A DNA stretch of 33,155 nucleotides from a virus: positions 1-33,155 of the IMG/VR virus record IMGVR_UViG_3300045921_000462. One strand, given 5' to 3'. Each line of letters begins with the position of its first letter. Position 1 is the first letter of the stretch. The notes under the pieces were generated by a model. That model searched no databases and was not told where the DNA came from. It worked only from the letters and a program-made list of their open reading frames with translations. Positions 1 through 33,155 of this stretch are shown one piece after another. Made by a program: the position numbers and the translations under genes.

Positions 1-485
1 TCCCGCACGGAGACGCCAAGCCGCGCGAAGGCGGCAAGCGCCGTCTGCGACCCCTCGCCCGCCTCGCCCAGCGTGCGCGTCAGCCGCTGCAAGCCCGTTT
101 CCAGCTGGCCCGTGGAAACGCCGGCCTGTGCCGCCGCGAAGCGCAGGATCTGCAGGCCCTCGACCGACACGCCAGCCTGCTCAGCGAGCTCGCCCAGACC
201 GCCTGCGGCGTTGAGCGCAGAACGTGTCATGCCGATCATGCCGCCAATAGAAAGCGCAGCTGCCAGCGGCGCGAAGGCGGTGCGCAGCGAGCTCGCTGCA
301 GCGCCCAGCGTATTGAACGCAGCGCTGGTCCTGTCTGTCTGCGCGCGGATCGCCGTCAGGCTACGCTCGAACTGCTGCTGTGCCGTCTGCACAGACCTAC
401 GCGCAGCAGTGAGCGCATTCTGCCACGCAGCAGTCTCGAGCTCGAGATCTGCGCGCAGACCGCCGATGCGCGTCGAGGCGCTCAT
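1..485 (-). CDS. Tape measure protein, N-terminal part (runs off the left edge)
   Basis: This open frame of about 161 residues begins MSASTRIGGL and continues to the window edge without a stop. It carries an alanine/glutamine-rich helical N-terminus and then a stretch with GGMIGMTRSALNAAGG and STGQLETGLQRLTR, typical of the N-terminal region of siphovirus tape measure proteins. These set tail length and fill the tail tube. The ATG overlaps the stop of the chaperone ORF (ATGA), the usual place for this gene. The true length cannot be seen; family members are often 600-1500 residues. Confidence 0.85.
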   Translation of the reverse strand, partial: MSASTRIGGLRADLELETAAWQNALTAARRSVQTAQQQFERSLTAIRAQTDRTSAAFNTLGAAASSLRTAFAPLAAALSIGGMIGMTRSALNAAGGLGELAEQAGVSVEGLQILRFAAAQAGVSTGQLETGLQRLTRTLGEAGEGSQTALAAFARLGVSVR

Positions 486-781
486 CCGCTATCCGCCTTC
501 GCAGCACGAGGGAACATGCCCATCACTGCTTTGATCTTGGAAGTGACGTCTGACGCTTGCGCTGCAGGAGATTTGCGCGCGAGCAGGCTGCCAAGATCAG
601 GGAGCTTCTTCGTGCGCGCGAATGCTTCCACATGCCACGCAGCGAACACTGCGAGATCATACTGCATGCGCTGTGCATCCTTCTCAGCATCCATCAGAGT
701 TGACAGTTGCCAAGGTGTCATACTCCAGAACTCCGATGGCCTTATACCGCAGCGGTGCGCAGCGCGGAAAGCATTGAGCAC
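482..781 (-). CDS. Tail assembly chaperone, downstream (frameshift) ORF
   Basis: A 99-residue ORF (FRAAHRCGIRPSEFWSMTPW at the start) resembling the small chaperones encoded between the tail tube and tape measure in gene transfer agents and related phages. A GTG start overlaps the TAG stop of the upstream ORF (TAGTG). The frame is -1 relative to that ORF and stays open far upstream of the GTG, so it could be made as the C-terminal extension of the upstream protein, as with lambda G/GT, rather than independently. The pair helps the tail tube protein polymerise around the tape measure. Family placement is by context and residue pattern. Confidence 0.75.
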   Translation of the reverse strand: MLNAFRAAHRCGIRPSEFWSMTPWQLSTLMDAEKDAQRMQYDLAVFAAWHVEAFARTKKLPDLGSLLARKSPAAQASDVTSKIKAVMGMFPRAAKADSG

Positions 782-1122
782 TACATCTCCCTTTGATGGT
801 CCGCTGCGGCCTGAGGAGGGTTTGCTGGCTGCTCTCCTTCCGAGCCAGTCAGCGCGTAAGCGATCGCGCGCATAATCGCGTTGATGGCAGGAATGAACGG
901 CGGAGAGAGATCCAGGATGCGCTCTGTCGTCATCTCAGGGTGATGACGCGCAAGCCCGATCGCCAGGATCTCCGCTAGCCGTTCTGGCTCGTATGGGGTG
1001 AGGTTGTCCATGCCAGTGAAGCCAGCCTTGCCCAGCATGGAGAACGCGCGCCAGTCATAAACGAGCGTGAACTGTCGCTCGCCAAGCGTGACGCGCGCCT
1101 CGCCAGCGTGCGGTGCATCCAT
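781..1122 (-). CDS. Tail assembly chaperone, upstream ORF (GTA gp10-like)
   Basis: A 113-residue protein (MDAPHAGEARVTLGERQFTL) with the pattern of the gene-transfer-agent-family tail protein placed just after the tail tube gene: a short beta-rich start, then a region aligning to tail chaperones (YDWRAFSMLG; ERLAEILAIGLARHHPEMT). The start chosen is the ATG that overlaps the tail tube stop (TGATG), not the GTG one codon earlier. Together with the next ORF it likely forms a G/GT-like frameshift pair that loads tail tube subunits during tail assembly. Confidence 0.8.
   Translation of the reverse strand: MDAPHAGEARVTLGERQFTLVYDWRAFSMLGKAGFTGMDNLTPYEPERLAEILAIGLARHHPEMTTERILDLSPPFIPAINAIMRAIAYALTGSEGEQPANPPQAAADHQREM
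817..823 (-). promoter_or_regulatory. Candidate -1 ribosomal frameshift site (tail chaperone)
   Basis: On the coding strand the heptamer is A AAC CCT, fitting X XXY YYZ in the zero frame (GCA AAC CCT). It lies 34 nt before the stop of the upstream ORF. Slipping -1 here enters the frame of the downstream ORF, which is open from this point. The heptamer fits the rule but is not one of the strongest bacterial slip sites, and no clear stimulatory structure was recognised. Confidence 0.45.
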
Positions 1123-1745
1123 CACATGTCACCCCAGATCACTTCACCAGTGATGCGCAGGGTGACGCTTGCTGTCACCTTGTCGTCCACCGCGCCCGAG
1201 ATGCTGAAGCCCTGCACATAGGCATCGAAGGTCAGCTGGGTGTTGGAGGTGTCCGACAGATACAGCAGGAAGGTGGTCGGCACCGACAGGACCTCCTGAC
1301 GCTTGCGGAGGAAAACCTGACCGACATCGCCAGGCTTGAACTGCAACTCCGCAGTGACGGTGCCGCTGTCCTTCAGGCCCATGACGAACTCGCGCGCCGA
1401 GCTGCCGAGATGCGTTACATCGATCTCGCTGGCCGAACCGCCAGGTCCGTTGAAGTCGGTCAGCTCACCGATCAGCGCGGACAGAGTGAACGTCGAAGCA
1501 GTCGGCGTCCCGATCGCCGCCGGCGCAGGCGACACTGTGATGGCGGTGGCAGTCACAGCGGTGATCGTGAACGTCGTGTTGGTGTTGCCAGGCGCGTTGG
1601 TCGTGAACGTCATCCCGACGAGAAAGCCATCGGTGATGAAGCTGCCAGCAGAACGCACGAACTGAGCAGGGCTGACCGTCGCAGTGATAGTCACATTGCG
1701 GACGAGACGCCCAGTGAGCGAAGTCCCTTGTGCAGTGAACGCCAT
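1122..1745 (-). CDS. Major tail (tube) protein
   Basis: A 207-residue protein with a beta-rich sequence, Thr/Ser/Val-rich first half (residues about 1-95) and a second half containing SEIDVTHLGSSAREFVMGLK and GTVTAELQFKPGD, a pattern common in siphovirus tail tube proteins (lambda gpV / HK97 gp6-like fold). It assembles as stacked hexamers around the tape measure. It sits between the tail completion protein and the tail chaperones, as in other HK97-type phages. The long threonine-rich N-terminal half may be an added surface domain. Confidence 0.82.
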   Translation of the reverse strand: MAFTAQGTSLTGRLVRNVTITATVSPAQFVRSAGSFITDGFLVGMTFTTNAPGNTNTTFTITAVTATAITVSPAPAAIGTPTASTFTLSALIGELTDFNGPGGSASEIDVTHLGSSAREFVMGLKDSGTVTAELQFKPGDVGQVFLRKRQEVLSVPTTFLLYLSDTSNTQLTFDAYVQGFSISGAVDDKVTASVTLRITGEVIWGDM

Positions 1746-1751
1746 GATGCT

Positions 1752-2162
1752 CTACTCCTCTATGTGGTGGATGAAGTAGTCCTGCGAGACGCGGAACAGA
1801 GCCTGCGGCTCTATGTCCGGCTCATGCAGATCCTGATCAGTGATGAGGGAGATGCCTTCAATCCGGCACGACCATCCGCTCCCGGAAATGGTCCCGCGAT
1901 AGCCGTCGAGCCGAATGCGAATCGCTTCAGCGACTGCTCGCACATCAGCATAGTTGTTGGCATAAATGTCAATCTGAAATCGCGCCGACACAAGGCCGCT
2001 CGGTCCGAGTGTATCTCGCGCGCGGACCGCGCTGACGCGTGAATAGGTGGCATATGGCAGCTGAACACGCGCAGGCGCAGCGACTGGATAGAGACGATTG
2101 CCGAGAGCAGCAATCGGCAAGCCTGTCGTCAGCCGAGCGAACAGTGCGCGCTCTACGCTCAT
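1752..2162 (-). CDS. Tail completion protein (DUF3168 / gp17-like)
   Basis: A 136-residue protein containing RLYPVAAPARVQLPYATYSR and the segment SARFQIDIYANNYADVRAVAEAIR, characteristic of DUF3168 tail terminator/completion proteins. These cap the tail tube and mediate joining to the head. The ATG overlaps the stop of the gp10-like gene (ATGA), indicating translational coupling. Only a 6-nt gap separates it from the tail tube gene. Confidence 0.8.
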   Translation of the reverse strand: MSVERALFARLTTGLPIAALGNRLYPVAAPARVQLPYATYSRVSAVRARDTLGPSGLVSARFQIDIYANNYADVRAVAEAIRIRLDGYRGTISGSGWSCRIEGISLITDQDLHEPDIEPQALFRVSQDYFIHHIEE

Positions 2163-2647
2163 CGCCGTTGGCGCGCCAGGCGCGACGCCTCCTGCTCAAG
2201 GCTCTTGCCGATGCGCTGCGCGAGATAAGGCAGCAGTCGCGGCGAGATCGTATCCCATGCAGGGCGGAAGAACGGTCGCGGAGGCATTGCTTTGACTTCG
2301 CGGCCGAAGACAACCTTGCCGTTGCTGAGCACCTTCTTCCATTTCACGACCACCTTGCTACGACCATATTCGACCCACCGCGCCCAGAATGCATTGCCTG
2401 TGTGAACAACCACAGAGAAGCGTTGCGCGCTGGGCGCTGGTGTGATGCGGATGTTCTGGTGAAGGCGGCCATATCTCGGATGGGCTTCACCTTTGCCGCG
2501 CGGCGCTGCACGCCGAACCTCGCGCTGAACAATACGCGCCACAGCCGACATTGAGTTGCGGACAACGCGGCGCTGCGACGATTCGGACAACTTGCGCAGC
2601 GCTGCGTCCAGTTCGCGCGCACCTTCGATTTTGATGGCGCGCCTCAT
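2159..2647 (-). CDS. HK97 gp10-like head-tail / minor tail protein
   Basis: A 162-residue basic protein. It starts MRRAIKIEGARELDAALRKL, with a middle GNAFWARWVEYGRSKV and a C-terminal MPPRPFFRPAWDT, the standard signatures of the HK97 gp10 family (the WVEYGT-like motif and PARPFLRPA-like motif). These proteins join head and tail or stabilise the tail end. The ATG chosen overlaps the previous stop (ATGA); the longer GTG-initiated form would add six residues inside the upstream gene. Confidence 0.85.
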   Translation of the reverse strand: MRRAIKIEGARELDAALRKLSESSQRRVVRNSMSAVARIVQREVRRAAPRGKGEAHPRYGRLHQNIRITPAPSAQRFSVVVHTGNAFWARWVEYGRSKVVVKWKKVLSNGKVVFGREVKAMPPRPFFRPAWDTISPRLLPYLAQRIGKSLEQEASRLARQRR

Positions 2648-2964
2648 GGCTGCTGCCCAGAGCACATAAGATCGAGCCCCTCGCGGCGGCCGACCTCGAG
2701 GACAGATTGGATATCCCAGATGCGGCCGCTATGCACGACGCGCATGCCGGAAGACACATTGTCTCGCCACCTGATGCGGATCATGGCGTCGTGCTCCGGC
2801 TGCTCGGCGCCAGCGCTGTATCGCTCCTGGCCGCGCAGCGGCGTGATCTGCGCCCAGACTTCTGCGACCTGCGTCCACACGATGGCCTCCGAACCATCCT
2901 GTCCACGCGTGACGGTGCGCGATTCGAGCGTAACACGGCGGTCCATGCTTCCTGCCCGGATCAT
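2644..2964 (-). CDS. Head-tail adaptor / head closure protein (SPP1 gp16-like)
   Basis: A 106-residue beta-rich protein beginning MIRAGSMDRRVTLESRTV, the typical N-terminus of the phage head-tail joining family, followed by VWAQITPLRGQERY, RIRWRDNVSSGMRVVHSGR and WDIQSVLEVGRREGLDLMC. These proteins form the ring that closes the portal channel after DNA packaging. It lies between the gp6-like connector and the gp10-like protein, the canonical order. Confidence 0.85.
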   Translation of the reverse strand: MIRAGSMDRRVTLESRTVTRGQDGSEAIVWTQVAEVWAQITPLRGQERYSAGAEQPEHDAMIRIRWRDNVSSGMRVVHSGRIWDIQSVLEVGRREGLDLMCSGQQP

Positions 2965-2988
2965 CCTAACACCATCCAGCAGGGCGCA

Positions 2989-3576
2989 TCATACGGTGAG
3001 GACTCGCATCGCGTCAACAGCCTCCTGGTATGCAAGAGGCAGCTGTGTCGCTATGGTGCCAGTGACGACAGCCTCCCTGTTTGCATACATGTGGCCGACA
3101 TGGAGAAGTATGGCCTGCTTGATGAGGTGATGAAGTTGGCTGACGGTGTATCCGGCATCATAGCGGATGCGGAAGGGCATCGGTGCAAGTTCACCTTCGA
3201 CATCCGGCCAATCCAAGACAGGATATACCACACTCTCATCGCCAGCGATGTAAGCCCAATCGGAAGTCGGGATGTAGTAAGGCCCAGTAGTTTTCTGAAC
3301 GATGACGTGCTGGACAAGGTTCAGCGGAGGGAGTGGCAGCTTGATCTGTGTGGTAGTTCGCGCAGGATAATCTTCGAGCATCATGAGAAAAGTCTTGGAC
3401 TTGACGGAACGCTTCAGCAACCCACTGGTGCCATCAAGCGCAGCAGTCGCAGCCTCGATATACGAAGTGATGAGGCTATCATCAGCGTTGGTGTCAACGC
3501 GCAGATGCGCCTTCACGTCACTGAGTTGGACGATCGGGGTGCTAAGCTCGGACTCCTTGACAAGCCAGTATCTCAT
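2989..3576 (-). CDS. Head-tail connector protein (HK97 gp6-like)
   Basis: A 195-residue protein with QLSDVKAHLRVDTNADDSLI near the N-terminus and a helical first segment (ITSYIEAATAALDGTSG), the hallmark of gp6/gp15-type connector proteins that attach to the portal. A conserved PPLNLVQHVIV strand and a C-terminal helix (HLIKQAILLHVGHMYANREA) are also typical. The ATG was chosen over the adjacent GTG. Its ribosome site is weak, and a strong hairpin lies just upstream, which may tune expression relative to capsid genes. Confidence 0.83.
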   Translation of the reverse strand: MRYWLVKESELSTPIVQLSDVKAHLRVDTNADDSLITSYIEAATAALDGTSGLLKRSVKSKTFLMMLEDYPARTTTQIKLPLPPLNLVQHVIVQKTTGPYYIPTSDWAYIAGDESVVYPVLDWPDVEGELAPMPFRIRYDAGYTVSQLHHLIKQAILLHVGHMYANREAVVTGTIATQLPLAYQEAVDAMRVLTV

Positions 3577-3598
3577 CACAGCTTGCTCATGGGAAGCA

Positions 3599-3635
3599 GG
3601 CAGCAGCGCCGCCGGAGGAAAGCGACGCTGCTGCC
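3599..3635 (-). other. Strong intergenic hairpin after the capsid genes
   Basis: A perfect 10-bp stem (GGCAGCAGCG / CGCTGCTGCC) with a 17-nt loop lies in the gap between the decoration-like gene and the gp6-like gene. There is no U-tract after it on the minus strand, so it is more likely a partial attenuator, an RNase processing site or an mRNA stabiliser at the 3' end of the highly expressed capsid message than a full terminator. Confidence 0.5.
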
Positions 3636-3640
3636 ATCAC

Positions 3641-4030
3641 TCAGGCGACCGGCTGCTGGGCGAGGCGGCCGCGCAGGATCGCAGCCGAATAGGCGACCGA
3701 GGTGCCCGAGTTGAGCGTGCCAACCGCGCGGAGGTAGCGGCGGTGGCCACGGTATCCGACGATGAACACGCTGTTCTGCACGAGCGGGCTCGGGAAGGCA
3801 GCGCTCAGCTTGTCCGCAGGGACATCAGACCAGCTGCTGCCGTCGGCGCTGTCCTGCAGCTTGGGCGTGACATTGCCTGCGCCGACGACAGCACCGACAG
3901 CGAACACCACTGCTGCGCTGTTCGAGCCGCGCAGATCCACAGTCTCGCCATTGACGGAGGCGCTGTGGACTGCAGGGCGAATGCTCTCGGCGACCTCGAG
4001 CGAAGGCGCCAGATCACGTGCATTGGACAT
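3641..4030 (-). CDS. Capsid decoration-like protein (hypothetical)
   Basis: A 129-residue protein beginning MSNARDLAPSLEVAESIRPA, then VNGETVDLRGSNSAAVVFAV, a compact beta-rich region (LQDSADGSSWSDVP) and YRGHRRYLRAVGT. Small proteins of this type often sit directly downstream of the HK97-type capsid gene in alphaproteobacterial phages and prophages. The place and the beta-sandwich-like sequence fit a head decoration or stabilisation role, but no named family is certain. A hairpin follows its stop. Confidence 0.6.
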   Translation of the reverse strand: MSNARDLAPSLEVAESIRPAVHSASVNGETVDLRGSNSAAVVFAVGAVVGAGNVTPKLQDSADGSSWSDVPADKLSAAFPSPLVQNSVFIVGYRGHRRYLRAVGTLNSGTSVAYSAAILRGRLAQQPVA

Positions 4031-4054
4031 ATGGGGTCTCTCCCTCCTTCCTCA

Positions 4055-5362
4055 TCAGGTGCCGAAGCGGATGAACTTGATGGCCTCGAAGTTGAGCACA
4101 GCACCGCCGACGCGGCGGAACACGTGGAACTTCACGAAGCCAGGCAGCGTGATGTCGTCGCGGATGATGCGGTTGCCAAACCGATCCACGATCTGGTAGG
4201 CCGCGCTGAAGTTGCCGAACGCCAGCGACAGCGAGCCAGCGCCGAGCGAGGGCATGGCTTCTGCCTTGGTGATCGGATAGCCGAGCAGCGTGGACGGCTG
4301 GCCAGCCTGAAGGCCAGGCTGCCAGATGTAGGCATTGCTGGTGGACTCCTTGAACTTGCGGATCGTGGTGATCACGCTCTGCAGAGTCACCCACCGCGCG
4401 CCAGCGCGGTATTCGTCCTTCAGCGAATCCGAGATGTCGAACAGGATGTCCGAAGGATTGGTGTTGGCGAACGCGCCATTCACGCCGGTGTTGAAGTGCT
4501 GAAGCGTTCCCCACGCACGCGACCCATCGCCGGTAGTGGCAGTCGGATAGGTGGCGAAGCCACGCGGCTTGGCGATGCCATCGCCGGTGACGAAGGCGAC
4601 GCCTTCTGCGCGCGCGAACCGCTCGGAAGCCTTGTTGATCAGCCACGCCTCGACATCCACCGCCGCATCATCGAGCAGCTTGCGGGTTGTCCTCGGATAG
4701 GCATACATCTCCTCAGCCTGGATCCGCCACTGGCCGAGACGCGGCGTGGAGGTCTCCGAGCGAGTGTCCGTCTCGCCGACCCATGCGAAGCCTGCTTCCT
4801 CGTTGTCGTTCAGGCCTTCCAGCGCATCGGTGCTGATGGACTGAACGTTGGCGATGGACCGGATCGGCGACAGCTCGTAGACCTTCTGGATGATGCGGCC
4901 AGAAGTGTCTGCCGGCACCAGATAGCCGCCATCCGGGTCGGAGCCGACCGACATGGCCTTGCGCTCAGCGTCATAGAACGCATTCTGCCCCTTGCGCAGA
5001 TAGGCCTGGAAGCCCTGCTTGTAGGCGAGAGCCTCATCCTCGCTGACATCCGCGACGATGCGCCCACGCTCTGCAGCGAAGATGCGCAGATCGCGGTTGA
5101 AGGCCTTGATGTCGAGAGGCTTGGCGCCGCTGTTGTTGCCAGCCAGCGCGCTGCGCTCGAGACGCTTCTCGAGGGCATCGGCGCGCTTCGCCTGCGCCTC
5201 CAGCGATTCCTTCAGCGTGTCGAGCCGATCGAGCTCGGCATCGATGCGGTTGATCTTCTCGGTGATGACGACGTCAGCCTTCTTCTTCAGCGACTCGTCC
5301 ACCGTTGCCTTGAACTCGGCGAAAGCCTTTCCGAGCTCATTGATGGTCTGGTCAAGGTCCAT
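4055..5362 (-). CDS. HK97-family major capsid protein
   Basis: A 435-residue protein. Residues about 5-70 form a charged coiled coil (INELGKAFAEFKATVDESLK onward), the delta scaffold domain removed by the protease. The remainder carries the capsid fold: SDPDGGYLVPADTSGRIIQK, the E-loop/spine region with AGFAWVGETDTRSETSTPRL, FVTGDGIAKPRGF, and the C-terminal LPGFVKFHVFRRVGGAVLNF. The longer frame starting upstream was rejected because the ATG just after the protease stop (1-nt gap, GGGA upstream) gives the expected delta domain at the start. It assembles into the icosahedral shell. Confidence 0.95.
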   Translation of the reverse strand: MDLDQTINELGKAFAEFKATVDESLKKKADVVITEKINRIDAELDRLDTLKESLEAQAKRADALEKRLERSALAGNNSGAKPLDIKAFNRDLRIFAAERGRIVADVSEDEALAYKQGFQAYLRKGQNAFYDAERKAMSVGSDPDGGYLVPADTSGRIIQKVYELSPIRSIANVQSISTDALEGLNDNEEAGFAWVGETDTRSETSTPRLGQWRIQAEEMYAYPRTTRKLLDDAAVDVEAWLINKASERFARAEGVAFVTGDGIAKPRGFATYPTATTGDGSRAWGTLQHFNTGVNGAFANTNPSDILFDISDSLKDEYRAGARWVTLQSVITTIRKFKESTSNAYIWQPGLQAGQPSTLLGYPITKAEAMPSLGAGSLSLAFGNFSAAYQIVDRFGNRIIRDDITLPGFVKFHVFRRVGGAVLNFEAIKFIRFGT

Positions 5363-5363
5363 C

Positions 5364-6032
5364 TCAAGTGATCCCTGTCCGGAGTGTGGCGATAAGCCGC
5401 TGCAAAGCAGCAGCCGGTTCATCGGCTTCCTCTTCAGCATCACGCAGAGAGATTGCCTTGAAGCCCTTGGCCAGAATGGCCTTGGCTTCGCTGCGAGAGA
5501 AGCCGGCATCACGCAGGCCCTTCTCAGCATCGGTGATCGTCAAGCCACTCTTCACCCGCGCGACATTCGCCTTGGGATTCATCGGGAGCGTGACGACAGA
5601 TATCTCGATGAGGTCAACTTCCTTGATGCGGCGGATGCGCCCGTTGCGCTCGAACGCCGCGCCACCATCCGGGATGCGATAGCCGATGCTCAGGCCGCGC
5701 AGCGCGCCTTCCTTCATGAGGGCATGAACATCGCGCGCCTTGCCGACATCAAGGATCAGCTGGCCACGAACCATCAGGCCGCGATCGTCCTCCCTGATCT
5801 CAAGCCATTTGCCGATCGGCGGCTGGCGCGAATCATGTCCCCAGAGCATGGGGATGTCCGATGGCTTCGACTTGGACAGCGTCTGGCGAAAAGCGCCATT
5901 CTCGATGATGTCACCGCCATGGTCAACGTTGCCGAACGTGGAGCCATAGCCGACGAATTCCCCACGCGCAGCAGCGTCATCGCTGGCGAACTTGAACTCA
6001 GCAGCGGTGTCGAACTGGTCAGCCACAGGCAT
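5364..6032 (-). CDS. HK97-type prohead protease
   Basis: A 222-residue serine protease of the U35/S78 type. Visible signatures are FVGYGSTFGNVDHGGDII at the N-terminus, the catalytic histidine in MLWGHDSRQPPIGKW, the nucleophile serine in LRGLSIGYR, and the acidic motif in DLIEISVVTLPMNPKA. It cleaves the capsid delta domain during maturation. It lies between portal and capsid genes with almost no spacer on the capsid side. The C-terminal 60 residues are Ala/Glu-rich and probably act as the self-removed scaffold tail. Confidence 0.94.
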   Translation of the reverse strand: MPVADQFDTAAEFKFASDDAAARGEFVGYGSTFGNVDHGGDIIENGAFRQTLSKSKPSDIPMLWGHDSRQPPIGKWLEIREDDRGLMVRGQLILDVGKARDVHALMKEGALRGLSIGYRIPDGGAAFERNGRIRRIKEVDLIEISVVTLPMNPKANVARVKSGLTITDAEKGLRDAGFSRSEAKAILAKGFKAISLRDAEEEADEPAAALQRLIATLRTGIT

Positions 6033-6073
6033 GGTCTCCCAAGCGTATCGTTACCTCATGTTGCTTTGGCGCG

Positions 6074-7300
6074 CTAGGATTTTTCTGCACTCGTGGATTG
6101 CTCGCCTGGCGCCGCCATGTTCAGGGGTGCGAGCGGATCACTAAGGCCATCGATCGGGTCGAGCTCCTCCCACTCGCGCGCCTCGTTGCGTGTCAGCCAG
6201 CCTGCGCTGATGCCACTCTGATAGAAGGCAGAGCGATCCTTGGCGGCACCGCGCATCAGCTCGCCATCGATGAACTTGACATAGTAGCCTTGCGCGCGCT
6301 CTTGTGGTGTAATCAGGGAGCGCATGAAGGCTGCCTCGAACCTTCGGTGCCATGGACGGATTGTGTGAACAGCATGAGCAAGGAACATCTGCTCAGCGCT
6401 GGCGTAGGTGGCAGTCTTGTCTGCATGACCGACCATGATCGGCATAACGCCGAAGGCGCGGCAGATCTCCTCCACTTGATACTTGCGTGTCTCCAGATGC
6501 TGCGCGTCAACGCCGCTCATGGAAAGAGGAAGCCACCGAGCGCCACGATCGAGGATCAGTGGCGTGCCGACATTCATCGTGCCAGCGAGCTCCTTGGTGA
6601 GCATATCACGCAGTTTGTTGTGCTGGTCAAGTGTCAAAGTCCCTTCGACACTCCATGCGCCGCTCGGCGAAACGCCATTCCTGTGAAGTCGCGCATGGCT
6701 CTCCTCCAGGGCCATGGACAGTCCAATAGCATCACGCGCCAGCCGGATAAACTCAAAACCGCTGTAGCCGTTCCAGGAAGGCCCACGGATATGCATGACA
6801 CGATCAGCCGGCAGCACAACAGACGCGCTGCCAAGCGGTGTGTAGGTATAGACGAGCGACGTGTCGGCCTGCTGCTCAACCTTCATCCTGTTCGGCATGA
6901 TCGGAAGCAGCTCGGTGATGCGATCGCCAACAAACGTCTTGTATGCGTAAGCGTTGCCTGTCAGCACCACATGGAGCGCGAGCATCGTGCGGAACTCGAT
7001 GCTGTCCTGCCACTCGTTGGGCTGGTATGCAAGAAGGTCGTAGGCTGGATGATCAACCGCAGCGCGGCGAGCGCCTGATGCTTCGTTCTTGCGGAAAAGC
7101 CGCAGCGGGACAGTAGCAACACCATCAGCAATCACCATCGCACAGCGAAGAACTGCAGTTACCTCCATCGCTGTGTTAGCGTTCACTGACTTGCCAGTGG
7201 CAGTGCCATATGTGCCGAGCGAAAGGAACGGCGAAATTGGATCGCTGAGGGTGAAGGATTTGCGCAGTGCAGAGAAGGCACGAACGATGATGTTCGGCAT
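6074..7300 (-). CDS. Portal protein (HK97 family)
   Basis: A 408-residue protein (MPNIIVRAFSALRKSFTLSD start). Family signatures include MEVTAVLRCAMVIADGVATV, HPAYDLLAYQPNEWQDSIEF, LHVVLTGNAYAY, VMHIRGPSWNGYSG and the C-terminal FIDGELMRGAAKDRSAFYQS with GWLTRNEAREWEELDPIDG. It forms the dodecameric ring at one vertex through which terminase packages DNA. The ATG overlaps the terminase stop (TGATG); the longer GTG form would extend six residues into that gene. Confidence 0.94.
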   Translation of the reverse strand: MPNIIVRAFSALRKSFTLSDPISPFLSLGTYGTATGKSVNANTAMEVTAVLRCAMVIADGVATVPLRLFRKNEASGARRAAVDHPAYDLLAYQPNEWQDSIEFRTMLALHVVLTGNAYAYKTFVGDRITELLPIMPNRMKVEQQADTSLVYTYTPLGSASVVLPADRVMHIRGPSWNGYSGFEFIRLARDAIGLSMALEESHARLHRNGVSPSGAWSVEGTLTLDQHNKLRDMLTKELAGTMNVGTPLILDRGARWLPLSMSGVDAQHLETRKYQVEEICRAFGVMPIMVGHADKTATYASAEQMFLAHAVHTIRPWHRRFEAAFMRSLITPQERAQGYYVKFIDGELMRGAAKDRSAFYQSGISAGWLTRNEAREWEELDPIDGLSDPLAPLNMAAPGEQSTSAEKS

Positions 7301-9072
7301 CAGGCTGCCTCCTCCCACCAGGACCGGCCACCAGAAGAGCCTTCGCTCGCGGCACCTATCGCCATCGCAGACGCGACGAGCGCATCGATGCGAGCAGTGG
7401 CCTTGCGCTTGCTAAACCACGAATTGCCGAATGGGTCTCCCTCGATCGTCGCACTCATGAACGCGGAGATAAGCGGCGGCGAGCGCCTGATGCGAATGCG
7501 CCGCTCAAGAACAAGATCCTCCAGCAGCTTCTTGCTGCCAGGCATCCACAGCCCGGTCGCACCACGCTTCTTGCCGCCCTGCGGATGCTCTGCCATCTGC
7601 ACCGTGACGCCAAAGCGATCAAGCTCGGGCTCAAGGTTCCGCCGAAAGCCATACGCGTCATACGCAAGCTGCTGGACATCGAAGATGCCTGTCGCCTCAG
7701 AGATGCGCGCTGCAACGAAGTCCATCCCAATCAGCCTGCCAGGGGTCGTCTCCAGCCAGCCATCCGCCTCCCACAAATCATATGGGGTCTGATCGCGCAG
7801 AGCCCGCTGCGCGAGGGTGTCCGCAGGAGTCCAGCAGTCAACCCACAGCGCATAACGCTGCCGACCCTTCTCATCAACACCATCATGCGCGACATATGCC
7901 AGGGCAGTGATGTCCTGAGACGCCGAAAGGTCCAAGCCAAGCCAAACCTTCTCGCCGCTGAACTCCGCAGGATCAAAGTCATCCAGGCAGGCTTCAAGCG
8001 CAGGCCTGCTCATCCAGGCAGTGTCGGAGTCGGTCCACACACAGAAGTGCAACCGCAGGATGTTGTTCAGCTTGCCTGGAATTGCCTTAGCCTGCTCAAC
8101 GACCAGCCGCAGATAGTCCTCTGTGACGGTTGTGCCGAGCAGGGGATTCGCCTTCACCCAGCAAGACGGATCCTCCAGCGGATCGTCACCCTTGTCCAGC
8201 GCGCAAACATAGGCGAAGGTGGTGTCATCAATTACCTCCCCAACAAAGGTGAACTGATCATCAGGCTCGCGCGTTCCAGCAGCCACCCGCACCGCATGCT
8301 GGTGCTCCTGCCAGCAGATGCTCTTGCGGTCTGAACCGCTGTTCGTGGCCATCACCATCAGCGGCTGACGGCGGAACTTGAACCCGCGCTCCATCATGTC
8401 GAGCATCATGCCATTGCGGTGCTCATGAACTTCGTCCAGCAAGGCGCAGGATGGGCGCGGACCAGACTGGCCATCGTCGCTGCTGATCGGGCGGAAGAAC
8501 GACCCTGTGCGCAGATCGCTTAGGTTCCATGTTGGGTTCACGCCTGATGGTGTGAGGCGACGGCTCAACGCAGGGCTCATGCCGAACATAGCCACAGCAT
8601 CGCGGAACAGGACCATGGCCTGGTCCTTCTTGGACGCCGCAGCATACACCTCAGCGCGCGGTTCCTTGTCTGCGAGCAGGCACCACATCCCGATGCCAGC
8701 CATCATCGGCGATTTGCCCTGGCCCTTCGCCATCTCGAGGTATGCGCGCCGAAAGCGCCGCACCACACCATCAGCAGTGCTACGCTTCCACCCGAAGATC
8801 GAACCGATGATGAACTGCTGCGCCTCGTGCAGCTCGAATGGCTGGCCTTCGAACTGGCCGCCATTTAGCCGCAGCACATCGCGGAAGAAGCCGATGACGC
8901 GCTGCGCTTCATCCACATCAAAGAACAGGCCGCGCCTAGCGCCGCGCTGAAGGTCGAGCAGATGGCGCTTAGCAGCGTTGCGGACATGCGGCCCAGCGAC
9001 AACCTTGCCATCCGCCACGCGCATAGCGTAGGCGGTGACAGGGTCTGCCGCGATGGACGCACGCTTGGCCAT
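7300..9072 (-). CDS. terL: Terminase large subunit
   Basis: A 590-residue packaging motor. The ATPase half has the Walker A-like AKGQGKS at residues 115-121, a hydrophobic strand and acidic Walker B LLDEVHEH at 211-218, and a coupling motif in VMATNSGSDR. The nuclease half begins at VWLGLDLSASQDITALAYV, with the first catalytic aspartate in LDLS, and ends with a late metal-binding segment near KATARIDALVASAMA. It belongs to the HK97-type terminase_1 class. It overlaps both the small subunit stop and the portal start by TGATG junctions. Confidence 0.96.
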   Translation of the reverse strand: MAKRASIAADPVTAYAMRVADGKVVAGPHVRNAAKRHLLDLQRGARRGLFFDVDEAQRVIGFFRDVLRLNGGQFEGQPFELHEAQQFIIGSIFGWKRSTADGVVRRFRRAYLEMAKGQGKSPMMAGIGMWCLLADKEPRAEVYAAASKKDQAMVLFRDAVAMFGMSPALSRRLTPSGVNPTWNLSDLRTGSFFRPISSDDGQSGPRPSCALLDEVHEHRNGMMLDMMERGFKFRRQPLMVMATNSGSDRKSICWQEHQHAVRVAAGTREPDDQFTFVGEVIDDTTFAYVCALDKGDDPLEDPSCWVKANPLLGTTVTEDYLRLVVEQAKAIPGKLNNILRLHFCVWTDSDTAWMSRPALEACLDDFDPAEFSGEKVWLGLDLSASQDITALAYVAHDGVDEKGRQRYALWVDCWTPADTLAQRALRDQTPYDLWEADGWLETTPGRLIGMDFVAARISEATGIFDVQQLAYDAYGFRRNLEPELDRFGVTVQMAEHPQGGKKRGATGLWMPGSKKLLEDLVLERRIRIRRSPPLISAFMSATIEGDPFGNSWFSKRKATARIDALVASAMAIGAASEGSSGGRSWWEEAA

Positions 9073-9578
9073 CAGGTGAAGTAGGACTCCGCGTCGTCCT
9101 TCGCCTTGGGCACGACACGCGTGACACGCGACCGCGCGGTCGGCGTCAGGCCGAACTCGATGAGGTAGTTGCGCAGCATCAGCTCAGCACGCTCGCGAAG
9201 GCGCACCTGCGGTCGAACACGGATCATCGTGTCGCCATTGCGCGTCACTGTGTTGTAGGTGCGGCCATTGGCTTGGATGTCCTCGTCGAGATCGTCCACC
9301 TCGGCCTTCTGCTTGGCCAGCCGCAGCAGCGCAGCACCATCGCTGGTGCTGAGGATGCCCATGGTGTTGGCGTGATGGGCGAAGTGATCCCACGCCGCCG
9401 ACACCTTCGGCGACAGGCCAGCAGGCTTCTCAGGGATGCCAGGCACCGCCCCAGGCTCCATGGCGAGCGCCGATTTGTCGAGCTTGCCCTTGGCCACGCG
9501 CTCTGCGATCGGCGCAGGCCGGTAGCCGGAGTTGCGCTGATGGGTGGGGGAAGAGTTGTTCGCTACGACACGCGTCAT
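9072..9578 (-). CDS. terS: Terminase small subunit (P27 family)
   Basis: A 168-residue protein with the P27-type pattern: PEKPAGLSPKVSAAWDHFAH, then LSTSDGAALLRLAKQKAEVD, YNTVTRNGDTMIRVRPQVRL, and a final helix (ERAELMLRNYLIEFGLTPTA). This family recognises the packaging site and recruits the large subunit, with which it is translationally coupled (TGATG). The HNH endonuclease gene lies 15 nt upstream, the arrangement known from HK97-like phages where HNH proteins stimulate terminase cleavage. Confidence 0.92.
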   Translation of the reverse strand: MTRVVANNSSPTHQRNSGYRPAPIAERVAKGKLDKSALAMEPGAVPGIPEKPAGLSPKVSAAWDHFAHHANTMGILSTSDGAALLRLAKQKAEVDDLDEDIQANGRTYNTVTRNGDTMIRVRPQVRLRERAELMLRNYLIEFGLTPTARSRVTRVVPKAKDDAESYFT

Positions 9579-9593
9579 GATGCCATCTGCCCT

Positions 9594-9947
9594 TTATTCG
9601 GAGTTGCGAATATATGCCCGAGATCGCATGTTGTGCGCGGTTGGCCAGGGTCCGGCTTGTCCAAGCGAGCCCAAAGATTCGACCCGCCCCCCGCCAGCTG
9701 GCCAGCCATCCGCCCCAACAGCAACACGGTGCGGCGCACGCTTCTCGACGTGGCGAGCGTTATCGCACGCACGACAGAGGGTGCGGAGGTTGTCTGGCAC
9801 GTCTTGGCCACCTGCCTTTCTCGGCACGATGTGATCTACCACCACACCACGCGCGCCACAAACGACACAGGAATGGCCATCACGCAGCAGCACAGCATTG
9901 CGCAGCCGACGCCACACATCGCCGAGATAGAACCGATCACCAGGCAT
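9594..9947 (-). CDS. HNH endonuclease next to terminase
   Basis: A 117-residue protein with a complete HNH/zinc domain: GDVWRRLRNAVLLRDGHSC, two CxxC pairs (CVVC; CRAC), the VVDHIVPRKAGGQDVPDN core and the asparagine-containing LRTLCRACDNAR. It starts at an ATG preceded by AAGG at suitable distance; the longer frame reads through the repeat element upstream and is not expected to be translated. HNH proteins adjacent to terminase assist packaging-initiation cleavage in many siphoviruses (HK97 gp74 type). It is the first gene of the late operon. Confidence 0.9.
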   Translation of the reverse strand: MPGDRFYLGDVWRRLRNAVLLRDGHSCVVCGARGVVVDHIVPRKAGGQDVPDNLRTLCRACDNARHVEKRAPHRVAVGADGWPAGGGRVESLGSLGQAGPWPTAHNMRSRAYIRNSE

Positions 9948-10061
9948 CGGCCACCTTATCGCGCGGGCAGCACTCCAAGAAAAGCAAAATGCATGGCCAC
10001 ACAGCAGCACGCCACGCCACACAGCAGCAAAACTGACTGCGCAAGCGTCGAAGCCGCAGCA

Positions 10062-10184
10062 GGCTCCAGATCGGATCCTCTCCCCAATTCCCCCCCCTTT
10101 TTCGAAAAATACATTTATTTCCTTTTCGTTTTTATTGCTTCTCGCGCGTAAGGTGAAAATAGGAGAAAAAATGGATCTGGATCC
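10062..10184 (-). repeat. Element A, copy 1 (inverted-repeat-bounded regulatory block)
   Basis: A 123-bp block found again in reverse orientation at 28289-28409. Read in the direction of the downstream gene (HNH here, helicase there) both copies have the same orientation. It begins with GGATCCAGATCC, holds an AT-rich centre and a TTTCGAAAAA tract followed by a G run, and ends with an inverted copy of its own start; this terminal copy is degraded here and perfect in copy 2. The promoter-like core is identical in both copies. It probably drives the late operon. Confidence 0.75.
10129..10157 (-). promoter_or_regulatory. Candidate promoter of the late operon
   Basis: Within element A, the minus strand reads TTCACC, a 17-nt spacer, then TAAAAA. 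Each hexamer matches the bacterial vegetative consensus at four of six positions, and the spacing is ideal. The same two hexamers and spacer recur unchanged in copy 2, upstream of the helicase operon. Confidence 0.45.
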
Positions 10185-10197
10185 TAGCCGCAAAACG

Positions 10198-10920
10198 TCA
10201 GTTTATTCCAGCCAACCCAATGTATATCCTCATGATTCTGGCGATACTGTCTCTGCAGGGCTTCACCTCAAGGATCGAAACGGAAGGGTCGGACAGTGGG
10301 ATGCCTGCGAGCAGACACGAAATCTTGAACCCTGGCAGCACAGCGACGCGGCCGTATGCTGGCCTCCAAAACTGACTTCCGATCTGGGCCTGGTCGGCGT
10401 CTTGATCGTGGCTTGCTGGGTCGTGTTCATCGCCCAGAACAATCACGCTGGCTTCCTGCTCGACCGCATCAACCCCAGGCGCAACCTGAGAAGTCGCCGT
10501 AGGGCCGAAATAATGGGATTCTAGGCCGGTCCCCGGTTCCGCCGCCCCAGCCCTACCGCCCCCATCCGGAGACCCAGGCCGTTGCCCACCGCTGCCCAGC
10601 CCTACCAATTTTTCGGCCAGCCCTAGGCGCCTAGGCTTGGGGACGGATACCACAACCGCGCTCGCTCGCCCCCGCTGCCAAGCGGCCTGGTGCCAGCCGA
10701 CCTGGACAGCGCGCACCCGCGCCTTCAGCAGACCTGTGAACGTCAGGCTGCCGATCTTCAGCTCAGTGGGGATCGCCACATCGCGCATCTTGTCCACGCC
10801 TGGCGATATCCATGTCAGGCAGTCTGGAAAGCCCTGTGTGCTGCCACGCGTGATCTCGACCCAGTCAACAGCCCCGAGGTTCATCTTCCGCCATGCACCG
10901 CGCAGGACGCCTTCGCTCAT
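10198..10920 (-). CDS. PDDEXK / VRR-NUC-like nuclease with an unusual long tail
   Basis: A 240-residue frame starting MSEGVLRGAWRKMNLGAVDW. The first 105 residues show a PDDEXK layout: GSTQGFPDCLTW (catalytic Asp), IPTELKIGS (Glu-x-Lys), and a conserved VRAVQVGWHQAAWQRG with Gln and Trp, as in VRR-NUC-type Holliday junction or nickase-like nucleases. The remaining ~130 residues cross repeat block B and look unlike a globular domain; synonymous positions there are less GC-rich than in the core. The gene may once have ended nearer 10600. It is the last gene of the replication operon (ATGA overlap with the preceding gene). Confidence 0.65.
   Translation of the reverse strand: MSEGVLRGAWRKMNLGAVDWVEITRGSTQGFPDCLTWISPGVDKMRDVAIPTELKIGSLTFTGLLKARVRAVQVGWHQAAWQRGRASAVVVSVPKPRRLGLAEKLVGLGSGGQRPGSPDGGGRAGAAEPGTGLESHYFGPTATSQVAPGVDAVEQEASVIVLGDEHDPASHDQDADQAQIGSQFWRPAYGRVAVLPGFKISCLLAGIPLSDPSVSILEVKPCRDSIARIMRIYIGLAGIN
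10220..10524 (+). pseudogene. Possible remnant of a small plus-strand membrane protein
   Basis: On the plus strand a 51-codon frame starts MYILMILAILSLQGF (signal/TM-like). It resembles small phage membrane proteins in which a C-x-A-type and AVCW-type ending follows, but that part (WDACEQTRNLE, AVCWPPK) sits in another frame, which continues into a second hydrophobic stretch (LGLVGVLIVACWVVFIAQ). One base change near 10300 would join the frames. Third codon positions in the second part are strongly GC-biased, as in real genes here. No convincing ribosome site was seen. Weak call. Confidence 0.22.
10490..10604 (+). repeat. Block B, copy 1
   Basis: The first 44 bp are identical to 28109-28152, in the same orientation. 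The following ~70 bp are similar (shared ATCCGGAGACCCAG and GCCCACCGCTGCCCAGCC). It contains the motif TAATGGGATTCTAGGCCGGT, found again with one change on the minus strand of the divergent control region. The complementary strand is very G-rich. This copy lies inside the 3' part of the nuclease frame. Confidence 0.8.
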
Positions 10921-11102
10921 TCCTGTGCCTCCTGCGCCCTGATCTCGTCCGCGAACTTCATGGCCTGGCGCTTTGTGTCGAAGCGGCCGATGATCACCTT
11001 GCCGCGCCACACCTGCCACTCGTTCCACACCACATATCCTTCATCGCGTGCTATGGCGACGCGCTCTCGCTGCCTGATCTTGATGTCACCCTTCTTGCTC
11101 AT
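10917..11102 (-). CDS. Small DUF2188-like protein
   Basis: A 61-residue basic protein (MSKKGDIKIRQRERVAIARD) whose second half, EWQVWRGKVIIGRFDTKRQA followed by MKFADEIRAQ, resembles the DUF2188 pattern: a two-strand beta hairpin, then a helix with an aligned FDTKRQA step. Function is not known. ATGA overlaps on both sides tie it to its neighbours in the replication operon. Confidence 0.6.
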   Translation of the reverse strand: MSKKGDIKIRQRERVAIARDEGYVVWNEWQVWRGKVIIGRFDTKRQAMKFADEIRAQEAQE

Positions 11103-11305
11103 TGCTTGCCTCCAGCACGCATCAGCTCATACGTCACGACGTCCTTGTGCAGCTGCATCTCGCGCCTGCTCATGCGCGCTGGTATGCGGAAGCGGTCCTC
11201 CAGAAGTTCCTTCGCGCGCATCAGGAGCGAATGCGCGTCATACTTCGGCTTCTTCACCTCATACCACAGGCCGAGCTCTGCGGCTTCTTCCATGTCAGGG
11301 TTCAT
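11099..11305 (-). CDS. Small hypothetical protein
   Basis: A 68-residue charged, mostly helical protein (MNPDMEEAAELGLWYEVKKP start; ends with LHKDVVTYELMRAGGKQ). The ATG has a good ribosome site (AGGAGAGG) located after the stop of the preceding gene; the longer upstream frame overlaps that gene in an improbable way and was discarded. No family recognised. Confidence 0.6.
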   Translation of the reverse strand: MNPDMEEAAELGLWYEVKKPKYDAHSLLMRAKELLEDRFRIPARMSRREMQLHKDVVTYELMRAGGKQ

Positions 11306-11316
11306 CAGCCTCTCCT

Positions 11317-11793
11317 TCACAGCTTCTCTCTGGCGATGCGGTCCAGGATCGCGCGCTGCTTGTCTGTGACTCGCTTCCAGTCGCGGGCGATGATGTCCTG
11401 CAGGAATCCCTTCTCCCACTGTGTAAGTTCCTCGCAGTTGTCCAGCAGATAGGCTGCCTCCTGCTTTGGGGTGCTGTTCGATAGCGGCTTCTGCACCTTT
11501 GCGTATGCGCGCTCGCGCACATCCTCCTGCTCAGCCTCGTCCCGTTCCTTCAGCATGCGCCGCAGTGATGCGTTCTCTGCAGTCAGCGCTGCCACCTGCG
11601 AAGCCATACCTGCAAGCTGCGCGCGCAGCTGGAATGCCTCGCTAGCGTTGTCGCTGCTGCCGAGTTGCAGATCTTCCGGGCGGCGTCCCTTCTTGGCCAG
11701 CAGCTTCACCACCATTCGCGCTGCGGTGAGTGCCTCGCCGTCATGATCGCTGGCCAGCCGCGCCAGCACGCCTTGAAGCGCCGTCTCGCTCAT
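11317..11793 (-). CDS. DUF2786-like / coiled-coil phage protein
   Basis: A 158-residue protein. Residues about 5-40 (LQGVLARLASDHDGEALTAA followed by RMVVKLLAKKGRRPEDL) resemble the N-terminal helical repeat of DUF2786-type proteins. The middle is a coiled coil (RAQLAGMASQVAALTAENAS, RRMLKERDEAEQ). The C-terminus, LTQWEKGFLQDIIARDWKRV then TDKQRAILDRI, is a conserved module seen in many alphaproteobacterial phage proteins. A role near the primase-helicase is likely from position only. It starts one base after the primase-helicase stop. Confidence 0.6.
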   Translation of the reverse strand: MSETALQGVLARLASDHDGEALTAARMVVKLLAKKGRRPEDLQLGSSDNASEAFQLRAQLAGMASQVAALTAENASLRRMLKERDEAEQEDVRERAYAKVQKPLSNSTPKQEAAYLLDNCEELTQWEKGFLQDIIARDWKRVTDKQRAILDRIAREKL

Positions 11794-11794
11794 G

Positions 11795-13990
11795 TCACAT
11801 CTCCGATTCACTGAACCCGGCAGGGTTGATCAGCGCGCTGCGTATCATCTCGTTCTCCTCATTCTCGGTTGCTGCGCGCTCTAGGGCTGCTGCGAGCGCG
11901 TCATTGATTATGGCGTATTGCATGCGCTGGCCGATCTTGATGCGGCGCTTGAATACGCGCACCCCCACATCCGTCATCGCCTTGCGCAGTTCATAGTCGC
12001 TGTCGAACACCCTGCCCTGGACTGCGTTGCGCACCGCACTGACCACAGCCTTCATGGCGTAGGCAGCTGGCTTGCTCTCCGCTGCTAGCACTGATGCGAG
12101 CTCGGCGGCTTCGCGCTGCCCCTCGCTGCGGCTGCCCTCAATCAGCTCCCGCTTGCGCGATGTCATCGGCGCACGCTCACCACCCATCACATAGTTGTCG
12201 AACTTCTCTGCCCAGTGCCGGATAATGGACAGGCCTCCACCAGCAAGCCATGCCCTCAGCATCGCGAACTGCTCGCGCGGCCACCGCACCTCAGTCACCT
12301 CCGGATACAGCCACCTCCGATCATCCTCTTCCATTCGCAGGGCTCGCATCGAGTTGGACGACGCCACAATATGAGCGAAGTTCTCCAGCGTGTAGCGGCG
12401 CTGAAACTTCTGGTTGACCTGCACCTCAGCGTCTGTGATCAGGCTCTTCAGCTTGTTGTATGCCTTCCAGCTGTGGCCGCTGTAGATCTCGTTCACGATG
12501 ATGAGGCGACGATTGGCTACCCAGTCGTTGAACTCGCTGTTCACGATGTCGCCTTCGCTCGGCCACGACACATTGTTGTAGCCGACCAGTGGTGCGAGCA
12601 CATTACTGGCTAGCGTCGTCTTGCCGACTCCCTGCGTCTCGCTGACTAGCAGCAGCCCATACTCCATGCGGATGTCAGGCCGCGCGATCAGCGTCGCGCA
12701 CCAGCGCGCGATCTCGTCGCGTTCATCCGCGTTGGGGAACATGTAGTCCAGGAACCTCAGCCACGGCGATGGGTCGCCTGCGATGGACCGGATTGTGGTC
12801 GGCACATGCAGGTTGATTGCTGTGCTGCCCTTGTCGCTGATCACGAAGTGCTCTATGTCCGGCCGATAGCACAGCCGCGTTGTCCTGCCGCGATATGCCT
12901 TCACGATCAGCCTACTGGTCTCGCTGCTGTCGCTGAACGAGGCCAGCATCTTGTTCAGGATGGACTCGGTGCGCAGGATCTCGGGCATCTCTGCGCACAC
13001 AAACAGATCGGCTTCTTCCACGTAGCGGAACAGATCCTTGGCGTGCTCACGCAGCACCGGCGTCGAGCGTGACTTGCTCACCTGCACGAGATCTGTCATC
13101 CACGTCGCAGGCTGCAGCGTGGACCGGAACGATGGCCCTACATACACGCGTCTGCCCTCGATCTCGGCGAACATGGACTCAGGGAACTCGTCCGCCAGAT
13201 CGAACGACACCGGCCACTCATCAGTGAACTGCACATGGAAGGAAAGCATGTCAATCTCCTTCGCGATGCGCGGCACAGCAGCACGGCCATAGGTGTCGTT
13301 GTCGGCGACGATGAAGGCTCGCTTGATACCCAGACGCTTGAGCGACTTCCAGTCAGTGCGCCGAGGGTTCATCGCGCCACCGATCCACCCGACATGAGCG
13401 CACCCCTTCAGCGCATCATGCCAAGGGTGCTCTTGCGCATTCTCGCTGCGCAGCATCTCCACGACAGCGCGCGCAGCCTTTGCGCCTTCGTGGATGAACA
13501 CTGTCGCTTCGCCCTTGATGCGGTCCAGCCCCCACAGCGGCAGATCGCCTTCAGGCTCTGCGATTCGCCACTGGTCATCGTCCCAGAACGTGAACGGCAC
13601 ATAGACCTTCTCGCCGTCTGCGCTCTCGCGGCGCAGCTGTGACATGATGTAGTCGCCCTTCTCACTGATGAAGTGAAAGACGTTCTTTGGGTCCGCCTCT
13701 TTCAATTCCGGCGGCAGCGTGAGTGCGCTCATAGGCTTCACCACATGGTTTGGCCACTCCCAGTTGCTGATCTCCTGCTTTATCGCGTCCTGCTCAGCCT
13801 CGGTCGGCAGATATGCTGCTATATCGGTGAACACCTCGCCATCCTTGCGGAAGCGGACCACCGCCACATCACGCCAGTAGCGACCGACGACTTCCTTCAC
13901 CACTGCGGTGCGGATGGAACGCGGCTCCGCACCGATACGGTCGAGATACGCCTTGATGGCGCGAACGTCGCTGAGGCTCTTGATCTTCAC
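11795..13990 (-). CDS. Primase-helicase (TOPRIM-like region + DUF5906/SF3-like helicase)
   Basis: A 731-residue protein. Residues about 160-250 contain a TOPRIM-like fold (ATVFIHEGAKAARAVVEML; AFIVADNDTYGRAAVPRIAK). Residues about 460-610 form a helicase of the DUF5906/D5 type: Walker A SETQGVGKTTLA, an acidic Walker B strand (LIIVNEIYSG), and the sensor-like IVASSNSMRAL. The domain order fits phage proteins that unwind DNA and prime or coordinate synthesis. The start is a GTG overlapping the polymerase stop (GTGA), with GGAG six bases upstream. No N-terminal catalytic AEP or zinc-finger primase domain was recognised, so priming activity is inferred. Confidence 0.85.
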   Translation of the reverse strand: MKIKSLSDVRAIKAYLDRIGAEPRSIRTAVVKEVVGRYWRDVAVVRFRKDGEVFTDIAAYLPTEAEQDAIKQEISNWEWPNHVVKPMSALTLPPELKEADPKNVFHFISEKGDYIMSQLRRESADGEKVYVPFTFWDDDQWRIAEPEGDLPLWGLDRIKGEATVFIHEGAKAARAVVEMLRSENAQEHPWHDALKGCAHVGWIGGAMNPRRTDWKSLKRLGIKRAFIVADNDTYGRAAVPRIAKEIDMLSFHVQFTDEWPVSFDLADEFPESMFAEIEGRRVYVGPSFRSTLQPATWMTDLVQVSKSRSTPVLREHAKDLFRYVEEADLFVCAEMPEILRTESILNKMLASFSDSSETSRLIVKAYRGRTTRLCYRPDIEHFVISDKGSTAINLHVPTTIRSIAGDPSPWLRFLDYMFPNADERDEIARWCATLIARPDIRMEYGLLLVSETQGVGKTTLASNVLAPLVGYNNVSWPSEGDIVNSEFNDWVANRRLIIVNEIYSGHSWKAYNKLKSLITDAEVQVNQKFQRRYTLENFAHIVASSNSMRALRMEEDDRRWLYPEVTEVRWPREQFAMLRAWLAGGGLSIIRHWAEKFDNYVMGGERAPMTSRKRELIEGSRSEGQREAAELASVLAAESKPAAYAMKAVVSAVRNAVQGRVFDSDYELRKAMTDVGVRVFKRRIKIGQRMQYAIINDALAAALERAATENEENEMIRSALINPAGFSESEM

Positions 13991-16929
13991 TTGCGCTCTC
14001 CGATGTGCCTGACATTGCTGATCTGAAGGATCCTAAAGCCGGATCCTCCATGCAGCTTTCCCTTGATAGCGTAGAGATGCTTGCCTGGACCTCCCCGATC
14101 GATGATCGGCTTAGCAATGGCCTCATACCTCCACCTGTCCACCCTGCCGAAGATTGTGTCTGTGTCGTCGGTCAGATGCAGGTTGAGATAAAGGCTAGGC
14201 TCGCCTTCAAACGCATATCCTCGGCGCTGGATGTTGACGACTTCATTCCCGTCACGAGGATTGATCTTTGTGAGGATGCAAAACACGAGGTATTCCTTCG
14301 CCTCGTCCTCTGACTTGATCTCGATGATCGGCGTCGGACGCGTCAGGATATTGCGCGCTGTCGGATCAGGCATTGCGCGCATGAACGCATCGCGGATCGG
14401 CCACAGGCTATCAATCTCTGTGACTGGGTTGGTCAGCAGATTGATGACGCGCGTCGGGATTGATGTCTCTGTGAGCGTGACCTTGTCCACCACCTTCTTG
14501 CGGCCTGACTGTGCGATGCGGAGCAGGTTCTTCCATCCGCCCGCCAGCCTGCGTGCCTCCAGGAACTTCTCCGCATTGACTTCACCGACACCCTTCACTG
14601 CAGTTAGCGGACCGGCCAGCACCTTCTTGCCATTGCGGACTGTGACGCCCCATCGTATGCCGCTGGTCTCAGGGTCCACCGCGACATAGTCGGTGCCCTC
14701 TGCATTCATCTCGCGCAGCGTCCTGATCTGCCGATCAGGATCGCTTTCATGTGACATGGTCGCAGCAGCGAACTCCTCAGGATAGTGCGCCTTCAGCCAG
14801 CAGCACCAGTATGATACGATGCCATACGCCACCGAGTGCGAGCGATTGAATGCCCAGGACCCATAGGCGCAGAGCTCGTCCCAAATCTTGTCCAGCACCC
14901 CAGCAGGGATGCCCTGCGCTCTCGCGCCGGACTTCCACCTATCGCCATACTGGTCAAAGAACTCCTTGCCCATGGACTTGCTCATCGCCTTGCGCAGCGC
15001 GGTGACGTCCTCCCACGACAAGCCGCCGATATTGCGGCCGATCTCCATCACCTGCTCCTGGTAGATGACTACACCCCTCGTGCCGGAAAGGTATGGCTCG
15101 AACAGCGGGTGTGGATAGGTGATAGGCTCCCTCCCGCTGCGCCGATCCACCCACCGCTGGGCTCCGCCACTGTTTAGCGGACCAGGCCGCGCTAAAGCAG
15201 TGATGGTGATGATGTCTTCGAGCTCGGTGATCCTGACCTGCTTAGCCAGAGACTGAAGCGCCATACCATTGAACTGAAATATCCCTGACCACTTCTGCTC
15301 GTTCAGCACATCGAAGGCCTGCTGATCGTCTAGCGGGATCGTCTCAAGGTGATCGCGCGGCAGGCCAGCCATAGCGAGCGCATCCTCAAACACGCTCAGC
15401 TGCGTAAGGCCGAGCGCGTCAATCTTCAGCATGCCGAGATCCTCGGCGTCCTTCTTATCGCACATGGTGGCACCGGTGCGATCGTCCACCGCGACATAAC
15501 GCTCGACCGGCTCGCTGGTGAGGATGATGCCTGCTGCGTGCTGGCTGTAGTGCCTTGGGTGTCCTTCCAGCCGCTGGCAGATCGCTATCTCAGGGTGCTT
15601 CTCGATCAGCTCCCTGCCCGCTGCTGTGTCCTTGAAGGTGTCCTCGATGGCCTGCAACGCGCGCGCATCGCCGCTGCTGCGCTTGATGATTGACTCCAGC
15701 ACAGCCTCTAGACGCCACTTGGGCACATTTAGCGCTGCGCCTGCCTCGCTGATCGCGCTGCGCGGCTTATAGACGGCCACTGTGCCGAGGCGCGCAACGT
15801 GCTCCCTCCCATACTTGTCCCGCATGTAACTGAACACGAGATCGCGCTGCTGGTCGCTGAAGTCGATGTCGATGTCCGGCAGATCGGCACGCGTGATGTC
15901 TATGAAACGCTCGAAGATGAGCCCATACCTGATGGGGTCTATCGTCGTGATACGCAGCAAATAGCACACAAGCGATCCGCACGACGACCCGCGCGCAGGA
16001 CCGCAGATCATGTTCCGCCGCGCGAACTCCATCATGTCTGCGATGATGTAGAAGTAGTCCTCGAACTTCTTGGCTGCGATCAGATCGAGCTCGCGGTCTA
16101 GGCGCTCCTGATAGACCGGGTTGCTGAGGTCAACGCCCAGCGCAGATGCGCCTTCCTCGCACATCTGCCGTAGGCTCTTGCACTTCTCTGGCGGATAGAT
16201 TTCCGCCACAGGCAGCTGCGCATTCAGCAGCGCGAGCGATTGCTCCGCAGCAGCCTCCGCCTCTTCGATCCACCCCGGCAGCGCGAAGCGATTCTTCACA
16301 GCAACACGCCATTCCTCTGGCGACAACAGCCACTGCGGATAGGTCTGCCTGATGGCATTGCGCCCGATGGCCACCTCATATGCAGCGCGATCCTCCCTGC
16401 GAGGATAGTTGTTGTCTGAGGACGCAATCAGCCGGAAGCCTGCGGCCTTTGCTGCTGCGATGTAGGCGCGCGCCGAGCTAGGCGCAAGCGCAATGAACAA
16501 ATCGTCCTGCGGCGCGAACTGTGTGAAGTCTGCCAGGTGGTCAATGACGCGCAACACACCCTTCGCCTCTGTCGCCTGCCGGTAGGTGAGCATGGGCTCA
16601 TAGTATGCCTGCCTGGTGGCTAGGCGCACTAGACGGTTGATGTCCTCTACACGATCCTTGGCGAAGAAGGTCCAGTGCGAGAGCCTCGGCCTGCCTTTTG
16701 GCCTCTCGTCCTGCGGGAGATCTGCAGGATAGTCGCTGACTGCCAGCTCGACACCGAACACAGGCCGCAAGCCAGCCTTCTTCGCTTCCTTCGACCAGCG
16801 CACCCAGCCAAAGGTAGATGCGCGGTCTGAGATGGGCGCAACCGCCGCGCCGATTTCCTTCAGCCGCGACACCACTTCTGGAAGGTGGCCGAACGAATGG
16901 CGGAACGAGTATCCGGTTCTGACGCGCAT
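13987..16929 (-). CDS. DNA polymerase III alpha subunit-like (family C) replicative polymerase
   Basis: A 980-residue polymerase (bacterial DnaE about 1160). The active-site loop GPARGSSCGS (310-319) and catalytic aspartates in PDIDIDF (351-357) are intact, followed by palm/finger motifs (ARPGPLNSGGAQRWVDRR, YQEQVMEIGRNIGG, AFNRSHSVAYGIVSYWCCWL) and an HhH-like GVGEVNAEKF. The N-terminal PHP domain is present in outline (residues 1-64) but the metal-binding H-x-H is replaced (MRVRTGYSF) and ISDRAS replaces the usual D-H motif. Proofreading is presumably by the separate exonuclease encoded just upstream (TGATG overlap). The longer frame was rejected because the true start sits on that overlap. 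Confidence 0.93.
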   Translation of the reverse strand: MRVRTGYSFRHSFGHLPEVVSRLKEIGAAVAPISDRASTFGWVRWSKEAKKAGLRPVFGVELAVSDYPADLPQDERPKGRPRLSHWTFFAKDRVEDINRLVRLATRQAYYEPMLTYRQATEAKGVLRVIDHLADFTQFAPQDDLFIALAPSSARAYIAAAKAAGFRLIASSDNNYPRREDRAAYEVAIGRNAIRQTYPQWLLSPEEWRVAVKNRFALPGWIEEAEAAAEQSLALLNAQLPVAEIYPPEKCKSLRQMCEEGASALGVDLSNPVYQERLDRELDLIAAKKFEDYFYIIADMMEFARRNMICGPARGSSCGSLVCYLLRITTIDPIRYGLIFERFIDITRADLPDIDIDFSDQQRDLVFSYMRDKYGREHVARLGTVAVYKPRSAISEAGAALNVPKWRLEAVLESIIKRSSGDARALQAIEDTFKDTAAGRELIEKHPEIAICQRLEGHPRHYSQHAAGIILTSEPVERYVAVDDRTGATMCDKKDAEDLGMLKIDALGLTQLSVFEDALAMAGLPRDHLETIPLDDQQAFDVLNEQKWSGIFQFNGMALQSLAKQVRITELEDIITITALARPGPLNSGGAQRWVDRRSGREPITYPHPLFEPYLSGTRGVVIYQEQVMEIGRNIGGLSWEDVTALRKAMSKSMGKEFFDQYGDRWKSGARAQGIPAGVLDKIWDELCAYGSWAFNRSHSVAYGIVSYWCCWLKAHYPEEFAAATMSHESDPDRQIRTLREMNAEGTDYVAVDPETSGIRWGVTVRNGKKVLAGPLTAVKGVGEVNAEKFLEARRLAGGWKNLLRIAQSGRKKVVDKVTLTETSIPTRVINLLTNPVTEIDSLWPIRDAFMRAMPDPTARNILTRPTPIIEIKSEDEAKEYLVFCILTKINPRDGNEVVNIQRRGYAFEGEPSLYLNLHLTDDTDTIFGRVDRWRYEAIAKPIIDRGGPGKHLYAIKGKLHGGSGFRILQISNVRHIGERK

Positions 16930-17465
16930 CAGATGATGTGTCCTGCCTTGCGCAGCGCGACAAAGACGCGCGCCAGAGCCTGCGTGTCCGCCATCGCGCG
17001 GTGAGCGTCGTTGAACGTCTCGTTGAACAGCATGTGGTAAAGGTCGCCGAGGCGCATGCGATGGCCCTTCCAGTGCTGTGTTTCCTCGGCAGTGCACATC
17101 AGCGCAGGCCAGCGCGGGCGCGGGATCTGGCAGCGCGCGAACTCCATCTCGATGACCTCCTTGTCGAAGGTCAGGTTATGGGCGACGACCAGATCTGCCC
17201 TTTCGATCATCCTAGTGATCTGCGCCGCAGCATCTTGGAAAAGCGGCTTGCCGCGCAGATCGCTATCGGTGAGGCGCGTGATCTCGGTGATGATCTCTTG
17301 CAGCGGCTGCTGCGGATCAATCAGCGTCTCAAACTCCTCAACATGCTCGCCATCATCACCGATCAGGATGCCAGCGAACTCGATAAGTCGCGGCTGGACT
17401 GAGAGTGCTGCTGCTGAGCATCGCGGCAGGCCAGTCGTCTCTGTGTCGAACACGAGCGCGAGCAT
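16929..17465 (-). CDS. DnaQ-like 3'-5' exonuclease (DEDDh)
   Basis: A 178-residue exonuclease with all family motifs: ExoI D7-T-E9 in FDTETTGL, ExoII in ADLVVAHNLTFDKEV, and ExoIII H-x4-D in DAHRAMADTQALA. This is the epsilon-type DEDDh class. Adjacent to, and translationally coupled with, the family C polymerase, it very likely proofreads for it. The start chosen is the ATG overlapping the preceding stop (TGATG). Confidence 0.93.
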   Translation of the reverse strand: MLALVFDTETTGLPRCSAAALSVQPRLIEFAGILIGDDGEHVEEFETLIDPQQPLQEIITEITRLTDSDLRGKPLFQDAAAQITRMIERADLVVAHNLTFDKEVIEMEFARCQIPRPRWPALMCTAEETQHWKGHRMRLGDLYHMLFNETFNDAHRAMADTQALARVFVALRKAGHII

Positions 17466-17779
17466 CACTTAGCCTCGTCAGCGATCTCGTCATCGAGCTC
17501 GTCATCGAGCTCGCGCAGCATCATCGCATACACCGCCATGTCGTCCAGGCTGTCGCGGTGCCCGTGCTCCCACTGGTTGGCATAGCGCGACAGCTTGGCT
17601 GCTACCTGCACGAAGATGCCGATGCGATTCCAGTCGTCCGGCGTCTCAACACGGACACCAGCAGGAAAAAGCCGCGCCATGAAGTAGCCAAACCGCCGGT
17701 AGTTGTCGCCATACAGCGCATTGCGCTGCTCGTAGAGATCTGCGCATTCGCGCAGCATTTCAGGAACGCTCTTGCCCAT
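17465..17779 (-). CDS. Nmad1/DUF1599-like helical protein
   Basis: A 104-residue helical protein: CADLYEQRNALYGDNYRRFG, then WNRIGIFVQVAAKLSRYANQ and HRDSLDDMAVYAMMLRELDD. The pattern (YGD..., K-x-x-R, H-x-D-S-x-x-D-x-x-x-Y) fits the Nucleotide modification associated domain 1 family (DUF1599) and related MazG-like all-alpha folds. Iyer and colleagues linked Nmad families to DNA base modification operons. The C-terminus is acidic, encoded by a short tandem repeat. It lies directly after the carbamoyltransferase (TGATG). The precise family and biochemical role are not proven. Confidence 0.55.
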   Translation of the reverse strand: MGKSVPEMLRECADLYEQRNALYGDNYRRFGYFMARLFPAGVRVETPDDWNRIGIFVQVAAKLSRYANQWEHGHRDSLDDMAVYAMMLRELDDELDDEIADEAK

Positions 17780-19380
17780 CACACAACCCTCATATACATC
17801 TTGCCGTTGCAGAACACATAGCGGAAGCCAACCGATTCACACCAATGCATGGCCGAGTCCAGGTCAGGGAAGAAGCCTCTGCCGTTGTAGTTGGCCGAGG
17901 TGTTGGCGACGATCGGCAGCCCTGCGAGCTCGTCCATAGCCTCCAGCATCTCGGCGATCAGGGAGTGCTGCTTCCTGTTCACTGTCTGAAGCCGCGCGGT
18001 GCCGTCCTCGTGAACGATGGCGGGTGCGCGCTGCAGGGTGACTGGCAGCGCATGGTGATCGAACAGCATATACGGATCGGTCGTGCCAGGGCTGAAGAAA
18101 TCCCTGGCACGCGTCTCCAGGCAGATAGGCGCCACTGGGCGCCAAGGCTCGCGCCGCTTGGCAGTGTTCAGCTTGTCCTTCATCGCGGCGCTGGAAGGGT
18201 TGGCGATAATGGAACGGTTGCCGAGTGCGCGCGGCCCGAGCTCGGCCTTACCATTGAGGAACACGATCGGCTCATTCGGTTCGCTGAGCAGCATCAGCGC
18301 CAGCGAGCGTGCGTCTGCCGCGCCCATGCAGCGCCAGCTGTGGCGCGCGCTGACGTTCTCAAGCGGTGTGTGGCCGCAATAGACATTCCACTTCAAGGCC
18401 CTCACACCGTTCATAGCCGCGTGGCAGGCTGCTGTGCCGAGCGCAGACCCGGAATCGTTCGGGCACGGCGGCACCCAGAAGGCAGGATGCACCTCGCGCA
18501 GCAGGCTATTCCACTTGATGTTCAGCGCAGCGCCGCCTGTGAAGATCAGGTTGCTGTCCACCGGCACATTGGCAGCGCGCAGCCCAGCGAGCAGCTCATA
18601 GCCTATCACATCGTGCACGAGGCTGAGCAGCTGGAGGTCGCTGTAGCCCTTCTTGTCGCGGAAGCGCAAACACATCGCTTCCATGAAGTCGTGCTCGTTC
18701 TCGCCGTTCTGATTGATGCCGGGCCCCACATACTTGACAGGGCCACGGAAGATCTGCGAAGCCTCCATGATCGCGCTGATGTTTGACGATCCAGAACAGA
18801 GCCACGACATGATCTTGCCCGGCCAGTCGTGCTGACCGAACTGGTGCTCCGAGCGATTACGCTTCCAGCCTCTCGGCACCAGCGGCCCAGCGTAGTAGCA
18901 CATGATGCCATACAGCATCGCATAGTAGGGGAACAGCACCGAGATCCGCCTCGGCGTTGGGCAGCCATACTCCATCCAGTAGAGCGTCGGCCCACAGCCT
19001 CCATCCCACACCAGCACATAAGCATCCTCCTTGGCGGCAGCGAATGGGCTCATAAGATACGAGCCCACCACATGGCCGTGCAGGTGCATGTAGCTGGTCA
19101 CAGGCAGCGGCACATCGCGCGCAGGCACATCGAACTCGTGGTAGGTCGCGACAGGGAAGTCCCTGTGCTTGCGCAGCACACCGTTCTTCCAGCCATCGAT
19201 GACGATCACATCATCCTTCGCTGGCTTGAACGGGAGGATGTCTATTGCCGACTGAATGTCAGTCAGCATAGCGTGGCGCGGGTTGTTTAGCACCTTCTCT
19301 GCCTCGTGGCAGAACACGACTGTGTCGCCGTCTATCGCAGCGACAGCCGCGTCGTGGGTGATCTTGACGCCGATGATCAT
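17779..19380 (-). CDS. NodU/TobZ-type carbamoyltransferase
   Basis: A 533-residue enzyme. It has the N-terminal Kae1-like domain (IGVKITHDAAVAAIDGD; HLHGH at 99-103, metal ligands; WDGGCG at 125-130; FTGGAALNIKWN and PNDSGSALGTAA later) and the C-terminal YrdC-like/carbamoyl-phosphate domain (GKAELGPRALGNRSIIANP from residue 377; KRREPWRPVAP; VANTSANYNGRGFF). The family transfers a carbamoyl group from carbamoyl phosphate to hydroxyl groups via an adenylate. Phage members are reported to act on 5-hydroxymethylcytosine in DNA. The start is the ATG one base after the HAD stop; the annotated longer frame lies inside that gene. Substrate here is unknown. Confidence 0.92.
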   Translation of the reverse strand: MIIGVKITHDAAVAAIDGDTVVFCHEAEKVLNNPRHAMLTDIQSAIDILPFKPAKDDVIVIDGWKNGVLRKHRDFPVATYHEFDVPARDVPLPVTSYMHLHGHVVGSYLMSPFAAAKEDAYVLVWDGGCGPTLYWMEYGCPTPRRISVLFPYYAMLYGIMCYYAGPLVPRGWKRNRSEHQFGQHDWPGKIMSWLCSGSSNISAIMEASQIFRGPVKYVGPGINQNGENEHDFMEAMCLRFRDKKGYSDLQLLSLVHDVIGYELLAGLRAANVPVDSNLIFTGGAALNIKWNSLLREVHPAFWVPPCPNDSGSALGTAACHAAMNGVRALKWNVYCGHTPLENVSARHSWRCMGAADARSLALMLLSEPNEPIVFLNGKAELGPRALGNRSIIANPSSAAMKDKLNTAKRREPWRPVAPICLETRARDFFSPGTTDPYMLFDHHALPVTLQRAPAIVHEDGTARLQTVNRKQHSLIAEMLEAMDELAGLPIVANTSANYNGRGFFPDLDSAMHWCESVGFRYVFCNGKMYMRVV

Positions 19381-19381
19381 G

Positions 19382-19849
19382 TCAGTATCCACCTGCCTGG
19401 ACCTGCCAGCACGGAATACCGTGCTCACGCCACGCCGCCACGACCTTGTCGCGATCTTCCAGCGCCAGCGCGACATGAAGCGACAAGGCACCGAGCCTGC
19501 CGTATCGGCCCAGCCAATCCTTGACAATGCGCGGCTTCAAGACCGCATCAGGAGTATGGTCGCCTTCCGGGCGCATGATCACGTCATGGAAGTAGCGCAG
19601 CACGCCGAGCTTGACGAGCGTGGTGGCGGTGTGGCTGTAGTATCGCTCTGGCGTGCCTGTGACGAGCAGCAGCCGGTAACGCTCACGCATCGCACAGCAG
19701 AATGCGGCGACCATCTCGTTCAGCTTGTCGTGCTGCTGCGCACGATGGAACTCATCCCAGTTGCGCGCGCGAGCGAGGTGCTCGCGATGCCGGCTGTTGA
19801 GCAGCGTCCCGTCCTTGTCCACGACGATGAAGCGGTTGTCGAGCGACAT
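19382..19849 (-). CDS. HAD phosphatase (polynucleotide kinase-phosphatase-like)
   Basis: A 155-residue HAD hydrolase. Motif I is D11-K-D13-G-T, motif II the threonine in LLVTGTPERYY, motif III a lysine near KPRIVKDWLG, and motif IV the acidic ALEDRDKVVAAWR. The layout matches the phosphatase domain of T4 Pnkp-like proteins (no kinase domain attached), which remove 3' phosphates from nucleic acid ends or from nucleotides. The start is the ATG in TGATG with the ThyX stop. It lies between ThyX-like and carbamoyltransferase genes, so a nucleotide intermediate is a plausible substrate. Confidence 0.75.
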   Translation of the reverse strand: MSLDNRFIVVDKDGTLLNSRHREHLARARNWDEFHRAQQHDKLNEMVAAFCCAMRERYRLLLVTGTPERYYSHTATTLVKLGVLRYFHDVIMRPEGDHTPDAVLKPRIVKDWLGRYGRLGALSLHVALALEDRDKVVAAWREHGIPCWQVQAGGY

Positions 19850-20598
19850 CACCCCCACACTCCCTTCAGGGCTTCGAGTTCCTTCAGCGCGGCGTTGACC
19901 TTCGGCTTTTCGATCGGAGATGCGGTGCCGAGGGCATCCTTCAACATGCTGTCCAGTGCAGGTGTCCTCAGCCGGTCTGGGTTGAGGAACTGCTCAGCCC
20001 ACGGCCAGATGCGAAGCACAGCGCGCTCCATCTCCGCCGCCACCTCGCCATACTCGTCCTGCGCGCGCAAGCCCTTCCGCTTGGCGAGCAGATCAGCGAG
20101 GGTGCGCAGGTTGACCTTCATGATGATGTTGGTCAGCACATTGGTCGGCAGCAAGCCGCGCGCATCCTGCGCAGGAACGCCCATGTCGCGCAGCGTCTTG
20201 TAGCCGCGATTGATCTCGCTGATCGTCCGCTCCCAGGCATTCTTCCTGGCAGGGTCGTCAATAGCGCGCGGGATGCGCACCCTGAAGTCGCTCATGTCAG
20301 TCGAGCGCTGCGACTGCTGCGCATACGACGCTGTGCGCGTGCGCACCAGCTGATGAGTGAATGCACGCGTCACATCCTGGATACTGAAGGTGACGTCCAC
20401 GAACTCCCAGCTGCTGCGGATGGTCTTGCTGATGTATTCCAGCTCGACGAGCAGCTGCTGCTCACTCATCTTGCGGAACTCCGCGAAGCCCTGCCCAGTC
20501 TGCTGAAGCCGCGTGTTCTTCGTGAAAGCAAGAAGCCTCGCCGCATACAGCGGATCAGGGCTTTCTGCTCCTGTGTAGTCGATGATCTCGACGCGCAT
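19849..20598 (-). CDS. Divergent flavin-dependent thymidylate synthase (ThyX) homolog
   Basis: A 249-residue ThyX-family protein. The signature region reads HQLVRTRTASYAQQSQRS (residues 82-99), against the usual RHR-x(7)-S. The two flanking arginines and the serine are kept but the middle histidine is threonine, and the upstream E-H of canonical ThyX aligns with E-F (about residue 66). The dUMP-side ARGLLPTN and NLRTLADL...AQDE are kept. Canonical ThyX makes dTMP from dUMP using FAD and methylene-folate. The altered histidines and the cassette context raise the possibility of another C5-transfer product. Start ATG has GGAGG eight bases upstream. Confidence 0.88.
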   Translation of the reverse strand: MRVEIIDYTGAESPDPLYAARLLAFTKNTRLQQTGQGFAEFRKMSEQQLLVELEYISKTIRSSWEFVDVTFSIQDVTRAFTHQLVRTRTASYAQQSQRSTDMSDFRVRIPRAIDDPARKNAWERTISEINRGYKTLRDMGVPAQDARGLLPTNVLTNIIMKVNLRTLADLLAKRKGLRAQDEYGEVAAEMERAVLRIWPWAEQFLNPDRLRTPALDSMLKDALGTASPIEKPKVNAALKELEALKGVWG

Positions 20599-20600
20599 CG

Positions 20601-21593
20601 TCACTTCCTCCAGTCATACGAGGTTGAACTGTGCATTCGAGAGATGACGCGGATGTCGTTGACCACATCATCAAGCAGCAGGCCTGGGCGCCATGTGGCG
20701 AACCTGCCGAGAGAGTAGATGCCGTGGGTCTCAGTAGCCCAGATGATGAACCGCTTGCGAGCAGTCTCATCGATGGGCGCGATCTTCGCGTAGCGTTGAC
20801 GGCGCACCTCGATGTTGGACACCTTGGTGCTGACCTCACGCAATCCGAGGCACCACAGCGCCTCATTCAAGATCTGCTCACAGTCCCTGATCGCGCGCTG
20901 CTCCTCACAGGCGAGTTCCTCATCGCTGACTCCAGGGAACGACGCCTCAGCGATCAAGCGAGAGCCTGTGATGCTGACGCGATATGCCCAGACACCAGGA
21001 TCAGGCACATACACCGTCGCATAGACATCAGAGTGCGCGAGGTCCGCAGTGACGTTGATGCCATTCACAGAACGGAAGCGCAACGCGAACGGCACATCGC
21101 CATTGCTGTCCTGATAGCCAAGCATCGCCGCCAGCACAGGCATCGGGATGGTGCTGATCACCGGCGGAGAGATCGTGATGCCGCGCGCAAACAACTTGCC
21201 GTTCTGCAGAGAGACTGGCGCGTCGTAGATGATCGGCGCGCCACTCCGCGCCGCCATCATCTGCACAAGGTCTGCCGGTGCGATGTAGCGCTCGACAACA
21301 GACGCATCAGCAGTAACGATGCTGCGCGCGTCGAGCGCGCCGAGAACCTTCATGCTGTATGCCAGAGCATCTGCAGCCGGGTTCCGCCACGGATGCGATG
21401 CGCGGATCACGCGCACCTTCTTGAAGGAAATGCCCAGCGCATCCGCGACTGTGTTGCTGCGGAAGCGGAGCAGCGCGCTATGGTTGTTCGGGAGGCGCGG
21501 CGCTGCCTCCACCACAGCATCGCAGCTGTTGCGCAGTATGCCAGAAGCCAGAAGCCCTGCCATCCCTGCACCGATCACAGTGAATGGCGTCAC
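20601..21593 (-). CDS. FAD-dependent oxidoreductase (UDP-galactopyranose mutase-like fold)
   Basis: A 330-residue flavoprotein. The dinucleotide-binding motif GAGMAG is at residues 8-13, and APRLPNNHSALLRFRSN follows. The C-terminus, LGRFATWRPGLLLDDVVNDI, resembles the C-terminal FAD-binding segment of UGM/amine-oxidase-type flavoenzymes. VISTIPMPVLAAMLGY fits the same fold. Phage relatives with the NNHSA...RFRS signature are known, but their reaction is not. The GTG start overlaps the HD stop (GTGA) with GGGAG upstream. The next Met is inside the Rossmann motif, so it is not used. Acts in the ThyX/carbamoyltransferase cassette. Confidence 0.82.
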   Translation of the reverse strand: MTPFTVIGAGMAGLLASGILRNSCDAVVEAAPRLPNNHSALLRFRSNTVADALGISFKKVRVIRASHPWRNPAADALAYSMKVLGALDARSIVTADASVVERYIAPADLVQMMAARSGAPIIYDAPVSLQNGKLFARGITISPPVISTIPMPVLAAMLGYQDSNGDVPFALRFRSVNGINVTADLAHSDVYATVYVPDPGVWAYRVSITGSRLIAEASFPGVSDEELACEEQRAIRDCEQILNEALWCLGLREVSTKVSNIEVRRQRYAKIAPIDETARKRFIIWATETHGIYSLGRFATWRPGLLLDDVVNDIRVISRMHSSTSYDWRK

Positions 21594-22081
21594 AGCGGGA
21601 GCTCCCTCTGCTTGTCCAGCGACAGATCAGCAGAGATCCGCTCCACCTTCGCGTTGAGGTATTGATGCGCACGCGCCATCGTCTCACTCCGGTCGTCCTG
21701 AAGGTGGATGAAGTGCAGCGCCTCCAGCGCATCCGCGAGGCGGATCAGCTTCTGCTCTCGATCGCTGAGCGTCATCATCGCGTCGAGGGCAGCACGAGGG
21801 AGGTTTCTGTTCTCCCATTCTGCGCCCTCAGTCTCTTCCCATCGGCGATAGCGCTGGTCCTTAGAGTAGGATGGAGCGTCACCGGTCGCAATCTCGTGCG
21901 AGTCATGAAAGAGCGCAACAAGCAGCGCCTCGCGCGAGATGTTCGGCTCCAGCCCGAGAAGGATCGCAGCGACGCCCCACGAGTGATCTGCCACTGTCTG
22001 GTGGTAGCGGTGGTGGGTATGCCACCGCCGCACCTTGCCACTCATGTAGAGCTCGCTGGTTATCGGTTGACGCGCGCTCAT
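21590..22081 (-). CDS. HD-domain phosphohydrolase (YfbR-like)
   Basis: A 163-residue HD protein: VADHSWGVAAILL (H33), LFHDSHEIATGDAPS (HD at 59-60, with the E-I-x-T-G-D pattern of YfbR-like nucleotidases) and a late Asp in LIRLADALEALHF. The YfbR family cleaves deoxynucleoside monophosphates; DatZ of 2-aminoadenine phages is a related dATPase. PurZ, which would support a Z-genome, is not in the window. A role in adjusting dNTP pools for modification or replication is inferred. ATGA overlaps with the upstream gene. Confidence 0.85.
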   Translation of the reverse strand: MSARQPITSELYMSGKVRRWHTHHRYHQTVADHSWGVAAILLGLEPNISREALLVALFHDSHEIATGDAPSYSKDQRYRRWEETEGAEWENRNLPRAALDAMMTLSDREQKLIRLADALEALHFIHLQDDRSETMARAHQYLNAKVERISADLSLDKQRELPL

Positions 22082-22710
22082 TCCTCGCCTCCGATGCGCG
22101 TGCCCTTGCGCGCCTTCTTGATGCTGACCACCTGGCCGACGAACAGGCCAAGCGTCTCAGGGTCGCACGCGCGGCCTTCGCGCAGCAGCTGCCGAACGAA
22201 CGCGCACAGCGTCTGCGGATGGACCTGCTCGCTCATGCTGGTGTCTGCTGGAGAGACATTGAGCACAGGAGCGCCGTTCTCGTCCAGCACGAACACGCGC
22301 CCGGCCTTGATGGCGTCTGCCACCACAGCTGCCTCGTTAGACGCTGAGCGCGGATAGCGCAGCGTGATTGTCCGCGACAGCAAATCCGAACCACCGATCT
22401 CATTGAGGTGCGCGATTGCCAGCGCACGCTTGCCGCTGTCTTCCTTGGGCAACGAGCCTGCGACGAAGTCGTCCAGGACAAGGCGGAGCCCATCGTCTGT
22501 TGTGAACTCAGACAGCGACAGCGCCATCATCGCATCCGGCAGCGTCTTGCGCCGCATCTGCTCATAGGCACGCTTGGCTGCGGATGCGGCTTCCTCCAGC
22601 TGCTCTGCCATTAGGCGAGCGTTCTCGAGGTTCATGGCCAGCTGGCGAAGATGTGCGATATCTGCGGAAGGCGCTTGCGCGCCTTCCCTGAGATCGTCGG
22701 AGAGGTCCAT
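22078..22710 (-). CDS. Conserved phage replication-accessory protein (function unknown)
   Basis: A 210-residue protein. Residues about 15-60 are a coiled coil (LRQLAMNLENARLMAEQLEE), then KTLPDAMMALSLSEFTTDDG, and a C-terminal VHPQTLCAFVRQLLREG with a GLFVGQVVSIKKARKG strand. This architecture recurs in phages immediately next to the IPRL-type ssDNA-binding-like gene, but the biochemical function is not established. The start is the ATG in TGATG; a GTG one codon earlier is an alternative. AGGTGATG supplies a ribosome site. Confidence 0.6.
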   Translation of the reverse strand: MDLSDDLREGAQAPSADIAHLRQLAMNLENARLMAEQLEEAASAAKRAYEQMRRKTLPDAMMALSLSEFTTDDGLRLVLDDFVAGSLPKEDSGKRALAIAHLNEIGGSDLLSRTITLRYPRSASNEAAVVADAIKAGRVFVLDENGAPVLNVSPADTSMSEQVHPQTLCAFVRQLLREGRACDPETLGLFVGQVVSIKKARKGTRIGGEE

Positions 22711-23528
22711 CACATCACCTCATCATCGCTGACGATGGCGCTCTCGTGATGCGAAGCCTCTGCCGCCATATCCGCCTTCGCCTCACCGGCGATGATGGAT
22801 GAACGGAACGCGCGCGCCTCAGCGAGCAGATGCTTGTAGTTGGCGAGATCGGTGATCGCGACACCGCGCTCGATCCGCCAGCCAGACCACGACCCTTCCG
22901 CATTGCTCTCGGAGATGACCGAGAGATTGTAGGTGCGGAAGTAGAGCGGCGGCACGAACGTTTCACCGTGCTTGTCGGTGAGACGCTCGGACGTCGCGAG
23001 CGTCAGCCACTTGCGCGCCTTCTTCAGCTGTGTGCTTGCCAGGCCGATGAACGAGCGTCGCATGCCGGCACTCAGGTTGAGCACATAGAACTGCGCTGTC
23101 TCCTGGATGCTGTTGCCGTTCGGCAGCACATTGCGGCGCTTGCCCTGATCGGAGGTGCCGGCGAGGATCGCATCGCTCTGGTGGATGGCGATCAAGCCCT
23201 TGCCACTGTTCTTGGGAGCCCACTCCAGCCACACACGCTGGAAATAGGCTGGCACCACGACCAGCGGCTCAGGGAACGTCTCGCCAGTGCTCACATCGCA
23301 GATGTCGCCTGCGCGAGCATCCGGGATGTAGAGCGCGCTGTTGCGATCCAGCTGCGGCGACAAGGCCTGAAGGATCGTCAGGCGCGGGATCGTGACATCG
23401 CGCGCAGTGACGTTCTCCAGCCCAGCACCGGCATCGGCAGCGAAGTCATCCGCCGCCGACACCGCCATTCCGCTCGAGTTGTTGGGGACGAGATCGAGAG
23501 GCGCAGGAGCCTCGTTCTTCTTCGGCAT
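22710..23528 (-). CDS. Putative ssDNA-binding-like phage protein
   Basis: A 272-residue protein starting MPKKNEAPAPLDLVPN. The signature DVTIPRLTILQALSPQLDRN is typical of a widespread phage family often labelled ssDNA-binding or recombination-associated. Further segments are YFQRVWLEWAPKNSGKGLIA and FYVLNLSAGMRRSFIGLAST, with an acidic C-terminus (AIVSDDEVM) as in other ssDNA-binding proteins. It is the first gene of the long minus-strand operon. GGAG sits ten bases before the ATG; a GTG upstream was rejected. Confidence 0.6.
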   Translation of the reverse strand: MPKKNEAPAPLDLVPNNSSGMAVSAADDFAADAGAGLENVTARDVTIPRLTILQALSPQLDRNSALYIPDARAGDICDVSTGETFPEPLVVVPAYFQRVWLEWAPKNSGKGLIAIHQSDAILAGTSDQGKRRNVLPNGNSIQETAQFYVLNLSAGMRRSFIGLASTQLKKARKWLTLATSERLTDKHGETFVPPLYFRTYNLSVISESNAEGSWSGWRIERGVAITDLANYKHLLAEARAFRSSIIAGEAKADMAAEASHHESAIVSDDEVM

Positions 23529-23720
23529 GTGCCGATCACTCCAGGACACTTGTCACCACGCCCATCGCGGTGCGCTTTTGGTCCGCAACCTTAGTCGCGT
23601 ATCCTGTGCCGAAAGAAAAGTGATTTTGCTGACGCCGACGGCTGCATGCACAACGCTACGCTGCGCTGCGATCTAAAGTCCCTTGTGGGATGAACGCTCG
23701 CTGTTGTGAACGGTCGCTCC

Positions 23721-23780
23721 AGCCGAGAGCAGCCGGGGGCAGCCGGGGGCAGCCGAGGGCAGCCGGGGGCAGCCGAGGGC
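23721..23780 (+). repeat. Six tandem 10-bp repeats (iteron-like)
   Basis: Six adjacent units of consensus AGCCGRGGGC occur without spacers; only two positions vary. The 10-bp period puts every unit on the same face of the helix. The array is followed by an AT-richer segment (AGATTTGG ... CCAAAAAATC). The G runs on the plus strand could also form a quadruplex. Candidate binding array for a replication initiator or regulator. Confidence 0.8.
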
Positions 23781-23830
23781 AGAGATTTGGGCCGAAACGG
23801 TCCAAAAAATCGCCAGGGATGGGCAGAAAG

Positions 23831-23914
23831 TGGGTTTCTACGGCTCGGCTGTCGCCGGCATATAAAGGTAGCGCGACCCTCGCTAGACCGGCCTAGAAAC
23901 CCATTAGAATGGGT
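23831..23914. promoter_or_regulatory. Paired inverted repeats, candidate operators
   Basis: TGGGTTTCTA at 23831-23840 is matched by its exact reverse complement at 23894-23903. The second arm overlaps a further 16-bp palindrome, ACCCATT-AG-AATGGGT, at 23899-23914. The spacing between arms is about 63 bp (six helical turns). A TATAAA lies between them. Such an arrangement fits cooperative repressor binding over a divergent promoter region; no consensus -35 was recognised. Confidence 0.5.
23887..23906 (-). repeat. Copy of the block B motif in the divergent region
   Basis: On the minus strand this reads TAATGGGTTTCTAGGCCGGT, 19 of 20 identical to the core of block B copies 1 and 2. A degraded fourth match, TGGGTTTCTAcGGctCGG, lies on the plus strand from 23831. 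The match therefore links three separate intergenic control regions. Confidence 0.7.
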
Positions 23915-24000
23915 CGTCGAAAAACTGTAGGTTTCCCCTGGCATTGCGCGACACGCCGTTACGCTAGCGGTTTCAAAAAAGTGGCGCCAGATGGCAAAAA

Positions 24001-24012
24001 GTTGTTTACAAC
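24001..24012. promoter_or_regulatory. Short palindrome, candidate operator
   Basis: GTTGT-TT-ACAAC, a perfect inverted repeat of 5-bp arms, in an AT-rich stretch 270 bp upstream of the first plus-strand gene. TTGTTT within it, then 17 bases, then AGTAAA could be a weak promoter overlapping the site. Low information content. Confidence 0.3.
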
Positions 24013-24080
24013 GGTGCAGGAATCAGTAAAAGTGACTTTGCCGCTGGCGAGCAGGGCCCCGACTAAAGCCCCCTCCCACC

Positions 24081-24205
24081 GGCCTGACTGGTAGGCCCGG
24101 ACCCCAACAGGCGCTCGACGCGAGGGGTGGACAACCAGGAAGGGACGCTACGGCGACCCCCTTCTTCCGGCTCTGGTTTCCAGCAGGCTGTCCACCGGAA
24201 GGTGG
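24081..24205 (+). other. Structured 5' leader upstream of the plus-strand operon
   Basis: Two clear hairpins lie here: GGCCT(7-nt loop)AGGCC at 24081-24097 and CCACC-GGAA-GGTGG at 24192-24205, the latter capped by a GNRA tetraloop. The region between is GC-rich without a credible gene. It may be the transcribed 5' end of the plus-strand message or a small RNA; it joins directly to leader copy 1. Confidence 0.35.
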
Positions 24206-24210
24206 CGGCA

Positions 24211-24281
24211 ATCGGCTCCGGTGTCCAGCCGCTGCGGCGGCTGGCATCCCGAACCGATCGTGGTTCGTAATGGAGGAAGTC
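24211..24281 (+). ncRNA. Structured leader element, copy 1
   Basis: Order: TCGGCTCCGGTGT, stem CCAGCCGC / GCGGCTGG capped by UGCG (a C-UNCG-G tetraloop), GCATCC, second hairpin CGAACC-GATCGT-GGTTCG, then the ribosome site TGGAGGA and the start codon. ATCGG at the front can instead pair with CCGAT inside hairpin 2, and CTCC near the front is complementary to the GGAG of the ribosome site. Found before four genes in this operon. Confidence 0.75.
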
Positions 24282-24647
24282 ATGCTGAAGGAAGTCCGCG
24301 AAATCGTCACCAAGGCTCTCGACGAGGCGATCGCTGCAAAGGCGAGCTTCGTGAAGCTGATCTCCGATGGCAATTTCAGCCCGGAGGCGCTCGACCTTTA
24401 CCTCAGAAAGAGAGCCGCGAAAGAAGCGGCCTTGTATTTGGACATCCGCGTCTCGAAAGCCAACAACGAGAGCGAGGCAATCGAAGCTGCCGAGGAAGTC
24501 AAGCGGCAGCTGACCGAAGACGCTCTCTACATCTGGGCCGAACGCGAAGAAAATCCGACGATCGCCTACTGGGCCAATCCCAGGATGGATGGCAAATCGG
24601 ATATCGTCAGGGAGATTGACAAGCTCCTGAGGCAAGCTGCGGAGTAG
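24282..24647 (+). CDS. Hypothetical helical protein, first gene of the plus-strand operon
   Basis: A 121-residue charged protein (MLKEVREIVTKALDEAIAAK start), almost entirely helical by residue pattern, with KAASFVKL-like and ANPRMDGKSDIVREIDKLLR segments. No family recognised. The start is the ATG that follows the TGGAGGA ribosome site conserved in all leader copies; an in-frame ATG four codons earlier overlaps that site and is unlikely. Leader copy 2 begins right after its stop codon. Confidence 0.7.
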   Translation: MLKEVREIVTKALDEAIAAKASFVKLISDGNFSPEALDLYLRKRAAKEAALYLDIRVSKANNESEAIEAAEEVKRQLTEDALYIWAEREENPTIAYWANPRMDGKSDIVREIDKLLRQAAE

Positions 24648-24722
24648 GTCGGCTCCGGTGTCCAGCTGCTGCGGCGGCTGGCATCCCGAACCGATCATGG
24701 TTCATAATGGAGGAGAGGACAA
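24648..24722 (+). ncRNA. Structured leader element, copy 2
   Basis: Same order as copy 1. The first stem is CCAGCTGC / GCGGCTGG: one C-to-T change turns a C-G pair into U-G, so pairing is preserved, and the UGCG loop is unchanged. Hairpin 2 is GAACC-GATCAT-GGTTC. The front GGTCGG can still pair with CCGATC using one G-U pair. It starts on the base after the preceding stop and ends at the next ATG. Confidence 0.75.
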
Positions 24723-24941
24723 ATGGCGGAGTTCACGATCAATCCTGTGCGCACCTACGCAACGAAGCAAGCCGCCAGGAAGGCTGTTGCTCGGCTCGGG
24801 CTGAGCGATGTGCCGCACACGATCATCACTGCGGAAGTGGCAGCAGAGGATGGGGACATCCTCATTCGCTACTATCCGCTGTTCGTTGGGGAGCGTGCCC
24901 TGAGTGCAGGTGCACACTTCCACTTCAACGTGATCGGCTGA
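24723..24941 (+). CDS. Small hypothetical protein
   Basis: A 72-residue protein (MAEFTINPVRTYATKQAARK) with an alpha-beta pattern: a basic helix, then strands in PHTIITAEVAAEDGDILIRY and AHFHFNVIG. It looks like a compact single-domain protein of unknown function. The ATG is preceded by GGAGG from leader copy 2. Its stop codon's last base is the first base of leader copy 3. Confidence 0.7.
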   Translation: MAEFTINPVRTYATKQAARKAVARLGLSDVPHTIITAEVAAEDGDILIRYYPLFVGERALSAGAHFHFNVIG

Positions 24942-25035
24942 TCGGCTCCGGTGTCCAGCTGCTGCGGCGGCTGGCATCCCGAACCGATCTCGGTTCCACC
25001 TGGCAATCACGCCAGGTGCTGCGGAGGACAGACTG
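24941..25035 (+). ncRNA. Structured leader element, copy 3 (with an extra hairpin)
   Basis: Front sequence, wobble-containing first stem and UGCG loop as in copy 2; hairpin 2 is GAACC-GATCTC-GGTTC. Between hairpin 2 and the ribosome site there is an additional perfect 8-bp hairpin, CACCTGGC-AATCAC-GCCAGGTG, absent from the other copies. The ribosome site is GGAGGA, ending 8 bases before the ATG. GATCGG at the front pairs fully with CCGATC. Confidence 0.75.
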
Positions 25036-25977
25036 ATGTCACATGAGGTCGAGACGATGGCCTACGCCAACGAGGTTCCGTGGCATGGCCTGGGCACGAA
25101 GGTGTCGCCCGACGCGACGGTGGACGAGATGCTGGCGGCTGCCGGCCTGGACTGGCAGGTGATCAAGCAGCCACTCTACCTGCGCAGCGCGGACGGCACC
25201 TATCGCGCCACCAAGCGTTTCGCGCTGGTGCGCGACCGCGATGAGGAGGTGCTCACCTACACGGCCGATGGGTGGACGCCATTCCAGAACCGCGATGCGC
25301 TCAACTTCTTCCGGCGCTTCGCGGAGGCGGGCAGCATCCGCCTGGAGACGGCGGGCAGCCTGCGCAGGGGGCGGGTGATCTGGGCTCTGGCCCGGATCAA
25401 CCATTCCTTCGATGCGACGCCTGGCGACCGCGTGAACGGCTACATCCTGCTGGTGTCGCCGCACGAGGTCGGCAGCGCGATCAGCGTGCGCACCACCAGC
25501 GTGCGTGTGGTCTGCGCGAACACGATGGCGCTGGCGACGCGCACCGATGAGGGTGTCCACTATCGCCAGAACCACATGAGCGAGTTCGACGAGGCGGCTG
25601 CGCGCGCGGCTGTCGAGCGCGCCCATGAGCACATGAGCGAGGCTGCGCGTCACGCCAAGACGCTCGCCAACCTCAAGCTGGGGATGCACGACACGGTGCG
25701 CTTCCTCGGCCAGTTCTTCGGGCACCCGCAGATGAGCGACGAGGAAATCGCCGATGAGGCGCGCTGGTCGCAGTCGCTGTGCGGTGTCATGGAGAGCGTG
25801 ATCAGCGCGCCTGGTGCCGATCCGGGCACTGGCTGGGGTGTGTTGGCGGGCGTCACCCACTGGTGCGACCATGTGGCGGGTCGCAGCGCGGATGCGCGGC
25901 TGACGCGCAGCTGGCTCGGCGACTACGCGCGGCTGAAGGAAGACGTCAGCGATGGCCTGATGATGCTGGCCCGCTGA
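25036..25977 (+). CDS. DUF932 / phage-plasmid-related protein (TIGR03299-like)
   Basis: A 313-residue protein with family signatures MSHEVETMAYANEVPWHGLG, the DATVDEMLAAAGLDWQV region, and SVRTTSVRVVCANTMALATR in the middle, followed by a helical C-terminal half. DUF932 proteins are common in phages and plasmids and are found near DNA-metabolism genes; the function is unproven. The strong leader and ribosome site suggest high early expression. A large hairpin lies directly after the stop codon. Confidence 0.88.
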   Translation: MSHEVETMAYANEVPWHGLGTKVSPDATVDEMLAAAGLDWQVIKQPLYLRSADGTYRATKRFALVRDRDEEVLTYTADGWTPFQNRDALNFFRRFAEAGSIRLETAGSLRRGRVIWALARINHSFDATPGDRVNGYILLVSPHEVGSAISVRTTSVRVVCANTMALATRTDEGVHYRQNHMSEFDEAAARAAVERAHEHMSEAARHAKTLANLKLGMHDTVRFLGQFFGHPQMSDEEIADEARWSQSLCGVMESVISAPGADPGTGWGVLAGVTHWCDHVAGRSADARLTRSWLGDYARLKEDVSDGLMMLAR

Positions 25978-25987
25978 TCGCTACTAC

Positions 25988-26016
25988 TGCGAGCGTCGCA
26001 CCATGCGGCGCTCGCA
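25988..26016 (+). other. Strong intergenic hairpin after the DUF932 gene
   Basis: A 13-pair stem with a CCA triloop: TGCGAGCGTCGCA / TGCGGCGCTCGCA, with a single U-G pair. It begins ten bases after the stop. There is no T-run behind it, so it is unlikely to terminate; it could be a processing or stability element. It takes the place of the leader element before the one gene of the operon that lacks that leader. Confidence 0.55.
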
Positions 26017-26051
26017 CCCACCAACCAACCACAGGAACAGGAAACAAGACG

Positions 26052-26870
26052 ATGTCCGACGTGAACGAGATGACTGGCCAGGAGCTGGTCGGTGCCTACA
26101 ACACGATCGCTGCGCGCAACGGCTGGAAGCAGGTGGCGAGGTTCTCCTCGCGCCAGGAAGGCCTGCGGCGCATCCAGATCCTCATGGACATGGAGAAGCA
26201 GAAGGTGGAAGACAGGAAGAACGCCAATGCTGAAGATGCGGTGACGAAGAGCGCGCTGCGCATCGCCGCCGCCGCCAAGGCGGAGGAAGAGGCGAAGGCC
26301 GAAGCGAAGGCCGAAGCCAAGGCCGAAGCCAAGGCGGCTCGCGCAGCCAAGAAGGCCGAACGCAACACGCCGGAGGCCAAGGCGGCTCGCGACGCCGAGC
26401 GCGCGGCCAAGCGGGAGGCCAAGGCGGCTGCGCGTGCGGCGCTGAAGGCTGAGCGCGACGCCGAGCGTGAGGCCAAGCGTGAGGCCAAGCGTGAGGCCAA
26501 GAAGGCCGAGCGTCCTGCTCAGAAGGTCTCGCTGCTCAGCCGCGCGGCTGCCGCGTTCGGCGGTGTCGAGTCCGACCTCAGCGACAAGATCGGGAGCCTG
26601 CCGGTGGCCAACACGGTGGCCAATCGCGCGAAGCGTCAGATGCGCGAAGGCGCAGCGCCGCGCGGTGGTTATCACGGGAGGTATGCGGCCAAGAAGATGT
26701 TCCCGATTGACCACAAGAACCCCTTCCGCAAGGGCAGTGCCTCCTGGCACGGGTTCGAGGTGGTGATCGCTGAGCCTGGCATCACGCTGCGCGAATACAT
26801 GGAGCGCGGCCTGCGGCGCCAGAGCATCCTCTACGCGATCAAGCAGCAGTGGGTGCGGCTGGAGGATTGA
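26052..26870 (+). CDS. Lys/Ala/Glu-rich phage protein with long charged helix
   Basis: A 272-residue protein. Residues 1-50 (MSDVNEMTGQELVGAYNTIA) match a module found in other phage proteins (FNxMTGxELVxxYN). Residues about 75-160 are a repetitive KAEAKAEA / REAKREAK helix. The C-terminal ITLREYMERGLRRQSILYAI resembles the small domain seen in DUF3489-like proteins. A nucleic-acid-binding role is possible from the charge pattern but unproven. The start ATG follows AGGAAACAAG rather than the shared leader; a longer upstream frame overlaps DUF932 and was discarded. Confidence 0.75.
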   Translation: MSDVNEMTGQELVGAYNTIAARNGWKQVARFSSRQEGLRRIQILMDMEKQKVEDRKNANAEDAVTKSALRIAAAAKAEEEAKAEAKAEAKAEAKAARAAKKAERNTPEAKAARDAERAAKREAKAAARAALKAERDAEREAKREAKREAKKAERPAQKVSLLSRAAAAFGGVESDLSDKIGSLPVANTVANRAKRQMREGAAPRGGYHGRYAAKKMFPIDHKNPFRKGSASWHGFEVVIAEPGITLREYMERGLRRQSILYAIKQQWVRLED

Positions 26871-26948
26871 TCGGCTCCGGTGTCGGGCTGCCCTTGCGAG
26901 AGGGCAGCCCGCATCCCGAACCGATCCTGGTTCGTCATGGAGGAAGAG
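26869..26948 (+). ncRNA. Structured leader element, copy 4 (stem replaced)
   Basis: Front and hairpin 2 (CGAACC-GATCCT-GGTTCG) are conserved, but the first stem has a completely different sequence, CGGGCTGCCCT / AGGGCAGCCCG, 11 pairs long, capped by U-GCGA-G, a GNRA tetraloop instead of UNCG. The shape is therefore kept while the sequence is not. TGGAGGA follows, then the ATG. The element overlaps the preceding stop codon by two bases. Confidence 0.8.
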
Positions 26949-28010
26949 ATGACCAACAGCATCGTTACCATCCGCCGCGCGCATGGCGGCGACGTGATCT
27001 TCAGCGGGGAATATCGCTCGTTCCGCGAGGCAGTGACTGCTGCGGTGATGAGCTGCGCAGATATGCGCGGCGCTGACCTGTGCTCGGAAGACATGCGCGG
27101 CATCGATCTGCGCGATGTGAACCTGAGCGGCGCTGACCTGCACAACGCAGATTTGCGCAGTGCGGATCTGCGCGGTGCGGATCTGACGAATGCCGACCTC
27201 AGCGGTGCTCATCTGGACGGTGCGGATCTGACGAATGCCGACCTCAGCGGTGCTCATCTGGACGGTGCGGATCTGCGCGGTGCGATCCTCGCTGATGCGG
27301 ACTTCAGCGAGGCGGACATGGCCAGCGTGAGCATGGCAGGCGCCAACCTGCGCGGCGCTTCGCTGCGCTGCGTGAACGCGAACTACGCGATCTTCGACAG
27401 CGCAGACATGTGCAGCGTGAATGCGGATGGCGCCCATCTGCGCGGTGCCAGTATGCGCAAGGCTAACATGCGCGACGCCTCGCTGAATGGTGCCGATCTG
27501 TTCAACGCAGACATGGCTGGCAGCGATCTATCCGATGCGGACATGCAAGGCTCGGTGCTGAGCGGCGCGATCCTGACCAGGGCTGTTCTGCGTGGCGCCA
27601 ACCTGAACTGTGCAGACATGGCTGGCGCCTCTCTGAGCGACGCCGATCTGAGCGCCGCATCGCTGCTGGAAGCGGAACTGTCGAGCGCTGATCTGCGCGG
27701 CACGATCTTGCCGGATGCGCCGTCTGTCCCGAACCTCGACGCAGCGATCCTGGATGCGATCGGGCCAGACAGGAAAGGGCTGGACATGTCGAGCTGGCAC
27801 GGCAAGTGCGGAACAACGCACTGCCGTGCTGGGTGGACAGTGACGCTGGCTGGCAAGAACGGCAGCCGCCTGGAGGACGAGGTCGGAACCAGCGCGGCTG
27901 CGGCGCTCATCTACGCCGCCAGCACGCCGGGCGGCTGCATCGTCCCTGACTGGTATGCGAGCGAGGAAGACTCGGTCTCAGACATGCGCAGCCGTGCACA
28001 TCTCGTCTGA
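26949..28010 (+). CDS. Pentapeptide-repeat protein
   Basis: A 353-residue protein. After a ~35-residue head (MTNSIVTIRRAHGGDVIFSG) come about 45 tandem A(D/N)LxG-type repeats (DLRGADLTNADLSGAHLDGA), which fold as a right-handed quadrilateral beta helix. The C-terminal ~75 residues (WHGKCGTTHCRAGWTVTLAG...SDMRSRAHL) form a conserved domain seen behind phage pentapeptide repeats. Some pentapeptide proteins mimic DNA and block gyrase; whether this one does is unknown. Start chosen at the ATG after the leader's ribosome site. Followed by an intrinsic terminator. Confidence 0.9.
   Translation: MTNSIVTIRRAHGGDVIFSGEYRSFREAVTAAVMSCADMRGADLCSEDMRGIDLRDVNLSGADLHNADLRSADLRGADLTNADLSGAHLDGADLTNADLSGAHLDGADLRGAILADADFSEADMASVSMAGANLRGASLRCVNANYAIFDSADMCSVNADGAHLRGASMRKANMRDASLNGADLFNADMAGSDLSDADMQGSVLSGAILTRAVLRGANLNCADMAGASLSDADLSAASLLEAELSSADLRGTILPDAPSVPNLDAAILDAIGPDRKGLDMSSWHGKCGTTHCRAGWTVTLAGKNGSRLEDEVGTSAAAALIYAASTPGGCIVPDWYASEEDSVSDMRSRAHLV
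27174..27263 (+). repeat. Exact tandem 45-bp duplication in the pentapeptide gene
   Basis: Two identical 45-bp units (15 codons, three pentapeptides) stand head to tail; a partial third copy follows. Identity at synonymous sites shows the duplication is recent compared with the remaining repeats. Confidence 0.85.
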
Positions 28011-28025
28011 CAGCTGATGGCTGAA

Positions 28026-28067
28026 GGCGCGGTCGGCCTGGGGTTTCCAGGCCAGCCGCGCCTTTTT
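28026..28067 (+). terminator. Intrinsic terminator of the plus-strand operon
   Basis: Arms GGCGCGG and GGCCTGG pair with CCAGGCC and CCGCGCC across a small internal mismatch, with a GGTTT loop and TTTTT immediately after. It lies 15 bases past the pentapeptide gene stop and should end the message begun at the divergent control region. Confidence 0.9.
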
Positions 28068-28108
28068 GCGTTCTAGGCCGCGCCAGATCAAACCTAGGGA
28101 AAACCTAG

Positions 28109-28222
28109 GAAGTCGCCGTAGGGCCGAAATAATGGGATTCTAGGCCGGTCCCTGGTCTGACCCTAGCAACCCTACAGCCCCTATCCGGAGACCCAGCTGC
28201 CTGCCCACCGCTGCCCAGCCGC
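28109..28222 (+). repeat. Block B, copy 2
   Basis: Identical for 44 bp to 10490-10533 and similar for a further ~70 bp. It contains TAATGGGATTCTAGGCCGGT. A shorter match, TTCTAGGCCG, also occurs just upstream at 28071. CCTAGG occurs twice just before the block. Unlike copy 1 it is non-coding. The neighbouring element A has opposite relative orientation in the two places. Confidence 0.8.
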
Positions 28223-28237
28223 CTTGCCGCCCTGCCG

Positions 28238-28290
28238 CCCCCCCCCCCGCGCCGCCGCCGCCCAGCCGCCCAGCCGCCCAGCCGCCCAGG
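28238..28290 (-). repeat. C-run and CCCAGCCG tandem repeats (G-quadruplex potential)
   Basis: A run of eleven C is followed by GCC triplets and then three tandem CCCAGCCG units plus a partial one, ending where element A begins. On the minus strand this gives many GGG runs at short spacing, so a G-quadruplex could form there, just upstream of the helicase promoter. The run length may also be error-prone in sequencing. Confidence 0.6.
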
Positions 28291-28409
28291 ATCCAGATCC
28301 ATTTTTTCCCCTATTTTCACCTTACGCGCGAGAAGCAATAAAAACGAAAGAGTAATAAATGTATTTTCGAAAAAGGGGGGAAATTGGGGAGAAAATCGGA
28401 TCTGGATCC
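28289..28409 (+). repeat. Element A, copy 2
   Basis: A 121-bp block bounded by perfect 12-bp inverted ends, GGATCCAGATCC and GGATCTGGATCC, extended imperfectly to about 24 bp. The interior matches copy 1 (10062-10184) in opposite genome orientation but in the same orientation relative to the gene it precedes. It contains an AT-rich core and then a run of G. It lies 95 bp upstream of the helicase gene. Confidence 0.8.
28316..28344 (+). promoter_or_regulatory. Candidate promoter of the helicase operon
   Basis: TTCACC, 17-nt spacer, TAAAAA; each hexamer matches four of six vegetative consensus positions. Sequence identical to the candidate late promoter in element A copy 1. Confidence 0.45.
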
Positions 28410-28503
28410 TGCGCCTCGCCCCCCTTCTGCTGTGCGGTTGTGCGGCCATTGAACGCCAGCAAACTCACTTTTCTCCGCCTCATTTTTCCGCGAAAAGAGG
28501 CGC

Positions 28504-30162
28504 ATGCAAGAGACGGCAATCCTATCAAACGGCTGGGTGAAGGCAGGGATTCGCTTTGGCGATCAGCGCTGCATGAACCTGTTGTCCTCAATCGAAGGCA
28601 GACGCTACTTCGACAAGATCAACCGCTTGTGTTTTGAGGCCACCCCTTCCAATTTGAAGCGGTTCATCGAGCTGTTCCCTCAGTTCGCCAGCCTCGCAGA
28701 CAGCACACTCGCCTTCCAGAATGATGCTGTGGATGCGCTGGCCGCTGTCAAGCCAGGCATATACAAATCCGCCACAGAGCCTTTCGCCCATCAGCGCGAG
28801 GCTCTTCAGCGCATGCGTGACAAGCTGCACTTCGCGCTGTTCATGGAGCCAGGAACAGGTAAGACGAAGATCGCGCTAGATCGCGCAGGCGAACTGTTCT
28901 GCGCAGGCGCAATCAGCGGCTTTCTCGTCGTCGCGCTGAAAGGTCTGCATGACCAGTGGTGCGAGCCGGATTCAATCCGTCACCTGGGAATCAATTGCCA
29001 TATCGCGCGCTGGAAGGGAAGAGTTGTAGGCGATACGCTTGAGCCGCGTTCAGACAGCCTGGCCATCTTCTCCACATACATCGATGCGCTCAACTTCCCG
29101 AATGGCATGAAGGCTGCGAGCGATTTCATTCGCGCGCACAATGGGAAGGTCTTGATGGCCGTGGACGAGTCCACCACCATCAAGAACCCTTCTGCTTCTC
29201 GCAGCAAGGCAGCGCGACTGCTCGGCAGCAAGGTGCGATACCGCATTGTCATGAGTGGCACTCCGAAGCCCAAGAGCCCTGTGGATTTGTTCGGCCAGTA
29301 TATGTTCTTGGATGAGTCCATCCTCGGAACGCGATATCGCACTGTGTTCGAGCGCCGCTATTGCGCGATGGGCGGCTTCAAGGGCCAGTCTGTTGTCGGA
29401 TTCACCGCACAGGGCTTGCGTGATTTCCAGGAGCGTGTCGCGCCATACACTGTGGTCAAGTTCAAGCGGGACTGCCTTGATTTGCCTGAGAAGCAGTATC
29501 TTGAGCATGTGTTCGAGATGACGCCAGAGCAGCGCAGGGCATTCCGCTCGATGAAGGAAACGCTGCGCGCCGATTTCGCCAATGGGGTGTATGCCACCGC
29601 AGCCACCGCCGCGACAGCACTTATTCGCCTTCAGCAGATCACCAACGGATACATCACCAACACCGATGGCACGATCACACAGCTGCCGGGTGGCAGGATT
29701 GATGCGCTGATGGATCTGATCTCGTCGCTCGAAAGCGAAGACAAGATCGTGATATGGTGCCGATTCCGCGAGGACATCCAGGCAGTAATGAGTAGGCTTC
29801 ATGGCGCGGTCGAGTATCACGGCGGCGTGTCTTCAAAGGACAGGGTGGCTGCGCGTGATCGCTTCCTTGATCCTGCGAGCGGAGTTCGCTTCTTCGTCGG
29901 CAACCCATCTGTCGGCGGCTTTGGGCTGAATCTGCAGGGCAGATGCCGCGTTGCGATCTACTACAGCAACAGCTTCGATGCAGAGGATCGCTGGCAATCG
30001 GAGGACCGCATACACCGCATCGGCATGGGCGACGCAGCCCTGTATTATGACATGATCGCCAAGGGCGGCATCGATCGCAAGATCATCTCCAACCTGCGTA
30101 ACAAGCGCAGCATCTCAGACCTTACTCTCGCATCAATCAGGGGGATCATCGATGATGAATAG
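28504..30162 (+). CDS. SNF2-like superfamily II helicase
   Basis: A 552-residue DNA-dependent ATPase. Motif order: Q-like PFAHQREALQRM (93-104), Walker A EPGTGKT (115-121), DEST (221-224) as motif II, SGTPKPKSP (251-259) as motif III, then the second RecA domain with IVIWCRFRED, VEYHGGVSS, VGGFGLNLQ (motif V) and QSEDRIHRIG (motif VI). This is the Swi2/Snf2-type layout common in phages. It likely translocates on double-stranded DNA in replication or recombination. The first 90 residues are a distinct N-terminal domain. First gene after element A; GAGG precedes the ATG closely. Confidence 0.92.
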   Translation: MQETAILSNGWVKAGIRFGDQRCMNLLSSIEGRRYFDKINRLCFEATPSNLKRFIELFPQFASLADSTLAFQNDAVDALAAVKPGIYKSATEPFAHQREALQRMRDKLHFALFMEPGTGKTKIALDRAGELFCAGAISGFLVVALKGLHDQWCEPDSIRHLGINCHIARWKGRVVGDTLEPRSDSLAIFSTYIDALNFPNGMKAASDFIRAHNGKVLMAVDESTTIKNPSASRSKAARLLGSKVRYRIVMSGTPKPKSPVDLFGQYMFLDESILGTRYRTVFERRYCAMGGFKGQSVVGFTAQGLRDFQERVAPYTVVKFKRDCLDLPEKQYLEHVFEMTPEQRRAFRSMKETLRADFANGVYATAATAATALIRLQQITNGYITNTDGTITQLPGGRIDALMDLISSLESEDKIVIWCRFREDIQAVMSRLHGAVEYHGGVSSKDRVAARDRFLDPASGVRFFVGNPSVGGFGLNLQGRCRVAIYYSNSFDAEDRWQSEDRIHRIGMGDAALYYDMIAKGGIDRKIISNLRNKRSISDLTLASIRGIIDDE

Positions 30163-30448
30163 CCTAACAGCAGAACAGCGCATTCGTGCGCTACAGATGG
30201 CAGTCGCAGAAGCTGCCAGATCATGTGGGAGCAGGGAGCACATCCCAGTCCGCGCGCTCGAGGACTCGTTCCGCCGCATCACAGGAACCCAATACTCCGC
30301 GCGGCGCGCTTTCGTTCATGCGTTGCGTGTGCTGCTGCCAAGGATCGGCCATGGCTTCATACGCACCGCTGGCGGTGGTCGAGGTCATGAGGGCGAATAC
30401 TGCTGGACGCCGCCGCGCAACTATCACCCGCCAAAGTGGTGGAAGTGA
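30152..30448 (+). CDS. Hypothetical basic protein
   Basis: A 98-residue protein overlapping the end of the helicase gene (start inside its last four codons; GGGGG upstream). The start MMNSLTAEQRIRALQMAVAE is helical, and a basic, winged-helix-like stretch follows (RALEDSFRRITGTQYSARRA; FIRTAGGGRGHEGEYCW). Helicase-coupled, possibly DNA-binding, but no named family recognised. It overlaps the next gene by TGATG. Confidence 0.65.
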   Translation: MMNSLTAEQRIRALQMAVAEAARSCGSREHIPVRALEDSFRRITGTQYSARRAFVHALRVLLPRIGHGFIRTAGGGRGHEGEYCWTPPRNYHPPKWWK

Positions 30449-30849
30449 TGGACCCAGAAGAGATCGCAAAGACAGTGCTCCGTGAATCTATGAAGCCGAT
30501 GTCGGTGGACGAGGTCGCTACCGCCATCCGCGCTCTCGATGTCATATGCGATGCTGCCCCGAGCGACCCTAGCTGGGTCTTGGCGATCCGCTGCACCCAA
30601 GCAATGCTCCGCGAGATGAAGGCTCGTTGCCTTCAGGCTGAGATCGCTGGTATGGAGGTAGCGCGAGACATCGTTCTGAAAAGCCTGATGTGCGACTGCC
30701 CGGCTGCGCGAGAAGTGACTGAGGTCCCACCGAATTCTGCAATGCGCTGGAATCTCTGTGGCCAGGCCTATTGCGCAGCGATCGAAGCGCAAGATGTTCA
30801 GGCAGCGATCAATGCAGCGATCAAGAGGAAGAAGGACACAGCGTCATGA
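30448..30849 (+). CDS. Hypothetical helical protein
   Basis: A 133-residue, mostly helical protein (MDPEEIAKTVLRESMKPMSV start), with CTQAMLREMKARCLQAEIAG and a C-terminal lysine-rich tail (AAIKRKKDTAS). Starts in TGATG with the preceding stop. No family recognised. Confidence 0.65.
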   Translation: MDPEEIAKTVLRESMKPMSVDEVATAIRALDVICDAAPSDPSWVLAIRCTQAMLREMKARCLQAEIAGMEVARDIVLKSLMCDCPAAREVTEVPPNSAMRWNLCGQAYCAAIEAQDVQAAINAAIKRKKDTAS

Positions 30850-30941
30850 ATTCCTACAAGAGGGCTCCCTTCATCTACGAGCTCCTGATCAGCATCCTGC
30901 TGGCGTTCTTCTTCGTGAGCGCCATCTCATTCATCGCCTAA
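30846..30941 (+). CDS. 31-residue single-span membrane peptide
   Basis: A short gene starting with an ATG that overlaps the preceding stop (ATGA). The product (MNSYKRAPFIYELLISILLA, then FFFVSAISFIA) has a short positive N-terminus and one hydrophobic span of about 20 residues to the C-terminus, so N-in orientation is expected. The overlap, the codon pattern and the TAA stop support that it is translated. Membrane peptides of this size act as lysis, superinfection-exclusion or signalling factors in other phages; the role here is unknown. It is the last plus-strand gene. Confidence 0.65.
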   Translation: MNSYKRAPFIYELLISILLAFFFVSAISFIA

Positions 30942-30972
30942 AACGCATGCATCCTCAGCACAGAGCCGCAGA

Positions 30973-31197
30973 TCAGACGGCTCGCCGACACACTGCTGCG
31001 TTGAACGCTCTGTCCTGCGCTGTGTCCTCGATGATGCGGCGCAGCGCAGATCCAGGCGGCAGTCGGTCCAGCTCGTCTGCTGCTTGCCGCTGCAGCTCAG
31101 CAGGCCACTGCGTGACGCGTGGGCACGGCAGGTTAGAAGTTGCCGTCTCGCAGGCGCTGAGAAGCGCCAGTGCGCTGAGCATCGCGAACCGCTTCAT
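30973..31197 (-). CDS. Outer-membrane spanin-like lipoprotein (Rz1-like)
   Basis: A 74-residue protein (MKRFAMLSALALLSACETAT) with a classic lipoprotein signal (lipobox LLSAC), then LPCPRVTQWPAELQRQAADE and a C-terminal helix. The start lies inside the Rz-like gene in another frame, the known nested arrangement of Rz/Rz1 spanins. A lipoprotein that links outer and inner membranes during lysis is the likely role. The longer ATG/GTG frame would remove the signal and was rejected. Confidence 0.75.
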   Translation of the reverse strand: MKRFAMLSALALLSACETATSNLPCPRVTQWPAELQRQAADELDRLPPGSALRRIIEDTAQDRAFNAAVCRRAV

Positions 31198-31354
31198 CTG
31201 CTCGTTCCCTTGCCTGTTGCTGTGATTGGGCTGCGTCCAGCGCAGCATCGCGCCGTCCTTGCACGACACCCCTGCGGTGCACAAACCACCCTCCGATCAG
31301 CGCGCCTATCGCTGCGATGATCGGCCATGCGCTGCCCAGGATCATTTCAAGCAT
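31133..31354 (-). CDS. Inner-membrane spanin-like protein (Rz-like)
   Basis: A 73-residue protein starting MLEMILGSAWPIIAAIGALI, a single N-terminal transmembrane helix, followed by a basic segment and a Gln/Ala/Arg-rich coiled coil (AQSQQQARERADEAVRDAQR). This fits an i-spanin that pairs with the overlapping lipoprotein. It follows the muramidase gene, as in lysis cassettes. Spanin assignments rest on architecture, not on sequence similarity. Confidence 0.7.
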   Translation of the reverse strand: MLEMILGSAWPIIAAIGALIGGWFVHRRGVVQGRRDAALDAAQSQQQARERADEAVRDAQRTGASQRLRDGNF

Positions 31355-31373
31355 GCTGCGCTCCTCCGCCGCG

Positions 31374-32123
31374 TCATGAACGCTTCATCCTAATCCATGT
31401 GCTGGCCAGCCACGCTGCCGCCACCAGAAAAACCAGACCAGCCACGATCAGCCCAAGGCCGATCCACCGGTCAAGCCCACTGAACGCATTGATCAGGGGC
31501 GGCAATGCCGCCGCAGCGGGCGCGACGACAGTCGCCACACTGGTCGCCGTCTGCACAGTGCCGGTATGCTGCGCCTCAGCCATAGTCAATGCTGGCCGAT
31601 GTGCGCGAGCAATGGCGGCTTGCTCGATCGCGCGCACGCGATTTGACCACCCGACGCCATATGTATTCCAGTGCGGCCTCGTCCGGAGATAAGCCAGGCG
31701 GCGTCGGCACACTGCGCGGATCACCTCCTCAGCATCTGCTTCTCGCGCGGCCGCAAGCGTCTGCCGCCCGATGGCGCCGTCCACCTGCACGCCGAGCACA
31801 TTCTGAAGATCACGCGCGGCGCGCGGCACGCCGCCCAGCACTGCCCAGTCGAACGTGGCCAGGTCAATCCCAGGCGGAAGCTCGTCGCCACGGACCGGGT
31901 TCCAGTAGCGCGCAAGATAGATCTCACGCGCCTCCGCCTCGGTCATGTCGCGCACAGCCTCGGCAGTCAGGCTGTCGTCGCCGCGCCAGTCGCGCAGTGT
32001 GCGCAGCGTGATGCCGCGATTCGTCGCGCCGCCTGGGTCGCGCAGATCATTGACGAAGCCGCCCTCGTGCCTGAGCACGATCGCTACACACTCATCGAAC
32101 CGCCTGTTTTCGCTCATGTTCAT
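31374..32123 (-). CDS. GH108 N-acetylmuramidase endolysin with C-terminal membrane anchor
   Basis: A 249-residue enzyme. Residues 1-100 carry the GH108 signature HEGGFVNDLRDPGGATNRGI (catalytic Glu in HEGGF) followed by AREIYLARYWNPVRGDELPP. A peptidoglycan-binding segment (VLGVQVDGAIGRQTLAAARE) comes next. The C-terminus ends in a hydrophobic span (IGLGLIVAGLVFLVAAAWLA) and a basic tail (STWIRMKRS), so the protein may be tail-anchored in the inner membrane. No N-terminal signal is seen. It cuts the glycan strands at lysis. The start is the ATG after AGGGG. Confidence 0.9.
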   Translation of the reverse strand: MNMSENRRFDECVAIVLRHEGGFVNDLRDPGGATNRGITLRTLRDWRGDDSLTAEAVRDMTEAEAREIYLARYWNPVRGDELPPGIDLATFDWAVLGGVPRAARDLQNVLGVQVDGAIGRQTLAAAREADAEEVIRAVCRRRLAYLRTRPHWNTYGVGWSNRVRAIEQAAIARAHRPALTMAEAQHTGTVQTATSVATVVAPAAAALPPLINAFSGLDRWIGLGLIVAGLVFLVAAAWLASTWIRMKRS

Positions 32124-32142
32124 CACCACCCCTTTGGTGCCA

Positions 32143-32460
32143 TCATTGCGTGTTCGGGCGCGGCTGCTGTTGACTGATCGCTGTGCGTAGGAGCCGCATC
32201 TCCTCCTGCATGCCAGCTATCTGCGTTCGCAGCACAGCCAGCGCTTCACGTGTAGCGATAGCCTGCTCCCTCACAGAGTCCTCGCGTGCCTCGATGATCG
32301 CGATGCGGCGCTCGACAGCTGGCATGGTGTGTGCGACGTAGGAGAGCAGAGACGCAACCCACACCAGCAGCGCCAGCGTCAAGCCGCCAGTAACAGATGT
32401 GATGACCGCGCGCAACGGGCTGTTAGCGACCGCTGCAATTCCTTCGCTGACCTTGGTCAT
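32143..32460 (-). CDS. Holin-like membrane protein
   Basis: A 105-residue protein with one or two N-terminal hydrophobic segments (AVITSVTGGLTLALLVWVAS, LLSYVAHT) and a C-terminal coiled coil (AIIEAREDSVREQAIATREA, VLRTQIAGMQEEMRLL). It lies directly upstream of the muramidase. A holin or lysis-regulator role is likely from place and membrane topology. No holin family signature was recognised, and some small tail-associated membrane proteins look similar. Confidence 0.6.
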   Translation of the reverse strand: MTKVSEGIAAVANSPLRAVITSVTGGLTLALLVWVASLLSYVAHTMPAVERRIAIIEAREDSVREQAIATREALAVLRTQIAGMQEEMRLLRTAISQQQPRPNTQ

Positions 32461-32474
32461 CTTCTGCTCCTCGC

Positions 32475-32774
32475 TTATGTCGCCACGACCATCACGGACC
32501 GCCGCGCGCCACCCCCACCCCCACCAGCCTCCCCAACAGCGCGCACAACCTGCACAGCAAGTTGCGCAACGCGTGCTGTGCCGCTGTTGGCAGGAAGATG
32601 ACCGTGGACGATTTGAGCACTATGCTGATAGACGCGCGCGAAGTCGCCCACCCAATCAGCGCGGTCGCGCACGACCTGCACAGCCAGCTGAGATGCACGA
32701 GCAATGCCAGCGTCAGCCGGCATTTGGTTGTGGATGACTTGAACGCCCTGCTGGAAGACGCGCGCCTGCGTCAT
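32475..32774 (-). CDS. Repetitive hypothetical protein (tail/lysis region)
   Basis: A 99-residue protein made of two imperfect ~40-residue halves: each contains a RVFQQGVQVIHNQMPAD-like and an ARASQLAVQVVRD-like unit, so four related beta-strand units (ARVxQxAVQV). Glycine-rich linker GEAGGGGGG precedes the C-terminus. Small proteins with repeats of this kind often lie beside tail genes in siphoviruses; the function is unknown. The ATG overlaps the stop of the preceding tail-associated gene (ATGA). Confidence 0.65.
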   Translation of the reverse strand: MTQARVFQQGVQVIHNQMPADAGIARASQLAVQVVRDRADWVGDFARVYQHSAQIVHGHLPANSGTARVAQLAVQVVRAVGEAGGGGGGARRSVMVVAT

Positions 32775-33155
32775 GACACAACCTCGACACCCGCCTTCAA
32801 GGCGTTCACGCCTGCTGCAGTCCAGGCTGCGTTCGTGTCAGGGTCCGTGTGCCAGGTGTCGCGCACATATTGCCCGCTCGGCGTGGCAACAGGAGTGAAC
32901 GTCGCCCCGTTGGCCGTGGTGGTGCCGGAGCGGATGAATCCGCGCATGGTGCGCGCGCCGTTGTCCGATCGTCCTGCGCGTGTGACGAGCTGCACCGCGT
33001 CAATCGCGGTCGGGGTGCCGCTGAGGTCTTGCAGGTCGTAGCGGTCAACCTGGTTTGCGGTGTTGCTTTGCACCCAGGTCAGCAGGTCTGGCGTCGCGTC
33101 GTTGATCAAATCGTAGTTGAGCGACCCCTGCGATGGTGTCCACTGCACGGAGTCG
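32771..33155 (-). CDS. Tail-associated protein, C-terminal part (runs off the right edge)
   Basis: The frame is open to the window edge, so only about the last 128 residues are visible. They include QWTPSQGSLNYDLINDATPD, TRAGRSDNGARTMRGFIRSG and the ending DTNAAWTAAGVNALKAGVEV. This kind of C-terminus is common in minor structural proteins of siphovirus tails. The internal GTG at 33148 is not taken as a start because the same frame continues upstream. Confidence 0.6.
   Translation of the reverse strand, partial: DSVQWTPSQGSLNYDLINDATPDLLTWVQSNTANQVDRYDLQDLSGTPTAIDAVQLVTRAGRSDNGARTMRGFIRSGTTTANGATFTPVATPSGQYVRDTWHTDPDTNAAWTAAGVNALKAGVEVVS

Follow-up and report, generated by a model that had tools for sequence, protein, structure and literature searches.

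In the window analysed here (the whole stretch of 33,155 nucleotides from the IMG/VR virus record IMGVR_UViG_3300045921_000462), four copies of a hairpin element, all on the plus strand, lie before four genes of a co-oriented series. The features are listed below, the coordinates of the copies being those of the covariance model described in the next section.

24208–24260, plus strand: copy 1 of the hairpin element, preceding the 121-aa gene (start 24282)
24249–24267, plus strand: alternative hairpin GAACC/GGTTC of copy 1; the same hairpin occurs in copies 2–4
24282–24647, plus strand: gene after copy 1; 121 aa, no match in Pfam or PHROGs
24645–24697, plus strand: copy 2, with a TAG (24645–24647) at the foot of the outer stem, preceding the 72-aa gene
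24723–24941, plus strand: gene after copy 2; 72 aa, weakly similar to L008:3483–3716 of a related contig
24938–24990, plus strand: copy 3, with a TGA (24939–24941) in the 5' strand of the outer stem, preceding the DUF932 gene
25036–25977, plus strand: gene after copy 3; DUF932 (PF06067, E = 6.9e-36)
26052–26870, plus strand: gene for a basic, repetitive protein of 272 aa
26867–26927, plus strand: copy 4, with a TGA (26868–26870) in the outer stem, preceding the pentapeptide-repeat gene
26949–28010, plus strand: gene after copy 4; pentapeptide-repeat protein (PF00805, E = 1.3e-64)

All four copies are present where the earlier note had placed them, and both TCGGCTCCGGTGT and GCATCCCGAACCGATC are identical across them. 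Six 16-mer matches with up to three mismatches were found in the window, against 0.57 expected, and none of 100 shuffled sequences reached six. Copies 2–4 occupy the space from a stop codon to the following Shine-Dalgarno (SD) site, and are intergenic rather than "leader RNA" as they had been called; copy 1 is the sole window copy without an upstream open reading frame ending inside it. No copy exists in the gap 25978–26051, upstream of the gene for the 272-aa protein. The inner stems differ in the way first described: copy 1 has C-G where copies 2 and 3 have U-G, copy 4 has a different stem, and its loop is GCGA in place of UGCG. The length of the copy 4 stem is corrected from 11 to 12 bp.

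Fold, covariation and spread of the family

In the covariance model the element folds into an irregular hairpin of about 20 bp (17–25 bp predicted per element), which consists, in order, of the outer stem, UC:GA, a C.C mismatch, GG:CC, a bulged U, UG:CA, a one-base bulge and a variable upper stem. Among the 53 model matches (51 distinct sequences), 18 of the 22 pairs show double-sided changes, the core pairs 10-60, 11-59 and 13-57 being among the covarying ones; in this alignment, which was fitted to the model, the covariation score is 0.457, compared with 0.133 after shuffling (0/500 reach 0.457) and at most 0.103 with sliding 3' partners. An unfitted MAFFT alignment of 20 members, RcapNL included, gave the same hairpin by RNAalifold, with 14 of 18 pairs compensated. 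Rare compensated variants of the core itself, in which UC:GA becomes AU:AU or GG:CC becomes UG:CA, fix the pairing register. The element is thus supported as a functional structured RNA whose shape is kept more than its sequence, as the earlier note had argued from four copies; it would have given up this idea had covarying homologs been lacking elsewhere, and the 53 matches supply them.

The two bulges lie on opposite strands, two base pairs apart. The bulged U is invariant in all 51 rows and the second bulge is G in none of them, but since most members were found through exact core patterns, the conservation of the core is overstated and partly reflects ascertainment; RcapNL, PBC5, Pben1 and Mae-JY02 were found without an exact core pattern. 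The position of the C.C mismatch is C.A in 7/51 and U-A in 3/51, while a further C.A position is U-A in 26/51, and in RcapNL everything in the core is paired except the two one-base bulges. In the outer stem, an A.C mismatch at the A of UGA is often kept.

The second hairpin that had been included in the conserved motif proved to be confined to one lineage. This alternative hairpin, GAACC/GGTTC, is retained in eight copies of the window lineage and is absent from the other relatives. It is built from bases that the outer stem GATCGG/CCGATC also needs, which makes the two mutually exclusive, and in the window lineage it lies within 0–4 kcal/mol of the outer stem. As a general switch it was therefore rejected, being lineage-specific, and a local switch in the window lineage is possible. 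Sequestration of the SD site by CUCC:GGAG was likewise rejected as a general function, since the pairing is impossible in relatives that carry UAUC, UUCC-UG, CUCUGG or CUUUGG.

The family comprises 53 covariance-model matches in 36 sequences, a set that includes near-duplicate contigs and whose sequence counts do not equal independent events, plus one match in Rhodobacter phage RcapNL. Other cultured carriers include Pben1 (Paracoccus), PBC5 (Sinorhizobium) and Mae-JY02 (Microcystis). When viral contigs were scanned for the conserved arms, one close relative appeared, IMGVR_UViG_3300044940_000199, in which all four copies precede the same genes with different inner stems (for example, GAAA where the window has GCGA). 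Divergent members, with both outer and inner stems different, were obtained by a shorter core pattern combined with a stem filter, and BLASTN with short elements found the Microcystis phages Mae-JY02 and Mel-JY03, Sinorhizobium phage PBC5 and Paracoccus phage Pben1. When a covariance model built from 16 members was applied to contigs with the UUCC version of the core, 46 matches were found at E<1e-4, separated from the next match by a gap from 34 to 19 bits. The RcapNL copy, at 27984–28047 of that phage's record and behind its DUF2303 gene, came from a search for DUF2303 synteny that used no core pattern, and is matched by the model with E = 5.6e-11. Mae-JY02 and RcapNL have 22 protein pairs in common, which makes the Microcystis label of the former doubtful. 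The carriers are phages of alphaproteobacteria and, apparently, of other hosts.

Searches outside these phages yielded little. This was so for the covariance model in six alphaproteobacterial genomes (of which a first look scored only 150 candidates per genome) and for blastn against plasmids. In 395 genomes of one family, a single match to the core pattern resembled a copy, its sequence being that of the L328 element, and the remaining core-pattern matches were unlike the element by eye. Matches in Mycobacterium phage Sbash (E = 0.17) and in phage MW202867.1 were rejected on inspection. At gathering scores, none of the 4227 families of Rfam 15 matches the window or the other carrier sequences searched, and at relaxed thresholds (up to E = 5) nothing credible was found near the window copies; the comparison with Rfam that had been proposed thus ended without a family match. 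The family is apparently undescribed.

Position between genes and comparison with known RNAs

In 51 of 52 copies the 5' arm of the outer stem contains the stop codon of the upstream frame or has it at its base; this frame is short in a few of the 52. This stop is UGA in 48/51, and stands exactly 9 nt before the core GG in 24 copies and 9–11 nt before it in 43. Past the modelled element, 47/52 copies have a start codon and an SD-like sequence at a distance of 10–86 nt, and every copy is co-oriented with its flanking genes. No terminator-like or promoter-like (sigma-70-like) site coincides with a copy; an intrinsic terminator consists of a G+C-rich hairpin and a T run, and no T run comes directly after the other elements.

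The genes beside the copies are unrelated, which bears out the earlier note's description of the genes controlled. They encode RecT, DUF2303, DUF6260, SprT-like, leucine-rich repeat, DUF932 and pentapeptide proteins, together with many of no assigned function; the DUF6260 protein is capsid-like (51% to the major capsid proteins of Klebsiella and Citrobacter phages). Some copies are located in early, repressor-adjacent operons (Pben1, Mae-JY02 and RcapNL). The element is not tied to DUF2303, because no copy is detectable near the DUF2303 genes of six phages, phi3LM21, RR1-A, TMCBR3, BcepIL02, BcepMigl and AmM-1. No protein family is common to all carriers (BLASTP of stop-to-stop ORFs, E<1e-4), and by BLASTP at the same threshold the window and PBC5, and PBC5 and Mae-JY02, share zero proteins.

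A contig related to the window, IMGVR_UViG_3300032278_000067 (L008), carries a different RNA in these positions. Its DUF932 protein is 51% identical to that of the window, and an SNF2-type helicase gene lies downstream of DUF932 in both. Five Rfam type II hammerheads, and a sixth recognised by descriptor, exist in the L008 operon, each just past a stop codon and ahead of an SD site, the frame upstream of the sixth being short. Two of them precede homologues of window genes that are preceded by copies, namely, the DUF932 gene and the 72-aa gene (26% over 61 aa between the 72-aa protein and L008:3483–3716, E = 5e-5). L008 yielded no hairpin element, the carrier sequences that were searched yielded no hammerhead, and L008 is the only hammerhead-bearing relative found. 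Tandem hammerheads flanking prophage genes self-cleave, and it has been suggested that long phage transcripts are processed into shorter mRNAs by them (PMC3088659).

The element resembles type II hammerheads (RF02276) in its slot between stop and SD, in its several copies per operon and in the unrelated genes that it accompanies. It differs in lacking the hammerhead core (CUGANGA, GAAA and NUH around a three-stem junction) and any Rfam match, and in having hardly any unpaired conserved bases: all members are a single irregular hairpin, whereas a hammerhead is a three-stem junction. A second parallel is phage T7, in which R1.1, an irregular hairpin of 60 nt that separates genes 1.0 and 1.1, is cut by RNase III, and also by the RNase III of S. 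meliloti (PMC6121014, PMC8708148), an enzyme that reportedly needs longer double-stranded RNA than that of E. coli (PMC6121014). Like the T7 R sites, the element is an intergenic irregular hairpin of about 60 nt and about two helical turns, in a polycistronic phage message and irregular near its middle. Its core is more conserved in sequence and recurs in many unrelated phages, and its internal loop, compared by description, is much smaller than the 4/5 nt of R1.1.

The parallel drawn in the earlier note, with the start-associated sequences (SAS) of cluster K mycobacteriophages, turned out to be weak. The SAS is a 13-bp sequence, GGGATAGGAGCCC, which holds AGGAG in the position of the ribosome-binding site, and half of the SAS have 17-bp inverted repeats (PMC3203893). 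Both are repeated in one orientation before many unrelated genes, beside the start codon, with an inverted repeat (in the extended SAS) and sometimes with the upstream termination codon inside. However, the SAS is a linear sequence containing the SD, whereas the element is a covarying hairpin with the SD outside, and the sequences around the window copies and their relatives differ from GGGATAGGAGCCC. Type II hammerheads between phage genes and the T7 RNase III sites are nearer parallels.

Further comparisons were made. A riboswitch joins a ligand-binding aptamer and an expression platform to genes of one pathway; for the element the point compared was gene content, which is mixed. RAGATH RNAs, which come from the 2015 ribozyme-association searches, are likewise structured RNAs near genes that carry ribozymes elsewhere, but no RAGATH family among the curated families of Rfam 15 matches the element. 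Mimicry of 5S rRNA, considered because CAUCCCGAAC resembles loop C of that molecule, found no support, since 5S rRNA is absent from the Rfam matches near the copies and variants of the core break the resemblance.

Possible functions of the element

The slot, the number of copies per operon and the unrelated genes point to message handling rather than to control of one pathway, and the absence of a protein common to the carriers makes a host-encoded reader more likely. We tentatively favour, at somewhat less than even confidence, an intergenic mRNA-processing hairpin read by the host, most likely an RNase III site like the R sites of T7. A polycistronic phage transcript would fold the element into a helix with the conserved core near its middle, and the core would be recognised by a double-strand-specific endonuclease of the host, most likely RNase III, or by a host protein acting with it. 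A cut at the core would leave an upstream message whose stop lies within the stem or at its base and a downstream message with its own SD, and may tune the stability or translation of single messages. The cutting, the cutter and the tuning are inferred. RNase III leads the candidates on the strength of T7, where irregular hairpins of about 60 nt between genes serve in processing, and the self-cutting ribozymes in the same slots of L008 make it probable that the element marks points at which long phage messages are cut.

Three points count against this reading: RNase III usually needs less sequence conservation than this core shows, the S. meliloti enzyme reportedly needs longer double-stranded RNA, and the hammerheads come from a single relative. 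The conservation suits a sequence-specific binding protein as well as, or better than, RNase III, and the main rival, which is a serious one because the core is so strongly conserved, is a translational operator: a host RNA-binding protein on the core would hold the hairpin beside the SD and block or allow initiation of several genes. The highly conserved bulges and base-specific pairs recall known protein-bound hairpins, and the SD is close behind the element in most copies. We consider such an operator rather unlikely all the same, since the downstream genes, in recombination, capsid-gene and unassigned contexts, have nothing obvious in common and would be an odd set for co-regulation, no phage protein is shared, and a hammerhead in the same slot would not act as a protein operator.

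A stable fold placed directly at a stop codon might also serve passively, by shielding the upstream 3' end or by separating the ribosomes or exonucleases of neighbouring genes, with no specific recognition. This is unlikely, because a mere stabiliser or insulator would not retain the core pairs, the invariant bulged U and the bulge that is never G while other parts of the stem vary.

The close packing against the stop codon could itself be the signal: a ribosome terminating at UGA would open the outer stem, and the fold and its reader would respond to upstream termination. The regular spacing of the stop, the prevalence of UGA and the A.C mismatch often kept at its A are consistent with this. 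UGA is, however, expected to be common in GC-rich phages, the packing may be mere compactness, and an upstream stop is missing at copy 1 of the window; gating by termination is thus improbable. Only slightly less doubtful is the broader proposal of a widespread termination-gated phage device, in which a stop would be built into the hairpin that governs the next gene's message, the departing ribosome would set the moment of cutting or opening, and the hairpin and the hammerheads would have been recruited to one slot as unrelated solutions.

Several copies per operon in a slot used by hammerheads might suggest a new class of small self-cleaving ribozyme, and new ribozyme classes have been discovered through searches for this kind of association (PMC4604425). 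The element has few unpaired conserved bases, however, Watson-Crick pairs can stand in place of its C.C and C.A mismatches, and the RcapNL core is paired almost throughout. Known small ribozymes need larger unpaired cores; because almost the entire core can pair, a new ribozyme is very unlikely here. An antitermination site of the nut/put type, or another signal at the level of transcription, to which the copies in early operons might point, can practically be dismissed, as copies recur a few hundred bases apart between successive genes, from stop to SD, one lies behind a capsid-like gene, and terminator-like and sigma-70-like sites are lacking at the copies.

In short, an RNA family supported by covariation and absent from Rfam 15 is added, whose carriers include cultured phages of Rhodobacter capsulatus, Paracoccus and Sinorhizobium meliloti. 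The hammerheads in the same slots of a relative turn the question of why phages put self-cleaving or processable RNAs between their genes into a testable one. If a host enzyme does cut the hairpin, protein-dependent and RNA-catalysed processing would be interchangeable solutions to one need.

Alternative hairpin and the gap downstream of DUF932

A lineage-specific GAACC/GGTTC hairpin is found at 24249-24267 of the window, and at the equivalent position in copies 2-4 of the element. The modelled energy gap between this alternative and the outer stem (the basal helix of the element) is 0-4 kcal/mol, and the hairpin is a possible local switch in the window lineage. The gap upstream of the 272-aa gene (26052-26870, + strand), directly downstream of the DUF932 gene, contains no copy of the element; a different hairpin, GCGAGCG...CGCTCGC, exists there at 25988-26016. 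In the related phage contig IMGVR_UViG_3300032278_000067, the gap downstream of DUF932 is likewise without a hammerhead. Positions 3376-5956 of this contig harbor six type II hammerheads within a single operon; five of them pass the Rfam gathering score, the other being identified by descriptor, and in the majority, a stem I loop is apparently complementary to the stretch immediately 3' of the core.

Repeats bordering the operon

The following repeats lie on both sides of the 24.2-28.0 kb operon of the window:
23614-23634 and 28454-28474, 21-bp inverted repeat pair (90%), one arm on each side
23886-23906 and 28130-28150, 21-bp inverted repeat pair (95%), one arm on each side
23720-23779 and 28197-28295, short tandem repeats of the 10-bp CAGCCGGGGG type and the 8-bp CAGCCGCC type
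The two inverted repeat pairs are perhaps regulatory sites.

RcapNL and Mae-JY02

Rhodobacter phage RcapNL has, besides its full copy, what looks like a degenerate fragment of the element between genes RcapNL_00041 and 00040 (L497:1600-1640, our RcapNL locus; about 27730-27770 of the record), and the covariance model of the element gives no match to it. RcapNL and Mae-JY02 (PP395635) have 22 protein pairs in common, and thus the Microcystis host label of the latter may be wrong.
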